A stretch of DNA of 64,000 nucleotides from assembly GCF_015207005.2 (NCBI RefSeq), contig NZ_JADEXS020000001.1, forward strand, positions 2,852,001-2,916,000, written 5' to 3'. Below are positions 1 to 64,000 of the stretch, piece by piece. Made by a program: the position numbers and the translations under genes. Source of the DNA: Desmonostoc muscorum LEGE 12446. GTDB taxonomy: Bacteria; Cyanobacteriota; Cyanobacteriia; Cyanobacteriales; Nostocaceae. Within the stretch, counting starts at the first letter, position 1. Each line of letters opens with the position of its first letter. The notes beneath the pieces were generated by a model. The model was not told where the DNA came from. It was given only the letters and a program-made list of their open reading frames with translations, and made no database searches.

Positions 1-157
1 AATTGCTGAAGCGGTTGGTGCAGATACAGGCAGTTATTTGGTGAGTGTAAATATCGAAGTTCAAGTGTTAGAACAAGCTGCGGTACCTCAAGCCGAACAA
101 CTCTCGCTTTCGTTTCCAGAGGTGAATGTGCCGTCACAACTGCGAGAAGCGGCTTGA
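1..157 (+). CDS. C-terminal fragment of an unidentified protein (5' end outside window)
   Basis: An open frame enters at base 2 and runs 51 codons to a TGA at 155-157. The tail contains the segment SYLVSVNIEVQVLEQAAV followed by a Ser/Pro/Glu-rich end (EVNVPSQLREAA). No motif was recognised and no function is proposed. The 268 bases before the next gene hold no other ORF of note. Confidence 0.5.
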   Translation, partial: IAEAVGADTGSYLVSVNIEVQVLEQAAVPQAEQLSLSFPEVNVPSQLREAA

Positions 158-425
158 GGTAGATACAGGATTTCGCAAGAGACATTGTTGGGTTGCGTTA
201 AACCAAACGCAACTTCAATTTTTTCTACAACCAAATCCAAGGTAAATCTGACCAAAACAGAGTCTTTGAGTCAGTTAAAATCAGTACGTTTTTACTATAA
301 TAGATATATAGGTTTACAGACCTGATTAAGTATAAACTTCTCTGTGACAGCCTTTTGGGAAATGGATTCCGGGGTTAGTTTTATGCTTAAGCATTAAATT
401 CTTGACCTTAGAGGAAAGTTATTAG

Positions 426-797
426 ATGATGCAACTGAGTCATTATCCAGGTGCCATCGCTCAAGCTGCCCAACGGGCTAATGAAATAGATTCTCAGTTA
501 ATGGCAGTGCAGCACCAGATTAACCGATTTGAAGGCAATGCGGATCGCGTCGCCGCCTTTGAGATGGATTTGAAAAATGATGCTCAACGGAAGGCGCGGC
601 GTTTTGAAGTGCTGCTTGTGAATCAGGAATATCAAAAGGCAATGGATACTTTAATCCGCTTGACTGGGGAAAAGGCAAATGCCATCGGCCATTTAGAATA
701 TCTGCGTAATCAGTTTAGTGTAGCAAAGTTGGAAGCTAGATTAGCGATCGCTCAACAACTCACTGATTTTGAATCGCGCGAATTAGTCGGTTTGTAA
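426..797 (+). CDS. Small conserved-type helical protein of unknown function
   Basis: A 123-residue protein starting MMQLSHYPG, with a purine-rich ribosome-binding stretch (agagga) about 10 bases upstream; the second ATG at 429 is equally possible. It has no signal peptide or membrane segment. The sequence is almost entirely helix-forming, rich in Ala, Gln, Glu and Arg with heptad-like spacing (residues about 15-60 and 75-115), so a coiled-coil or helical bundle is likely. I do not recognise the family. It stands alone, convergent with the glycosyltransferase downstream, and a perfect 28-base palindrome lies just after its stop. Confidence 0.7.
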   Translation: MMQLSHYPGAIAQAAQRANEIDSQLMAVQHQINRFEGNADRVAAFEMDLKNDAQRKARRFEVLLVNQEYQKAMDTLIRLTGEKANAIGHLEYLRNQFSVAKLEARLAIAQQLTDFESRELVGL

Positions 798-814
798 TCA
801 CATAGCAATTTGCA

Positions 815-842
815 GTAAGGTAGCACAGCTGTGCTACCTTAC
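815..842. terminator. Perfect 28-base palindrome between convergent genes
   Basis: The sequence from 815 to 842 is its own reverse complement, with centre CAGCTG and arms starting GTAAGGTAGC. It lies 18 bases after the stop of the small helical protein and 44 bases from the end of the opposite-strand glycosyltransferase, so it could act as a bidirectional hairpin terminator. No clear T-run follows. Two other perfect palindromes of the same length occur at 6834-6861 and 11782-11809, so it may instead be a dispersed repeat. Confidence 0.5.
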
Positions 843-885
843 AATGATTTAATTATAAAACTGAGATTGCAGATTAAGCGCGTCA

Positions 886-2025
886 CTATAATCTCTGGGA
901 CAACAGTTGAGCAATTTGCTGATTAATAGTTGCAACATCAAAACGTTCACTAGCAGTAATTCTGGCATTCTTGGCTATAGTTGCAGTTATTTCCCTTTCT
1001 TGAAGACAGGTGATAATCGTTTGTGCAAGTTCCTGAGGTTCTCCTGGTGTTACAAGAAAACCATTCAGTCCGTGTTCTACTAATTCCATTGCACCCCCAG
1101 CTTTTGCTGCAATTACAGGTTTTTCACATAGCATTGCTTCGACAATCACTCTACCAAAAGGTTCTGGACAAGTCGAACTATGTGCTACTAAGTCACAAGC
1201 TGACATTAATTGGGGAATATCTGAACGAAATCCTAAAAATTTGACGCGGTTTTCTAATCCCAGTTTAGTGACTTGTTGGTGTAACTCTTGGACGTAATTT
1301 TGTTCGCCAAATAATGCATCACCGACTAAAATTGCTGTTACCTGTGGCGGACATAAAGCAAGGGCATCAATTAAAATATGCTGCCCTTTCCAAGGTGCAA
1401 GTCTGCTAAAATGTCCAACTACAAATTTTCCTGCTAATTCTAAATTTTGTTGCAATTGATTGATGTCAGAATCATCAATTTGATAATTTTTAGGTTCAAA
1501 GCCATTATAGACAACTTCGATGATGTCTCGGCGTCCTCCTGCTTCTAAAAAAGCTGATTTACTAGCTTGAGAATTAGCAATTACTAATGATGCAAAACCA
1601 TTAGCCAGGTTAACAGCTATGCGAAGATTAGTTTTGCTAAAATGTTCGGTGGAGAGAATATCATGTAAATGATAAACCAGAGGACGACGACTGAAAAGAC
1701 TTGCTATCGCTCCTACAACTAATGCTTTTTGGGTGTTGGCGTAGATTAAATCGTATTCACGCGCTTTTTTAACTACTTTAGTAATTAGAGGTAGCAGTTG
1801 TCCTAAGCTATTTAAACCTTGTATTAAACTGCTTTGTTTGCGAACTGCGATCGCTTGATTTGTAAGAACTTCTACCGGAATATTATTTTGTTGTAGTAAA
1901 TGTTTAAATGATCCGTCTGCAAATAAACCGACCAAAGCATCATGTCGATAGGGTTTAGCAATATCTATTAAACACAATTCTGCACCGCCTGGTTTACCAC
2001 TTTGGTCTAGGAAAAAAATTTTCAT
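886..2025 (-). CDS. Glycosyltransferase, GT4-like (GT-B fold)
   Basis: A 379-residue retaining-type glycosyltransferase. The N-terminal half starts MKIFFLDQSGKPGGAELCL, the acceptor-side Rossmann domain with the Gly-Gly-Ala-Glu loop. The C-terminal half has the nucleotide-sugar part: VVGHFSRLAPWKG at about 200-215, then EPFGRVIVEAMLCEKPVIA at about 288-306, containing the EX7E motif of GT4 enzymes. It has no signal peptide or membrane helix, so it should act in the cytoplasm or at the inner face of the membrane. A second GT4-like gene lies 78 bases upstream in the same direction; the two are probably co-transcribed and may build an exopolysaccharide or glycolipid. Donor and acceptor cannot be told from sequence. 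Confidence 0.9.
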   Translation of the reverse strand: MKIFFLDQSGKPGGAELCLIDIAKPYRHDALVGLFADGSFKHLLQQNNIPVEVLTNQAIAVRKQSSLIQGLNSLGQLLPLITKVVKKAREYDLIYANTQKALVVGAIASLFSRRPLVYHLHDILSTEHFSKTNLRIAVNLANGFASLVIANSQASKSAFLEAGGRRDIIEVVYNGFEPKNYQIDDSDINQLQQNLELAGKFVVGHFSRLAPWKGQHILIDALALCPPQVTAILVGDALFGEQNYVQELHQQVTKLGLENRVKFLGFRSDIPQLMSACDLVAHSSTCPEPFGRVIVEAMLCEKPVIAAKAGGAMELVEHGLNGFLVTPGEPQELAQTIITCLQEREITATIAKNARITASERFDVATINQQIAQLLSQRL

Positions 2026-2053
2026 AAAACTTCCTTATAATACTATATAATTC

Positions 2054-2073
2054 AGACGCGATTTATCGCGTCT
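2054..2073. repeat. Short palindrome of the GACGCGAT repeat family
   Basis: A palindrome of type GACGCGAT..ATCGCGTC followed by TCTCTAC in the 78-base gap between the two glycosyltransferase genes. The same unit recurs as part of longer hairpins at 3532-3596, 24180-24243 and 41475-41498. Confidence 0.7.
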
Positions 2074-2103
2074 CTACAAAGCAATTTTCGCGTCTTTACT
2101 TCT

Positions 2104-3273
2104 TTAATTTAATAGAACATTCCGTACTTGCTGGGCAACTTGATTCCAATCATAATGTGTAACTGCGTAGTGACGACAGGCTTCTTTTGAAGGGATGGGG
2201 ATGTTTCCTAGTAGCGCCTGTTCTAATTTTTCGGCAATTGCTGATGCTTCGGGGGAAGTAGTAATTAAATCGGGTGAAAATTCCGTTAAAATTTCTGGCA
2301 TTCCCCCAACTGGAGTACATAAAACTGGAGTCCCACAAGCTAAAGATTCAACTATTACCAATCCAAATCCTTCAAAAGATTGACTAGGCATGACAGTTAA
2401 TTCAGCAGCTTGATAAGCTATCGGTAATTGCTCATCAGGTAGAAAACCTAAAAATTTAACGTTGTCGTCTAGTCCTAATTCTGTAGCCTGTTGTTGTAGT
2501 GCAGCTTGGATGTGACCACGACCGGCGATCGCTAGCCAAATATCTGGTATTCTGGGCTTAATTATAGCGATCGCTTGTAATAATTTGTCAACACCAGTTC
2601 GATGTACTAAGCGGCGTGATGTAAAGAGAATCCGACGATTATTAGGCCAGTCTAATTGTCTACAAGCTTCCTGGGCTGATAAATTTGGTTGAAACCAATT
2701 AATATCAACTCCACCAGGGATAACATTAATTTTATTCCACGGAACTTGATATTTTTGATGTAAAATACTGCCAAATGCTTTGCTGAGAACTATAAAGCGA
2801 TCGCAGCGATTATAAGTGGTTTGTTCTATCAGCCAATGCTTAATTAAAAGACTAAGATTTTTATTAACTACTTCCTGCTTACTCTCAGAAGCCCAAGGGC
2901 CATGAAAGTTAAAAGTAACTGGTACTCCTTTTGGCAAAATATCTAAAATTGGAAAGCTGTATAATGCAAAGTGCAGATTAATCGCATCTGGTTTATTTGT
3001 TCTGGTTTTCTGGAAGTTTTGGCGAATTGACCATAATCTTTGACAAATATTAGTATCAGCAGACGCTAAGTTAGTCAGCTTAATCGGGGAATTTAGTTCT
3101 GCATCTGGTAAACCGACTCCGCATAATTCAATGTGGTCTTTATTTGCTGCTAATTTATGAGTTAGTTCATAAATATACCTTTCTAATCCTCCGGGATTTT
3201 CAGGAAACCAGCCTAATCCCAAGGTAAGAATAGATGCAGATGGTGAAGCTAAATTTTCTTTTTGATTTTTCAT
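2104..3273 (-). CDS. Glycosyltransferase, GT4-like (GT-B fold)
   Basis: A 389-residue glycosyltransferase. The N-terminal acceptor domain begins after a short polar leader with LTLGLGWFPENPGGLERYIY, the GG-x-E/R-Y loop typical of GT4 enzymes. FTSRRLVHRTGVDKLLQA at about 217-235 opens the donor domain, and FEGFGLVIVESLACGTPVL at about 307-325 carries the EX7E motif. It is soluble, without signal or membrane segment. It is the upstream partner of the glycosyltransferase at 886-2025 and is divergent from the secreted propeller gene at 3890, with a 616-base spacer between. A role in surface polysaccharide assembly is inferred from the pairing; the substrate is unknown. Confidence 0.9.
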   Translation of the reverse strand: MKNQKENLASPSASILTLGLGWFPENPGGLERYIYELTHKLAANKDHIELCGVGLPDAELNSPIKLTNLASADTNICQRLWSIRQNFQKTRTNKPDAINLHFALYSFPILDILPKGVPVTFNFHGPWASESKQEVVNKNLSLLIKHWLIEQTTYNRCDRFIVLSKAFGSILHQKYQVPWNKINVIPGGVDINWFQPNLSAQEACRQLDWPNNRRILFTSRRLVHRTGVDKLLQAIAIIKPRIPDIWLAIAGRGHIQAALQQQATELGLDDNVKFLGFLPDEQLPIAYQAAELTVMPSQSFEGFGLVIVESLACGTPVLCTPVGGMPEILTEFSPDLITTSPEASAIAEKLEQALLGNIPIPSKEACRHYAVTHYDWNQVAQQVRNVLLN

Positions 3274-3889
3274 AGATGTTTATCCTATAAATGTATTAAA
3301 ACAATATATACATTATCAATAAGATTTTTTGGAGAGAACACCATTTTATAAACTATTTATATCTTCATGTCAACAAGCAATTCCAATCTGTGTTTTAATT
3401 AACTGAATAATACTGAATATGATAAATATGATACCTGTTGTTGGAGTAAGGCGAATGGTAGGCAGTCAAAGAGAAAAACTACTATCAATACAGTTCGCTT
3501 AAGGTTTTTTGATCAAAATTCTACATGACAAAGACGCGATAAATTGCCGTCTCTACAACAATCAATTCTTTGTAGAGACGGCGATTTATCGTGTCTCTAG
3601 CTTAACGCAACAGTAACAGTATTGAAACTACTATCAATTAATGGATAGTTTCAAATTTTGTATTTAAATTTACTATTTATGCTTTGAATAAGAGTAAATT
3701 TTAATACATTGAATATTTTGAAGATAGAATCTGTATATTTATCAATTCAAATTAGTTATATTTTTGGGCGGATTGAGAAAATAATGATTGTATATACAGT
3801 TATCGTATTTAGATTGTGGACAAAATCTCACGCAGGAGCGCAGAGAGAATAAAAATATTAATTGTTGGTGAACAAATAAATAAAGTTAT
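3274..3889. other. Divergent intergenic region with one repeat hairpin
   Basis: This 616-base AT-rich spacer separates the divergent glycosyltransferase and propeller genes and should hold both promoters, but none could be fixed by eye. It contains the long inverted repeat at 3532-3596. A partial copy of another repeat (CTCACGCAGGAGCGCAGAG, near 3829) resembles the stem at 53647-53714. No ORF worth calling was seen. Confidence 0.5.
3532..3596. repeat. Long inverted repeat, GACGCGAT/GTAGAGAC family
   Basis: The left arm begins AGACGCGATAAATTGCCGTC and the right arm reads back as its near-complement around a short AT-rich loop, giving a hairpin of about 65 bases. The copy at 24180-24243 has the same arms and loop type, and shorter versions lie at 2054 and 41475. 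It is a dispersed cyanobacterial repeat with no coding content. Confidence 0.8.
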
Positions 3890-6112
3890 ATGAATAATAA
3901 ATTAATTATCAAGTTAAGAAACCTGTGTCAAGAGTTCAAGCAGGAAATTAAAAAATTATCTAATTTAAAATATTTGCAAAGAAATAAAACTTTCAAATTT
4001 TTATTTAGTCTAATTGTTGGAGTTTTGGTTACTACCATTGGCATTACAACAGATTGGGCGACAACTGGAACACCTACACTCAGCTATCAAACATCCTGGA
4101 TAGGTAATAGTATTGGCAGTGGAAATCTGCGGATACAAAACAATATAGAGGCAATGTATGTTACCGCCGATGGTACGGTGTATACCAACAGCCATTGGGA
4201 TGAAGCCGGAACAGAAGCAGGAATATATAAGGATGGTAAAATTGTAAATGCCCTTGGTGATACTCACGGTTGGGGTCGTGGTGGTGGCAAAGCTGTTACA
4301 GCAAATAGTAAATATATTTACATTGCCATGACTCAGGGATCGACGGGCAATACAAAAGAAGATTATCCAGCAGAAGGAACAGCTTGGCACTCCGTTAGGC
4401 GCTATGATTTGTCGGGAAAACCTGCACCGTTTCCTGGGGGACGTGGCTGGGATAAAAGTATGTTAATTGTCAGCACTAAAAGCGAAGTTGCTGGATTAGG
4501 AATTGTCGGAAGTGAATTGTATGTGAGTGATTTGGCTGCTAACCGGATTCGGGTTTATGATACTGAGACGATGAAGGAACTGCGCAGCTTTACTGTTGCT
4601 AATCCAGGAGCGATCGCAGTTGATAAACAAAAAAATCTGTGGATTATTCAAAACAAAAATGGTACTAATCCTGCAAAGATTTTACATTATTCCCAAAGTG
4701 GAAAGCAATTGCCCCAACAAATTGCAGATATTATTGAACCAACAGCGATCGCCATCGATCCTCAGGGTAAGCTGTTAGTAGCAGAAAATGGTTCGCGCCA
4801 GCAAATATTGATTTATGACATCAAAGATCAGCCGATACAAGTAGGCAGTTTTGGCTGTAAAAACGGTATCTATACAGGAGTTCCTGGTGAAGTCCGAGAT
4901 TTGAAACTTTATGGACTTACCGGAGTTGGCACAGATGCATCAGGTAATATCTATATAAATAGTAATGGTTTCAACAAATCAGGAACAGATTTGCGGAAAT
5001 TCTCGTCATCAGGTAAATTGATGTGGCGATCGCTAGGATTAATATTTGTCGATAATGCAGATGCCGATCCCAAAACTGATGGTGTAGACTTATTCACCAA
5101 ACAAGAACAATATCAAATGGATTATAGTAAGCCTGCTGGTAAGCAATGGACTTACAAAGCCTACACCTTAAATCCTTTCAAATATCCACAAGATCCACGT
5201 TTGCACACATCGCCAGATGCAACCTTTGTGCGTCGCATCCAAGGCAAACCGTTTTTGTTCCTCACAGATATGTATAGCAGCTTTCTGCAAATATATCGCT
5301 TCAATCCCACCACAGACGGTAAAATTGCCATACCAGCCGGAATGTTTGTTGGTACGAATGGCACAGATAAACAATCTCTTAGCGGAAATTGGCCACCCTA
5401 TCAACCAGAAAAAGGTGAATGGATCTGGCGAGACAGCAACGGTAATGGCAAATTTGAAAACAACGAATATGATACCAGCAAAGACTATCCCCATCTTGGC
5501 GGTTGGTGGGTAGACAGCAAAGGAGATGTTTGGAAAGCTTTGCGAACCCAAGATGGTAACGGTATCCGACATTATCCGTTACAGGGAATAGATGCTAAGG
5601 GTAACCCCATCTACAGTTATAGTTCGATGCAAAAGCAAACTACCCCTGAGATATTTAACGATTTGCGGCGCATTGAATATTTCCCCCAAACAGATACCAT
5701 GTATTTGTCTGGTTTCACAGTAGATCATCCCGCATTCGGCGATGATACTGGTGTTGTGGGATCTGAAATTGCCCGCTTTGACAATTGGAGTAAAGGAAAT
5801 CGCACTCCCAAGTGGCGGGCTGTGATTCCCTACGACACCACCGGCAAACGCGAAGTCTCCACAGCTGCAATGAGTGTGGCGGGAAATTATGTCTTCGCTG
5901 TCACAGTTAAAACCGCAGAGGTATATGTCTACAATGCAACCACAGGAGTCGAAGTAAAACAATTAAAACCAGGCCCTGAAGTTGGAAGCGAAAGTGGCTG
6001 GATTGATATACCCTACGGCATCCGCGCTTTTCGGTGTTCTAATGGCGAGTACTTAGTATTTGTAGAAGAAAATTGGAAAGGAAAAGTGATTATGTATCGC
6101 CTAGCAGGGTGA
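3890..6112 (+). CDS. Secreted or membrane-anchored beta-propeller (NHL-like) protein
   Basis: A 740-residue protein. A basic N-terminus is followed by a hydrophobic segment (FKFLFSLIVGVLVTTIGIT, about 36-54), which is a signal anchor or late signal peptide. The rest is beta-rich with repeated blade-like units: VGSELYVSDLAANRIRVYD, NPGAIAVDKQKNLWII, EPTAIAIDPQGKLLVAENG, GVGTDASGNIYINS. These resemble NHL/SMP-30 propeller blades. At about 515-526 a loop DSNGNGKFENNE matches an EF-hand/dockerin-like calcium-binding pattern. No catalytic residues can be assigned. The start is supported by frame and the hydrophobic leader rather than a strong ribosome-binding site. It is divergent from two glycosyltransferases, so a role in extracellular carbohydrate binding or processing is possible but only inferred. 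Confidence 0.8.
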   Translation: MNNKLIIKLRNLCQEFKQEIKKLSNLKYLQRNKTFKFLFSLIVGVLVTTIGITTDWATTGTPTLSYQTSWIGNSIGSGNLRIQNNIEAMYVTADGTVYTNSHWDEAGTEAGIYKDGKIVNALGDTHGWGRGGGKAVTANSKYIYIAMTQGSTGNTKEDYPAEGTAWHSVRRYDLSGKPAPFPGGRGWDKSMLIVSTKSEVAGLGIVGSELYVSDLAANRIRVYDTETMKELRSFTVANPGAIAVDKQKNLWIIQNKNGTNPAKILHYSQSGKQLPQQIADIIEPTAIAIDPQGKLLVAENGSRQQILIYDIKDQPIQVGSFGCKNGIYTGVPGEVRDLKLYGLTGVGTDASGNIYINSNGFNKSGTDLRKFSSSGKLMWRSLGLIFVDNADADPKTDGVDLFTKQEQYQMDYSKPAGKQWTYKAYTLNPFKYPQDPRLHTSPDATFVRRIQGKPFLFLTDMYSSFLQIYRFNPTTDGKIAIPAGMFVGTNGTDKQSLSGNWPPYQPEKGEWIWRDSNGNGKFENNEYDTSKDYPHLGGWWVDSKGDVWKALRTQDGNGIRHYPLQGIDAKGNPIYSYSSMQKQTTPEIFNDLRRIEYFPQTDTMYLSGFTVDHPAFGDDTGVVGSEIARFDNWSKGNRTPKWRAVIPYDTTGKREVSTAAMSVAGNYVFAVTVKTAEVYVYNATTGVEVKQLKPGPEVGSESGWIDIPYGIRAFRCSNGEYLVFVEENWKGKVIMYRLAG

Positions 6113-6289
6113 GCATTTATATCGATTTTCTACTGCACATGATATCATTTATAAAGGCTATGTTTTTAGTTCAATAAAAACAAGCCTTAATTTTTTGTTT
6201 CACTGCGTAATTCCTATTTAAGCCAGAACTTTACATCAGTTGGCATTCCCTACTTAAGCCAGGGAATAAGAAATTAGGAGCATGAAACA

Positions 6290-6763
6290 GTGTTTTGGAA
6301 ATTTGTAATCAGTGTTTTATTATTGCCCAGTTTCCTGGGATTGGAGATAGCCGCAGCATCTGAAAAAAATGAGTTGCAGATGCTACCAACTTCAAAGGAA
6401 TTAAACGCCCCAGTTGTCCAGACAAAAACTAATCAAGATATCCTGAATTCCTTGCCAAATTCAGTTACAGAATATTCCTCAGTTCCAAAAGATTCGGAAG
6501 TTGATACTGAAAAATTAAAACATCGAAAATATCGACGCTATCACCGGAGGCATCGTCGATATTATCGTCATCGTAGGCACTATCATCAAAGGTACAGAAA
6601 CTATTACCGTCAAAGGCTTAACTATCCCAAAGATATTTATTACCGTAGACGGCATCACAATCGATACAGAAATTCCCATCAACGGGTTCATAACCCTCTG
6701 TATTGTCATTACCTGAGAAACTATGATTATCTACATAGCAATTACCATCAGCGTTGCTATTAA
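6290..6763 (+). CDS. Secreted Tyr/Arg/His-rich low-complexity protein
   Basis: A 157-residue protein beginning at GTG 6290, chosen because TAGGAG lies about 10 bases upstream; the ATG at 6282 is in another frame that stops at once. Residues 1-24 form a typical signal peptide (core VISVLLLPSFLGLEIAAA). Residues about 25-80 are an ordinary polar linker. From about residue 80 to the end the protein is nearly all Tyr, Arg, His and Asn in runs such as YRRYHRRHRRYYRHRRHYHQ. Such tails may bind metal or polyanions; that is inference. No family was recognised. The gene stands alone, and a cluster of inverted repeats follows its stop. Confidence 0.75.
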   Translation: MFWKFVISVLLLPSFLGLEIAAASEKNELQMLPTSKELNAPVVQTKTNQDILNSLPNSVTEYSSVPKDSEVDTEKLKHRKYRRYHRRHRRYYRHRRHYHQRYRNYYRQRLNYPKDIYYRRRHHNRYRNSHQRVHNPLYCHYLRNYDYLHSNYHQRCY

Positions 6764-6821
6764 CCTAATGCGCGTCATTAGTCATTTGTAACAAATAAAA
6801 TCCAAATGACTAGTGATTGAG

Positions 6822-6890
6822 GTACAGATAATCGTAGGGGCACAATATATTGTGCCCCTACCTATGTACTTCATTTAGCTGAAATACGCT
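6822..6890 (+). repeat. Dispersed repeat (copy 1 of 3) with 28-base palindrome core
   Basis: The unit begins GTACAGATAATCGTAGGGGC and ends CTGAAATACGC. Its core, 6834-6861, is a perfect 28-base palindrome with arms starting GTAGGGGCACAA. Copies with the same right end occur at 8067-8121 (same strand) and 11661-11724 (opposite strand), where the core has changed but the flank (GTGTACTTCA..CTGAAATACGC) is kept. Confidence 0.8.
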
Positions 6891-6912
6891 ATAACTAATT
6901 ATCTGAATTTAA

Positions 6913-7063
6913 TATAGGAATCCGATTTTATTCCTGAAAAAATCTAAGTATGTGTAGGGTGTATTAGGCGTAAGCCGTAACGCACCAAAAGCTTCGGGGA
7001 AGGTGCGTTACGCAACGCTTTTACATCCTACGTGTATTTCAAAAATCAAATAAGAGTCCTATA
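6913..7063. mobile_element. Miniature inverted-repeat element with IS630-like ends
   Basis: A 151-base element bounded by TATAGGAATCCGATTTTATT on the left and, reading inward from the right, TATAGGACTCTTATTTGATT. These resemble the ends of the full IS630-type element at 41992-43147 (TATAGGAATCATATTTGATT), including TA at both borders. The interior is a second inverted repeat built on GGTGCGTTACGC. There is no ORF. It sits between the Tyr/Arg/His-rich protein and the convergent aspartoacylase gene, and is probably a non-autonomous MITE. Confidence 0.7.
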
Positions 7064-7076
7064 TGACATATTTTTA

Positions 7077-7955
7077 TTAAACTACCTTTTGTTGCTTTTG
7101 AGTTAAATGCATTGCAATTCCTTTTTCATAATAGGCTGCTTCATTAATAAAAATAGGATAAACAGTAGATACCCCCTCATATAAAATATTTTTTCCTGCA
7201 AAAGTCAGAAATATTGGCTCACCTGGATTCAGAGGGTGATAATCCCGAAACTGAACATGGGGATGAATCATGGCTTGAATTTCCCCGCGTTCATCTCTGG
7301 GATAATCAATAGTGCTAATGTATTGATAGAGTGTCAAGCTGCTGTTTATCTGTGGAATATTACCTTGGTTACACCATTCAAAATAGTCCAAAATTGCGTA
7401 AATAAGCTGTTCTGTTTGTTGAAACAATTCAGCATTTAAGACATTTTGAGCTACAGCACCAACTTCGATTACAAAACCTAATTCGCACAAAGAACGTAGA
7501 AAACCACCTTCTTTTGATTGTGGATTAATACACACTCTCACTAAAGGATTTATCGAACTTAAATAAGCAGCTAAGCTAAGTAATAAAGGATGCATCTCAC
7601 AAAAAATTAAACTTAGCCCCATGTTGGCAGTTGTGCTATGTAAATCAATGATTACATCTGCAAAAGACTGATTTTGTGGTTGCAGTATCTGTTTAATTTC
7701 TTTCGCCCGCTTATCTTCGTAACTTAAGAGATTTGGGTTTTGTAAGTCTTGATTGCTGAAGCAGCGATTTAAATCTTTGTCAATGTAACGTTTACCTTCT
7801 GTAATAGCTTTGGCATTACCAAGTAACACCAAAGTTTCTAAACTTTGTTTGTTAATTAAATTTGGATGTTGCTGAAACTTTTTGACTAAGTGTACTCCTG
7901 TTAATTCATTACCGTGGGTTCCTCCAACGATCGCCACTCGTTCAATCTGACTCAT
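7077..7955 (-). CDS. Aspartoacylase-family zinc deacylase (AstE/AspA)
   Basis: A 292-residue M14-type metal-dependent deacylase. The zinc site is visible: GGTHGNE gives His14 and Glu17, and [10 protein letters not shown] gives His106. Substrate-binding DLNR is at 61-64, and Glu164 in VIEVGA fits the general base. Length matches aspartoacylase (about 290-310 residues). The family removes acyl groups from N-acyl amino acids such as N-acetylaspartate; the exact substrate in cyanobacteria is not settled. A purine-rich GCGAGG lies shortly before the ATG. It is soluble, monocistronic and transcribed toward a repeat-rich spacer. I am confident of family, less so of substrate. Confidence 0.88.
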
Positions 7956-8066
7956 AAAAACCTCGCAATCAAAGTTTGTAGGCTAGACATTATAATGCCC
8001 ACCCTACTGTGGTTTATTAATATATAGCGGTTCCCATTCAGATGCAGTACAACATCATATCGCAAA

Positions 8067-8121
8067 GTGTAGGGAACATGGCTGTGCCCCTACCCGTGTA
8101 CTTCATTTACCTGAAATACGC
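8067..8121 (+). repeat. Dispersed repeat (copy 2 of 3)
   Basis: This shares CTGTGCCCCTACC, GTGTACTTCATTTACCTGAA and the terminal AATACGC with the copies at 6822-6890 and 11661-11724, but its palindromic centre has decayed. It lies between the aspartoacylase gene and the end of dxs. Confidence 0.7.
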
Positions 8122-8186
8122 CCTCATATAGCGATCGCCCACACCTGAGTCACAAGTGTGGGCGATTCGTTACTACAAAGAATTAA

Positions 8187-10094
8187 CTAAACAACAGTAG
8201 ATAGTTGCCGTTTAAAGAAAGCTGACAAAACTCTCTCTGCTATTTGATGACTCGTTAAACCTAATTCTGTCTTAGATTCATTTGGTTCAGCATGATCTAC
8301 TAACACATCTGGCACACCAAATCGCTTGACAGGAACGAGAATATCTGCATCTAATAAAGCTTCGGCGATCGCAGAACCAAAGCCACCCATGATACAGCCT
8401 TCTTCTAAGGTGACAACGCGTCCGATTTTCTTAGCTAAAGGCAAAATCAACTCGGTATCCAAAGGCTTAACAAAACGGGCATTAATCACAGTTGCTTCAA
8501 TGCCATGTTCGCTCAAGATTTCAGCAGCTTGCATTCCCGGATAAACCATTGTGCCATAGCCGACGATTAACACATCATCGCCTGTACGCAGAATTTCGCC
8601 TTTGCCAATTTCCAGAGGTTCCCAGCCTTCTTCCATCAGAGGCACACCGTAGCCATTGCCACGCGGGTAACGCATGGCGATGGGGCCGCTAGTATGGTTA
8701 ACACCAGTTACTACCATGCGTTGGAGTTCTGCTTCGTCTTTCGGCGCCATCACTACTATGTTAGGAATACAACGTAGATAGGCAATGTCATACATACCTT
8801 GGTGGGTGGGGCCATCGGAACCAACAATTCCTGCCCTATCTAAGCAGAAGAAGACTGGTAAGTTTTGGATGCAGACATCGTGAATTATCTGGTCGTAGGC
8901 ACGTTGCAAGAAGGTAGAATAAATGGCGGCGATGGGGCGCATTCCTTCGGTTGCCAGTCCGGCTGCTAAAGTGACAGCGTGTTGTTCAGCAATGCCCACA
9001 TCAATATATTGATTGGGCAGTTTTGCTTGAAGTTTATCTAAGCCTGTTCCCGTCGCCATCGCCGCAGTAATGCCGATGATTTTCGGGTTTTGTTCGGCAA
9101 GTTTTACCAAAGTGTGAGAAAAGACTTTGGCATAAGCCGGCGGTTTGGGTTTGCTGGAGGGAATGGCTTTGCCAGTGGCTACATTGAAGGGGCTTTGGGC
9201 GTGGTAACCAACTTGATCTAATTCAGCAATTTCATAGCCTTTGCCTTTGATTGTTGCCACATGTACCAAAACTGGGCCTGGTATTTGATGTGCTTGTTGG
9301 AAAGTGGCAATCAATTCTTCTAAATTATGTCCATCCACTGGGCCGATGTAAGTAAAGCCGAGTTCTTCAAACACTGCACCTACCTTGGGAACAGCTAAGC
9401 GCTTCATACCTTCTTTGATGCGTCCGAGTTCGGGAGACAGAGATTCACCAACGAAGGGAATTTGCTTAAATTGTTCTTCAAGATTATCTTTAATGAATTG
9501 CACCGGTTGGCTGAGGCGCATTTTGTTCAGGTAGCGAGGAATCGCGCCTACGTTGCGAGATATGGACATGTCGTTGTCATTGAGAACAACCAGCAAATTA
9601 GTTTTCGGCATGTGTCCGGCATGGTTGATGGCTTCTAAAGCCATACCTCCTGTAAGTGCGCCATCGCCAATGACAGCTACCGCTTTAAATTTTTCGCCTT
9701 TTAAATCTCGTGCCAAAGCCATACCTAATGCCGCTGAGATGCTGGTAGAAGCATGTCCCGCACCAAAATGATCGAATTTGTTTTCGCAACGCTTGAGATA
9801 ACCCGCAACTCCGTCTTTTTGTCTGAGGGTGTGGAAGTGATCGTAACGTCCTGTAAGTAGTTTGTGGGGATAAGCTTGGTGTCCTACATCCCAAATGACT
9901 TTATCCCGATCTAAGTCTAATGTTTGATAAAGCCCTAGTGTTAATTCTACGACACCCAACCCTGGCCCCAAATGTCCACCATTAACCGCTACGGTTTGGA
10001 GATGCTTATCTCGAATTTGACGGGCAATTTGTTGCAGTTGCCGAACGGATAAACCGTGCAACTGATTGGGATGGGTAATTTCGCTCAGATGCAT
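8187..10094 (-). CDS. dxs: 1-deoxy-D-xylulose-5-phosphate synthase
   Basis: A 635-residue thiamine-diphosphate enzyme making DXP from pyruvate and glyceraldehyde 3-phosphate, the first step of the MEP isoprenoid pathway (carotenoids, phytol, quinone tails). Domain order is that of DXS: a TPP-binding domain with [20 protein letters not shown] and LNDNDMSIS, a central transketolase domain with [17 protein letters not shown], and the C-terminal domain with [27 protein letters not shown] near the N-terminus supplies the conserved His. Full family length. The ATG follows GAGAGGAAAA at good spacing. It is transcribed singly, divergent from the gene at 10704. Confidence 0.97.
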
Positions 10095-10703
10095 ATTACA
10101 GGGTTTTCCTCTCTAATTTCTGGTTTCGGTATCTTGATTTTCCCACGGTCGGGTTATCCACATAATTAGACTGTTACATTGTTACTAAGTTGTAGCGGAA
10201 AGTATAACTTCGTAATTAATAACGCCCAAAAATGGGTTACCCATTAACAATTCGTCAAAAAAAGAATTCAGAATATAGCCAGTCTTTGGTGTGAATTCTC
10301 AATTTAAGTAATAGGCATTGGGAGTACTGAGTGAGGAATGGGGAGTGAGGAGTTAGGAGTTATTTTCCTTGTCCCCCCACCTCCCTACTCCCTACTCTCC
10401 ACTCCCCATTCCCTTCTAAAGCTACCTCATTAATGTTTCTTCTCTTGGTTCGCTATCACCAGATATTCTGCTGCGCGATCGCCACTGCATCTGGAAAGGA
10501 TAGGTATGTAAGTAAAGTTACTCAATTATTTCCTCCAAATTCAGTAGTAGTTTAGTAAATTAAAGTTTATATTTTCTTTACAAATTTTATCATATTTTTT
10601 GCATAATTGGCAAAAAATATAGCGATAAGTACCATAACACAAGGTTTATAAATTCACTTGTGGAATAAATTCCATCTACTAATACTGAGACATCGAGGAA
10701 ATA
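10095..10703. other. Divergent spacer with a G-rich/C-rich inverted repeat
   Basis: About 600 bases between dxs and the poly-gamma-glutamate hydrolase-like gene. At about 10319-10425 is a repeat whose left arm is GGGGAGTGAGGAGTTAGGAG-like and whose right arm is CTCCCTACTCCCTACTC-like, the same family as at 36563-36688 and inside mfd. The rest is AT-rich and should contain both promoters, which could not be placed. No gene was seen. Confidence 0.5.
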
Positions 10704-11564
10704 ATGCCTACATATACTGCCAGCGTGCAAAAAAGAACTACAGGTACAAAAGAACACTGTTCTGTAGACCCGCAAAAATTAGCAGCCATTGGTTGTGCTG
10801 TTGGTCACCAAGTTAGGATTAGACGTACTGCTAACGAATACGCGCTTTACACTGTCAAGCAAGCACCCCAAGAGAATCCAGAAAATATCGTTCGCGTCAC
10901 AGACGCAGGGCGATCGCGTTTAGCAGCAACTTCATTCCCATTTAATGCTACCGTAGATTCACAGGTAGTTCACCCCACATTCACTGATGCACAAGCAGAA
11001 GCCAATAGCGAATTTGTTGAGCGTCTAACAGACAACAACACCCATGTTGGACTTGTGGCGATCGCTCCCCACGGTGGCATGATTGAAGAAGGAACTGATC
11101 TACAAGCACAACGCGTGGCTGCGGTGCTAGCTGCTAAAGGTGTATCTTGTTGGCGTTGCAAAGGTTGGAAACAAGGCGGTGGTGCTTTGGAACGTTGGCA
11201 CATCACATCTACAGATATTCATGAAGCATCATTTCCCCTACTCGGTAAAATTATTCATCGTGAATTTAGCTATGCAGTAGCTTTTCATGGCTTCTCCCAA
11301 AGTAAAATTTTAATTGGCGGCGGTGCTAGCCTTGCACTTAAACAAGAAATTCAGCAAGCAATTCAAAATGCGATCGTTGGTAGTGGCATCAATGTAGAAA
11401 TTGCTACCTCAGGCAGTGAATTTGATGGCGACGATCCTAACAATATTGTGAATCGATTAGCTAATGGTAATGGCATCCAAATTGAGCAGTCTAAAGTAGC
11501 GCGAATCAGCTACGGGCAGCAAATTGCTGATGCTGTTGCGTCTGTCTATAGCTCGAAGATTTAA
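10704..11564 (+). CDS. Poly-gamma-glutamate hydrolase-like protein (PghP/YjqB family)
   Basis: A 286-residue protein matching the PghP/YjqB (DUF867) pattern. An N-terminal extension of about 90 residues precedes the catalytic core, which has VAIAPHGGMIEEGTDLQA, then CWRCKGWKQGGGALERWHIT, YAVAFHGFSQ and LIGGGASLALKQEI. The His and Glu residues in APHGG..E and AFHG fit the zinc site of this carboxypeptidase-like fold. Family members include a phage enzyme that cuts poly-gamma-glutamate and many bacterial homologues of unknown substrate. The ATG follows GAGGAAATA. It has no signal peptide. It is divergent from dxs and stands alone. Confidence 0.8.
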   Translation: MPTYTASVQKRTTGTKEHCSVDPQKLAAIGCAVGHQVRIRRTANEYALYTVKQAPQENPENIVRVTDAGRSRLAATSFPFNATVDSQVVHPTFTDAQAEANSEFVERLTDNNTHVGLVAIAPHGGMIEEGTDLQAQRVAAVLAAKGVSCWRCKGWKQGGGALERWHITSTDIHEASFPLLGKIIHREFSYAVAFHGFSQSKILIGGGASLALKQEIQQAIQNAIVGSGINVEIATSGSEFDGDDPNNIVNRLANGNGIQIEQSKVARISYGQQIADAVASVYSSKI

Positions 11565-11660
11565 TAGACTTGTTGCTAGATAAATTTACAAGTTTGCGAA
11601 TACATATCGTTAGGCAACAAATCTAATATTTTCTATGGCATTCCTATTTGATTTATTACA

Positions 11661-11724
11661 GCGTATTTCAGGTAAGTGAAGTACACAGGTAGGGGCATAA
11701 CTGTGCCTCTACGATTATCTGTAC
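11661..11724 (-). repeat. Dispersed repeat (copy 3 of 3, inverted)
   Basis: Read on the minus strand this begins GTACAGATAATCGTAGAGGC and ends TGAAATACGC, matching the copy at 6822-6890 at both ends with small changes in the core. Together with the copy at 8067 it defines a mobile or recombining repeat family within 5 kb. Confidence 0.8.
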
Positions 11725-11781
11725 TCATTCCTGTGGGCAAGCAAGGGGCAAAGATTAATTGCCTCTTGTCTGTTGACATTT

Positions 11782-11809
11782 GTAGGGGCGTACAGCTGTA
11801 CGCCCCTAC
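11782..11809. repeat. Perfect 28-base palindrome
   Basis: The arms start GTAGGGGCGTACAG and the whole is self-complementary. It is equal in length to the palindromes at 815 and 6834, and a half-copy (GTAGGGGCGTACA) lies at the broken edge of the Uma2 remnant near 40924. Confidence 0.75.
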
Positions 11810-12131
11810 TGTCTTACTTTTGACCTTTATCTTAAAAGTGCTAGCTAAAAATACTAATCTCCAGTTCCCAGTCCCTGTTTCATCAAAATATAATTTCCAG
11901 CTTGTTGACGAAAATAATCGAAAAATGCTTGTTAGTATTAATTAGGATGTCATAATTGGTTTGTGGAACTGGAACAAGTTACAGTCAAATAACCAAAAGA
12001 CCTGACAAATCTCATAATGCGACGAATCTTACTGATGTCACACGTTCAACAGAGGTAATTATTGTGATATTAAAGGCTCGAATGAGTCTTGTTTTTAGGT
12101 TTAAAGTTGTTAAATAATCCACAATCCACTG

Positions 12132-13313
12132 ATGCTATATAGACGATTTGGACGCACAGAATTACAGATGCCCGTGTTTTCTTGCGGCGGCATGAGGTAT
12201 CAGTTCAAATGGCAGGATGTTCCTGAATCGGAAATTCCTGCTGATAACCAGACAAATTTGGAAGCGACTATCAAAAAAGCTCTGGAAGTTGGGATTAATC
12301 ACATTGAAACTGCCCGTGGTTATGGGACTTCTGAGATGCAATTGGGGAGAATATTGCCCAAGTTTCCCCGCGAAAAGTTGATTGTTCAGACGAAAGTCGG
12401 CCCAGAAAAAGATGCAAAACAATTCCGTGAGACGTTTGAAAAATCATTAAAATATCTCGAGCTAGATTATGTTGACCTTTTAGGTTTGCACGGCATTAAT
12501 ACTCCTGAATTGTTGGACTACAGCATTCGTCCTGGTGGCTGTTTGGATGTGGTACGTCAGTTGCAAGCAGAGGGAAAAGTCAGATTTGTTGGCTTTTCTA
12601 CACATGGACCAACAGATGTAATTGTGCAGACAATTAATACTAACCAATTTGATTATGTAAACCTGCACTGGTACTACATTAATCAATGGAATTGGGCGGC
12701 AATTGAAGCAGCTAAACGCCACGATATGGGGGTATTTATTATTAGCCCATCTAATAAAGGAGGTTTGTTGTATCAACCACCGCAAAAATTAGTAAATCTT
12801 TGCGCTCCTTTGAGTCCAATGGTGTTTAATGATTTGTTTTGTTTGAGTCACCACCAAGTGCATACCTTGAGTTTGGGAGCAGCAAAACCAGAAGATTTTG
12901 ATGAACATCTGAAGACTTTAGAATTAGTAGATAGAGCATCAGAAATTCTGCCACCAATTTTGGCACGATTGCAAGCAGAAGCGATCGCCATTTTGGGAGA
13001 AGATTGGGTAAAAACCTGGGAGGATAATTTACCCACACTTGACGAAACGCCTGGTGAGGTAAATATTCGGGTGATTTTGTGGTTGTGGAATTTAGCGATC
13101 GCCTATGATCTGGTAGACTATGGCAAAATGCGTTACAACCTGCTTGGTAATGGCGATCATTGGTTTCCTGGTAATAAAGGCGATCGGTTAAACGAATTAG
13201 ACTTGCGCCAATGTCTAGCCCGCAGTCCCCACGCTGAGAAAATCCCCCAAATTCTGCAAAAAGCAGATCAATTGTTGGGGGGTGAAGAAGTGAAACGATT
13301 GTCTCAACAGTAA
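12132..13313 (+). CDS. Aldo/keto reductase (COG1453-like)
   Basis: A 393-residue NADPH-dependent oxidoreductase. The TIM-barrel part has LYRRFGRTELQMPVFSCGGM, then INHIETARGYGTSEMQLG (catalytic Tyr), KLIVQTKVGP (Lys) and DLLGLHG (His). The C-terminal 130 residues match the extension of COG1453-type reductases, which often carries a 4Fe-4S ferredoxin module. Here the corresponding end (GDHWFPGNKGDRLNELDLRQCLARSP) keeps only one Cys, so the cluster is probably absent. Substrate unknown. The ATG at 12132 has no obvious ribosome-binding site. It stands alone, followed by a 590-base gap. Confidence 0.85.
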   Translation: MLYRRFGRTELQMPVFSCGGMRYQFKWQDVPESEIPADNQTNLEATIKKALEVGINHIETARGYGTSEMQLGRILPKFPREKLIVQTKVGPEKDAKQFRETFEKSLKYLELDYVDLLGLHGINTPELLDYSIRPGGCLDVVRQLQAEGKVRFVGFSTHGPTDVIVQTINTNQFDYVNLHWYYINQWNWAAIEAAKRHDMGVFIISPSNKGGLLYQPPQKLVNLCAPLSPMVFNDLFCLSHHQVHTLSLGAAKPEDFDEHLKTLELVDRASEILPPILARLQAEAIAILGEDWVKTWEDNLPTLDETPGEVNIRVILWLWNLAIAYDLVDYGKMRYNLLGNGDHWFPGNKGDRLNELDLRQCLARSPHAEKIPQILQKADQLLGGEEVKRLSQQ

Positions 13314-13906
13314 ATCTGAGGTTAGGGACTTGGAATGTTGTAATCCAACCCATCCCTAACCTCATGCATAATTGCTGTATATATTAATTCATCAAAACTG
13401 CTTGATTTTTTCCAAAATTACCTGTAGTATGCCTGAGTATTCAAAAAAATAAGTTTTGTCAAATAATGCTTGCAAATACAGCAAGTAAAACCCTGTTATT
13501 TTTTGCAGAATAAACATATCTAAAGGTAGATATGTTTGTCTTATTTTCATAGCTCATAAACTAAGTAATTCCGAATAAAGCAAACTAAGCAAAGGTTGAG
13601 AAATCTTCCCTATGGCTAAATTTAGAACATTTTAGGCCGGTTTACAAAATACAACATAATTGATTTTAATATTGCCTATTAAACCTCGTCCATGTTGAAA
13701 CCTCGAGTTTTGAATTATTGTGTTGTGTCATTGCGACGTTCGCTCTTAGCGTTCCCGCAGGGTAGGAAGCAATCGCAAAAATTTGGTAAAAAATTACAGT
13801 TTTCAAGTTAGATGAGGTTTATTTAGCTTCTCTCTTGACTTAAGTAATAGTAAATTTTTCCTGAAATTTCTTAGACAAGTTTTCCTTTTTATTTTTGGAT
13901 ATATTT
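13314..13906. other. Upstream region of the RTX gene
   Basis: A 593-base gap. Around 13727-13780 it holds a repeat of the type CATTGCGACG..GAAGCAATCGCAAA, an imperfect inverted repeat common in cyanobacteria. The 100 bases before the RTX start are AT-rich. No ORF is supported. Confidence 0.45.
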
Positions 13907-16900
13907 ATGGCATTAATCAACGGTGATGGTGGTAACAATACGCTTACAGGTACTTCAGGCAATGACACCATCAACGGTGCTGGAGGAGACGATATTCTCA
14001 ACGCCGGCTTAGGAGTCACAGACCAAATAGATGGCGGCACTGGTACAGACATCCTAGTAGTAGATTACTCCTCCTTGACCGTCAACGTTGGCAGTTATGG
14101 CAACTCCTATCAAACAGTAAACAACACTAACCGCACCTACTACAGCAACATTGAGCGGTTTAACCTCAAAAGCGGCAGTGGTAACGATACCTTAGTGGGT
14201 GGCACACTCAACGACACTCTTAACGGTGGGGCAGGGAATGATAGCTTGATTGGCGGCGCGGGTAATGACAGCATTATCGGTGGAAGTGACAACGACATCA
14301 TTACCAAAGGCACAGGCAATGACACTGTAGATGGCGGTGCAGGTATAGACACCCTCATCGATGTTGACTTGTCAGCAGACACCACTGGCAGAGTTTTGAA
14401 CGTCAACGGTAGCACCATTGCTGCCATCACTTCTGGCGGTAACTCCTATCAAGGATTTGAGTTTTTTGTTAACATCAGTGCTGGCAGTGGCAACGACAAT
14501 ATCAGCTTGACTTCGCCTACTCCAGCAAACAACATTATCAACGGTGCTGGAGGAGACGATATTCTCAACGCCGGCTTAGGAGTCACAGACCAAGTAGATG
14601 GCGGCACTGGCACAGACATCCTAGTAGTAGATTACTCCTCCTTGACCGTCAACGTTGGCAGTTATGGCAACTCCTATCAAACAGTAAACAACACTAACCG
14701 CACCTACTACAGCAACATTGAGCGGTTTAACCTCAAAAGCGGCAGTGGTAACGATACCTTAGTGGGTGGCACACTCAACGACACTCTTAACGGTGGGGCA
14801 GGGAATGATAGCTTGATTGGCGGCGCGGGTAATGACAGCATTATCGGTGGAAGTGACAACGACATCATTACCAAAGGCACAGGCAATGACACTGTAGATG
14901 GCGGTGCAGGTATAGACACCCTCATCGATGTTGACTTGTCAGCAGACACCACTGGCAGAGTTTTGAACGTCAACGGTAGCACCATTGCTGCCATCACTTC
15001 TGGCGGTAACTCCTATCAAGGATTTGAGTTTTTTGTTAACATCAGTGCTGGCAGTGGCAACGACAATATCAGCTTGACTTCGCCTACTCCAGCAAACAAC
15101 ATTATCAACGGTGCTGGAGGAGACGATATTCTCAACGCCGGCTTAGGAGTCACAGACCAAGTAGATGGCGGCACTGGCACAGACATCCTAGTAGTAGATT
15201 ACTCCTCCTTGACCGTCAACGTTGGCAGTTATGGCAACTCCTATCAAACAGTAAACAACACTAACCGCACCTACTACAGCAACATTGAGCGGTTTAACCT
15301 CAAAAGCGGCAGTGGTAACGACACCTTAGTGGGTGGCACACTCAACGACACTCTTAACGGTGGGGCAGGGAATGATAGCTTGATTGGCGGCGCGGGTAAT
15401 GACAGCATTATCGGTGGAAGTGACAACGACATCATTACCAAAGGCACAGGCAATGACACTGTAGATGGCGGTGCAGGTATAGACACCCTCATCGATGTTG
15501 ACTTGTCAGCAGACACCACTGGCAGAGTTTTGAACGTCAACGGTAGCACCATTGCTGCCATCACTTCTGGCGGTAACTCCTATCAAGGATTTGAGTTTTT
15601 TGTTAACATCAGTGCTGGCAGTGGCAACGACAATATCAGCTTGACTTCGCCTACTCCAGCAAACAACATTATCAACGGTGCTGGAGGAGACGATATTCTC
15701 AACGCCGGCTTAGGAGTCACAGACCAAGTAGATGGCGGCACTGGCACAGATATCCTGGTAGTAGATTACTCCTCCTTGACCGTCAACGTTGGCAGTTATG
15801 GCAACTCCTATCAAACAGTAAACAACACTAACCGCACCTACTACAGCAACATTGAGCGGTTTAACCTCAAAAGCGGCAGTGGTAACGACACCTTAGTGGG
15901 TGGCACACTCAACGACACTCTTAACGGTGGGGCAGGGAATGATAGCTTGATTGGCGGCGCGGGTAATGACAGCATTATCGGTGGAAGTGACAACGACATC
16001 ATTACCAAAGGCACAGGCAATGACACTGTAGATGGCGGTGCAGGTATAGACACCCTCATCGATGTTGACTTGTCAGCAGACACCACTGGCAGAGTTTTGA
16101 ACGTCAACGGTAGCACCATTGCTGCCATCACTTCTGGCGGTAACTCCTATCAAGGATTTGAGTTTTTTGTTAACATCAGTGCTGGCAGTGGCAACGACAA
16201 TATCAGCTTGACTTCGCCTACTCCAGCAAACAACATTATCAACGGTGCTGGAGGAGACGATATTCTCAACGCCGGCTTAGGAGTCACAGACCAAGTAGAT
16301 GGCGGCACTGGCACAGATATCCTGGTAGTAGATTACTCCTCCTTGACCGTCAACGTTGGCAGTTATGGCAACTCCTATCAAACAGTAAACAACACTAACC
16401 GCACCTACTACAGCAACATTGAGCGGTTTAACCTCAAAAGCGGCAGTGGTAACGATACCTTAGTGGGCGGCACACTCAACGACACTCTTAACGGTGGGGC
16501 AGGGAATGATAGCTTGATTGGCGGCGCGGGTAATGACAGCATTATCGGTGGAAGTGACAACGACATCATTACCAAAGGCACAGGCAATGACACTGTAGAT
16601 GGCGGTGCAGGTATAGACACCCTCATCGATGTTGACTTGTCAGCAGACACCACTGGCAGAGTTTTGAACGTCAACGGTAGCACCATTGCTGCCATCACTT
16701 CTGGCGGTAACTCCTATCAAGGATTTGAGTTTTTTGTTAACATCAGTGCTGGCAGTGGCAACGACAATATCAGCTTGACTTCGCCTACTCCAGCAAACAA
16801 CATTATCAACGGTGCTGGAGGAGACGATATTCTCAACGCCGGCTTAGGAGTCACAGACCAAGTAGATGGCGGCACTGGCACAGATATCCTGGTAGTAGAT

Positions 16901-18421
16901 TACTCCTCCTTGACCGTCAACGTTGGCAGTTATGGCAACTCCTATCAAACAGTAAACAACACTAACCGCACCTACTACAGCAACATTGAGCGGTTCAACC
17001 TCAAAAGCGGCAGTGGTAACGACACCTTAGTGGGCGGCACACTCAACGACACCATCAATGGCGGGGCAGGGAATGATAGCTTGATTGGCGGTGCGGGTGA
17101 TGACATCATCACTCAAGGGGCTGGATCTGACACTGTTGATGGCGGTACAGGTGTAGATACGCTCGTAGATGCTGACTTGTCAGCAGATACTACTGGCAGA
17201 GTTCTGAACATCAACGGTAGCGCCATTGCTGCCATCACTTCTGGCGGCAACACCTATCAGGGATTTGAGTTTTTCCTCAACATTACTGGTGGTAGCGGCA
17301 ATGACAATTTCAGCTTTACTTCGCCTACTCCAGCAAACAACAGCGTTAATGGTGGTGCAGGCAATGATACCATCAACGGGGGCGGAGGCAACGATACCAT
17401 CAACGGTGGTACAGGCAACGACTCACTCCAAGGTGGCACTGGTAATGACACTTATATTATCGATAGTATCTCAGATGTAATCAGTGAAACTTCTACCCTA
17501 GCGACGGAGATTGATACTGTTCAGAGTTCAATCAGCTATCTTCTGGGCGCTAATCTAGAAAATTTGACCCTAACTGGTACTGGAGCTATTAACGGCACAG
17601 GAAACAGTCTCAATAACATTATCATTGGTAATAGCGGCAATAATACTCTTGATGGTGGAACTGGTAACGACACCATCAGCGGAGGGTCTGGTAATGATAC
17701 CGTCACGGGTGGTATTGGTAATGATTCCCTTGATGGTGGAACAGGAGACGATAGCTTAATTGCTGGAACTGGCAACGATACCTATGTGGTGGATAGCGTT
17801 GGAGATGTGGTTATTGAAAATCTCAACGAAGGCACAGACACAGTTCAATCTTCAGTCAGCTATACTCTGGGTGCTAATGTAGAAAATCTAACCCTAACTG
17901 GTACAGGAGCTATCAACGGCATAGGGAATAGTTTAAATAACACCATCACTGGAAATAGTGGCAATAATACTCTTAATGGAGTAGGCGGTAATGATATTTT
18001 AATCGGTGGCGCTGGTAACGACACCTTATTAGGTGGAGATGGTAACGATACCCTGAATGGAGTTGGAAGCGAGAATGGCACAGGGTTTAAAGACACCCTT
18101 ACTGGTGGCAACGGTAATGATTTGTATATCTTTGGCAATAGCGGTGCTGTATTCTACAATGATGGAAATAACGCCAATGCTGGTCTAAACGACTACGCAC
18201 TAATTGTAGATTTTAATACCAGCCAAGACAAAATACAACTCCAAGGTTTAGCTAGTTCTTACTTGCTTGGAACTTCACCGATTAGCGGCATCTCTGGCAC
18301 AGCAATTTACTTAGATACTAATACAAACTCAGTCTTGAACTCCACTGATGAACTCATTGCTATTGTCGAAGGAGTCACAGGACTGAATTTGACAGCAGGT
18401 TATTTTAGTTACGTTGCTTAG
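13907..18421 (+). CDS. Large RTX (hemolysin-type) calcium-binding protein
   Basis: About 1504 residues from ATG 13907; an in-frame TTG at 13895 is less likely. It begins MALINGDGGNNTLTGTSGND and consists of nonapeptide calcium-binding motifs of the GGxGxDxUx type (GGAGNDSLIGGAGNDSIIGG). Residues about 22-1146 are six tandem 189-residue units, five almost identical and the sixth shortened by 9 residues. Then come two blocks with TYVVDSVGDVVIENLNEGTD and LGANVENLTLTGTGAINGIG. A tail with LTGGNGNDLYIFGNSGAVFY, DFNTSQDKIQL and GLNLTAGYFSYVA is typical of cyanobacterial RTX proteins exported by type I secretion. No signal peptide and no enzyme domain were seen. It is probably a secreted surface or S-layer-like protein. 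A HlyD adaptor lies 17 kb away, with no ABC exporter nearby. Confidence 0.92.
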   Translation: MALINGDGGNNTLTGTSGNDTINGAGGDDILNAGLGVTDQIDGGTGTDILVVDYSSLTVNVGSYGNSYQTVNNTNRTYYSNIERFNLKSGSGNDTLVGGTLNDTLNGGAGNDSLIGGAGNDSIIGGSDNDIITKGTGNDTVDGGAGIDTLIDVDLSADTTGRVLNVNGSTIAAITSGGNSYQGFEFFVNISAGSGNDNISLTSPTPANNIINGAGGDDILNAGLGVTDQVDGGTGTDILVVDYSSLTVNVGSYGNSYQTVNNTNRTYYSNIERFNLKSGSGNDTLVGGTLNDTLNGGAGNDSLIGGAGNDSIIGGSDNDIITKGTGNDTVDGGAGIDTLIDVDLSADTTGRVLNVNGSTIAAITSGGNSYQGFEFFVNISAGSGNDNISLTSPTPANNIINGAGGDDILNAGLGVTDQVDGGTGTDILVVDYSSLTVNVGSYGNSYQTVNNTNRTYYSNIERFNLKSGSGNDTLVGGTLNDTLNGGAGNDSLIGGAGNDSIIGGSDNDIITKGTGNDTVDGGAGIDTLIDVDLSADTTGRVLNVNGSTIAAITSGGNSYQGFEFFVNISAGSGNDNISLTSPTPANNIINGAGGDDILNAGLGVTDQVDGGTGTDILVVDYSSLTVNVGSYGNSYQTVNNTNRTYYSNIERFNLKSGSGNDTLVGGTLNDTLNGGAGNDSLIGGAGNDSIIGGSDNDIITKGTGNDTVDGGAGIDTLIDVDLSADTTGRVLNVNGSTIAAITSGGNSYQGFEFFVNISAGSGNDNISLTSPTPANNIINGAGGDDILNAGLGVTDQVDGGTGTDILVVDYSSLTVNVGSYGNSYQTVNNTNRTYYSNIERFNLKSGSGNDTLVGGTLNDTLNGGAGNDSLIGGAGNDSIIGGSDNDIITKGTGNDTVDGGAGIDTLIDVDLSADTTGRVLNVNGSTIAAITSGGNSYQGFEFFVNISAGSGNDNISLTSPTPANNIINGAGGDDILNAGLGVTDQVDGGTGTDILVVDYSSLTVNVGSYGNSYQTVNNTNRTYYSNIERFNLKSGSGNDTLVGGTLNDTINGGAGNDSLIGGAGDDIITQGAGSDTVDGGTGVDTLVDADLSADTTGRVLNINGSAIAAITSGGNTYQGFEFFLNITGGSGNDNFSFTSPTPANNSVNGGAGNDTINGGGGNDTINGGTGNDSLQGGTGNDTYIIDSISDVISETSTLATEIDTVQSSISYLLGANLENLTLTGTGAINGTGNSLNNIIIGNSGNNTLDGGTGNDTISGGSGNDTVTGGIGNDSLDGGTGDDSLIAGTGNDTYVVDSVGDVVIENLNEGTDTVQSSVSYTLGANVENLTLTGTGAINGIGNSLNNTITGNSGNNTLNGVGGNDILIGGAGNDTLLGGDGNDTLNGVGSENGTGFKDTLTGGNGNDLYIFGNSGAVFYNDGNNANAGLNDYALIVDFNTSQDKIQLQGLASSYLLGTSPISGISGTAIYLDTNTNSVLNSTDELIAIVEGVTGLNLTAGYFSYVA
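13970..17344 (+). repeat. Six tandem 567-bp units inside the RTX gene
   Basis: Units begin at 13970, 14537, 15104, 15671, 16238 and 16805; the last is 540 bp. Each encodes 189 residues starting INGAGGDDILNAGLGV. The first five are nearly identical in DNA. Small differences split them into blocks: units 1-3 read ATCCTAGTAG where units 4-6 read ATCCTGGTAG, and units 5-6 have GGGCGGC where 1-4 have GGGTGGC. This points to recent expansion by unequal crossing over or copying. Confidence 0.95.
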
Positions 18422-18440
18422 TTGCAAAAACATAGGGGAA

Positions 18441-18490
18441 GCACTGCCACCAAGGTCAAAAACTTTGATTTTGACCTTGGTGGATAGTGC
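18441..18490. terminator. Strong hairpin after the RTX gene
   Basis: Long arms with CCACCAAGGTCAAAA on the left and the exact reverse complement on the right, extended outward by GCACT/AGTGC, 20 bases after the RTX stop. No T-run follows. It fits a bidirectional terminator between the convergent RTX and CNNM/CorC genes. Further short repeats fill 18500-18630 (GTTGGGTT..AACCCAAC; GGTGCGTTAG..CTAATACACC). Confidence 0.7.
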
Positions 18491-18662
18491 CCACTTTGCT
18501 CAACCTAACATTCATCGCAGTGTTGGGTTTCGTTCCTCAACCCAACCTACAAATTTTTTTTGCAACATTTTAGCCTTGACAGGCCAGTATGGTGCGTTAG
18601 GGCTTTAGCCTAATACACCATGTGACATTGAACACAGTGCTACCAATGCCCAATGGCCCATA

Positions 18663-19997
18663 CTAATCAGATTCGGATGTTGTAGTAGGAGCTGATTTAT
18701 TTCCCCTTGGCACGACTAGCACCTTATCAACGCGGTTACCATCCATATCCATGACTTCAATTCGCATACCCTCCCATTCAAAATGATCTGCGGCGGCGGG
18801 AATACGACCAAGATGGGTGATGACAAAACCGCCTAAGGTTTGATAACTGCCACGTTCTTCAGATTCCCATTCTTCCATTTCAAAAAGTTCCAAAAACTCT
18901 TCCACAGGTAACATTCCATCCAAAAGCCAGGAACCATCTTCTCGTTGCACGGCTTGTGGTTCATCTTGCCCATCCATAGAAGGAACATCACCCACGATTT
19001 CGCTCATGATGTCGTTGAGAGTGACTAATCCTTGAATCACGCCGTATTCATCGACTACTAGCGCCATGTGAGTAATGGTTTGCTTAAATAATTCTAAAAC
19101 TTTCAAGCCACGGGTGCTTTCTGGTACAAATACTGGTTGCCGCAATCCTACTGTTAAATCTAGCGGTTCTCCTCGGAAACTCCTAGCTAATAAGTCGGTA
19201 ACTGGGATCACACCCAGGACATTATCCAGTCCCGCTTGACAAACTGGATACCGAGAGTAAGCGCTATCAACCATTTTTTGGCGATTTTCTTCAGCTGTGT
19301 CATCTAAGTCTAGCCAGACGATATCAGGACGGGGTGTCATTAAATAGCTTACAGGTCGATCGCCTAAACGAAAAACTCGCTCTACCATATCCTGTTCGGC
19401 TTCTTCAAAGGTTCCCGCCTCAGTACCTTGCTCGATTAAGATTTTAATTTCTTCTTCGGTGACTTGCGGTTCAGTTGACTGTGTAACTCCTAACACTCGC
19501 AGGATCAAATCTGTAGAAGCACTTAAAAGATATACCATTGGGGAAGCGATCGCCGATAAGGCACGCATGGGAATAGCTACAGTCGATGCAATTTTTTCTG
19601 GGTTATTTAATGCCAGACGCTTTGGTACCAATTCGCCAACAATGAGTGACAAATAGGTAATAATCAAAACCACGATTCCAAAAGATATCGGTTCACTATA
19701 AGGTGCTAATAAGGGGACAAGTCGCACATAGACTGCGAGTCGGTTAGCAAGTGTTGCTCCTCCAAAAGCACCAGTCAGGATACCGATTAGAGAAATACCT
19801 ACTTGAATGGTTGACAAGAAATGATTTGGAGACTCAGCTAGTTTCAGTGCTACCCTTGCCTTAGCATCCCCTTGATTGGCAAGCTGCTGTAGTCTAACTT
19901 TCCGTGCTGAGACAATTGCCATCTCAGACATCGAAAACACGCCATTGGCAATAATTAGCACCAAGATGATTAAAATTTCAAAAGTGATGGAGGACAT
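18663..19997 (-). CDS. CNNM/CorC-type membrane protein (DUF21-CBS-CorC_HlyC)
   Basis: A 444-residue membrane protein. The N-terminal DUF21/CNNM transmembrane domain (about 1-190) has ILIILVLIIANGVFSMSEMA and several further helices. Two CBS domains (about 205-335) carry YLMTPRPDIVWLD and HMALVVDEYGVIQGLVTLND. The C-terminal CorC_HlyC domain (about 350-435) includes GSWLLDGMLPVEEFLELFE. Proteins of this class are linked to magnesium or cobalt efflux and ion homeostasis; the older name hemolysin does not imply a toxin. It is convergent with the RTX gene and divergent from mfd. Length is normal for the family. Confidence 0.9.
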   Translation of the reverse strand: MSSITFEILIILVLIIANGVFSMSEMAIVSARKVRLQQLANQGDAKARVALKLAESPNHFLSTIQVGISLIGILTGAFGGATLANRLAVYVRLVPLLAPYSEPISFGIVVLIITYLSLIVGELVPKRLALNNPEKIASTVAIPMRALSAIASPMVYLLSASTDLILRVLGVTQSTEPQVTEEEIKILIEQGTEAGTFEEAEQDMVERVFRLGDRPVSYLMTPRPDIVWLDLDDTAEENRQKMVDSAYSRYPVCQAGLDNVLGVIPVTDLLARSFRGEPLDLTVGLRQPVFVPESTRGLKVLELFKQTITHMALVVDEYGVIQGLVTLNDIMSEIVGDVPSMDGQDEPQAVQREDGSWLLDGMLPVEEFLELFEMEEWESEERGSYQTLGGFVITHLGRIPAAADHFEWEGMRIEVMDMDGNRVDKVLVVPRGNKSAPTTTSESD

Positions 19998-20239
19998 GTT
20001 TAAAGTTGCCGCTTATCAGAGCGAACGTAGCTCAATCCTTAGTATCTAGTATTAAAGGTGCTTCGATAAATGGTTTGACTGTACACAAAGTAATAGTTAT
20101 AGATTCTTGAGTTTATTATTTGTTGTGCATTATTCTTCCGAAAAATGAATAAGACGGCTGTTAACACTTTTAAAATGGTGGACATAAACTGCCTGAAGAT
20201 TTTCAACAAGCGCCAAGACTTCCATTGCTAGTAGAACTT

Positions 20240-23200
20240 ATGTCATTTTCTTCTATTGTGCGTGCCTTAGGGCGATCGCCGCTCACTACTGAATTTATTT
20301 CTAAGTTAAATCGCCAACCAGAATTGCGGTTAAATGGCATTCCCCGGCTGCCAAAGGGTTTGGTGGCTTCGGCATTGGCGCAAACTCAGGGCAGGAATTT
20401 GTTGGTGGTATGTGCCACTCTGGAAGAAGCTGGGCGCGTTTACGCACAACTTGAGGCAATGGGATGGCAAACAGTACATTTTTATCCCACCTCCGAGGCT
20501 TCTCCCTACGAACCTTTTGACCCGGAAACTGAGATGAGTTGGGGGCAAATGCAGGTGTTGGCGGATTTGGGGACTGGGGACTGGGGACTGGGGACTGGGG
20601 AATGGGGAATGGGGAATGGGGAGAACGGGGTCAATAAAGGAATAACCAATACAATACCTAATCCCCAATCCCCAATCCCCAGTACCGGAGCGAAGCGACC
20701 TTTGGCGATTGTGGCTACTCAAGGGGCGCTACAGCCACATTTGCCACCACCAGCAGCTTTTCAAGAATTTTGCTTGACGCTGAAGCGGGGAATGGAATTA
20801 GACCTGAATGCTTTTAGTGAGAAGATAACTATTTTGGGGTACGAACGAGTGCCTCTGGTGGAAACTGAAGGGCAATGGAGTCGCCGTGGCGATATTGTTG
20901 ATGTGTACCCGGTTTCATCGGAGTTTCCAGTCAGGCTGGAATGGTTTGGCGACGAAATCGAACAAATACGGGAATTTGACCCAGCAACTCAACGTTCTGC
21001 CCTAGATAAAGTTGACCAGTTAATTCTCACCCCCACTAGTTTTGCTCCCATCATCACGGCACCACTCAAGGATAGTGCCGAGTTTCGAGTGCTGAGTGCC
21101 CAGTTAAATTCTGACTCAGCAATAGGTAATCAGCACTCATCACTCATTGAAGGTAGTCGTCGTTTTTTGGGTTTAGCGTTCGAGCAACCAGCATCCCTGA
21201 TAGACTATTTACCAGAAAATACCTTGATTGCCATTGATGAGCCAGAACAATGTCATGCTCATAGCGATCGCTGGGTAGAAAATGCCGAAGAACAATGGAG
21301 ATTGGGGACTGGGGACTGGGGATTGGGGACTGGGGAAGAGTCTAACCAATTACCGAAAATTCATCGGTCGTTTGATGAGTGTTTAGCTGATGTTGCGAAG
21401 TTTCAAACTTTATATTTATCGGAACTGGCGGAGGAAAATGATGGAATTAATCTTGCCAGCAGATCTGTTCCAGTTACGCCGCACCAGTTTGCTAAACTAG
21501 CTGAAACTATCCGTCATGAACGCGATCGCAATTTTTCTATCTGGCTGATTTCTGCTCAACCTTCGCGTTCTGTGTCGCTGTTGCAAGAACATGATTGTCC
21601 AGCTCAATTTATCCCCAATCCCCGCGATTACCAAGCGATCGATAAGCTACAAATCAACCATACTCCCATCGCCCTCAAATATTCTGGGCTGGCGGAACTA
21701 GAAGGCTTTATTCTGCCTACGTACCGATTGGTAATCGTTACAGATCGAGAATTTTATGGTCAGCATTCCTTAGCAACTCCCGGTTTTATCCGCAAGCGCC
21801 ACAAAGCTACTTCTAAGCAAGTTGACCCCAATAAGCTGCGTCCAGGGGATTATGTGGTTCACAGAAATCATGGTGTTGGCAAATTTGTCAAGCTGGAAAG
21901 CCTGACAATTAACAATGAAACCCGTGATTATTTGGTGGTGCAATATGCGGACGGGTTACTGAGAGTTGCAGCCGATCAATTGGGTGCGTTATCTCGGTTC
22001 CGCGCCGGAGGCGATAAAGCACCAGAACTCAACAAGATGACTGGTAAAGCTTGGGAAAATACCAAGAACAGAGTCCGCAAAGCCATCAAGAAATTGGCGG
22101 TGGATTTGCTGAAATTGTATGCGGCGCGATCGCAACAACAAGGTTTTAGTTTCCCAAATGATATGCCTTGGCAGGAGGAACTGGAAGATTCTTTCCCCTA
22201 CCAACCCACAACAGATCAACTGAAAGCTGTACAAGATGTTAAACGCGACATGGAAAGCGATCGCCCGATGGATCGTTTAGTTTGTGGCGATGTCGGTTTC
22301 GGAAAAACGGAAGTGGCGATTCGTGCTGTTTTTAAAGCAGTCACCGCCGGTAAACAAGTGGCACTCCTTGCGCCAACGACCATATTAACACAGCAGCATT
22401 ACCATACACTCAAAGAACGTTTTGCTCCCTACCCGGTGAATGTCGGCTTACTCAACCGCTTCCGTTCGGCTGAAGAACGCCGCGATATTCAAAAGCGATT
22501 GGCAACGGGTGAACTCGATGTAGTTGTTGGCACACACCAACTCTTAGGCAAAGGTGTATCATTCAAGGATTTAGGACTATTGGTGGTGGATGAAGAACAG
22601 CGGTTTGGGGTAAACCAAAAAGAGAAAATTAAAAGCTTGAAAACTCAAGTTGATGTGCTGACTCTCTCCGCCACTCCCATTCCCCGTACCTTGTATATGT
22701 CTTTGTCGGGAATTCGGGAAATGAGTTTAATTACTACACCACCTCCAACCAGACGCCCGATTAAAACTCACCTTGCACCACTGAATCCGGAAAGTGTCCG
22801 TACTGCAATCCGTCAAGAATTAGACAGAGGTGGACAAATATTTTATGTAGTTCCACGAGTGGAAGGAATTGAAGAGACAACCGCAAGCTTGCGAGAAATG
22901 ATACCGGGGGGTAGATTTGCCATCGCCCACGGTCAAATGGATGAAAGCGAGTTAGAATCAACCATGCTCACCTTCAGCAATGGTGATGCAGATATCCTCG
23001 TTTGTACAACAATTATTGAATCTGGTTTAGATATTCCGCGAGTCAACACCATTTTAATTGAAGACGCTCACCGTTTTGGCTTGGCTCAACTGTATCAATT
23101 ACGCGGTCGTGTCGGGCGTGCAGGTATCCAAGCTCATGCTTGGCTATTTTATCCCAAACAGCGGACATTATCTGATGCGGCACGGCAAAGGTTACGAGCA

Positions 23201-23851
23201 ATTCAAGAATTTACTCAACTGGGTTCTGGGTATCAATTGGCGATGCGCGACATGGAAATTCGGGGAGTGGGTAACTTGTTAGGTGCTGAACAATCCGGTC
23301 AAATGGATGCCATCGGTTTTGATTTATACATGGAAATGTTAGAAGAAGCAATCCGAGAAATTCGCGGACAAGAAATTCCCCAAGTTGACGATACCCAAAT
23401 TGACCTCAACCTAACGGCATTTATCCCAGCAGATTATATTACCGATTTGGATCAGAAGATGAGTGCTTACCGAGCGGTAGCTACAGCTAAGTCTAAATCA
23501 GAATTAAAGCAGATTGCAGCTGAGTGGAGCGATCGCTATGGTACTTTGCCAGTCCCAGCCAATCAACTGCTGCGAGTTATGGAACTCAAACAGTTAGCGA
23601 AAAAAATCGGATTTAGCCGGATTAAACCAGAAAACAAACAGCACGTTGTTTTAGAAACACCAATGGAAGAACCTGCTTGGAACTTGTTGGCGGCCAATTT
23701 ACCAGATAATCTCAAGACGCGCTTTGTTTATTCCCCAGGCAAAGTGACAGTGCGCGGTTTAGGAGTTTTTAAAGCCGATCAACAATTGCAAAGTTTAATT
23801 GATGCTTTTGGGAGAATGCAAGGTGCGATTCCAGAAGCGGCTGTTGTTTAA
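20240..23851 (+). CDS. mfd: Transcription-repair coupling factor
   Basis: About 1203 residues from ATG 20240; the in-frame TTG at 20225 adds five residues. It strips RNA polymerase stalled at DNA lesions and recruits UvrA. Order: UvrB-like N-terminal domains (about 1-440); the RNA polymerase-interacting domain with [20 protein letters not shown] (about 534-553); RecG-like helicase motors with Walker [13 protein letters not shown] and [40 protein letters not shown]; and a C-terminal TRCF domain. All helicase motifs are intact. Three stretches in the N-terminal part are in-frame dispersed repeats (20568-20686, 21077-21147, 21298-21340), which makes the protein longer than the roughly 1150 residues usual for Mfd. 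Confidence 0.97.
20568..20686 (+). repeat. In-frame G-rich/C-rich dispersed repeat inside mfd (1)
   Basis: A run of GGGGACT and GGGGAATGG units followed by the complementary CCCCAATCCCCAATCCCC, translated as [29 protein letters not shown]. The same inverted repeat occurs between genes at 28797, 46940, 54845 and 57550. It adds about 40 residues between QMQVLADL and [18 protein letters not shown] and leaves the frame open. Confidence 0.9.
21077..21147 (+). repeat. In-frame CACTCA-type dispersed repeat inside mfd (2)
   Basis: Left arm GAGTGCTGAGTGCC and right arm CAGCACTCATCACTCA, translated as [20 protein letters not shown]. The same family (AGCACTCAGCACTCAATACT) lies upstream of the GntR gene at 39820-39893. 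It sits just before [12 protein letters not shown] of Mfd. Confidence 0.8.
21298..21340 (+). repeat. In-frame GGGGACT repeat inside mfd (3)
   Basis: The repeat ATTGGGGACTGGGGACTGGG is translated as [15 protein letters not shown], inserted between WVENAEEQW and [14 protein letters not shown]. It is a half-element of the first insertion, lacking the C-rich arm. Confidence 0.85.
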
Positions 23852-23980
23852 TCAGTAGTTGACTCGCCCCCGTTTGAAAACCGGGGGTTCAAACTGTTGT
23901 TAAAAGCCATGAAGACAGCCATCGCTTCTAGCTTTTTACTACGGTTTGGTTAAGTTTTTTAATGAAAATTAAATATTATA

Positions 23981-24169
23981 GGACTTACGCAAAAACTCTC
24001 TGAAACTCTTATTTCTTTGTGTCCTTTGCGTCCTTTGCGGTTCGTTTTTTCATGATTTTGCGTAAGTCCGATATTACTAGGACTTACGTAAAAACTCTCT
24101 GAAACTCTTATTTCTCCGTGCCCTCTGCGTCCTCTGTGGTTCGATTTTCCCTTACGTGTGCGTAAGTCC
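23981..24169. repeat. Two tandem copies of a GGACTTACG inverted-repeat element
   Basis: Copy 1 is 23981-24069 and copy 2 is 24080-24169. Each starts GGACTTACG(C/T)AAAAACTC, contains CTCTGAAACTCTTATTTC and a (C/T)CTTTGCGTCC-like core, and ends with CGTAAGTCC, the reverse complement of its start. They are about 90 bases each, separated by 10 bases. They look like non-coding miniature elements, downstream of mfd. Confidence 0.85.
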
Positions 24170-24179
24170 TGATTACAAA

Positions 24180-24243
24180 AACGCGATAAATCGCCGTCTC
24201 TACAATAATTAATCTTTCGTAGAGATGGCGATTCATCCCGTCT
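24180..24243. repeat. Long inverted repeat, GACGCGAT/GTAGAGAC family
   Basis: Arms of type ACGCGATAAATCGCCGTCTC and its near-complement around an AT-rich loop, the same structure as 3532-3596. It lies immediately after the tandem GGACTTACG elements. Confidence 0.8.
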
Positions 24244-24258
24244 AGTGCCTTAACCAAA

Positions 24259-24548
24259 CGTGAGTTCGATTGAACCTCTCCCCAACCCCTCTCCGTCTCG
24301 GAGAGGGGCTTTAGTATCCTGAGTTGGGCAGGAAAATTTAGGGTTTTTAAGCCAATACAGTTCAGTTAAGCTTTTTTCTCTCCCCCTACTTCCCCTGCTT
24401 CCCCTGCCTCCCCTGCCTGCTTTAACAAATAAATTTCCTTAACTGAACCGTATTGGTTTTTAAGCCTCTCGTCGCTTGCCTAATGGCAGGCTAACGCCAA
24501 CGGGGAGAGGAATGGAAGCGGGGTTCTTTGGAATCTGTCGAACTCACG
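24259..24548. mobile_element. Miniature element with 9-bp target duplication, host of a second element
   Basis: Terminal inverted repeats CGTGAGTTCGA (24259-24269) and TCGAACTCACG (24538-24548) are perfect over 11 bases. They are flanked on both sides by the direct repeat TTAACCAAA (24250-24258 and 24549-24557), which reads as a 9-bp target-site duplication. The interior holds CCTCTCCCCAACCCCTCTCC with its partner, and a complete second element at 24352-24456. There is no ORF, so it was moved in trans if at all. Confidence 0.8.
24352..24456. mobile_element. Nested 105-bp miniature element with 8-bp target duplication
   Basis: The left end CCAATACAGTTCAGTTAAG and right end CTTAACTGAACCGTATTGG are inverted repeats with one mismatch in 19. 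The direct repeat TTTTTAAG flanks both sides (24344-24351 and 24457-24464). The interior is pyrimidine-rich (CTTCCCCTGC repeats). The same ends and an 8-bp duplication occur around the element at 41440-43591. Confidence 0.85.
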
Positions 24549-24738
24549 TTAACCAAACAGTATTGCTAAATACAAAAAACTGTAAGATTACTAACTAAAT
24601 TATGTTATTTTCTAGTCAAGTGTATTTGTAGTGGCTGTCTTATACTAATATGTTCCTCAGTCTCAATTTCTTGTCCAGTAAAGAAATTGAGAGATTACAT
24701 AGTGTAAATTTACTTGAATATGTGGAGTGAGACTGCTC

Positions 24739-27700
24739 ATGCTTTTTACCAAAGAGCCTAACTCTAATAATGTAAATATTGGTATAAAAACTAGTAATAT
24801 ATCATCCAAAATACCTGATATTTTTGATGATTCTAATAATTACTTTAGCTCCAGTGTGAGTGGTATAAATACTTTTAAAGCAAGCGATCGCAGTAGTTAC
24901 ACACCTGGGGAAGTTTATACTTCGGGAGGAGAAAATAAAGCGTATAACTACGTTAACAATAGTAATGAAAGCAACAAGCTTGTTACACAAGCGAACACTA
25001 TTGCCGCTGACATTCAACCAGACCTAATTATTCAAAATGCCGTTAATCCCAGTGTTGGGTCAGTGGGTGGTAGCATTCAAATCAGCTATCAAGTCAAAAA
25101 TCAAGGCGCGGGTAGTGCAGGTTATAACTACACCTACTTTTATCTCTCCAAAGACCAAACTCTCAGTTCTGAAGATGCCTACTTAGGCTATGACTACATC
25201 AGCAGCATTGCTGGGGGTGCTTACAGTTCCGAGTCCAGTACACTCAGCATCAGCAATACCATCGCCACAGGTAGTTATTACCTGCTGTATCAAGCTGATG
25301 GCGATGGAGATGTTGCCGAAAGTAATGAAAATAATAACGTCCTTGCCAAAGCCATTAGCATTAGCAAAGCTGATTTAATCATTCAAAATGCCGTTAATCC
25401 CAGTGTTGGGTCAGTGGGTGGTAGCATTCAAATCAGCTATCAAGTCAAAAATCAAGGCGCGGGTAGTGCAGGTTATAACTACACCTACTTTTATCTCTCC
25501 AAAGACCAAACTCTCAGTTCTGAAGATGCCTACTTAGGCTATGACTACATCAGCAGCATTGCTGGGGGTGCTTACAGTTCCGAGTCCAGTACACTCAGCA
25601 TCAGCAATACCATCGCCACAGGTAGTTATTACCTGCTGTATCAAGCTGATGGCGATGGAGATGTTGCCGAAAGTAATGAAAATAATAACGTCCTTGCCAA
25701 AGCCATTAGCATTAGCAAAGCTGATTTAATCATTCAAAATGCCGTTAATCCCAGTGTTGGGTCAGTGGGTGGTAGCATTCAAATCAGCTATCAAGTCAAA
25801 AATCAAGGCGCGGGTAGTGCAGGTTATAACTACACCTACTTTTATCTCTCCAAAGACCAAACTCTCAGTTCTGAAGATGCCTACTTAGGCTATGACTACA
25901 TCAGCAGCATTGCTGGGGGTGCTTACAGTTCCGAGTCCAGTACACTCAGCATCAGCAATACCATCGCCACAGGTAGTTATTACCTGCTGTATCAAGCTGA
26001 TGGCGATGGAGATGTTGCCGAAAGTAATGAAAATAATAACGTCCTTGCCAAAGCCATTAGCATTAGCAAAGCTGATTTAATCATTCAAAATGCCGTTAAT
26101 CCCAGTGTTGGGTCAGTGGGTGGTAGCATTCAAATCAGCTATCAAGTCAAAAATCAAGGCGCGGGTAGTGCAGGTTATAACTACACCTACTTTTATCTCT
26201 CCAAAGACCAAACTCTCAGTTCTGAAGATGCCTACTTAGGCTATGACTACATCAGCAGCATTGCTGGGGGTGCTTACAGTTCCGAGTCCAGTACACTCAG
26301 CATCAGCAATACCATCGCCACAGGTAGTTATTACCTGTTGTATCAAGCTGATGGCGATGGAGATGTTGCCGAAAGTAATGAAAATAATAACGTCCTTGCC
26401 AAAGCCATTAGCATTAGCAAAGCTGATTTAGTCATTCAAAATGCCGTTAATCCCAGTGTTGGGTCAGTGGGTGGTAGCATTCAAATCAGCTATCAAGTCA
26501 AAAATCAAGGCGCGGGTAGTGCAGGTTATAACTACACCTACTTTTATCTCTCCAAAGACCAAACTCTCAGTTCTGAAGATGCCTACTTAGGCTATGACTA
26601 CATCAGCAGCATTGCTGGGGGTGCTTACAGTTCCGAGTCCAGTACACTCAGCATCAGCAATACCATCGCCACAGGTAGTTATTACCTGTTGTATCAAGCT
26701 GATGGCGATGGAGATGTTGCCGAAAGTAATGAAAATAATAACGTCCTTGCCAAAGCCATTAGCATTAGCAAAGCTGATTTAGTCATTCAAAATGCCGTTA
26801 ATCCCAGTGTTGGGTCAGTGGGTGGTAGCATTCAAATCAGCTATCAAGTCAAAAATCAAGGCGCGGGTAGTGCAGGTTATAACTACACCTACTTTTATCT
26901 CTCCAAAGACCAAACTCTCAGTTCTGAAGATGCCTACTTAGGCTATGACTACATCAGCAGCATTGCTGGGGGTGCTTACAGTTCCGAGTCCAGTACACTC
27001 AGCATCAGCAATACCATCGCCACAGGTAGTTATTACCTGCTGTATCAAGCTGATGGCGATGGAGATGTTGCCGAAAGTAATGAAAATAATAACGTCCTTG
27101 CCAAAGCCATTAGCATTAGCAAAGCTGATTTAATCATTCAAAATGCCGTTAATCCCAGTGTTGGGTCAGTGGGTGGTAGCATTCAAATCAGCTATCAAGT
27201 CAAAAATCAAGGCGCAGGTAGTGCAGGTTCTCAACAAACTAAGTTTTATCTCTCAACAAATACAACATTCAGCAATGATGATATTCTATTAGGCTCTGAC
27301 TACCTCAGTGCGATCGCTGGCGGTGCTGTAAGTGCCAGAACAACTACACTCACCATCAGCAATAACATCGCCACAGGTAGTTATTACCTGCTATATCAAG
27401 CTGATGGTAATAACAATATTGCCGAAAGTAATGAAACTAATAACGTCCTTGCCAAAGCCATTAGCATTAACAAAGCTGATTTAATCATTCAAAATGCTGT
27501 CAATCCTAGTACTGGGTCAGTGGGTAGTAGCATTCAAATCAGCTATCAAGTCAAAAATCAAGGTGCTGGTAATGCTGGTTATAGCTACACCAAGTTTTAT
27601 CTATCCAAAGATAAAATTCTCAGCAATGAGGATACCTTATTGGGTTCTGAATACACCAGCAGCCTTGCATCTGGGAGTTACAGCAGCGAAACATTGTCAC

Positions 27701-28776
27701 TCAAAATCAGCAAAAGTATCGCCGCGGGTAGCTACTACTTGTTGTATCAAGCTGATGGCGATGTTGATGTTGCCGAAAGCAATGAAACTAATAACGTCCT
27801 TGCCAAAGCTATTACCATTATCAAAAATATCGGTTATAACTCCACCGATGGCTATGGCTTAATTAATGCAGCAGCAGCAGTTGCTAAAGTTCTTGGCCAG
27901 ACTACCTTTGCCGATGTTGCTGACCTTGGTGGTAATGATTGGGGAGCCGACCTTGTAAAAGCCCCGGAAGTCTGGGCAAAGGGATACACAGGTAAGGGTG
28001 TTATCGTTGCGGTGCTAGATACTGGTGTCGATCGCAATCACTCAGACTTGAGCAATAATATCTGGAAGAATACCAAGGAAATTGCTGGCAACGGCAAAGA
28101 TGATGATGGCAATGGCTACATTGATGATGTTTATGGCTGGAACTTTGTCGATAACAACAACAACACCCTAGATGTAAATAGTCATGGCACCCATGTCTCT
28201 GGCACCATCGCTGGAGTGAAAAATAATATTGGTGTTACAGGTATCGCTTATGATGCCAAGATTATGCCGGTCAAAGTATTGGGTGATAATGGCTCTGGCG
28301 AGGATCTTGGGGTCGCTCAAGGCATCCGTTATGCAGTGAACAATGGAGCTAATGTCATTAACCTCAGCTTGGGTAGCGATGAACCTAACAGCGACATCGA
28401 GTCAGCCGTTCAATATGCCGCCAGCAAAGGGGTAATTGTCGTCATGGCAGCAGGCAATTCTAGTGGTTCAGAACCTATTTATCCTGCCCGCTATGCCAAT
28501 AAATGGGGGCTGGCTGTTGGGGCAGTTGATAAGTATGAAGAGATGGCTTACTTCTCTAACGAAGCTGGGCCAAATACACTCCCCTACATCACGGCTCCAG
28601 GAGTCGATATCTACTCTACATTACCAGGCAATTACTATGGTTCTAAAGACGGAACATCTATGGCAACTCCCCACGTTGCTGGAGTAATAGCCTTGATGTT
28701 AAGTGCAAAGAAAGGTCTAACTGATGCCCAAGTGCGTCAGATTGTCACAACAACAGCGGAAAATAGTTTGGCATAG
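24739..28776 (+). CDS. Subtilisin-like (S8) protease with eight CARDB-type repeats
   Basis: About 1345 residues from ATG 24739; an in-frame GTG at 24727 overlaps the GGAG that should be the ribosome-binding site. No classical signal peptide is seen. The N-terminus carries SGINTFKASDRSSYTPGE, similar to the next protease. Residues 95-1030 are eight 117-residue CARDB-like beta domains (PDLIIQNAV..ISYQVKNQGAG..YYLLYQADG..VAESNENNN), adhesion-type modules. NSTDGYGLINAAAAVAKVLG follows at about 1034. The S8 domain has Asp1094 (AVLDTGVD), His1149 (SHGTHVSG) and Ser1307 (GTSMATPHVAG), so the triad is complete. DDDGNGYIDD looks like a calcium loop. The protein ends soon after the Ser motif. It is probably exported. 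It is a tandem paralogue of the gene at 29065. Confidence 0.93.
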   Translation: MLFTKEPNSNNVNIGIKTSNISSKIPDIFDDSNNYFSSSVSGINTFKASDRSSYTPGEVYTSGGENKAYNYVNNSNESNKLVTQANTIAADIQPDLIIQNAVNPSVGSVGGSIQISYQVKNQGAGSAGYNYTYFYLSKDQTLSSEDAYLGYDYISSIAGGAYSSESSTLSISNTIATGSYYLLYQADGDGDVAESNENNNVLAKAISISKADLIIQNAVNPSVGSVGGSIQISYQVKNQGAGSAGYNYTYFYLSKDQTLSSEDAYLGYDYISSIAGGAYSSESSTLSISNTIATGSYYLLYQADGDGDVAESNENNNVLAKAISISKADLIIQNAVNPSVGSVGGSIQISYQVKNQGAGSAGYNYTYFYLSKDQTLSSEDAYLGYDYISSIAGGAYSSESSTLSISNTIATGSYYLLYQADGDGDVAESNENNNVLAKAISISKADLIIQNAVNPSVGSVGGSIQISYQVKNQGAGSAGYNYTYFYLSKDQTLSSEDAYLGYDYISSIAGGAYSSESSTLSISNTIATGSYYLLYQADGDGDVAESNENNNVLAKAISISKADLVIQNAVNPSVGSVGGSIQISYQVKNQGAGSAGYNYTYFYLSKDQTLSSEDAYLGYDYISSIAGGAYSSESSTLSISNTIATGSYYLLYQADGDGDVAESNENNNVLAKAISISKADLVIQNAVNPSVGSVGGSIQISYQVKNQGAGSAGYNYTYFYLSKDQTLSSEDAYLGYDYISSIAGGAYSSESSTLSISNTIATGSYYLLYQADGDGDVAESNENNNVLAKAISISKADLIIQNAVNPSVGSVGGSIQISYQVKNQGAGSAGSQQTKFYLSTNTTFSNDDILLGSDYLSAIAGGAVSARTTTLTISNNIATGSYYLLYQADGNNNIAESNETNNVLAKAISINKADLIIQNAVNPSTGSVGSSIQISYQVKNQGAGNAGYSYTKFYLSKDKILSNEDTLLGSEYTSSLASGSYSSETLSLKISKSIAAGSYYLLYQADGDVDVAESNETNNVLAKAITIIKNIGYNSTDGYGLINAAAAVAKVLGQTTFADVADLGGNDWGADLVKAPEVWAKGYTGKGVIVAVLDTGVDRNHSDLSNNIWKNTKEIAGNGKDDDGNGYIDDVYGWNFVDNNNNTLDVNSHGTHVSGTIAGVKNNIGVTGIAYDAKIMPVKVLGDNGSGEDLGVAQGIRYAVNNGANVINLSLGSDEPNSDIESAVQYAASKGVIVVMAAGNSSGSEPIYPARYANKWGLAVGAVDKYEEMAYFSNEAGPNTLPYITAPGVDIYSTLPGNYYGSKDGTSMATPHVAGVIALMLSAKKGLTDAQVRQIVTTTAENSLA
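25021..27828 (+). repeat. Eight tandem 351-bp CARDB units in the first protease
   Basis: Units begin at 25021, 25372, 25723, 26074, 26425, 26776, 27127 and 27478, each 351 bp. The first six are almost identical, varying at a few sites (CTGCTG/CTGTTG, TTAATC/TTAGTC). Unit 7 begins identical and then diverges, and unit 8 is diverged throughout. The pattern shows recent expansion of the inner units. Confidence 0.95.
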
Positions 28777-28796
28777 AAAAATCTCACGAATTGCGG

Positions 28797-28835
28797 ACTG
28801 GGGATTGGGGACTAGGGACTGGGGACTGGGAAGAT
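28797..28835. repeat. GGGGACT dispersed repeat
   Basis: A run of GGGGATTGGGGACTAGGGAC-type units just after the first protease, same family as the insertions in mfd. Confidence 0.8.
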
Positions 28836-28841
28836 ATGAAC

Positions 28842-28876
28842 TACCAGCCCTGACTTCGTTGAAGGGCTGGTTTTTA
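28842..28876 (+). terminator. Rho-independent terminator after the first protease
   Basis: Stem ACCAGCCC/GGGCTGGT with a 12-base loop, followed directly by TTTTT, 65 bases after the stop codon. This is a classic intrinsic terminator on the plus strand, so the second protease needs its own promoter. Confidence 0.85.
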
Positions 28877-29064
28877 CATCCAACTCGTAAAAATGTGCAG
28901 AAAACTGTAATATTACTTGCTAATTACGTGATTTTATAGTTAATTGTACTTGTAGCATCTGTCTTACCAAGAAATATATTTTTCAGGCTCAATCCCTCAG
29001 GCATTAAAGATTTGAGTACTTGTTGTTGTGCAAATTTACTTGAATATTCGAGGTGAAACTACTC

Positions 29065-32000
29065 ATGCTTTTGACCAAAGACCGTAACCCGATTAACGAA
29101 ACTTCTGGTATAAAATCTAGCTATTTATCATCACAAATATCAAATATTTTCGATGATGCTAATAATTACTCTGCCTCTGATTTGAGTGGTGTAAATACTT
29201 TTTTTAGAGCTAGCGATCGCACTACTTACACTCCCGGTGGCATCGACACTCCTCAGAATGAATACGTTGTTAAAAGTAATAATAGTAATAAGAGTGATAG
29301 CCAAGAATTCGCTCTTGCTGCCCTTCAACCAGACTTGATAGTGCGAAACGCCTCAAATCCCACTTCTGCCGCTGCTGGCAGTACGATTCAACTAAACTAT
29401 GAGATTCTAAACCAAGGCAGTGGAAGTGCTGATTATAGCTACACCAAGTTTTATCTCTCTAAAGATTTGACTCTCGGAAATAGTGATGATGTCTTCTTAA
29501 ACTATGACTACGTTACTAGCCTCCTCTCGAATTACTATAGCCAAGAGTCAACTACACTCACCATCGGCGATAGCGTCACCGCAGGTACTTATTATCTGGT
29601 GTATCAAGCCGATGGCTATAACTATGTTGCCGAAAGCAACGAAAGCAACAACGCCATTGCTGGCACCATTAATATTACTAAACCAGACCTCATACTACAA
29701 AATGCTGTAGCTCCTAGTTCTGCCTCCGTTGGCAGCACCATTTCAGTCAGCTATCAGGTAAAAAATCAAGGCAATGCCAATGCTGGCTATAGCTACACCA
29801 ACTTCTATTTGTCCCAGGATTTGACTTTAGACAGTAACGATAAGTACATCGGTTATGATTACGTTGCTGACATTGCAGCGGGTATTTCTAGGTCAGAATC
29901 AACTACACTCACTATCGGCAGTACCATCAATGCTGGTAACTATTACTTGATTTATCACGGTGATGGTGATGGAAACGTTAGCGAAAGCAATGAAAATAAC
30001 AATGCCATAGGCAAAGCGATCGCCATTAATCCAGCAGGGAAACCAGACCTAATAGTACAAAATGCTTCGGCTCCTAGTTCTGCTTCAGTTAGTAGCACTA
30101 TTCAACTGAGCTATCAGGTGAAAAACCAAGGCGTTGGTAGTGCCATTGCTAGTACCACCAACTTTTATCTGTCCAAGGATAACGCTTACAGCACAGATGA
30201 TGTGTTGCTCGGCTCAGATGCCGTTAACACCATTGCCGCAGGTGCCACTAGCTCAGAAACAGTGTCTTTGGCGATCGCTAATACTATTGCCACAGGCAAT
30301 TATTACCTGTTGTATAGAGCAGATGGCGATAGCAAAATTGCAGAAACCAACGAAAGCAATAACGTTGTCAGCAAAGCCATTACCATTACCAAAGCCGACC
30401 TAATAATACAAAACGCTGTAGCTCCCAGTTCTGTATCCGTTGGCGGCACCATCAACATCAGCTATCAGGTGAAAAACCAAGACGTTGGTAGTGCCATTGC
30501 TAGTACCACCAAGTTTTATCTGTCTAAGGATAACGCTTACAGCACAGACGATGTGTTGCTCGGCTCAGACGGAGTTAACAGCATTGCCGCAGGTGCCACT
30601 AGCTCAGAAACAGCATCTTTGGCGATCGCTAATACCATCGCCGCAGGTAATTATTACCTGTTGTACAGAGCAGATGCCGATAACAAAATCGCAGAAAGTA
30701 ACGAAACCAATAACGTTGTTAGCAAAGCGATCGCTATTAATGGCCCTAAACCAGATTTAATCATTCAAAATGTTTCATCTCCCGGTTTGGTTGACCCTGG
30801 TAGCTTAATCACTCTCAACTATCAACTGGCTAATCAAGGTACTGCCACCGCTGGTACGAGTACAACAAAGTTTTATCTGTCTAAAGATGCCGCTTTGAGC
30901 AACGATGACACACTCTTAGGCTCTGACCAAAACTACTTATACAATGGGCTGAAACCTGGTTACTATAGTTCAGAATCTTACTATGTCAGTATTAGCAGTA
31001 GCACCACTAATGGAAACTACTATCTACTATTTCAAGCAGATGCTAATAACGAGTTAACTGAAACTAATGAAAACAACAATGTCACTGCCAAAGCAATTAC
31101 AATTACTGCCCCAGACTTAGTAATACAAAATGCTTCGGCTCCTGCTAGCGCTAGCATTGGTACTACAATTCAAGTCAGTTATCAGGTGAAAAACCAAGGC
31201 AATGGCACCGCTGGTATTTTCTCTACATACTTTTATCTTTCCAAAGATCAAAGCTTAAGTAATGATGACGCTTACTTGGGTTCTGACTTAATTAACAACT
31301 TTGACCTTGCACCTGGAAGTGTAAGTTCAGAATCTACATCTTTTTCCCTTCCTAGCAAACTTACTGTGGGCAATTACTATCTGCTCTACAAAGTAGATGG
31401 CTCAAGTTTGGAGAGGGAAAGCAATGAAAACAATAACCTCGTTGCTAAAGCAATTACCATTACTGCACCAGACTTGGTAATAGTAAATACTTCAGCTCCC
31501 ACTAGCGCCGCCATTGGTACTAAACTTGAATTCACCTATGAGATCAAAAATCAAGGTAATGGCAATGCTGGTAGTAGCAAAACAGGTTATTCTCTTTCCA
31601 GAGACACAATTCTAGGCAATGACGATGATATATCGATAGGCTATGACTCTGTTGCAATCCCAAGCCTTGCACCCTCTGCTACATTTTCAAACTCTATATC
31701 TTGGACTATTGACACCATAATTGCTCCAGGCGAATACTATTTGATGTTCAAAGCCGATGGATTGGGAAATGTTGCCGAAAGCAATGAAAGTAACAATGCC
31801 ATTTACAATACACAAGCAATTACTCTCACTCCTGCCAATGGTGGTGGGTTTAATTCCACTACAGGCTATGGCTTGATTAATGCCGCAGCAGCAGTAGCAA
31901 AAGCCCTTGGGCAAAGTACCTTTGCTGACGTTCCTGACTTAGGAGGGAATAATTGGGGAGCCGACGCGATTAAAGCACCAGAAGTTTGGGCAAAAGGATA

Positions 32001-33114
32001 CACTGGTCAAGGCGTTCTCGTAGCTGTGGTAGATAGCGGAGTAGACTACAATCACCCTGATTTGAGCGCTAATATCTGGAAGAATAGCAAGGAAATTGCT
32101 GGCAATGGCAAAGATGATGACGGTAATGGTTACATTGATGATGTCTACGGCTGGAATTTTGTCGGCAACAACAACAATACTTTAGATGGCAGTGGTCATG
32201 GCACTCACGTTGCTGGTACTATTGCAGCGGTGAAAAATAGCTTTGGTGTTACAGGTATTGCCTATAATGCCAAAATTATGCCAGTGAGAGTTTTTGATGA
32301 TGGTCAAAATGGGTCAGGTTCTGATAAAGCGATCGCAAATGGTATTCGTTATGCAGTCAATAACGGAGCGCTTGTCATTAATCTCAGCTTAGGCGGACCT
32401 TCTCCTACCAGTGAGATACTCTCAGCTATTCAATATGCTGTCAGCAAAGGGGCAATTGTCGTCTCGGCAGCAGGTAATGAAAGTGAGTTAGCACCAGCCT
32501 ATCCCGCTCGATATGCTGACAAGTGGGGAATTGCTGTGGGAGCAGTCAATTATAATAGAACATTGGCCGACTTTTCGCACCGTGCTGGAACAACTACACT
32601 GGCATACGTTACAGCTCCAGGAGCATACAAGGACGACTATAGAGGTATCTATTCGACATATCCTGGTAATCAATATAAAGATATGCCAGGGACTTCTATG
32701 GCGGCTCCTCACGTTGCGGGTGTAGTTGCACTGATGCTTAGTGCTAAGAAAGGTCTGACTGATGCTCAAGTGCGTCAGATTCTCACAACAACTTCAGGAA
32801 ATGGTGTGAAATCATCCAGTTCTAGCTTAAGTACCAATTCTATTAGTAGTGATAGCAATGCGAAACTATCTAGCTTGAGCCTCAGTTCTACAAGTCGGAT
32901 CAACTCAGTCATTTCTAGTTATCCAACTGAGAAGAAAGTTGCAACTTCTAATTTCAGTCCAAGCTCTAACAAACAGAGTGAGATTGCAAATTTTGAAAAT
33001 CCTGACAAATTCGCCGATCAACTTTTCTGGGAAAAGTCAGTGAAATTCTATGACAGTCAGGATGGTGGCGAAAATAGTCTTGCTGAATATGATTGGGAAC
33101 AGCTATGGGATTAG
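29065..33114 (+). CDS. Subtilisin-like (S8) protease with seven CARDB-type repeats
   Basis: About 1349 residues from ATG 29065; the GTG at 29053 overlaps the GAGG site. It is a paralogue of the preceding protease. The N-terminal SGVNTFFRASDRTTYTPGG is shared, and seven diverged CARDB-like domains follow (PDLIVRNASNPTSAAAGSTI, PDLILQNAVAPSSASVGSTI and so on). NSTTGYGLINAAAAVAKALG comes at about 930. The catalytic triad is Asp990 (AVVDSGVD), His1045 (GHGTHVAG) and Ser1211 (GTSMAAPHVAG). Unlike the first protease it has a C-terminal tail of about 110 residues, first Ser/Thr/Asn-rich and then acidic, ending YDWEQLWD. The last codons and stop overlap an IS630-like palindrome. A homologous 165-base leader lies upstream of both genes. 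Confidence 0.92.
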   Translation: MLLTKDRNPINETSGIKSSYLSSQISNIFDDANNYSASDLSGVNTFFRASDRTTYTPGGIDTPQNEYVVKSNNSNKSDSQEFALAALQPDLIVRNASNPTSAAAGSTIQLNYEILNQGSGSADYSYTKFYLSKDLTLGNSDDVFLNYDYVTSLLSNYYSQESTTLTIGDSVTAGTYYLVYQADGYNYVAESNESNNAIAGTINITKPDLILQNAVAPSSASVGSTISVSYQVKNQGNANAGYSYTNFYLSQDLTLDSNDKYIGYDYVADIAAGISRSESTTLTIGSTINAGNYYLIYHGDGDGNVSESNENNNAIGKAIAINPAGKPDLIVQNASAPSSASVSSTIQLSYQVKNQGVGSAIASTTNFYLSKDNAYSTDDVLLGSDAVNTIAAGATSSETVSLAIANTIATGNYYLLYRADGDSKIAETNESNNVVSKAITITKADLIIQNAVAPSSVSVGGTINISYQVKNQDVGSAIASTTKFYLSKDNAYSTDDVLLGSDGVNSIAAGATSSETASLAIANTIAAGNYYLLYRADADNKIAESNETNNVVSKAIAINGPKPDLIIQNVSSPGLVDPGSLITLNYQLANQGTATAGTSTTKFYLSKDAALSNDDTLLGSDQNYLYNGLKPGYYSSESYYVSISSSTTNGNYYLLFQADANNELTETNENNNVTAKAITITAPDLVIQNASAPASASIGTTIQVSYQVKNQGNGTAGIFSTYFYLSKDQSLSNDDAYLGSDLINNFDLAPGSVSSESTSFSLPSKLTVGNYYLLYKVDGSSLERESNENNNLVAKAITITAPDLVIVNTSAPTSAAIGTKLEFTYEIKNQGNGNAGSSKTGYSLSRDTILGNDDDISIGYDSVAIPSLAPSATFSNSISWTIDTIIAPGEYYLMFKADGLGNVAESNESNNAIYNTQAITLTPANGGGFNSTTGYGLINAAAAVAKALGQSTFADVPDLGGNNWGADAIKAPEVWAKGYTGQGVLVAVVDSGVDYNHPDLSANIWKNSKEIAGNGKDDDGNGYIDDVYGWNFVGNNNNTLDGSGHGTHVAGTIAAVKNSFGVTGIAYNAKIMPVRVFDDGQNGSGSDKAIANGIRYAVNNGALVINLSLGGPSPTSEILSAIQYAVSKGAIVVSAAGNESELAPAYPARYADKWGIAVGAVNYNRTLADFSHRAGTTTLAYVTAPGAYKDDYRGIYSTYPGNQYKDMPGTSMAAPHVAGVVALMLSAKKGLTDAQVRQILTTTSGNGVKSSSSSLSTNSISSDSNAKLSSLSLSSTSRINSVISSYPTEKKVATSNFSPSSNKQSEIANFENPDKFADQLFWEKSVKFYDSQDGGENSLAEYDWEQLWD

Positions 33115-33147
33115 TATTTGATTTATAAATCAAATATGATTCCTATA
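33104..33147. mobile_element. 44-base palindromic IS630-like end remnant overlapping a stop codon
   Basis: Left half TATGGGATTAGTATTTGATT and right half, read inward, TATAGGAATCATATTTGATT. Both match the ends of the IS630-type element at 41992-43147 (TATAGGACTAGTATTTGATT and TATAGGAATCATATTTGATT), including TA at the borders. The protease stop TAG (33112-33114) lies inside the left half. It looks like two element ends with the middle lost, or a minimal MITE. Confidence 0.65.
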
Positions 33148-33185
33148 TAATTCTTACTCCTGAATTCTCCTGTAAATCTGGGAAT

Positions 33186-33233
33186 GCAAAATTTGGTAGT
33201 TCAAAAGTTAATTTTTGAACTACCAAATTTTGC
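33186..33233. terminator. Hairpin with perfect 21-base arms between proteases 2 and 3
   Basis: The arms GCAAAATTTGGTAGTTCAAA(A) and their exact complement flank a 6-base loop, about 70 bases after the second protease stop. The T-rich right arm suits transcription termination. A weaker hairpin (AAAACCTT/AAGGTTTT, 33382-33404) lies further on, within 75 bases of the third protease start. The remainder of 33115-33455 shows no credible gene. Confidence 0.65.
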
Positions 33234-33455
33234 TGTTAAAACTAATACAGATTTGAATACAAATAGTCATACGTCTAGATTCCAAAACAATCAAATTTTG
33301 CATCATAGATTTTGTAAAAAAAATAGCATTTTACTATTGATTTTCATAGTAATTATTGGCAAAGGAGACAAAATTAGTCTTTAAAACCTTGGTGAAAAGG
33401 TTTTAACAGTTAATGCTGCTAAAAAATAATTTATTTATTTGAGGAGAAAATACTT

Positions 33456-34991
33456 ATGCCCATTAATGACACTAGTAGCCAATTACTTTCTCATAGCGGG
33501 CTAAATTCTACTTCTATCTCCTCAGTAGATACTTTTCGTGCCCAAGATGACTATACCTTGAACCTCAATAGTAGTAGCTATTACCCAGAAGCTACTGCCA
33601 CAAGCACCGGAAATTACAATTCTACTAATGGTTATGGCTTGGTAAATGCAGGTTCAGCAGTCAGTAAAGCTGCTGGTCAAAATCCTTTTGCTGATGTGCC
33701 TAACCAGGGTGGGAATAATTGGGGGGCAGACCTTGTGAATGCTCCAGAGGCTTGGAAAAATGGATACACAGGTAAAGGTGTTGTTGTTGCTGTTGTAGAT
33801 ACTGGGGTTGACTACAACCACGAAGATTTGAGAAATAATATTTGGACGAATACCAAAGAAATTGCAGATAACGGTATAGATGATGATGGCAATGGTTATG
33901 TTGATGATAATTATGGCTGGAACTTTTCTGGTAACAACAACAATACCTTAGACAGAAACGGTCATGGAACTCATGTTTCTGGCACGATCGCAGGAGAAAA
34001 TAATAATTACGGTGTCACTGGCATTGCTTATGATGCCAAAATCATGCCTGTCAAAGTTTTGAATGACTCTGGCTCCGGTTCCTACAATTCCATAGCCAAA
34101 GGTATTCGCTACGCTGTGGACAATGGAGCCAATGTGATTAACCTCAGCTTAGGAGGCACATCTTCTAATCGTACTCTAGAGTCAGCCATTAACTATGCCA
34201 GCAGCAAAGGAGTAGTTGTCGTCATGGCAGCCGGTAATGATGGTGACTCATCACCAAATTATCCCGCCCGCTATGCATCAAAATCCGGAATTGCTGTTGG
34301 GGCAGTAGATAGAAATAATAATATGGCTGACTTCTCTAACCGCTCTGGAACAAGTCAAATCAGCTATGTCACAGCCCCAGGAGTCAACGTCTATTCATCA
34401 GTTCCGGGTAATCAGTATGACACTTATAGCGGCACTTCTATGGCTGCTCCCCACGTCGCTGGTGTAGTTGCCCTGATGCTGAGTGCCAACCCTAATTTAA
34501 CTGATGCCGAAGTACGTCAAATTATCACAGAAACCGCAGGAAATAGTACACAAAGTACAAGTTTTAATTTGAATATTTCTAATGTTAATTCTCTGGCGAA
34601 TCAGGTAATTAAAGAAACGGCAGAATATTTAACACCAAAGATTATCTCTAGTTTTAATAAATTCGATATTGGTTCTGTAAGCAATCAGCCAATTACAGAA
34701 GCAACAAAATATCTGATGCCACAAACCATTGCTAATTTTAATAGTTCTGATTTTCGTTTTGTGAGTAATCAGGCAACTACAGAAACAACAAAATATCTGA
34801 CATCATCTGAAGGTAATGAGAGATTAGTTAATCCAGAATTCTGGTCTCAATCTCTAGACTATGATCCGATATTCAGCGGCATCAATATGAATAGCAATGA
34901 GAATAATCTTGATTTTGGCAAACTAGTAGAGCAAATGCAAAAACAATTAGAACAATTAGATCAGGTGAGAAAATTCTTGGGTCTCGGTTGA
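33456..34991 (+). CDS. Subtilisin-like (S8) protease without CARDB repeats
   Basis: A 511-residue protease; the ATG is preceded by GAGGAG at about 10 bases. The short N-terminus carries SSVDTFRAQDD, a shortened form of the motif in the two larger proteases, and no signal peptide. NSTNGYGLVNAGSAVSKAAG is at about 55. The triad is Asp115 (AVVDTGVD), His170 (GHGTHVSG) and Ser328 (GTSMAAPHVAG). DDDGNGYVDD near 145 resembles a calcium loop. The C-terminal 150 residues form a Thr/Asn/Gln-rich tail with repeated VSNQ(P/A)(I/T)TE(A/T)TKYL units and a final helical LVEQMQKQLEQLDQVRKFLG. It is the third S8 gene in a row and convergent with the HlyD gene. Confidence 0.93.
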   Translation: MPINDTSSQLLSHSGLNSTSISSVDTFRAQDDYTLNLNSSSYYPEATATSTGNYNSTNGYGLVNAGSAVSKAAGQNPFADVPNQGGNNWGADLVNAPEAWKNGYTGKGVVVAVVDTGVDYNHEDLRNNIWTNTKEIADNGIDDDGNGYVDDNYGWNFSGNNNNTLDRNGHGTHVSGTIAGENNNYGVTGIAYDAKIMPVKVLNDSGSGSYNSIAKGIRYAVDNGANVINLSLGGTSSNRTLESAINYASSKGVVVVMAAGNDGDSSPNYPARYASKSGIAVGAVDRNNNMADFSNRSGTSQISYVTAPGVNVYSSVPGNQYDTYSGTSMAAPHVAGVVALMLSANPNLTDAEVRQIITETAGNSTQSTSFNLNISNVNSLANQVIKETAEYLTPKIISSFNKFDIGSVSNQPITEATKYLMPQTIANFNSSDFRFVSNQATTETTKYLTSSEGNERLVNPEFWSQSLDYDPIFSGINMNSNENNLDFGKLVEQMQKQLEQLDQVRKFLGLG

Positions 34992-35063
34992 AAATTATAG
35001 TAATTTGCTAGACAATAATACTTGGGTAAGGGTAAAGCGCAATGCTAAACCCCTACTACAAAA

Positions 35064-36560
35064 CTACCTCACTGAAAAAGCCTCGCTGAATCGCCGCGTC
35101 ACAGGCTCAGTAATAAAGGTCAAAATTGACTTTTTACGAGTCACAATTTCACCTGTAGCAGCCATCCCTGGTGTAAATTCCACTTCTTGACCCCGGACGT
35201 TGACTGAGTGTTTAGTTAACTTAATTCTTGTGGGGAAAACTAAGCCCAATTCTTTATCAACAATTGCATTGGGGCTGACTTGCACAACTTCGCCTTCCAC
35301 AGTACCAAATTCTTGGAAGGGGAAAGTTGCCATTTTCACTTTCGCTCTCATCCCTTGACGAATAAACCCAATATCGCGGTTGAGAACTTTCACCTCTAGG
35401 AGCATTTCTTCTCCTTCCGGCAAAATTGACACCAATTCTTCACCTGGTTGTACTGGTCCCTTGGTGGCTTTGACTCTGTAAATCGTACCACTAACAGGAG
35501 CATCGATGGTTTCCAAAGCTTGCTGCTTTCTCGCTTGCTCTAATTGACCTTGAACCGTTGTCAGTTCTTCTTTTCGCTTGTTTAACTGGGTCAAAATTTC
35601 ACTTTGGCGTTCTGATGCTACGCGCTGGGCCTGATTTTGTGCAGCTTTGTAAGCTTCTTGGGCTTGGCGAATTTCTTGGGCTTGAGCAGCAATATCTTTT
35701 TCTAATGATGTGACTTTATCTTGAGCCTCAGTTATTCTATTCTGGGCATTGGTTACTTCGTCTTGTGCCCTGGTGATTTCTGTCTTTGTACGAGTTAATC
35801 TTTCTTGGGCTTCTAGGTAATCAACTCTTGGTACAGCGCCGGGAGTTATGAGGGTGCGTAGGCTTTTTTCTCTTTCTTCGGCGATCGCCAAATTACTTTC
35901 AACTCTAGTACGGATGCTCTCGGCGTTGACAAGGTTAGTTTTAGCATTGGTGACGCTGCTTTTTGCAGCTACTAAGTTATCTTGTAACCTAGTCAACCGG
36001 ACTTTGGCTTGATCGATGAGTGCTAGTTGGCGATTTGCTTCGGCTTCGGCTCCGGCTTGACGTGCTTGGAAATCTTGCAAACGGGAACTTAAAAGTTCAT
36101 CTTGCAGTTTCGTACCAGCAACTTTACCTCCAATGCGTTCTGCATCTAAACGTTGCAAATCGTCCTGAATCAATCTGGTAGATTTAGCTAAACGGGAAAC
36201 ATCAGTTTTTTGCAAGTCTGGATCTTTTTGAACCAAAATCTGACCTTTAGTGACGCGATCGCCTTCTTGCACCTTCACAGCTACAATTGAGCCTCCCCCC
36301 AAGGATGTCACCGGTCTTACCTGTGTAGAAGCAATTAATTCCCCTGGTGCTGTTGCGACTTCATCAATTTGGGAGAAGTGCGCCCAGGCGATCGCCCCAA
36401 ATACTATAACGCTAATCGTTCCTGCTAATAATCTTGTGTACAGAGGTGGTAATTCCTGTACCGCCTTCCCCAATTCATAAGTAAGTTGTTCCTCAGGTTG
36501 GGCGAATCGCTCTTTTGTCTGACGTGCTTGAGCAGCATTTACAGTTAGGGGAGATCTCAT
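35064..36560 (-). CDS. HlyD-family secretion adaptor (membrane fusion protein)
   Basis: A 498-residue protein. The cytoplasmic N-terminus is about 40 residues, followed by one transmembrane helix (RLLAGTISVIVFGAIAWAHF, about 43-62). The first lipoyl half-motif is GGGSIVAVKVQEGDRVTKGQ. A long coiled-coil hairpin (about 115-345, rich in Gln, Ala, Glu and Arg) is followed by the second half-motif IDAPVSGTIYRVKATKGPVQ and a beta-barrel region with LEVKVLNRDIGFIRQGMRAK. This is the architecture of type I secretion adaptors that join an inner-membrane ABC exporter to TolC. No ABC gene is adjacent. The nearby RTX protein and proteases are plausible but unproven cargo. Confidence 0.92.
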   Translation of the reverse strand: MRSPLTVNAAQARQTKERFAQPEEQLTYELGKAVQELPPLYTRLLAGTISVIVFGAIAWAHFSQIDEVATAPGELIASTQVRPVTSLGGGSIVAVKVQEGDRVTKGQILVQKDPDLQKTDVSRLAKSTRLIQDDLQRLDAERIGGKVAGTKLQDELLSSRLQDFQARQAGAEAEANRQLALIDQAKVRLTRLQDNLVAAKSSVTNAKTNLVNAESIRTRVESNLAIAEEREKSLRTLITPGAVPRVDYLEAQERLTRTKTEITRAQDEVTNAQNRITEAQDKVTSLEKDIAAQAQEIRQAQEAYKAAQNQAQRVASERQSEILTQLNKRKEELTTVQGQLEQARKQQALETIDAPVSGTIYRVKATKGPVQPGEELVSILPEGEEMLLEVKVLNRDIGFIRQGMRAKVKMATFPFQEFGTVEGEVVQVSPNAIVDKELGLVFPTRIKLTKHSVNVRGQEVEFTPGMAATGEIVTRKKSILTFITEPVTRRFSEAFSVR

Positions 36561-36562
36561 AG

Positions 36563-36688
36563 AATTTTGGATTTTAGATTTTGGATTTTGGAATGGGGAG
36601 TGGGGAATGGGGAATGGGGAGTGGGGAATGGGAATAATTAATTTATTCCTTTCACCTTCTCCCTACTCCCCACTCCCTACTCCCCATT
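36563..36688. repeat. GATTTTGG and GGGGAGT/ACTCCCC dispersed repeats
   Basis: Between the HlyD and SDR genes. It starts with GATTTTAGATTTTGGATTTT, then GGGGAGTGGGGAATGGGG units, then CCCTACTCCCCACTCCC. It forms a long inverted repeat whose last bases touch the SDR stop codon. Confidence 0.8.
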
Positions 36689-37563
36689 CAAACTGCCAGA
36701 TAGCGCCGCAAAAAATTTTCTAATGTCTCCAATTGGAAGTTAAAAATCGCTTCTAAATTGGCAATTTCATCTTTGGTACAGAAAAATTCATTTGCTAGCA
36801 AAGTGCGATAGGTTCCCAAAGCTTTTTGGATTTGGGGATTAAATAAACCCAATGCCCCTTGTAACCCATCAACGAGAAATAGTGGTGAATTAATTATTAC
36901 TGGTTCTTTGGCGAAGATCCGACCAAAAATTCGGGGAATATCTTCTCTTAATAAAATCTCCGGCCCTCCCACTGGTAAAATCTGGTTGCGAGCGCCTTCA
37001 ACTGTAAAAGAATCCACTACTATCCTTGCCAAATCATCGGTACTGACAATTGAAGTCCGATTTTTGCGATCGCCAATTAGCAGATACAATCCTGTTTCCC
37101 GAAATCTTTCTACCAGTGGTAGCAAGTTAGATGCTAATCCAGCTGGGCGTAAAATTGTGTAATCCAAGCCACTAGCTTCTAAATATCGCTCTACTGCTCG
37201 TTTGGCTTTGAAAACGGGAGCATCTTCATAACCGCGATCGGCTCCCAATACAGAAATGAAGACAAAGTGCTGCACCCCATTAGCTTTTGCTTGGTCAATC
37301 AGTTCAATATTGGCACGGTAATCTAAGGATAAAGCATCGCTATCAGAACCGTGGGCGCTGATAACATACTTCACACCTTGACTAGCTTTTTGAATGTCTC
37401 TTTCTCGCTCCAAATCACCGATGAAGATTTCTGCACCCCGGTGTTCTAATTCGCTGTAGCGCGAGGTAAGACGGGCAAATGCCCTCACAGACTGCTCTCG
37501 TTGACGTAGGAGTCGCACAACTCTGCGACCAATTCCTCCCGTTGCTCCAGTTACTAGAAACAT
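36688..37563 (-). CDS. NmrA-like atypical short-chain dehydrogenase
   Basis: About 291 residues from ATG 37563; the TTG at 37581 would add six residues. The Rossmann start MFLVTGATGGIGRRVVRLLR has the GxxGxxG nucleotide-binding loop, then GDLERERDIQKASQGVKYVI and HFVFISVLGADRGYEDAPVF. YTILRPAGLASNLLPLV and VSTDDLARIVVDSF are typical of NmrA/Ycf39-like proteins, which bind NAD(P) and often act as sensors or assembly factors rather than dehydrogenases. The classical YxxxK site is not obvious. Its exact role is unknown. It lies downstream of the S1-like gene, with a probable terminator between. Confidence 0.85.
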   Translation of the reverse strand: MFLVTGATGGIGRRVVRLLRQREQSVRAFARLTSRYSELEHRGAEIFIGDLERERDIQKASQGVKYVISAHGSDSDALSLDYRANIELIDQAKANGVQHFVFISVLGADRGYEDAPVFKAKRAVERYLEASGLDYTILRPAGLASNLLPLVERFRETGLYLLIGDRKNRTSIVSTDDLARIVVDSFTVEGARNQILPVGGPEILLREDIPRIFGRIFAKEPVIINSPLFLVDGLQGALGLFNPQIQKALGTYRTLLANEFFCTKDEIANLEAIFNFQLETLENFLRRYLAV

Positions 37564-37744
37564 ATAAATACCTAAATTCAATAGTTACAGCGTTTATAGT
37601 TCTCGAAATGCTCGGTATATGCTCAAAACCCGCTTATCAATACTTAAACAGGAAATATGTGCATATTTTATACTTTGTAACCATGCTCAAGATATCCTCA
37701 CGCCAACTCAGTCAATAGGTCACACCTTATTTATCTTAATACTC

Positions 37745-37780
37745 TAAAAATTATCCCCCACATCTTTGTAGATGCGGGGG
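37745..37780 (-). terminator. Probable intrinsic terminator after the S1-like gene
   Basis: On the minus strand a GC stem (CCCCCGCATC/GATGTGGGGG, one mismatch) is followed by ATAATTTTTA. It lies about 85 bases downstream of the S1-domain gene, which is transcribed leftward. Confidence 0.65.
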
Positions 37781-37863
37781 GAGTGATAACAATTCAAAAT
37801 TCAAAATTCAAAATTGTTTCAGATGGGGATTTAAACGCTTTGCACAAACAGTTCATCTCAAAA

Positions 37864-38766
37864 CTATTCAGAGACTTTGTTGCTAGCTCTATTGGCACGC
37901 GCCTCAGCTGAAGCCATGACCTCAGCGAAATTCTCTAGCACTTCGCCAGGGAAATTTTCCAAAACTCTGGTAGAAAGAGCAACTCGCCCTTTACCTTCAT
38001 CCAAGTCAATAATTACAGCTTTAATTGGTTGACCAATTTGAAATACCTTTTCCAGAGATTCAATGAATTTTTGGCTTACTTGCTTGATATGAAGTAAAGC
38101 GCTCATGCCATCTAAATCGACGAAAATACCAAAAGGCTTGATACCAGTGACTTTTCCTTCTACCAATTGACCTAGTTCTAACAAACTAAAGTTGCTAGAA
38201 CGAGTTGCTAAACGTTGGGAAAGAATAAGTTTATTGGTGTTTTTATTAATTTCCAAAAAGCCCACAGTCAGAGTTTGACCTTTGAGTGCTTCTAAATTAT
38301 CACGCTCCGCCAAGTGCGATCGCGGAATAAATCCCCGCAAAGACAGAACCTCCACTGTGACACCACCTTTATTCACACCCATAACCCGTACTTGGACAGT
38401 CTGGGTATTTTCCTGCATTTGAGCCAATCTTTCCCAGATATGCTGAATTTCCAACTGCTTTCGAGAAAGAGTAACTTGACCTTCTGCATCCTGATCTCGG
38501 ATAATCAAAAACTCCAGTTCCTCTTGCAATGGCAGCACCTCTGATAAATCGGTCACTGCTCTCAAAGAAGCCTCATCGCGCGGTAGAAAAGCTGACGATT
38601 TGCCACCAATATCGACATAAGCTCCATCATGGTCAAATTGGAACACTTTGCCACGTACAACCTGTCCCTTTTGAAACTGGTAGTCGTGTTTTTCTAGTGC
38701 TTTGGCAAAATCGTCCATTGTAAACGGCGAATTAGCTGTTTGAGAAAGTTTCGATTCGGAATTCAT
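37864..38766 (-). CDS. Short ribosomal protein S1 homologue with three S1 domains (Rps1B type)
   Basis: A 300-residue RNA-binding protein. Three S1 OB-fold domains are visible: GQVVRGKVFQFDHDGAYVDI (about 34-105), VQVRVMGVNKGGVTVEVLSL (about 122-190) and GQLVEGKVTGIKPFGIFVDL (about 202-270). A short polar tail follows. Cyanobacteria often have two S1-like proteins; this length fits the shorter one, reported to help translation initiation without Shine-Dalgarno dependence. It is soluble. The dienelactone hydrolase gene lies upstream in the same direction, 129 bases away with a repeat between. Confidence 0.88.
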   Translation of the reverse strand: MNSESKLSQTANSPFTMDDFAKALEKHDYQFQKGQVVRGKVFQFDHDGAYVDIGGKSSAFLPRDEASLRAVTDLSEVLPLQEELEFLIIRDQDAEGQVTLSRKQLEIQHIWERLAQMQENTQTVQVRVMGVNKGGVTVEVLSLRGFIPRSHLAERDNLEALKGQTLTVGFLEINKNTNKLILSQRLATRSSNFSLLELGQLVEGKVTGIKPFGIFVDLDGMSALLHIKQVSQKFIESLEKVFQIGQPIKAVIIDLDEGKGRVALSTRVLENFPGEVLENFAEVMASAEARANRASNKVSE

Positions 38767-38895
38767 GACTTTTGAAGATTAATTTTTATTTGAGCTGATG
38801 CCACTGGAGTTTAGATTGTGATTTGTCATTTGTCCAAAGTCCAATTGCTAATGACCAATGACTAATGACCAATGACAAACTTGGCTGTATGGACT

Positions 38896-39639
38896 TCAGT
38901 TCAGTTGACTAAAGAGTTGTTGCACCTGCTCCCAAGCATCAGCAGCAGCTTTAGGATTATAACTGCCACGATGGTCACAGAAAAATCCGTGGTCAGCTCC
39001 ATCGTAGCGAAACAGACGATGAGGAATTTTATATTTTTCTAACTCTGCTTCAATCTCATCTACTTGTTCGGCTGGGATGCTAGCATCTTCTTTACCAAAC
39101 AAGGCATAGAGAGTGCCTGTGATTTCTCTGGTGTGGGTGAGTGTGGCAGCACCACCTCCCGGTGTGCGGGTGGTAATTCCAGCACCGTAGAAGGAAGCCG
39201 TAGCTTGAATATCTGGTAGGGTGGCTGCAAGATAGGCGACATGACCACCAAAGCAGAAACCAATACAGCCAAAGCCATCTTTTTTAACCTTGGGGAGGTT
39301 TTTAAGGTAGTCAATTGCTAGTTGAATATCGCTCAATAACTCTGATGCTTGAGTCTGTTCCCAAGCGTATTTTTTGCCAACTTGAATATCTTCTGGGGTA
39401 TAACCGGTTTCAAAACCAGGGGCAATACGTTCAAAAAGTGCAGGTGCGATCGCTACATATCCAAGTCTGGCAATCCGTTCTGTAACTTCCCGAATGTGAA
39501 CGTTGACACCGAAAATCTCCTGCAACACCACGATTCCTGGATAAGAACCAGATTCTTTTGGTTCTGCCAGATAAGCAGACACTTGAATATTATCTTGCAA
39601 AAGTTTAACCGTTGTGGTATTTATTACTTGCTCTGTCAT
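38896..39639 (-). CDS. Dienelactone hydrolase family protein
   Basis: A 247-residue alpha/beta hydrolase. The nucleophile motif is GCIGFCFGGHVAYLA (Cys in place of Ser, as in dienelactone hydrolases). The acid lies in LFGKEDASIP and the catalytic His in YDGADHGFFCD. PGIVVLQEIFGVNVHIREVT is the conserved oxyanion and substrate region. Length matches the family (about 235-250). It has no signal peptide, so it is cytoplasmic. The natural substrate in cyanobacteria is unknown; carboxymethylenebutenolidase activity is only the family reference. Confidence 0.9.
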   Translation of the reverse strand: MTEQVINTTTVKLLQDNIQVSAYLAEPKESGSYPGIVVLQEIFGVNVHIREVTERIARLGYVAIAPALFERIAPGFETGYTPEDIQVGKKYAWEQTQASELLSDIQLAIDYLKNLPKVKKDGFGCIGFCFGGHVAYLAATLPDIQATASFYGAGITTRTPGGGAATLTHTREITGTLYALFGKEDASIPAEQVDEIEAELEKYKIPHRLFRYDGADHGFFCDHRGSYNPKAAADAWEQVQQLFSQLN

Positions 39640-39819
39640 AATAATTTTTACCAGTGTTATGTAATTATGAGTGTATTTCTTTGATATAACTATGCCAGTA
39701 TGTCTAAGTTATTTCCAATAAAATTATCAACTACCATAGTGAGCGCATTCAAAGTTTGTATCAGAAAAATTTCATATGTAAATCAAATATTTGACATCTA
39801 AATGCAGCCGATCGCCAAA

Positions 39820-39893
39820 GGAGTGCTGACTTCAAAGTGCTAAGTACTCAAGTACGAAACTAGCACTCAGCACTCAATACTCAGCACCCAGTA
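39820..39893. repeat. CACTCA-type dispersed repeat upstream of the GntR gene
   Basis: GTGCTGACTTCAAAGTGCTA is followed by AGCACTCAGCACTCAATACT and CAGCACCC, an imperfect inverted repeat of the same family as the in-frame insertion at 21077-21147. It ends a few bases before the AGGAGG of the next gene, so it probably forms part of that gene's leader. Confidence 0.75.
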
Positions 39894-39909
39894 TTCAGGA
39901 GGTTTGGTG

Positions 39910-40893
39910 ATGATTCAATTCCGTATTCAGCCAGACAGCGAAATTCCCGCATCAACTCAGCTGTTTAATCAAATCCGGTTTGCCATCGCTTCCCGGCAAT
40001 ATCCACCTGGTTACAAATTGCCAAGTACACGGGCGCTAGCAATGCAAACTGGGTTACACCGTAACACCATCAGCAAAGTTTACCGTCAACTCGAAGAAGA
40101 CGGATTTGTAGAAAGTCTGGCTGGTTCCGGAATTTATGTGCGTGCCCAAGGCCACGAGGGCGGTAGCAGGCTACAATCACCAATTCTCAAACAACATCCC
40201 AATGCATATCAAATTGTCCAACAAGCACTAGATGAACTACTCTCCCAAGGTTGTTCGCTTAGTCAAGCTAGAGAGTTATTTTTAGCGGAAATTGACTGGC
40301 GCTTGCGTTGTAGTGCGCGGGTATTAGTTGCAGTTCCATCTCATGACATGGGTGCTGGTGAGTTGATGGTGTATGAATTAGAGCGATCGCTGAAAATACC
40401 AATACAATTGGTAGCAATGGAAGAATTAACAGCTGTGCTAGATAAAACTACTTCTGCCACAGTGGTCACAAGTCGGTATTTTATCAGTGATGTGGAAGCG
40501 ATCGCTGCTCCAAAAGCTGCACGGGTGATTCCCCTGGATATCTACGACTACAGCAAAGAACTCAACTTCTTGAAAACCCTGCCAAAAGAAAACTGTGTGG
40601 GCATCGTTAGCCTCAGTTCTGGAATTGCCCGCGCGGCGGAAGTTATTCTCCACGGTTTGCGGGGAGATGAACTACTAATCATGACTTCTCAACCAAAAGA
40701 TGGTTATAAACTTCAAGCAATGGTCAAGCGGGCTGAGGTGATTATTAGTGACCAAGCCAGTTTTGCAGCTGTGCAAGCAGCCGTGCAAGCAGCGGATGAA
40801 GATATTATTCGTCCGCCAAAGCTGATTAAAGTTGATAATTATATCGGCGCTAACTCGATTAACTTGCTAAAACGAGAACTCGGTTTGAGTTAA
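39910..40893 (+). CDS. GntR-family transcriptional regulator
   Basis: About 327 residues from ATG 39910, which has AGGAGG at 39897-39902. Residues about 1-75 form a GntR winged helix-turn-helix: IPASTQLFNQIRFAIASRQY, PGYKLPSTRALAMQTGLHRN, TISKVYRQLEEDGFVESLAG. The C-terminal 240 residues are not an aminotransferase or UTRA type that I recognise. They contain LVAVPSHDMGAGELMVYELE and a Rossmann-like VGIVSLSSGIARAAEVILHG, so a cyanobacterial-type effector or dimer domain is likely. It is probably a DNA-binding regulator; its targets are unknown. A dispersed repeat lies in its leader. Confidence 0.88.
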   Translation: MIQFRIQPDSEIPASTQLFNQIRFAIASRQYPPGYKLPSTRALAMQTGLHRNTISKVYRQLEEDGFVESLAGSGIYVRAQGHEGGSRLQSPILKQHPNAYQIVQQALDELLSQGCSLSQARELFLAEIDWRLRCSARVLVAVPSHDMGAGELMVYELERSLKIPIQLVAMEELTAVLDKTTSATVVTSRYFISDVEAIAAPKAARVIPLDIYDYSKELNFLKTLPKENCVGIVSLSSGIARAAEVILHGLRGDELLIMTSQPKDGYKLQAMVKRAEVIISDQASFAAVQAAVQAADEDIIRPPKLIKVDNYIGANSINLLKRELGLS

Positions 40894-40945
40894 TCCCAAG
40901 GTTGTGATTTCGATAGAACACACGTAGGGGCGTACACATTTGTGA

Positions 40946-41326
40946 TTAAATCTGTATAGCAATACCTTCGCCTTCTATGGTCGAGGTGGTTTTACTCTCG
41001 AAGAACCTGGGTATGCTTCTGGTACACCAGATGAATCTTACTGCATTGGCAGCAATAAAGAAACGCCAGATATTGTGATTGAAATCATCGTTACTAGTGG
41101 CACTATTAACCGCAAGGAGTTATTCAAACCCAAGAAAGTACCTGAAATTGGATTTTGGAAATCTGACCAAATAAAGATATTTCGGTTAAATGCGGCTGGC
41201 GAGTATGAAGAAGTAAACCGTAGTGGTTTCTTACCGAATTTAGACCCAGCTTTATTGCTGAAATATATCGCCCATCCTGACCAGTACGATGCTATTGCCG
41301 AATTTGTGGACGCTATCCGAAAATAA
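40946..41326 (+). pseudogene. 5'-truncated Uma2/DUF820 endonuclease-like gene
   Basis: An open frame from 40946 to the TAA at 41324-41326 encodes the C-terminal two thirds of a Uma2-type protein: FYGRGGFTLEEPGYASGTPD, ETPDIVIEIIVTSG, KVPEIGFWKSDQIKIFRL and an intact-looking end. The N-terminal part and start codon are missing. Upstream frames hold a half-repeat (GTAGGGGCGTACA near 40924), so the gene was cut at that point. An internal ATG at 41075 could at most give an 83-residue fragment. It lies beside the nested mobile-element locus. Confidence 0.75.
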
Positions 41327-41878
41327 ACAGGAGTCAGAATTCAGAATTCAGAATTCTGAATTCTCTACCCATAAAAGAATAGAGTTTTAATCAGGAATAA
41401 TTTATCAACTTTTTCGCCCGCAAGGAGCAAGGTTTTAAACCAATACAGTTCAGTATGAGCAACAAAAGCCTCATGTAGAGACGCGATTCATCGCGTCTGA
41501 AAGACCAATATTCTACCCCACATTCCGCACCCTAACTGTCACAAAGGGGTTATTACTGAGTATTGCCTCTAGAATGAGAGTAAAAGAATACTTTATTGTT
41601 TATGTAGGGAGATTATTGACCTAGCCTAAATAATATTTATATTCTCAATAAGCAGCAATAATTATTTATGTTTTCTCGATAGATAAAAACTTATGATTGT
41701 TACGAAAATATTTGTATTTAGCTTATGAGATGTCGATTAAAAACCATTATAATTTCTAACTATTAATTTTTATTAATAGTCTCTATCACAAATAAGTTTT
41801 CGATATAGTCTGATTACAATTTATAATAGTAGTGACAATTCTCTGGCAGAAAATTTAGAATATATTCTCTTTCTGAAG

Positions 41879-41991
41879 TCAAATTTGATATTGATATTTC
41901 ATTGCTTTGACCACATGTCCTGGGCTGATTTTCTCTCCTGGCTCTTGACCGATTAATTCATTAATAATTTCCACCAAGCCTATAGAGTCTA
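41879..41991 (-). pseudogene. DUF4277 transposase remnant, second part
   Basis: Read leftward this encodes DSIGLVEIINELIGQEPGEK then ISPGHVVKAM, the conserved start of DUF4277 (IS1634-like) transposases, followed by KYQYQI and a stop where the family normally continues. It joins in frame to the part at 43148-43213 across the IS630 insertion. The remainder of the transposase is deleted. Confidence 0.85.
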
Positions 41992-41996
41992 TAGGA

Positions 41997-42584
41997 CTAG
42001 TATTTGATTTCTGAAAAAGCTCCGTACATCTGTAAAGTGTCAAAATCAAAGTTAGTGTGTCGGAGAAACCACTCAAACATCCATTTGAGATGAGAGAACG
42101 AAGGAATCAAAGCACAGAAACGCCGCACCCAGGTTTTAGCTTGTAACCAAATATCCTCAATTGGATTTTGTGATGGGCAATTAGGAGCGAAGCGAACGCA
42201 ATGAATTTTCCACTGGTCTGGAGACAAACCTTGGTTTATCTCTCCTAAAAAGTTTTGAACCAGATGTGAACGATGGTAAGAAGCACCATCCCAAAAAAGC
42301 AGTAATCGTTGGTTGGGAGACTGGTCTAATAAATAACGTAAATAATCAATTGTATTGTCTGAATTGCCAGCATTGTAAGCTTTAAGAAGCAACTTACCAT
42401 CGAGATAATCAACCGCCCCGTAGTATGTCTGCTTCTCTCGTTCGTTAACGATGCCAATTGCTATTTCTTGGTCAGTTTTTCCCCAGACATAACCAGTTAC
42501 GTCTCCCCATAACAGATGGCACTCATCTATTAGTAATACTCTCAGTCTTCCTTCTTCTATCTCCTCTCTATTGCTGTCCAACAA
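41997..42584 (-). CDS. IS630 transposase, C-terminal (DDE) part
   Basis: A 195-residue frame carrying the catalytic core: VLLIDECHLLWGDVTGYVWG (first Asp), LLLFWDGASYHRSHLVQNFL (second Asp) and FAPNCPSQNPIEDIWLQAKT (final acidic residue). The nominal ATG is probably not used. The frame continues upstream into the run of nine A's shared with the N-terminal frame, and a -1 slip there would give a fused protein reading AAKKKQIEKLLDSNREE. The stop TAG at 41997-41999 lies inside the terminal repeat. Both halves look undamaged. Confidence 0.88.
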   Translation of the reverse strand: MLDSNREEIEEGRLRVLLIDECHLLWGDVTGYVWGKTDQEIAIGIVNEREKQTYYGAVDYLDGKLLLKAYNAGNSDNTIDYLRYLLDQSPNQRLLLFWDGASYHRSHLVQNFLGEINQGLSPDQWKIHCVRFAPNCPSQNPIEDIWLQAKTWVRRFCALIPSFSHLKWMFEWFLRHTNFDFDTLQMYGAFSEIKY

Positions 42585-43075
42585 TTTTTCAATCTGTTTT
42601 TTTTTGCAGCTACAGCCTCAATGTCCGCCTTTGGGTTTAAGCCAGTAGTTTTTTTCCAACTAATTCCCGCCGCGTCAAATAAATCATAATAACTCCGTTT
42701 CGATTCGTAGATGACATCATATTCAAAAGCCAATTTGTATTCCAGTTCACCAAGCTCCCAAATCTCCTTAGTTTGCAACCAACTTAATACTTCTTGTTGC
42801 TGTTCATCGCTCAGGTAACTCTTTCTGCCTTTATAATTTAAGCGCAATCCGCAAATTCCATATTCCTTATAAGCTTGCTTCCAGCTTGTTATTGAACCAA
42901 CAGAGACATCTAAAATTGTTTGAATTTCCTCATACTTGTAGCCTTGATAAACCAGTTTCACTGCCAAAGCTTTTCTCACCTCACGGGCATCCGGGCGATT
43001 ATCTATAAATTCTTGTAGTTCTGCGTTAGCGAAGCTCACCGAAGGTATCGCAGGTTGTAGATGCTGCTCTATCAT
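42557..43075 (-). CDS. IS630 transposase, N-terminal (helix-turn-helix) part
   Basis: A 172-residue frame with DNA-binding helix-turn-helix segments: AREVRKALAVKLVYQGYKYE, EIQTILDVSVGSITSWKQAY and GLRLNYKGRKSYLSDEQQQE. It overlaps the C-terminal frame by 28 bases. At 42597-42605 (plus strand) lie nine T's, i.e. AAAAAAAAA in the mRNA, a slippery run that lets ribosomes shift -1 into the catalytic frame. Without the shift it ends at a TAG 14 codons later (KNRLKNCWTAIERR). Confidence 0.88.
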   Translation of the reverse strand: MIEQHLQPAIPSVSFANAELQEFIDNRPDAREVRKALAVKLVYQGYKYEEIQTILDVSVGSITSWKQAYKEYGICGLRLNYKGRKSYLSDEQQQEVLSWLQTKEIWELGELEYKLAFEYDVIYESKRSYYDLFDAAGISWKKTTGLNPKADIEAVAAKKNRLKNCWTAIERR

Positions 43076-43147
43076 TGTTCGCTCTTAGACAGATATCTCT
43101 CTCCGTATTATCTCGTACACTTTTTCAGAAATCAAATATGATTCCTA

Positions 43148-43213
43148 TATAATCCCTGCTATTATACCCAAATGGTCTAGATTTTGAATTTCGATTTCTT
43201 TCAGATTAGACAT
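43148..43213 (-). pseudogene. DUF4277 transposase remnant, first part
   Basis: Starting at the ATG at 43213 and read leftward it encodes MSNLKEIEIQNLDHLGIIAG and the following Ile-Ile, the characteristic DUF4277 start. The IS630 element interrupts it at the TA. The restored 58-codon frame continues at 41991. Confidence 0.85.
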
Positions 43214-43666
43214 AGCGATAGAACAGAGTAAACAACATCTGTTCAAATTTTCATATTTTATGTACCTAAAAATCTATTTACTCTTCCGTCAGGTTAGTTC
43301 TGACCATTTCTCGACCAACTAATCATAAGTAATCATCATTTATACTATGTCTGCTGGTTAGATAATTGTGTATCAATAAGTATCAAAAAATATAAGTATT
43401 TCCGCGATCGCTCTTTGGAGAAAAACTTTTTGGTTTACTGCTAATTATTCTTATTAAGTTTTAAAATACTACTCCTCGTTATAGTTCATAAGTACTATTT
43501 AGTGAAAATTAGTTAAGTACTAATGAACTTGTGACAGTTAGGGTGCGGAATGTGGGTTCTACGCCAATAACCCTTAACCCAAGCGTATTGGGTTTTAAAC
43601 CAATATTCACCAATCCAGTCGTACAGAATCACTCTGAATTCTGACTCCTGAATTCTTCTCCAGAAA

Positions 43667-44587
43667 TTAACTTATTTGTGGCTCTGGTGTGTTAATTTGC
43701 AAAAACTCTTGTACTCGCCGCAAATAAGTTGATGCATCTTCCAACATCGGAAAATGCGCTGTATTAGGAATCATTACAAACTGTACTTTGTCACTTAATG
43801 CTGCTGCTTGACGCCCCATTTCGGCTGGAATAATCTTGTCATACTCCCCCGCCACCAGTAGAGTTGGTACTGTCAGGTTCGCAAATTCTTGGGGCATCAA
43901 TTCAGCTTGTGCCTTAGAGACTGAAGTAAAAATTGTACCTAATGCTGCATCATAATCGGCTTCGAGAAAATCTTGCAAAAAAGCCTGTCGTTCGGATTTT
44001 GGTATGGTACTATACAGAAATCTAGCCATAAACATCCGGTCAACAAATGGTATTTTACTTAACCATTTGGGACGGAATTTAACTACATAACCACCGAATT
44101 TATGAAAGGCAGTAAATGCTTTTTCATCGTACTCAAAAACACCGCTACAAGTTAAAATTCCTCGTTCCACCCGTTGGGGATAGCGGTTAAAAAATAAAGT
44201 AGCAACAGAAGCACCCATTGAATGGGCATGGATATAAACACGCTGAATATGCAGCCCATCTAGCAAAGCTGCCAAATCATCAGCGTATTCTTCTAATTCG
44301 TAGGTTAGCTCTTTGATTGCTTCTGATTTTTCCTGAAGTGACTGGGACTCGGCAACAGATTCACTCGCTTGGACTATGGTTGGCTTGCCACGGGAACGCC
44401 CAAATCCCCGCATATCGTAGAGTAAACAATCAAATTGCTCAGATAAAGCATCAGCGGTACTTTGCCAATATCTAGCGGAACCAGCCCAACCATGAATGAA
44501 AACCATCACTGGTTTTACTAAAGAACCAGATGGTTTTTTCACCCACTCGTAGTAATGCTCAACCCCACGAACATTAATGTAAGGCAT
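43667..44587 (-). CDS. Alpha/beta-hydrolase fold protein
   Basis: A 306-residue hydrolase beginning MPYINVRGVEHYYEWVKKP. The oxyanion loop is MVFIHGWAGSARYWQ and the nucleophile elbow is IHAHSMGASVATLFF (Ser). The acid lies in LLVAGEYDKIIPAEM (Asp) and the catalytic His in IPNTAHFPMLED. A helical cap of about 90 residues lies between strands 6 and 7. It has no signal peptide. An insertion after GFGRSRGKP (about 70-95) is rich in Ser, Glu and Gln. The substrate cannot be predicted. It lies downstream of clpX in the same direction, separated by a tandem ATGACTA repeat. Confidence 0.88.
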   Translation of the reverse strand: MPYINVRGVEHYYEWVKKPSGSLVKPVMVFIHGWAGSARYWQSTADALSEQFDCLLYDMRGFGRSRGKPTIVQASESVAESQSLQEKSEAIKELTYELEEYADDLAALLDGLHIQRVYIHAHSMGASVATLFFNRYPQRVERGILTCSGVFEYDEKAFTAFHKFGGYVVKFRPKWLSKIPFVDRMFMARFLYSTIPKSERQAFLQDFLEADYDAALGTIFTSVSKAQAELMPQEFANLTVPTLLVAGEYDKIIPAEMGRQAAALSDKVQFVMIPNTAHFPMLEDASTYLRRVQEFLQINTPEPQIS

Positions 44588-44595
44588 TTGTCTTT

Positions 44596-44710
44596 TGTCC
44601 TTTGTCCTTCGTCATTAGTCACTTGTCCTGGGTACATTGTTATTATTCCTTAGTTTTTGACTAATGAATAATGACCAATGACTAATGACTAATGACTAAT
44701 GACTAATGAC
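44596..44710. repeat. Tandem AATGACTAATGACT repeats
   Basis: CTTTTGTCCTTTGTCC is followed by five or more units of TGACTAATGAC up to the clpX stop. The same dispersed family occurs at 38840-38878 and 50573-50625. Confidence 0.8.
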
Positions 44711-44712
44711 TC

Positions 44713-46053
44713 TTAAGCTGATTCTGGCTTCGGTAGTGAAGATGGGTGCATGATCAATTCGGCAGTCGATCGCTTCTCGACCATCTCGCGTGTTACTGTA
44801 CAGCGTGTCACGTCTTTACGAGACGGTAACTCGTACATGACATCGAGCATCAATTCTTCCACAATACCACGCAAAGCTCTAGCACCAGTTTTCCGACGGT
44901 AGGCTTCTTGAGCGATGGCTCGTAGAGCATCTGCTTTAAAGTCTAACTGGACATTATCCATCTTCAGCAGTTTTTGGTACTGCTTCACTAAAGCACTGCG
45001 TGGTTGGGTAAGAATCGCCATCAGCGCTTCTTCATCTAGGGGTTCTACCACTGCTACCATTGGCACGCGTCCGATAAATTCTGGAATCATGCCAAATTTG
45101 ACTAAATCATCGGGTTCTAGATGGCGGAGAGTGTCTGCTGCCCGTTTTTCCTTCGATTGGCCTTCTCCGGGCTGCACAAAACCTATTGCCTTTTTGCCAA
45201 CTCTCTGATCTACAACCTTTTCTAAGCCTACGAAAGCCCCACCACAGACAAACAAAATATTGCTGGTATCAATTTGAATGCAGTCTTGGTAGGGATGCTT
45301 GCGTCCTCCTTGGGGTGGTACGTTAGCGATCGTTCCCTCTAACATTTTCAGCAAAGCTTGTTGCACGCCTTCGCCGGAAACATCACGGGTAATCGAGGGA
45401 TTTTCACTCTTGCGGGCAATTTTGTCAATTTCATCGATGTAGATAATTCCCCGCTGGGCTTCCTCTATGTCCAAATCTGCCACTTGCAACAGTCGTAGCA
45501 AGATATTTTCCACATCTTCTCCCACATACCCTGCTTCCGTCAGCGTCGTAGCATCAGCGACGGCAAAGGGTACATCCAGGATTTTCGCTAGGGTTTGGGC
45601 TAAGAGAGTTTTACCGCAACCAGTCGGTCCGATGAGCAAAATATTAGACTTTTGTAACTCTACCGCATCATCAGCACCAGCTTTGCCATTGGCTTTAGAC
45701 TGGAGGATCGCCAGCCGCTTGTAATGATTGTAAACGGCGACTGATAACACTTTCTTGGCTTCATCTTGACCAATAACGTGTTCGTCTAGATATTTTTTAA
45801 TCTCTCTTGGCTTGGGTATTTGATTAAACGAAATACTCGAAGAGCGCGTGCGGCGTTTTTGAGGTGGTTCCGACTTAGGTGCAGGTTGGGCTGCTGCACC
45901 ATTTGTATCGAGTAACTCCTCGTCTAGTATTTCATTACACAAGTCAACGCATTCATCGCAGATGTAGACTCCCGGCCCCGCGATTAATTTACGCACCTGC
46001 TCTTGAGACTTGCCACAAAATGAACATTTTAAATGGGAGTCGTACTTAGACAT
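44713..46053 (-). CDS. clpX: ATP-dependent Clp protease ATP-binding subunit ClpX
   Basis: A 446-residue AAA+ unfoldase that recognises and threads substrates into ClpP. The N-terminal C4 zinc-binding domain has Cys10, Cys13, Cys32 and Cys35. Walker A is [15 protein letters not shown], with pore-loop region [17 protein letters not shown] and Walker [36 protein letters not shown] and the C-terminal sensor 2 region [20 protein letters not shown] follow. It is full length and cytoplasmic. It starts 9 bases after the clpP stop, so the two are co-transcribed. GAGGCT precedes the ATG. Confidence 0.98.
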
Positions 46054-46062
46054 ACCAGCCTC

Positions 46063-46761
46063 TTATTTCAGAATGGTGACGTTTTCCCCTGCTGTGGGAA
46101 GATTTTGCCTGGAAATGACCTGATCGATCAAACCGTAGTTCTTGGCCTCTTCTGCCGACATGAAAAAGTCGCGCTCAGTGTCTGCTTCGATTCTTTCTAA
46201 AGGTTGACCAGTATGCTGAGATAGTAACTGATTTAACTTCGCCTTAACGTAAAGAATTTCTCTGGCTTGAATTTCAATATCAATAGCTTGGCCTTGAGCG
46301 CCACCAAGTGGTTGGTGAATCATAATCCGGGAGTCGGGTAGAGACATTCGCTTACCGGCAGTCCCTGCTGTTAACAAAAATGCCCCCATGCTCGCGGCTA
46401 ATCCAAAACAGATGGTAACAACATTGGGGCGTATTTGTTGTATTGTATCATAGATTGCCATCCCTGCGTAGACCGACCCGCCAGGAGAATTAATGTACAG
46501 TTGAATATCCTTTTCTGAGTCTTCAGCGTCCAGGAATAATAACTGAGCAACAATTGAATTGGCAACGGCATCGTCTATTGGCGTTCCCAAAAAGATAATC
46601 CGCTCTCGCAGCAGGCGGGAGTAGATGTCGAAAGCCCTTTCTCCCATACCGGATTGTTCTACCACCATCGGCACGATGTTGTTAGGGCTGCTCAACTGGG
46701 AGTTAATGTTTATTCGACTGAAGTTGCTGATGGGATTATTTCCCGACTGCGATACAAGCAT
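46063..46761 (-). CDS. clpP: ATP-dependent Clp protease proteolytic subunit
   Basis: A 232-residue serine peptidase of the ClpP barrel. The catalytic triad is Ser124 (GLAASMGAF), His149 (IMIHQPLGG) and an Asp in the [11 protein letters not shown] region. It contains [20 protein letters not shown]. The extra N-terminal 30 residues ([20 protein letters not shown]) are longer than in most ClpP; initiation at the internal Met32 ([14 protein letters not shown]) cannot be excluded and may represent processing. It is followed at once by clpX and preceded by tig 344 bases upstream, the usual cyanobacterial order. Confidence 0.96.
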
Positions 46762-46939
46762 AGAAGATTTAACGATAATTGGGATAGAGGTCTCAGCAGC
46801 AGATGCTGCCTTGTTGACGAGTGGGATTTTTATTTAAGCTACGTGTTAACCATTATGCCTCATATAAATTCCTCTCGTGTAACACAGTATCAAGCCCAGA
46901 CGCAAACGATGTCACTATTTCCTGAAAATTCTTTAATTG

Positions 46940-47040
46940 TGGGGACTGGGGATTGGGGACTGGGGACTGGGGACTGGTTATTAATTCTTAATCCCTCATC
47001 TCCCTCATCCCCCTCATCTCCCTTATCTCCCTCATCTCTT
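46940..47040. repeat. GGGGACT and CTCATCTCCC repeats between tig and clpP
   Basis: GGGGACTGGGGATTGGGGAC units are followed by CCCTCATCTCCCTCATCC units. They lie in the 344-base gap between tig and clpP and may form the 5' leader of clpP. The same pair is present, inverted, at 54845-54987. Confidence 0.8.
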
Positions 47041-47104
47041 TTAGCTTACCCATTTCACCAGTACTTTAGCTCAAGAGTGGTGAATGATGCCTGTGGGGTT
47101 TTCA

Positions 47105-48544
47105 CTACTCTGGTGTGGCTTCTGCGGAAGGTTCGCTGTTTTCTTCTTCTGTCTCAGGTACATCACGATCAGCATCTGATTCTGTTGCTTCAGCTTCCTC
47201 TGCTAGATTCAAGGAGCCTTCGGGTACAAGTTCAACTGAGGAGTGTTCTAAGAGCCAGTCAACGATTTTTTCGGTTAACAGTTCATTTTCGACCATTGAG
47301 CGCAGTCTTTCTTCATCAATATCTTGCTCATCTGGATATTCTTGTAAAAGTTCTGTGACTCTGGCTGCGATTTCGTCTGGTGTGACTTCGATAGATTCGC
47401 GTTTACCGACTTCGCGTATAGATAAAGAACGTTTAAGGCGTTCAATTGCTTCAGAGCGCGATCGCTCCCGTAATTGAGGAATAATATCTTGAGTAAACAA
47501 CTTCCTCACATCTAGTCCTTGCTGAGACAAGCGAATCGCTGTTTGAGTCAGCATTGCATCCACTTCTTTCTCAATTAACGTTGCTGGCAAGTCAACTTCT
47601 ACGTGCTTGAGCAGTTCCGTTAACAAGGCTTCTTGCTTGTTGGTTCTGGTTTTTTCCTGGGCTTCTTTTTGATATCGCTCTACCAGAGACGCGCGCAACT
47701 CCTCCAAAGTTTCAAAGTCGCTGACTTCTTGGGCAAAGTCGTCATTTAATTCTGGTAGCTCTTTTTCTTTGATTTCTTTGAGCGTCACGGTGAAAGTTGC
47801 TGCTTTTCCTGCTAAATCTTCATTAGCATATGGATCTGGGAACTGCGCCGCAATTTCTCTGGTTTCTCCAGGATTCATGCCCACCATACCAGAGACAAAA
47901 CCTGGAATAAATTTATCTTCCTGCAACTCCAACTGAAAATCAGTCGCTTCGGCTCCGGGAATCGCTTCTGGTTCGCCTGCTTCCTCTTCGCCCTCGACTT
48001 TTGAGAACACACCTTTAAAATCGACTACGCCAATATCACCGATTTGGGCTGCACGTCCTTCTACAGGAATCAATGTTGCCAGTTCTTCACGTTGCTTGTC
48101 CAGAGTGTTCTCTACTCGTTCTGGCTCGTACTTGATTTCCTCAGCTTGAGCTTGCAAATCAGTATACTGCACTAAATTTACTTCTGGTTCGACATCGACA
48201 GCCGCCGAAATCGTCAGGGGTTTTCCAGGTTCATAATTATTAATCAAATCCTCAAATGACGAGCGCAATTGCGGCTGGCCGATTGCCTGGATAGATTCTT
48301 GTTTAACTGCTTGCTCAATGCCATCTTGAATTAGTTCTTCCAAGGCTGCTGCCTTAATTCGAGTCGTACCCAGTCGTTGTAGCAATATTGGCCGAGGCAC
48401 CTTGCCTTTGCGAAACCCAGGAATATTGGCAGTACTCGCTAAGTTTTTAATGACTTGTTCGTAAGTTTGCTTGGTAATTTCCGGCGTAATTTCTATTTCC
48501 AAGCCAATTTGGCTGGCGGGAAGTTTTTCCTGGGTGACTTTCAT
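47105..48544 (-). CDS. tig: Trigger factor (ribosome-associated chaperone, PPIase)
   Basis: A 479-residue chaperone that binds nascent chains at the ribosome exit. The ribosome-binding domain has IPGFRKGKVPRPILLQRLG, the signature loop (about 41-60). The FKBP-type domain starts with GDIGVVDFKGVF and includes DFQLELQEDKFIPGFVSGMV and GMNPGETREIAAQFPDPYAN. The helical C-terminal domain runs from about 290 to 430. A long acidic tail rich in Glu, Asp and Ser follows, commonly seen in cyanobacterial trigger factors. The ATG follows GAGACGAAG. It is upstream of clpP-clpX and likely part of the same transcription unit. Confidence 0.97.
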   Translation of the reverse strand: MKVTQEKLPASQIGLEIEITPEITKQTYEQVIKNLASTANIPGFRKGKVPRPILLQRLGTTRIKAAALEELIQDGIEQAVKQESIQAIGQPQLRSSFEDLINNYEPGKPLTISAAVDVEPEVNLVQYTDLQAQAEEIKYEPERVENTLDKQREELATLIPVEGRAAQIGDIGVVDFKGVFSKVEGEEEAGEPEAIPGAEATDFQLELQEDKFIPGFVSGMVGMNPGETREIAAQFPDPYANEDLAGKAATFTVTLKEIKEKELPELNDDFAQEVSDFETLEELRASLVERYQKEAQEKTRTNKQEALLTELLKHVEVDLPATLIEKEVDAMLTQTAIRLSQQGLDVRKLFTQDIIPQLRERSRSEAIERLKRSLSIREVGKRESIEVTPDEIAARVTELLQEYPDEQDIDEERLRSMVENELLTEKIVDWLLEHSSVELVPEGSLNLAEEAEATESDADRDVPETEEENSEPSAEATPE

Positions 48545-49537
48545 GCTTCGTCTCTAGTTTTCTGGTATTTTAAACTCCGAGTACACACAAGACGCAAGTT
48601 CGCGTTTATGGCTTGATGTCTCTTAGGGGCAATGGGAGGTTGCCACAAGGCTTCATGATATCCAAAAATGGATAGTTGTCCTGGGGCAAAGTTCCAGTGT
48701 ACTGCCAATGTCCAGAGAGTTGACACTTTAGCTTCATAACAATTAGTCATTGGGCATAGGACACTTGTACTGAGCGTATCCCTACGGGGAAGCAAGCTAC
48801 GCGTAGCGTCTCCAAGAGTTGCCGTTGGCGCAGCCTCTCGTAGAGAAGTATTGGGCATTGGGCATTAGCAGTGCTGTTAGCGGTAGCGGCGCGTTTAGCC
48901 TGTGAGGAGGTAAGAGTTTTTCTCCCCACACTCCCTCATCCCCCTCATCTCTCCACTCCCCACTTCCACAAACAAACTGAGAATTCACGAATTAATTATT
49001 CAGTGGGCTGACGCCGTGATATCCTGGTTCTCAACCACTAGTAGTTAGTAGTCTAAAGTTATAGTTATAGTATTGAGTCTAGCTATTAACTTGTTGTAGC
49101 ACAGCGCATCTGTTGTCTAGCCCAATAGCTAAGTTTAATGTTGTACTAGCTTGATTACGTTTGAATATACAGTATATTTGTGATTTTGATAATTCATTTT
49201 GCAACTAAGACGTTTATTCCATATTCTACGTAGAAGACCTCTGAAAAGCTCAAGTGCAGATATGTCAATATGTTAAATTGCGGTTTGTTGTATAGTAATA
49301 TATAGTTTAAAATTAATGTCAAGATTGAACAGGTAATGATTCTAATGTGGAACATCACTTAAATTTATGAAATAGCCAAAAAAATAAATGTCTTAGATTG
49401 ATAAATATAGACTAAATTAGAAAAAAATCTAAATTTATTCAAAATGTATTTCCCAAGTGCGATCCCCATTTAAATATAAGTAAATTAACAATTGTTCCAA
49501 AAAATTACACACAAACCTCTTAAAGGAGGAAGCGAGT
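48545..49537. other. Long divergent spacer between tig and asd with one repeat cluster
   Basis: A 993-base gap. Around 48743-48870 lies a repeat with GGGAAGCAAGCTACGCGTAG, GCGTCTCCAAGAG and CAGCCTCTCGTAGAGAAG, then GGGCATTGGGCATT. Short open frames over it (48541-48988, minus strand) are translated repeat. From 49000 to 49520 it is AT-rich with no gene; promoters for both tig and asd should lie here but were not located. Confidence 0.5.
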
Positions 49538-50575
49538 TTGTCTAAATCCTATCGTGTAGCCATTTTGGGAGCAACTGGTGCCGTTGGTACAGAGTTGCTG
49601 GAATTATTAGAAAGCCGTACTTTTCCCGTTGCTGAGTTGAAATTATTGGCATCAGAACGGAGTGCAGGGCGATCGCTACGGTTTAATGGGGAAAATATAC
49701 CAGTAGAACCAGTAAGCGATCGCGCCTTTGAAAACGTTGATATAGTATTGGCTAGTGCAGGTGGTTCCACATCTAAAACTTGGGCAGCCATCGCCGTGGA
49801 AAAAGGCGCAGTGGTAATTGATAACTCCAGTGCCTTCCGGATGAACCCCGAAGTTCCCTTAGTAGTACCAGAGGTAAATCCCCAAGCCGCAGCCAATCAC
49901 CAAGGCATTATTGCTAATCCCAACTGCACAACGATTTTAATGACTGTGGCAGTATGGCCATTGCATAAAATTAAACCAGTGCAACGGATTGTAGCCTCAA
50001 CTTACCAATCTGCTAGTGGTGCTGGGGCAAGAGCAATGGCAGAAGTGAAAACCCAAACCAGCGCTATACTACAAGGACAGCCACCAGTTGCCGAAGTATT
50101 GCCTTACCCATTGGCATTTAATTTATTCCCCCACAACTCGCCATTAAACGATTTGGGTTATTGTGAGGAAGAAATGAAAATGGTTAACGAAACCCGAAAG
50201 ATTTTTGGCAGCCAGGAAATCAGAATTACTGCGACTTGTGTACGGGTTCCCGTACTCCGCGCTCACTCAGAAGCAATTAATTTAGAATTTGCAACTCCCT
50301 TTAGTGTAGAAGCAGCCAAAGAAATTTTAAATTCTGCTCCTGGAGTAAAATTGGTAGAAGACTGGGAAAATAATCACTTTCCGATGCCAATTGAAGCAAC
50401 AGGTCGGGATGAAGTTCTAGTGGGAAGAATTCGCCAGGATATTTCTCATCCTTGTGGTTTGGAGTTATGGTTATGTGGCGACCAAATCCGGAAAGGAGCA
50501 GCATTGAATGCAATACAAATTGCCGAATTATTGGTAGAGAAAAATCTACTCAAACCATTAGTTACGAGTCATTAG
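49538..50575 (+). CDS. asd: Aspartate-semialdehyde dehydrogenase
   Basis: A 345-residue NADPH-dependent enzyme that reduces aspartyl phosphate to aspartate semialdehyde, the branch point to lysine/diaminopimelate, threonine and methionine. The start is TTG at 49538, chosen because AGGAGGA lies at 49524-49530 and the protein then begins SKSYRVAILGATGAVGTELL, the NADP-binding loop. The catalytic Cys is in IIANPNCTTILM. YQSASGAGARAMAEVKTQ and the late His in RVPVLRAHSEAINLEF complete the active site. Full length. dapA follows 127 bases downstream with a repeat between, so they are probably co-transcribed. Confidence 0.97.
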   Translation: MSKSYRVAILGATGAVGTELLELLESRTFPVAELKLLASERSAGRSLRFNGENIPVEPVSDRAFENVDIVLASAGGSTSKTWAAIAVEKGAVVIDNSSAFRMNPEVPLVVPEVNPQAAANHQGIIANPNCTTILMTVAVWPLHKIKPVQRIVASTYQSASGAGARAMAEVKTQTSAILQGQPPVAEVLPYPLAFNLFPHNSPLNDLGYCEEEMKMVNETRKIFGSQEIRITATCVRVPVLRAHSEAINLEFATPFSVEAAKEILNSAPGVKLVEDWENNHFPMPIEATGRDEVLVGRIRQDISHPCGLELWLCGDQIRKGAALNAIQIAELLVEKNLLKPLVTSH

Positions 50576-50702
50576 TCATTGGTCATTAGTCATTAGCAAA
50601 GGACAACTGACAAAGGACACTTGAAATCAATTTGTAAATAGATTATTACAATAGAAAACCACCAAAATATAAAAACATGGGTAATTAGGAGTGACAAAGA
50701 GG

Positions 50703-51587
50703 GTGGGAGATTTTGGCAATGTTTTAACCGCTATGATTACGCCGTTTAAAGCAGATGGTAGTGTCAACTACCATCTAGCGGCAGAACTAGCAGCGCATCT
50801 AGCTAACAATGGTACAGATACTTTGGTGGTATGTGGCACAACAGGAGAATCCCCTACCCTGAATTGGGAGGAGGAGTACCAGTTGTTTGTCGAAGTATTG
50901 CAGTCCGTGGCAGGAAAAGCCAAGGTAATAGCAGGTTGTGGTTCAAATTCCACCAAAGAAGCGATCGCTGCTACCCAAAAAGCGGCTAAAATAGGAGTAC
51001 ACGGTTCCTTACAGGTTGTTCCTTATTACAACAAACCACCGCAAGCGGGATTAAAAGCACACTTTCAGGCCATAGCACAAGCCTGTCCCGACTTACCACT
51101 GTTGTTATACAACGTCCCCGGTCGTACCGGACAAAACCTCCAGCCAGAAACAGTTGCCCAGTTAGCTGAGGTGAGTAACATTGTCGGGATAAAAGAATCC
51201 ACTGGTAGCATAGATCAGGCAAGTGAAATTCGCCGCTTGACACCAAAAGAATTTCAGATCTACTCTGGTGATGATTACATGACTTTGCCCATGTTAGCGA
51301 TTGGGGCAAGGGGTGTAGTAAGTGTGGCATCTCATCTGGTAGGCAACCAACTACAGCAGATGATCCAGGCTTTTAGTGCGGGTAAAATTGAGGTAGCAAG
51401 CGACATTCATCTCCAACTCTTCCCGTTGTTTAAAGCTTTATTTCTCACTTCAAATCCCATTCCAATTAAAAAGGCACTGAAACTTCAAGGTTGGGAGGTT
51501 GGTTCAACTCGTCCGCCGCTATGCGAAGCGGACTCAGAAGTAAGTCAAAAGTTAGAGGCGGTTCTTAAAGAACTTAGTTTAATCTAG
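50703..51587 (+). CDS. dapA: 4-hydroxy-tetrahydrodipicolinate synthase
   Basis: About 294 residues from GTG 50703, which has AGGAG 10 bases upstream and gives the usual family start [20 protein letters not shown]. The GTG at 50691 overlaps that site and is less likely. It is a TIM-barrel Schiff-base aldolase that condenses pyruvate with aspartate semialdehyde, the first lysine-specific step. Thr-Thr of [10 protein letters not shown], Tyr of [13 protein letters not shown] and the Schiff-base Lys of [10 protein letters not shown] are all present. It sits directly after asd, which supplies its substrate, and before the RNase J gene. Confidence 0.96.
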
Positions 51588-51866
51588 CCACCAGCTGGTT
51601 GAGTGCTACTAATCTGGTGCTTGCCAAACATACATATAAACAATGACCATAATTGTTAACAGGTCGCTATTTAAAAACCTGTAATAGGACTAATAGATAT
51701 ACTATGAACCCTTTAGTCTACCGTCCTTTTTATTGAATAAACAATTGAAAATCTCAATTAAAAGAAGATCGCTTTGGGACTTATTCAAAAGACAACTGAG
51801 GTTGTTTGAAATACAAGTTCGTTAACTATCAACTAAATTAACAAAAAGTAACAATCAAAGGAGAAA

Positions 51867-53639
51867 ATGGCTAAAAACGAAGCTAACAATTCCGCCTTGA
51901 AAATTATTCCTTTGGGCGGTTTGCATGAAATTGGAAAAAATACCTGTGTTTTTGAATATGACGATGAAATTATTCTGTTAGATGCAGGATTGGCTTTTCC
52001 CACAGAGGCGATGCATGGAGTCAATATTGTTCTTCCAGATACGACCTATTTGCGGGAAAATCGCCACAAAATTAAAGGGATGATCGTTACCCACGGTCAT
52101 GAAGACCATATTGGTGGAATTGCTTTTCATCTCAAACAATTTGACATACCTGTGATTTATGGTCCAAGACTAGCAATGGCAATGCTAGAGGGTAAATTAG
52201 AAGAAGCAGGAGTACGCGATCGCACAGAATTAAAAAAAGTTCTACCACGTGATGTGGTGCGGATTGGCAAAAACTTTCTGGTGGAATATATCCGTAATAC
52301 CCATTCCATAGCTGATAGTTTTACTGTTGCCATTCATACGCCGCTTGGTGTAATTATCCACACAGGGGATTTTAAAATTGACCACACCCCAGTGGATGGT
52401 GAAAAGTTTGACCTGCAACGACTAGCAGAACATGGGGAAAAAGGCGTCCTGTGCTTATTAAGTGATTCCACTAACGCAGAAGTGCCAGGGTTTACACCTT
52501 CAGAACGTTCAGTTTATCCCAATCTGGAGAGAGTATTTAGTCAAGCCACTGGGCGATTGTTCGTTACTACCTTTGCTTCCAGTGTCCATCGCATCAACAT
52601 GATTTTGGATATCGCCAAGAAGCAAAACCGTGTAGTAACGGTGGTGGGGCGTTCCATGCTCAACTTGATTGCTCATGCCCGCAATCTAGGCTATATCAAG
52701 TGTGAGGATAATCTGCTGCAACCATTGCACGCAGTCCGCAACCTGCCAGATGAAAGCGTGTTAATTCTGACTACAGGTTCCCAAGGCGAAACAATGTCAG
52801 CAATGACCCGCATTGCCAATAAAGAACACCCCCACATAAAAATTCGCCAAGGCGATACAGTAGTATTCTCGGCTAACCCGATTCCCGGAAATACCATTGC
52901 TGTAGTCAATACCATCGATAAATTGATGATTCAAGGGGCAAAGGTAGTCTATGGTCGGGACAAAGGAATTCACGTCTCCGGTCACGGCTGTCAAGAAGAG
53001 CAAAAGCTGATGATTGCTTTAACTCGACCGAAGTTCTTTGTGCCATTCCACGGCGAACATCGAATGCTGGTGAAGCACGCCGAAACGGCTCAGAGTATGG
53101 GTATACCAGCAGAAAACATGATCATTATTCAAAATGGTGATGTTGTAGAACTAACTGAAAACTCCATCCGGGTTGCTGGTAAGGTCTCATCTGGTATTGA
53201 ATTGGTAGATACCACAAGTTCTGGTATGGTGAGTGCCAAAGTCCTGCAAGAACGGCAACGCATGGCAGAAGAAGGTATTGTCACTATTGCCGCCGCCATT
53301 GATTGGAATGGGAAACTGTTGGCAAAACCAGAAATTCACCTCCGGGGTGTTGTTACAAGTTTAGAGCGATCGCTCCTGCAAAAATGGGTACAACAGCGGA
53401 TTGAAGAAATTCTCACTGTGCGCTGGTCAGAATTTTCTGCTGGGGGAGGTGAAGCAGCAGATATAGATTGGGGTGGATTGCAAGGAACTTTGGAGCGAGA
53501 ATTGCAACGTTCCATTCGTCGAGAGCTGCAATGTCAACCATCTGTGACTTTGTTGATGCAAATTCCTGATGAACCACCAGTGAAAGTTGCCGATGGGAGA
53601 AGACGGCGGACACGGACTGCTGCTCAGGTGGCATCTTAA
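51867..53639 (+). CDS. rnj: Ribonuclease J
   Basis: A 590-residue metallo-beta-lactamase/beta-CASP nuclease with endo- and 5'-exonuclease activity in mRNA decay and processing. The zinc motif THGHEDHIGG (HxHxDH) lies at about 74-83. HTPLGVIIHTGDFKIDHTPV supplies further metal ligands. The beta-CASP part has LLSDSTNAEVPG, RLFVTTFASSVHRINMIL and PFHGEHRMLVKHAE. The C-terminal domain ends in a basic tail (GRRRRTRTAAQ). GGAGAA precedes the ATG. The order asd-dapA-RNase J is common in cyanobacteria. A 279-base gap after dapA suggests a separate or internal promoter. Confidence 0.96.
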   Translation: MAKNEANNSALKIIPLGGLHEIGKNTCVFEYDDEIILLDAGLAFPTEAMHGVNIVLPDTTYLRENRHKIKGMIVTHGHEDHIGGIAFHLKQFDIPVIYGPRLAMAMLEGKLEEAGVRDRTELKKVLPRDVVRIGKNFLVEYIRNTHSIADSFTVAIHTPLGVIIHTGDFKIDHTPVDGEKFDLQRLAEHGEKGVLCLLSDSTNAEVPGFTPSERSVYPNLERVFSQATGRLFVTTFASSVHRINMILDIAKKQNRVVTVVGRSMLNLIAHARNLGYIKCEDNLLQPLHAVRNLPDESVLILTTGSQGETMSAMTRIANKEHPHIKIRQGDTVVFSANPIPGNTIAVVNTIDKLMIQGAKVVYGRDKGIHVSGHGCQEEQKLMIALTRPKFFVPFHGEHRMLVKHAETAQSMGIPAENMIIIQNGDVVELTENSIRVAGKVSSGIELVDTTSSGMVSAKVLQERQRMAEEGIVTIAAAIDWNGKLLAKPEIHLRGVVTSLERSLLQKWVQQRIEEILTVRWSEFSAGGGEAADIDWGGLQGTLERELQRSIRRELQCQPSVTLLMQIPDEPPVKVADGRRRRTRTAAQVAS

Positions 53640-54466
53640 TAATAAGCTCACGCAGAGGCGCAGAGGCGCAGAGACGCAAAGTTTTTCTCAGCGTCTTTGC
53701 GCTTTTGTGTGAGATTGAGAGAAGGCATTGAACAGTATCAAGGCGATCGCTAGTAAATAAGGAATCGGATTTAAACCCAAAGTTTAAGTCTGACTCAACG
53801 TTAAGGGTGTAAAAATTAGCGCTATGGTGTCATTGAAAAAAAAGGCCGTGCCATGCTTCCTGTAAATTTAGAACATCTAAAGCAATAGTCGCGCGGTTCA
53901 TGCGTAAACCCGGAATATAGCCTAGTGATAATCCCAGGTAAGTTAAGTTAGCCCTAACACGCTATAGGTTGCAAATTGTAGCAAAATCACTAATATTAGC
54001 CTGATTATCCTAGTTAGGCAGACTTTGTTGGGTTAAGGGAAATTTTTTTCTCTGTTTCTGCCGCATTCAGCCAGCAATTAACAGAATATAAATAAGCAAG
54101 AACGCACAAACACGGAGAGTAAAGGCTGCCCACCAGGGTGTTACCGTTATTTACACTTACAAAAAATACTTTCAAAAACCTTTTATTTTAAGTTTTGTAA
54201 ATGTTACACTAAAACCTACCCAACGGTGGATGTCTTCACTAAAATTTAAACTGTGTCAAGCTACGAACAAGATTACATTACTACACTACCGATCCCGCGA
54301 AAATTGCGGTTAACTTGACGTAGTAATAAATTAGGTTCTGACTTAAGTGGCTAATCAGGTATTAAATTGTATCGTAGTCAGGACACGAATCTTCCGGAAA
54401 GTTCGTTGCCACATTGTATAAATTCACCAGATAGGTGAACAGCCTCAATAACACAGAGGATTAACC
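53640..54466. other. Long gap after RNase J
   Basis: An 827-base spacer. It starts with the hairpin at 53647-53714; the remainder is AT-rich with only very short frames. It must contain the promoter and leader of the Mo_nitro_C gene. No RNA gene was recognised, but a small RNA could not be excluded by eye. Confidence 0.4.
53647..53714. terminator. Repeat-type hairpin after RNase J
   Basis: The left arm CTCACGCAGAGGCGCAGAGG (with GCGCAGAGACGCAAAG) pairs with CGTCTTTGCGCTTTTGTGTGAG-like sequence after a short T-rich loop. It lies 8 bases after the stop and can serve as a terminator. A fragment of the same repeat lies near 3829. Confidence 0.65.
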
Positions 54467-54844
54467 ATGAAGGTATTTGATAATACCACAAAAAAGATTT
54501 TTCTGGCAAGCTGGGTCTCAATCAATCAACCAGAGACTAGTGACGATCGAGGAACTCAGCTAGGCCGTTCTGTTTCCAAGTCCTACTGGAATATTCTCCA
54601 ACCTTTAAAGCAGCGGGTAGATTGCATTCAAGTCCGCGATCGCCAACTAGCTCACCGCTTGTGCCAACTGATTCCATCTCAGTGTCCCTTTGAACGAGAT
54701 GTCAAATTATTCGGGAAAACCCTGTTTCACATTCCGCCCATGTGTAAGCTCAATCCCTTATATGAAGAAGTGGTTGGTTTACGTTTCCGAGCGTTGTGCT
54801 ACCTAGCCGACGAATGTGGCGAAGATGTATCGCAGTACTGTTGA
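54467..54844 (+). CDS. Mo-dependent nitrogenase C-terminus family protein
   Basis: A 125-residue protein matching the Mo_nitro_C family (Mo-dependent nitrogenase C-terminus), small stand-alone proteins found in cyanobacteria. The diagnostic C-terminal half contains [40 protein letters not shown] and [20 protein letters not shown]. Six cysteines are present, four of them in this conserved part. The function is unknown, and the name does not prove a link to nitrogenase. AGAGGA precedes the ATG. It has no signal or membrane segment. No nif genes lie nearby. A repeat cluster follows the stop at once. Confidence 0.85.
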
Positions 54845-54987
54845 GTGGGGGATGAGGGAGATCGGGAGATGAGGGAGATGAGGGAGATGAGGGAGATGAG
54901 GGAAAATAATAAATCCTCAATCCCCAATCCCCAATCCCCAGTCCCCAGTCCCCAGTCCCCAGTCCCCAGTCCCCAATCCCCAATCCC
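54845..54987. repeat. GATGAGGGA and CCCCAGT tandem repeats
   Basis: Units of GATGAGGGA (five or so) are followed by CCCCAATCCCCAATCCCC and CCCCAGTCCCCAGT units, the inverse of the cluster at 46940-47040. They fill the whole gap between the Mo_nitro_C gene and the convergent caspase-like gene. Confidence 0.9.
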
Positions 54988-54990
54988 CAA

Positions 54991-56874
54991 CTATTTTTTT
55001 CGCCATTTTTGGATGGCATCCTGAGCATCTTCGTAAGAAGCTGTTTCCTCTGGCACTAAAGTAGCAGTTTCAATTGCCGTATTGAGTTCTCCTTCTGCGG
55101 CGCGACGCTTGGCCAGATCTAAAATTTTCTCACTCCATTTATCGATTGATTTTTGAGCGGTATCGAAGCCTGGTTCACCTGATGGTACTTTTTTAGCAAC
55201 TTCGATCGCACGGTTGTAAGTAGATGCCTGTCCGGACTTAATTAAGGCATTAGCTGCATCTAAAAGAGTTATGTTGCTGACATACTGCTTGCCTTCTAGC
55301 CGCCATAAATTAATTGCCGCTTGTGCTTTGGCATAAAGCGGCTCGTCTTTGGTGATTAATCGAGCGGCAGCAATAGCATTAGCATACTGTCTTTGCTTAG
55401 CACGACCCTCTGCTAAATCTAAAATCATCCGGCTCCAAATCTTAATATTTTCCTGAGCTTGCTCATAGAGTGGTTCACCAGGTTTTATTCTTCTAGCTGT
55501 AGCGATCGCTAAGCTCAAATCGCTAGCCTGAGTTTCTTGGAGCGACATTTTCGCCAGATCTAATACTGCTTGATTGCGCTTTTGCGACTCGGAATTCGAG
55601 GCTGTTTGAGCGCTAGATTGGTTTTTCGGTCTAACTGATGGAATGGTTTTATTTATCGAGGGGTCATTTGGTAAATTCTCCATCGCCTTGGGACTACTAG
55701 CAGCAGCATTGGGCGTTCTGCTTGATATTTCCTTAATTCTAAAAGTTTCTTGATTACGCAAAAAAACTACCGCGATTAAACCTGCTACTAGCAAGCTGCC
55801 TCCACTCCACAAGATAAACTGTTTCCACAAAGGGGTGTTTGGCTGATTCCCTGACCGTCGAGAGGCGTGGGCTTGGGGAGAATCAGGGATAAATCTTCCC
55901 CTCGTGTTTACTCCTATGGAAGTTTCTGGTGGTGGATTTGTGTCTGCTTGCGGCTGGGAAACTAAACCAGCAGACGACTTATGAATTTCTTTACCATTAG
56001 ACTTCTGCACTTTGGAGTTAATAGTTGTTTCTCCCCATCTGCCCGGATTTTTAGAGTAATCGTCGAGGGGAGGAGCTGCAAGGGCAATGGCAAAGGATTC
56101 TTCCGGATAAATCACCGCTTCTGCTTGAAAATCGGCTTCCCCCGCCAATTTTGGCAAGATTACTTGGGATCTTGATGGGATGATAACGGCAGGATTTTGG
56201 ATGGGACGCCAATGGTGCTGGCATAATTTGGGCACTAAAAGGCTCAGGTAACTTTCTAAATCTGCCAAATTGTTGCCATTACCAGAACGCAAAGCTTCTA
56301 ACAAAGCTGCTGTAAAGAATCCGTGACCTAGTTCGCTACTCTCGTGGGAAAACTGCTCTGGTTGACAAGAAAAAATTGTGGCAAGTTGTAATTCTTGAGC
56401 TAGTTCTATGGTTTCTTCGCCGACGGGAGCATCTGCTTGTGTGCCAAAAGCACGGTTAATATCAAGCAGCAGTAATACATTTATTTCAGTCAGTTGCAGA
56501 CTTTGCATTAGCGATCGCAATTCTATGCCCGTCTCAGGCACGAGTTCGGGGTTACCCTCCGCTGGCATTAAATAATCTTTGCCTTTGTAGTTGACCCCAT
56601 AGCCGCTAAAAAATAACCATAGATAGTCTTCGGGTTGCCAATATGTTGCTGCCAAATCCTCAAGCAGCAGCAAAATATTTTCTTTAGTTGGATAGGTGGA
56701 TCTATCTGCGATTGGTGGTGAAGTATCCGTCATTAGCAGGCAATGTTCGGGGACAAAACCTGCTTGTGTCACCAAGATATCCTTTAATGCCTCAGCATCT
56801 GCTTGGGCACAACTTAAAGGTTGAAATAACTGATATTGATTGATGCCAATAGCGATCGCCCAGTAATTTGCCAT
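54991..56874 (-). CDS. Caspase-like (C14/orthocaspase) protein with altered catalytic dyad
   Basis: A 627-residue protein. Residues about 1-230 form a caspase-fold domain: [70 protein letters not shown]. Where active members have His in SGHG and Cys in DxC, this protein has Tyr92 and Asn140, so peptidase activity is unlikely. A low-complexity linker (about 260-345) precedes a single membrane helix ([20 protein letters not shown], about 353-372). The C-terminal 190 residues hold four helical-hairpin repeats of type [20 protein letters not shown] and end with a KWRKK tail. The topology suggests a cytoplasmic caspase domain tethered to the membrane. It is probably a pseudoenzyme scaffold or regulator; partners are unknown. 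Confidence 0.9.
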
Positions 56875-57075
56875 CCCGCTCTTTGTCGGTTATTGTTTGC
56901 TGGTCTGAAAATTGGGGCTGGCTTTGCCGAAAAAACAAAGCTAACCTGATGTTTTATAGTCTAGGTGATTCTCATCGAATCTTAGGATAAAATGTAATTT
57001 TTATTACGTTAATAGACCGGAAAATACTTTCACCTAATTTCAATTTACAGATCATCAGTAAGGAGCTACAAGGTC

Positions 57076-57522
57076 ATGAGCCAAATTTCTGCTCACATAC
57101 CATCATCGATCACTCCCTTTTCAGTTATTAGCCAAATTGCCAGAAGAATCCGGATAGTTCCTTTAGTAGTTTTGCTCATATCTACTGTTCCTACGTGGTT
57201 TTTGACAGAAGCGATCGCGCCTCAAGTTGTACGAGCTTACACCGCCAGAGTTGACCTGACAATCGATCGCCTGCCAGAAGAAAACTACGAAACCATTCTC
57301 CGACGAGCGGAAGCGGCCGCTAGAGCAGCTGCTCAGCGGAGCTTCGATCAAGATATTTTAGTGACAGATGTTTCAATTATTGTATCCGTACAAAATTATG
57401 GAGCGATCGCACCAGTTCTGACATTAGAAGTCGGTCGTCCAGAATGGCGCAACCGCCCCGATGCTCAAAATTGGGCAACTTACTTCAAAACTGCGCGATC
57501 GCTACTGTTCTTTGAAAAATAG
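57076..57522 (+). CDS. Small membrane-anchored protein of unknown function
   Basis: A 148-residue protein with AAGGAG about 10 bases before the ATG. A hydrophobic segment (IVPLVVLLISTVPTWFLTEA, about 27-46) serves as anchor or late signal peptide. Then comes a compact domain: YTARVDLTIDRLPEENYETI, an Ala/Arg-rich helix LRRAEAAARAAAQRSF, ILVTDVSIIVSVQNYGAIAP and VLTLEVGRPEWRNR. The alternation suggests an alpha/beta fold outside the membrane. I do not recognise a characterised family. It is divergent from the caspase-like gene, sharing a 200-base promoter region. Confidence 0.75.
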   Translation: MSQISAHIPSSITPFSVISQIARRIRIVPLVVLLISTVPTWFLTEAIAPQVVRAYTARVDLTIDRLPEENYETILRRAEAAARAAAQRSFDQDILVTDVSIIVSVQNYGAIAPVLTLEVGRPEWRNRPDAQNWATYFKTARSLLFFEK

Positions 57523-57549
57523 CGATAACTCCAATCTAGTTCTAACAGG

Positions 57550-57705
57550 ATCGTGGGGAGGGGAGATGAGGGGGATGGGGAGCAGGGGGCAGGGGGCAGG
57601 GGAGCAGGGGAGGCAGGGGAGGCAGAAGGAGAATATCCCCAATCCCCAATCCCCATTCCCCAATCCCCAATCCCCATTCCCCAATCCCCATTCCCAATAC
57701 CTTTA
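57550..57705. repeat. G-rich/C-rich inverted repeat cluster
   Basis: GGGGAGGGGAGATGAGGGGG, then GCAGGGGGCAGGGG and GGCAGGGGAGGCAG, followed by CCCCAATCCCCAATCCCC and CCCATTCCCC units. It belongs to the same broad family as the other G/C-rich clusters, lies between the small membrane protein and rpmF, and has no coding role. Confidence 0.9.
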
Positions 57706-57790
57706 CTTAATTCTTGGCTAAATTGGCATCCTTGGCGTCAGTGAATGGCCTAAAATAAAAAGGTTGTCAAAAATCACGATATCTGCTGAC

Positions 57791-57964
57791 ATGGCTGTTC
57801 CAAAGAAGAAAACTTCCAAATCAAAACGAGATAAACGCCGAGCTACTTGGAGGCACAAAGCCGCCATCGAAGCTAAGAAAGCTCTGTCTCTGGGCAAATC
57901 TATTTTGACCGGACGTTCTACATTCGTCTATCCAAGTGCTGAAGAAGAGGAAGAAGAATCATAA
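57791..57964 (+). CDS. rpmF: 50S ribosomal protein L32
   Basis: A 57-residue ribosomal protein from ATG 57791, reading [20 protein letters not shown], the standard L32 start. An upstream in-frame GTG- or TTG-type extension is not needed. A middle part with [20 protein letters not shown] follows, and an acidic tail (EEEEEES) is usual in cyanobacteria. The zinc-binding cysteines of some L32 forms are absent. It stands alone. Confidence 0.95.
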
Positions 57965-58419
57965 TTTTCCAGTCAGGAAAAGCATGAACAGCATCGATAG
58001 ATTTGATTGGCAAAACTCTCCGATCAAACTTATCACTAATGGATAAATGCTTTTTCTTAGCTTTCCTGATTGGACCGTAAATTATAGATACTCTACGCAA
58101 GCTTATTAGATCCAGAAAAATTGGTAGTGAGTAATTGGGAACATCCATTACCCATTACCTATCATTTATCAGTAATGCTTAAATAAGCTAATGTGCTTTT
58201 GAGTTATACCCTCTCTGGTTAAGACCGTCATGAGTTATTTGTCCTTTGTTCTTTGTAAATATGCCCAATGACAAATAACAAAGCACAACCAAATAAAGTA
58301 ACTATGGAACTTAAATGTGTTTTAGCCTAATCATATTCAAGGGTAAAAGTATCTAGGCTTATTGGCAACTCAACACAAAAGCTGGTAAATATCTTGAGAA
58401 AACTTATTTTTCTCCCATT
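57965..58419. other. Spacer after rpmF
   Basis: 455 bases without a supported gene. CCAGTCAGGAAAAG at about 57970 pairs at a distance with CTTTCCTGATTGG near 58060, a possible large stem or repeat. Around 58118-58290 are short repeats of the TTACCCATTACC and CCCAATGACAAAT types. Confidence 0.45.
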
Positions 58420-59025
58420 ATGTTAGGAAAATTTTTTCAGAAGCCAGGAAAAGAAGACAACGAACGTGTTCCTCCAGGTCAACATTTAGCTAAAGGTTTC
58501 CCCGTATTAACTTATGGTGCAACTCCCCAAGTCAGCACTGAAGAATGGGAGTTTCGGGTTTGGGGTTTAGCAAAACCTGCTACCTTTGGTTGGTCAGACT
58601 TTATGGCGCTACCTCAACATGAGTTCACAGCAGATTTCCACTGTGTAACGCGCTGGTCTAAACTCGATGTCAAATGGACTGGTATTAAAGTAACAGATTT
58701 TATGGGTCTAATTGAGCTAGACCCCAAAGTAGCCCACATTATGGAACACTGCTATGGCGGCTACACTACTAATATTTCCATAGATGACTTTATGCGGGAA
58801 GAAAACTTTTTTGCCTTTAAAGTTTTTGGTGAAGATCTTCCAGTTGAACACGGTGGCCCAATGCGGCTAGTTGTTCCTCACCTCTACGCTTGGAAAAGCG
58901 CTAAATGGATTAATGGTTTAGAATTTTTAGCTAGTGAAGAATTTGGTTTTTGGGAGCGCAATGGCTACCACCGCCGTGGTGAACCTTGGACTGAAGAGCG
59001 TTACAGCAGTGCGTTTGGGTTTTAA
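58420..59025 (+). CDS. Sulfite oxidase-type molybdopterin oxidoreductase (YedY/MsrP-like)
   Basis: A 201-residue protein with the sulfite oxidase molybdenum-cofactor fold. The Mo-ligand Cys75 lies in ADFHCVTRWSKLDVKWTGI. MEHCYGGYTTNISIDDFM and GGPMRLVVPHLYAWKSAKWI are conserved cofactor and structural segments. It has no Tat or Sec signal peptide, unlike periplasmic MsrP, so it is probably cytoplasmic. It has no haem or membrane partner nearby. Length fits the short stand-alone members. The substrate is unknown; family members act on sulfoxides, sulfite or related compounds. Confidence 0.88.
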   Translation: MLGKFFQKPGKEDNERVPPGQHLAKGFPVLTYGATPQVSTEEWEFRVWGLAKPATFGWSDFMALPQHEFTADFHCVTRWSKLDVKWTGIKVTDFMGLIELDPKVAHIMEHCYGGYTTNISIDDFMREENFFAFKVFGEDLPVEHGGPMRLVVPHLYAWKSAKWINGLEFLASEEFGFWERNGYHRRGEPWTEERYSSAFGF

Positions 59026-59042
59026 GAGTTAGGAGCTATTGA

Positions 59043-59103
59043 ATTTTGGATTTTAGATTTTGGATTTTGGATTGAAGGAGAAATCTAAAATCTAAAATCT
59101 TAT
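59043..59103. repeat. GATTTTAGATTTTGG inverted repeat
   Basis: TTTTGGATTTTAGATTTTGG is followed by AAATCTAAAATCTAAAATCT. The hairpin lies between the convergent molybdoenzyme and aldehyde dehydrogenase genes; the same left unit occurs at 36563. It may act as a terminator for either gene. Confidence 0.75.
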
Positions 59104-59136
59104 AATTGGCAGGGTTAGGAGTCAATAAATAGCCTC

Positions 59137-60519
59137 TTAACCTAGAAGTTTCTTTATTAGCGGTAATTTGCTTTTATAGGGAGCATACCGCCATTTTAAA
59201 TCCAGCCAGAAGGAGTTTTGTAATACACTTTTATGATGAGAAAAGGTGTCAAAACTAGCTTTACCGTGACAATTGCCAATACCACTATCTCCTACTCCAC
59301 CAAATGGTAAAGATGAAACTCCAAACTGCATCATTGTATCGTTGATACAGACTCCACCTGATGAAGTTTCCTGCAAAACTTGGTTTTGCAGGTTTTTATT
59401 TTGAGAAAATAAGTATAAAGCTAGGGGTTTTGGTCTAGAGTTAATCAAGGCGATCGCTTCTCCAATATCACTGTATTCAATTATGGGCAGAATGGGGCCA
59501 AAAATTTCTTCCTGCATTACAGAATCTTCTAAGCAGACATTATCAATGATTGTGGGGGCGATATAACGCTCTGAAGATTTAGTTTCTCCGCCAATAATAA
59601 CTTCACCATCTTCAAGGAATTTAACCAATCTGTCAAAGTTTTTTTGACTAATAATTCTGGCATAATCAGGACTATTTGCCGGATTGTCTCCATAAAATTC
59701 TTTTAGGCATTTTTTCAGTTCATCTATTAAATCTTTTTTGATTTTTTTATCCACTAAAAGATAGTCAGGGGCGATACAAGTTTGTCCAGCATTGATAAAT
59801 TTGCCCCAAGTAATTCGTCTGGCTGTGTGTTCAAGATTAATCTCAGTATCGACTATACAAGGACTTTTACCACCCAATTCTAAAGTAACTGGTGTGAGAT
59901 GTTTTGCCGCTGCTGCCATGACAATTTTTCCGACAGATGTACCACCAGTGAAAAAGATATGGTCAAATTTTTCTGCTAGTAGTTTTTCACTGGCTTCTAT
60001 GCCTCCTTCAACCACTGCAATATAAGCTGGTTGGAAATATTTGGTAATAATTTTGGCGACAATACTGGAAGTATGGGAAGCAATTTCTGATGGTTTAACA
60101 ATTGCACAATTTCCGGCGGCGATCGCACCTATTAAGGGTGAAATCGCTAACTGAAATGGATAGTTCCAAGGGCTAATAATTAAGACAACTCCGAGTGGTT
60201 CTGGATAAATGCGGGCGGAGTAGGAAAAAAATTCTAAGGAAACGGCTACTTTGTGGGGCTTAGTCCAGGTTTTGATATATTTTATGGCATAATCAATATC
60301 CTTAATCACTGCAATTTCTGTCAAGTAAATCTCCACTTCTGGTTTATGTAAATCTGCTTGTAATGCCTGGATTATTTCTTGTTCATGCTCAATGATTGCT
60401 TGCTTGAGTGTTTGGAGTTGCTCAAGGCGAAAATTTATATCTTTAGTTTTGCCAGTTTGAAAAAAATTACGCTGATTCAGGATAATATCGCCAATGTTAG
60501 ATAATTCAGTGGTAATCAT
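59137..60519 (-). CDS. Aldehyde dehydrogenase (class 3-like)
   Basis: A 460-residue NAD(P)-dependent aldehyde dehydrogenase. PLGVVLIISPWNYPFQLAIS is the cofactor-binding start of class 3 enzymes. FTGGTSVGKIVMAAAAKHL and TLELGGKSPCIVD (general base Glu) follow, then the nucleophile Cys in NAGQTCIAPDYLLVDK and EEIFGPILPIIEY. The C-terminus keeps the class 3 end (SLPFGGVGDSGIGNCHGKAS) with a hydrophobic tail. Cyanobacterial homologues oxidise fatty or apocarotenoid aldehydes; the substrate here is inferred only. The length is normal and it stands alone. Confidence 0.92.
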   Translation of the reverse strand: MITTELSNIGDIILNQRNFFQTGKTKDINFRLEQLQTLKQAIIEHEQEIIQALQADLHKPEVEIYLTEIAVIKDIDYAIKYIKTWTKPHKVAVSLEFFSYSARIYPEPLGVVLIISPWNYPFQLAISPLIGAIAAGNCAIVKPSEIASHTSSIVAKIITKYFQPAYIAVVEGGIEASEKLLAEKFDHIFFTGGTSVGKIVMAAAAKHLTPVTLELGGKSPCIVDTEINLEHTARRITWGKFINAGQTCIAPDYLLVDKKIKKDLIDELKKCLKEFYGDNPANSPDYARIISQKNFDRLVKFLEDGEVIIGGETKSSERYIAPTIIDNVCLEDSVMQEEIFGPILPIIEYSDIGEAIALINSRPKPLALYLFSQNKNLQNQVLQETSSGGVCINDTMMQFGVSSLPFGGVGDSGIGNCHGKASFDTFSHHKSVLQNSFWLDLKWRYAPYKSKLPLIKKLLG

Positions 60520-60660
60520 TTTTTCGTGCCATAAACAATTACTTATTTAATCCTATCGCTGTGGTAGCATATTTGTGGTAACACTTCACAGCTATGCTAC
60601 CCTACGAAAAACTTTTATTAGACAAAATTTAAAACACTAATCGATTGATAATTGGTAAAA

Positions 60661-61809
60661 TTATGATGTTTTTCTTGGTAGAAGTACAATAAATGTACTA
60701 CCTTTGCCTAACTCGGAATTAAGCAAAATAATACCTTGATGTGCCTCAACAATTCGTCGAGTGAGGTAGAGTCCTAAGCCACTACCAGAACTTTTGTGAC
60801 TGCCCTGGCGAAATCGTTCAAATATGGTGATTTGTTCTTCAGGGGGAATACCTGGGCCAGTATCTGCGATCTCAATGCTAATGTACTCAGCAAAATTAGA
60901 TTTTCCAGAGAATTGATATTGATTATTCTTGTCAAATTGGGTTTGAAAAGTAAGACGAATATTCACCGAACCAGACTCAGTAAATTTGATTGCGTTGCCT
61001 AGAAGATTAGTGAATAAACGATGTAATTCTAAGCGATCGCCTATCACTCTGTTTGTTTTTAACTCCTCAGCCAATTCGAGATTTAGCAACAGCATTTTCT
61101 CTTGAGCTAGAGGTGCTAATTCTCCAGCTACCTCCTCTAGTAATTGTGCTAAATTAACAGGCTGCAATGCCAAAGTTTTGCGACCTGCTTCAAAGCGATA
61201 AACTTCTAATAACGTATTGACCATAGAAAGTAGGTTGATATTGCTCCGGGCCATGATGGCGATTACTTCCTGCATTTGGGGTGATAATGCTCCCAAAGCG
61301 CCTTGTTGGAACAGCATTAACATGCGGTCAGCCGCTACTAAGGGAGTGCGTAAGTCGTGGGTGAGGCGGGAGACAAAATCTTCTCGCTGGCGGGCTATTT
61401 CATCGCGTTCATCCATACTGCGCTTCAAACGCAAAAGCGATCGCACTCTTGCTAATAATTCATCTACTGTTACAGGTTTGCGGATAAAATCATCTGCACC
61501 CAAGTCTAATCCGTGGGCAACGTTGGGCGCATCGTGGGCAGTAATTAGCAGTATGGGAATATATTGTGACAATTTCATATCACCGCGAATGTGTTTAGTA
61601 ACTTCGTATCCGTCCATACCTGGCATCATCAAATCCAGCAGCACCAAGTCACATGGAGATGACTGCAATTGCGCCAATGCTGAAATACCATTTTCTGCGG
61701 TGCTAATGGTGTAACCTTCTTCCTCCAAAATAGTTTTGATCAAAAACACATTATCAGGAGAGTCATCGACAACCAGAATTTTGTCAGAGCGAGAAGATTG
61801 TGAAGTCAT
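60661..61809 (-). CDS. Response-regulator/histidine-kinase hybrid (receiver first)
   Basis: A 382-residue signalling protein. The N-terminal receiver domain (about 9-128) has Asp15-Asp16, phospho-acceptor Asp59 in LVLLDLMMPGMDGYEV and Lys111. The HisKA domain follows, with His151 in FVSRLTHDLRTPLVAADRML. The HATPase_c domain has N-box LFTNLLGNAIKFTESGSVNI, then IADTGPGIPPEEQITIFERF and GSGLGLYLTRRIVEAHQG. All catalytic residues are present. It has no membrane or sensory domain, so input must come through phosphorylation of the receiver. The cognate partner is not encoded next to it. Confidence 0.93.
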   Translation of the reverse strand: MTSQSSRSDKILVVDDSPDNVFLIKTILEEEGYTISTAENGISALAQLQSSPCDLVLLDLMMPGMDGYEVTKHIRGDMKLSQYIPILLITAHDAPNVAHGLDLGADDFIRKPVTVDELLARVRSLLRLKRSMDERDEIARQREDFVSRLTHDLRTPLVAADRMLMLFQQGALGALSPQMQEVIAIMARSNINLLSMVNTLLEVYRFEAGRKTLALQPVNLAQLLEEVAGELAPLAQEKMLLLNLELAEELKTNRVIGDRLELHRLFTNLLGNAIKFTESGSVNIRLTFQTQFDKNNQYQFSGKSNFAEYISIEIADTGPGIPPEEQITIFERFRQGSHKSSGSGLGLYLTRRIVEAHQGIILLNSELGKGSTFIVLLPRKTS

Positions 61810-62310
61810 GTCACGACTAGGTATGAGGTAAAAGTAAATTTTTGTAATTTTAGTTGTGTTTGTATCAATTTGTCTGTGAATTCCTTTAATTGACCTCCTA
61901 CCTAAGAGATATTATTTACTCGCAACTTGGTATTTACGGACTCTATAATTTACTGCCCAATTGAACTGGGCTGGATTTTTGCCACAAAATAACTCACTAA
62001 TAAAATTATGGCTGGTAAAATTTAAAATCTGGATACAGTAAATGGTACTAATAAATAGGTAATATTTTGATATAGTAACTACTATCGGAAGCTGAAGATA
62101 AAATCGCGTAGGCGATCGCCCTAATTACACAATTTGTGCTGATTAAGTATTAATTTATGTTAAGTTAGCTCAACAGACTAGTTTAAATTTATCAAGTATT
62201 CTCAACAGAATCACAACTCATAACAAGAAACGCAAGTTTAGCGGATATGGGTGGCGTAATTAAGAGTTGGGCATCGCTTAACATTTAGATAAAGATTCAC
62301 CATTATTTTT
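61810..62310. other. Spacer upstream of the DUF433 gene
   Basis: 501 bases, AT-rich, with a GCGATCGC-type site near 62112 and no supported ORF or hairpin. It contains the promoter regions of the divergent kinase and DUF433 genes, which could not be placed. Confidence 0.4.
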
Positions 62311-62625
62311 ATGACAATAGCACCGAACATCACAAAGCAATATATCGAACAACGAGGTGAAGGCTATTGGCTCGAAGGTACACGCATTTCTCTCGATTCA
62401 GTCGTATATGCTTTCTTAAATGGAGAATCTCCAGAAAGTATTGCTCAAAACTTTCCATTACTCTCACTAGAACAGGTTTATGGTGCTATTACCTTTTATT
62501 TTGCCAACCGAAAGCTAATTGATGGTTATTTAAAAGCAGGTGAGCAAGAGTTTGAGAAATTGCAAGAATCTTTTCGAGAGAACAATCCGCTTCTGTATCA
62601 GAAATTAAAAGCTGCCCCATTCTGA
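62311..62625 (+). CDS. DUF433 domain protein (antitoxin-like)
   Basis: A 104-residue protein with the DUF433 core: YIEQRGEGYWLEGTRISLDS, VVYAFLNGESPESIAQNFPL, LSLEQVYGAITFYFANRKLI. This is the winged-helix-like fold found in VapB-type antitoxins paired with a PIN-like (DUF5615) toxin. Here no toxin frame follows: the next 285 bases up to the malic enzyme contain only short frames. It is therefore an orphan antitoxin-like gene or one whose partner was lost. No strong ribosome-binding site was seen. Confidence 0.85.
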   Translation: MTIAPNITKQYIEQRGEGYWLEGTRISLDSVVYAFLNGESPESIAQNFPLLSLEQVYGAITFYFANRKLIDGYLKAGEQEFEKLQESFRENNPLLYQKLKAAPF

Positions 62626-62910
62626 AGAATGACAAAGTGAGGGTGCTTAAGTCAGGAAATCTGGACACCAGTCATTTACAAAGGAAAAGCCTTGATTTGT
62701 GGAGGCTGCTGCAAAAGAGTTCTCACTTGATTGTGGCAAGCTAAAAATATCTTGTGTAGAGTTTTACTAATTGACAAAGGTACGTTAACTTGTGTGAACT
62801 CACCCTACGGATTTAAGATTGACTTCAGAAAAACATTATATCTTAGCTTTTGTCTAGATTTTTACCAAGCAATTCAATATAAAATCTAAAACTTAAAATC
62901 CTAAATCAAC

Positions 62911-64000
62911 ATGGCAAACCTAACTCCTAATTCTAGTTTTAGTTTGACGCTACGCTTGCAGATTCCCAATCGCGTGGGGATGTTGGCGTCGGTAACCCAA
63001 GCGATCGCCACTACGGGCGGTAATCTCGGTCAAATTGATTTAATCGAGCAAACCCGCAAAGAGTCTACCCGCGATATTACCGTTGATGCTGCTAGTACCG
63101 AACACGCTGAGACGATTGTGCAAGCAGTCAAAGCCCTGCCAGATATTAAGTTACTCAGTGTCTACGATCGCACCTTCAATTTACATCGCGGTGGCAAAAT
63201 CAGCATTGCTAGCCGAATTCCCTTAAAAAGCGTGTCCGATTTAGCAATGGCCTACACGCCAGGAGTCGGCAGAATTTGTACTGCGATCGCCCAAGACCCA
63301 GAGGAAGTTTACAAATTAACCATTAAACAAAATACTGTTGCTATTGTTACAGATGGTAGTGCAGTTTTAGGTTTAGGAAATCTCGGCCCCGCTGCTGCAC
63401 TGCCAGTTATGGAAGGCAAAGCGATGCTATTCAAGGAATTTGCCGGGTTGGATGCTTTTCCCATCTGCCTTGCTACCCAAAATACAGATGAGATTATTCA
63501 GACAGTCAAGAATATTGCTCCGGTGTTTGGTGGTGTGAATTTAGAAGATATTGCTGCACCACGTTGTTTTGAAATTGAACAGAGATTGCGACAGGAATTA
63601 GATATTCCGGTTTTTCATGATGACCAACACGGTACCGCAATTGTCACCTTAGCAGCCTTGTTTAATGCCTTGAAGTTGGTACACAAAGCACTCGGCGAAA
63701 TCCGCATCGTGATTAACGGTGCAGGGGCAGCTGGAGTAGCCATCGCCCGCTTACTGAGGAAAGCTGGGGCAGAAAAAATCTGGATGTGCGACTCTAAAGG
63801 AATTATCTCCACCAGTCGTACAGACCTCACAGAAGAAAAACTCGAATTTGCCGTGAAAGCTCAAGGTACCCTAGCAGGTGCTATGCAAGGCGCAGACGTA
63901 TTTATTGGAGTCAGCGCACCAGGAGTTTTGACACCGGAAATGGTGCAATCTATGGCCAAAGACCCAATTGTATTTGCAATGGCAAATCCCATTCCCGAAA
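62911..64000 (+). CDS. Malic enzyme with N-terminal ACT domain (3' end outside window)
   Basis: 363 complete codons are visible from ATG 62911; the frame is open at the window edge. Residues about 8-80 form an ACT domain (SLTLRLQIPNRVGMLASVTQ, AIATTGGNLGQIDLIEQ), probably an amino-acid or ligand sensor. The malic enzyme domain follows: AYTPGVGRICTAI (Tyr), VAIVTDGSAVLGLGNLG, LPVMEGKAMLFKEFAG (Lys), VFHDDQHGTAIVTLAAL (metal-binding Asp) and the NAD(P) loop IVINGAGAAGVAIARLL. It decarboxylates malate to pyruvate with NAD(P) reduction. Cofactor preference is not clear from sequence. It follows the orphan DUF433 gene with no sign of coupling. Confidence 0.93.
   Translation, partial: MANLTPNSSFSLTLRLQIPNRVGMLASVTQAIATTGGNLGQIDLIEQTRKESTRDITVDAASTEHAETIVQAVKALPDIKLLSVYDRTFNLHRGGKISIASRIPLKSVSDLAMAYTPGVGRICTAIAQDPEEVYKLTIKQNTVAIVTDGSAVLGLGNLGPAAALPVMEGKAMLFKEFAGLDAFPICLATQNTDEIIQTVKNIAPVFGGVNLEDIAAPRCFEIEQRLRQELDIPVFHDDQHGTAIVTLAALFNALKLVHKALGEIRIVINGAGAAGVAIARLLRKAGAEKIWMCDSKGIISTSRTDLTEEKLEFAVKAQGTLAGAMQGADVFIGVSAPGVLTPEMVQSMAKDPIVFAMANPIPE

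Follow-up and report, generated by a model that had tools for sequence, protein, structure and literature searches.

How three mobile elements came to lie one within another, and in which order they arrived, is the question raised by a locus in the window, that is, the whole stretch of 64,000 nucleotides of DNA analysed here. Inspection of the sequence reveals a nest of three layers, in which an IS630-family element is present inside an IS1634-family derivative and this derivative, in turn, inside a MITE. The nest is neighboured on one side by a plus-strand frame of 83 aa (41075-41326), for which no Pfam match was found, and on the other side by a minus-strand alpha/beta hydrolase gene (43667-44587, PF00561). 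An earlier note had described three nested elements, each with its own target duplication, and had interpreted them as three successive insertions. The sequences it gave are present at the places it named and the interpretation is essentially right, with details corrected below. Our analysis suggests that the nest almost certainly results from three ordinary successive transpositions, in which the outer MITE was followed by the middle IS1634-family derivative and then by the inner IS630-family element.

The outermost layer consists of the following features:
41431-41440, no strand: left outer target duplication GGTTTTAAAC, 10 bp, present as a single copy in the related genome G010
41441-43590, no strand: outer MITE with its contents, ends CAATAC/GTATTG
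41441-41516 and 43563-43590, no strand: own sequence of the outer MITE, 104 bp, nest contents left out
43591-43600, no strand: right outer target duplication GGTTTTAAAC, 10 bp (sequence)

Without the middle element, the outer element measures 104 bp, which corresponds to 106 in the numbering of the earlier note, where one extra base is included at each end. The outer duplication had been given there as 8 bp; setting the ends as CAATAC/GTATTG corrects it to the 10-bp GGTTTTAAAC, and the 8-bp version was rejected because 10 bp fits the family better (for example in copies L081 and L082). Flanks of the family were compared for 35 paired elements, namely those in the fetched loci of the window genome. 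They are equal at 10/10 bases in 17 pairs and at 9/10 in 8 more (25/35 at 9 or 10), a count of matching flanks that is lowered by about four evident mispairings among the 35. In the control, where flanks of different elements were paired, 69 of 20000 draws reached at least 9/10 equal bases. In the window MITE itself, only 11 of 20 bases are the same at the two ends.

A second member of the same end family lies elsewhere in the window:
24353-24455, no strand: MITE of the same end family with an unrelated interior, GTTTTTAAGC flanks on both sides

This element, previously taken (as 24352-24456) for a sister copy of the window MITE, has only the ends in common with it, and the true sisters are located elsewhere in the genome. 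With 20 bp dropped from each end, 31 of the 64 interior positions agree, whereas 200 shuffled interiors gave 33.7 agreements on average and 40 at most; the element was rejected as a sister because its interior is no more alike than shuffled sequence. The agreement of 106 with 105 bases after removal of the middle element is therefore weak evidence. MITEs having the interior of the window copy together with an unbroken TTCTACG, or a sequence near it, are present at C1:3148940 and C1:1184489, among others, and the interior of the former is the same as that of the window MITE at 58/64 positions (20 bp per end left out). There is also a second MITE of the outer family that holds a different element inside (L025, G000:C1:4828686-4829113). 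As judged by eye, the element within it is bounded by inverted repeats of ~20 bp that start with CCCTCTTCTGTCAC, and TTAG flanks it at both ends.

The middle layer consists of the following features:
41511-41516, no strand: left middle target duplication TTCTAC, single in the related genomes G014 and G001
41517-43556, minus strand: middle element, 2040 bp including the IS630-family element, 28-bp perfect inverted repeats
41879-41991, minus strand: 3' part of a DUF4277 fragment, to the stop codon (PF14104 at 25.1 bits for this piece, slightly under the cut-off of 25.4)
43148-43213, minus strand: 5' part of the DUF4277 fragment with ATG start, cut off by the IS630-family element
43557-43562, no strand: right middle target duplication TTCTAC (sequence)

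The perfect 28-base inverted repeats of this element, with TTCTAC on both sides, are as previously described. Without the IS630-family element it measures 882 bp, and in this form the DUF4277 frame is continuous, in agreement with the earlier statement that removing the IS630 rejoins it; the frame is an N-terminal fragment only, with or without the IS630. Complete relatives of the middle element are 2194-2238 bp in length, and in the two that were scanned the transposases consist of 555-566 aa and reach 400 and 390 bits with NF033559, for which the cut-off is 100. One complete element, in genome G002, is 2205 bp long; its 28-bp ends are those of the window element, it encodes an IS1634-family transposase of 555 aa, and GTGAAT is duplicated at its flanks. 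Another, L045 (C1:4509984) in the window genome, is complete and more distant, with 2238 bp, a 566-aa transposase, similar ends and a duplicated TTGTAG. Compared with the complete G002 relative, ~1.4 kb is missing from the window element, all of it inside the transposase gene. Consequently, the window element could not make a complete transposase, the IS630 insertion aside, and cannot move by itself. Judged from its sequence, the middle element is a derivative of the IS1634 family and not a complete member. Among solved structures, none showed a sequence match to the IS1634 transposase at E 0.001.

Copies with both 28-bp repeats are present in the window genome at the window locus, at C1:8353026 (882 bp), at C1:8424587 (1016 bp) and at C1:8590070 (1802 bp), and the repeat search found one end each at C2:389079 and C1:4509984. 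The copy at C1:8353026 lacks the IS630 and differs from the window element, inner element omitted, at one base of 882. Across the genus, 27 of 53 genomes contain the end pattern of this family. In the copy at C1:8590070-8591871 (L043), the DUF4277 gene is replaced by a different, apparently frameshifted DDE_Tnp_1 transposase gene, which is situated between the outer 387 and 221 bases of the middle family.

The innermost layer consists of the following features:
41990-41991, no strand: left inner TA duplication (sequence)
41992-43147, minus strand: inner IS630-family element, 1156 bp, TA on both sides
41997-42584, minus strand: second transposase frame, 195 aa, DDE_3 (profile match)
42557-43075, minus strand: first transposase frame, 172 aa, helix-turn-helix part (profile match)
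43148-43149, no strand: right inner TA duplication (sequence)

An IS630-type element with TA duplicated, which had been reported inside the middle element, is thus present there. Seven copies in the window genome, including that of the window, are identical over 1156 bp, and all seven are located between TA and TA in different surroundings. The two transposase frames overlap, and the coding strand has a run of A close to the overlap. With 102.8 bits, the second frame passes the NF033545 cut-off of 100, and it scores 57.5 bits against DDE_3, while the first, with 79.9 bits, stays under the IS630 cut-off because it is only half of the transposase. Palindromes of ~40 bp, made of two IS630-family ends without an interior, are present in the window at about 33104-33147; similar end-only palindromes at G000 C1:7753685, C1:4101916 and C2:532944 are suggested by matches on both strands.

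The order of the insertions can be read from sites at which the elements are absent. A match to the hydrolase gene with at least 86% identity is present in 52/53 genomes of the genus, G044 having only a distant one. Of these loci, 12 were aligned to the window; nine do not align across the stretch of the nest and are uninformative here. In G010, the site reads through a single GGTTTTAAAC with no MITE. In G014, which carries the same species label, the MITE is present with a single TTCTAC and without the middle element; window positions 38001-41516 and 43557-44636 align there to stretches that overlap by six bases, TTCTAC. G001 likewise has the MITE, a single TTCTAC and no middle element; the sequence to the left of its MITE differs, and the left duplication reads GTTTTTAAAC. 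The search for empty sites in relatives, which had been proposed as a check, therefore succeeded at this locus for two layers: G010 has the empty site of the outer element, G014 and G001 have that of the middle one, and the duplicated sequence is single in each of them. An empty IS630 site was seen only elsewhere in the window genome, in a second copy of the middle element, and not at the window locus. Other copies, the second check proposed, were found for all three layers. With the uninserted states of all three layers at hand, the insertion order is outer, middle, inner; its last step rests on that second copy and not on the window locus itself. Upstream of the nest, G010 has ~460 extra bases at window position 40972-40973, just before the 83-aa frame at 41075-41326. 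This frame may be a cut-down gene, with the remainder in the ~460 bases of G010.

It could be argued that the MITE and the middle element are ancient at this place and that the relatives appearing uninserted have lost them by exact removal. A tree of two flanking genes in 13 genomes groups the window genome (G000) with G014 (support 0.978) and does not separate G001 from G010 (support 0.005); G010 hence does not clearly branch outside the MITE-carrying strains, as such a reading would allow. However, in each of G010, G014 and G001 the removal would have had to spare precisely one copy of the duplication, and the difference of a single base between the middle element and a copy elsewhere in the window genome points to a recent arrival. 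We consider exact removal very improbable. Still less weight can be given to chance repeats or an assembly artefact, a reading for which we found no support and which is practically negligible. Other copies and an uninserted state exist for every layer. The 18-base pattern of the outer family, with at most one mismatch, is present at 193 places in the 9.6-Mb genome and at 0 when read backwards, its 14-base form gives 161 places against 10 read backwards, and the pattern of the middle element gives 10 matches against 0.

Three separate insertions thus remain our reading of the nest. In the first step, a 104-bp MITE with IS4-type ends would have inserted at GGTTTTAAAC. In the second, the transposase of a complete relative very likely brought the 882-bp IS1634-family deletion derivative into the MITE, where its insertion at TTCTAC would have left the 6-bp duplication. 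In the third, a complete IS630-family element would have inserted at a TA within the DUF4277 fragment of the middle element. We infer the identity of the transposase that moved each element, and likewise that the third step took place at the window locus after the arrival of the middle element. For these last two steps it has to be considered that the middle element entered the MITE already carrying the IS630, so that the 2040-bp compound moved as one unit. No strain among the 12 loci shows the 882-bp element alone at this place, and the order of the last two steps is consequently not fixed locally. However, the only other 882-bp copy found in the window genome is without the IS630, and the other six IS630 copies lack the flanks of the window copy, so no donor of such a compound is seen. 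Arrival as a compound therefore appears quite unlikely, and independent arrival of the IS630-family element is preferred.

The agent of the first step was very likely an IS4-family transposase acting in trans, as the common ends and the length of the duplication suggest, and its staggered cut would give the 10-bp duplication. A search with PF13006 gave matches in 42/53 genomes. In eight of the 30 PF13006 loci returned, the ends CAATACGGTTCAGTTA/TAACTGAACCGTATTG are present 1471-1514 bp apart, and 10/10 flanking bases are duplicated in five of these eight end pairs (L240, L241, L250, L251 and L257); L243, L245 and L253 are without 10/10 duplicated flanks. L251, with 1488 bp and 10/10 flanking bases duplicated, is a complete element with the ends of the MITE, and its IS4-family transposase of 414 aa scores 190.5 bits against NF033592 (cut-off 115) and 80.3 bits against PF13006. 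Complete IS4-family elements with the ends of the MITE are found in related Nostoc genomes and not in the window genome, where the sole Nterm_IS4 match, L244 (G000:C1:8141822 onwards), is broken. L244 has the left end of the MITE, and its frame runs into a DUF4277-like frame after ~148 codons. Because this only match is broken, one would have to suppose that the helper of the MITE has disappeared in the meantime or did its work elsewhere. PF01609 has 110 matches in the window genome, and inspection of 30 loci and ten further stretches (nine other matches and one on C2) gave no candidate with the right ends for an IS4-type partner. A MITE family with 193 end matches is in this way linked to IS4-family elements that are complete in relatives, and the possible loss of a helper by a MITE family can be tested here.

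In the middle family, the exact 6-bp duplication is present in 6 of 18 complete copies and absent in 12 (L041-L043 and nine from relatives). The 18 comprise the window copy, L041-L043, L045 and a further 13 in relatives; of 18 stretches retrieved in the search, five had no end pair and were left out. The missing duplications in most other copies cut against a simple reading of this family. In three relatives (G014, G010 and G001), the left flank of L041 (C1:8353026-8353907) runs on without a break into different sequence, and in three (G014, G026 and G001) different sequence stands before its right flank. The left flank of L043 likewise runs on without a break into different sequence in G002, G026 and G010, and different sequence stands before its right flank in two relatives (G014 and G005). 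The sequence that follows the left flank of L041 in G014 is located 259 kb away in the window genome (L299, C1:8612077), where TTTAT is still present before it but no element. Of the other three stretches searched for in the window genome, two were not found and one was found only as a 74% repeat. For L042, matches of the flanks in relatives were too weak or lacking. From these comparisons, L041 and L043 sit at rearrangement junctions, joining sequences that are unlinked in the relatives, which would explain their missing duplications.

Two other accounts of L041-L043 were tried and rejected. Very long direct repeats have been reported for IS1634 and IS1549 in PMC2266710, and no repeated flanks are present within 1 kb on either side of these copies. 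Duplications swapped among the three would leave an equal 6-base pair among their flanks, and none was seen by eye. It is possible, though rather doubtful, that IS1634-type deletion derivatives are frequent joints of chromosome rearrangement in Nostoc and mark much rearrangement near 8.35-8.6 Mb; the role as a joint is seen in two of the three other complete copies of the window genome, and its generality is a guess. If true, elements unable to make a complete transposase would still mark chromosome rearrangement in Nostoc.

The nest is a clean and checkable case of bacterial three-layer nesting, with uninserted sites at the same locus for two layers and the third seen in another copy. A limited literature search for nested insertions with MITEs or in Nostoc found no published account that matches it. 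Insertion of IS elements into the transposase genes of other IS elements is already described for Anabaena sp. 90 in section 7 of PMC3542288, and the nest adds a well-supported new case of ordinary transposon nesting, which is of a known kind and no new system. The inner element resembles the IS630 family in its DDE_3 transposase, TA duplication and length of about 1.2 kb, and nothing about it differs notably, its transposase being encoded in two overlapping frames. The middle element has CCCACATT at both ends, in agreement with the ends C-----YT given for the IS1634 family in Table 1 of PMC2266710, and the TTCTAC of the window copy falls within the 5-6 bp duplications of that family. In these ends, the 6-bp duplication and the remains of DUF4277 it is like members such as ISAsp5 of Anabaena sp. 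90 (PMC3542288, Table 2). However, it lacks the complete transposase and the size of 1500-2000 bp of that family, having 882 bp with ~1.4 kb of the transposase gene gone.

For subgroup IS4 of the IS4 family, Table 1 of PMC2266710 gives ends -AATR--------WTW and duplications of 10-13 bp. The outer MITE is like this subgroup in its -AATR ends, AATR being present at both, and in the 10-bp duplication, GGTTTTAAAC occurring twice. WTW is present at the right end, whereas the left end reads TAT and departs from the published signature at one position; copy L081 has AATR and WTW at both ends. Beyond the first ~18 bases, as judged by eye, the interior of the MITE is unlike that of the complete IS4-family element. 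In being short, non-coding and present in many copies, it is similar to the MITEs of 77-541 bp that section 7 of PMC3542288 describes in the filamentous cyanobacterium Anabaena sp. 90.
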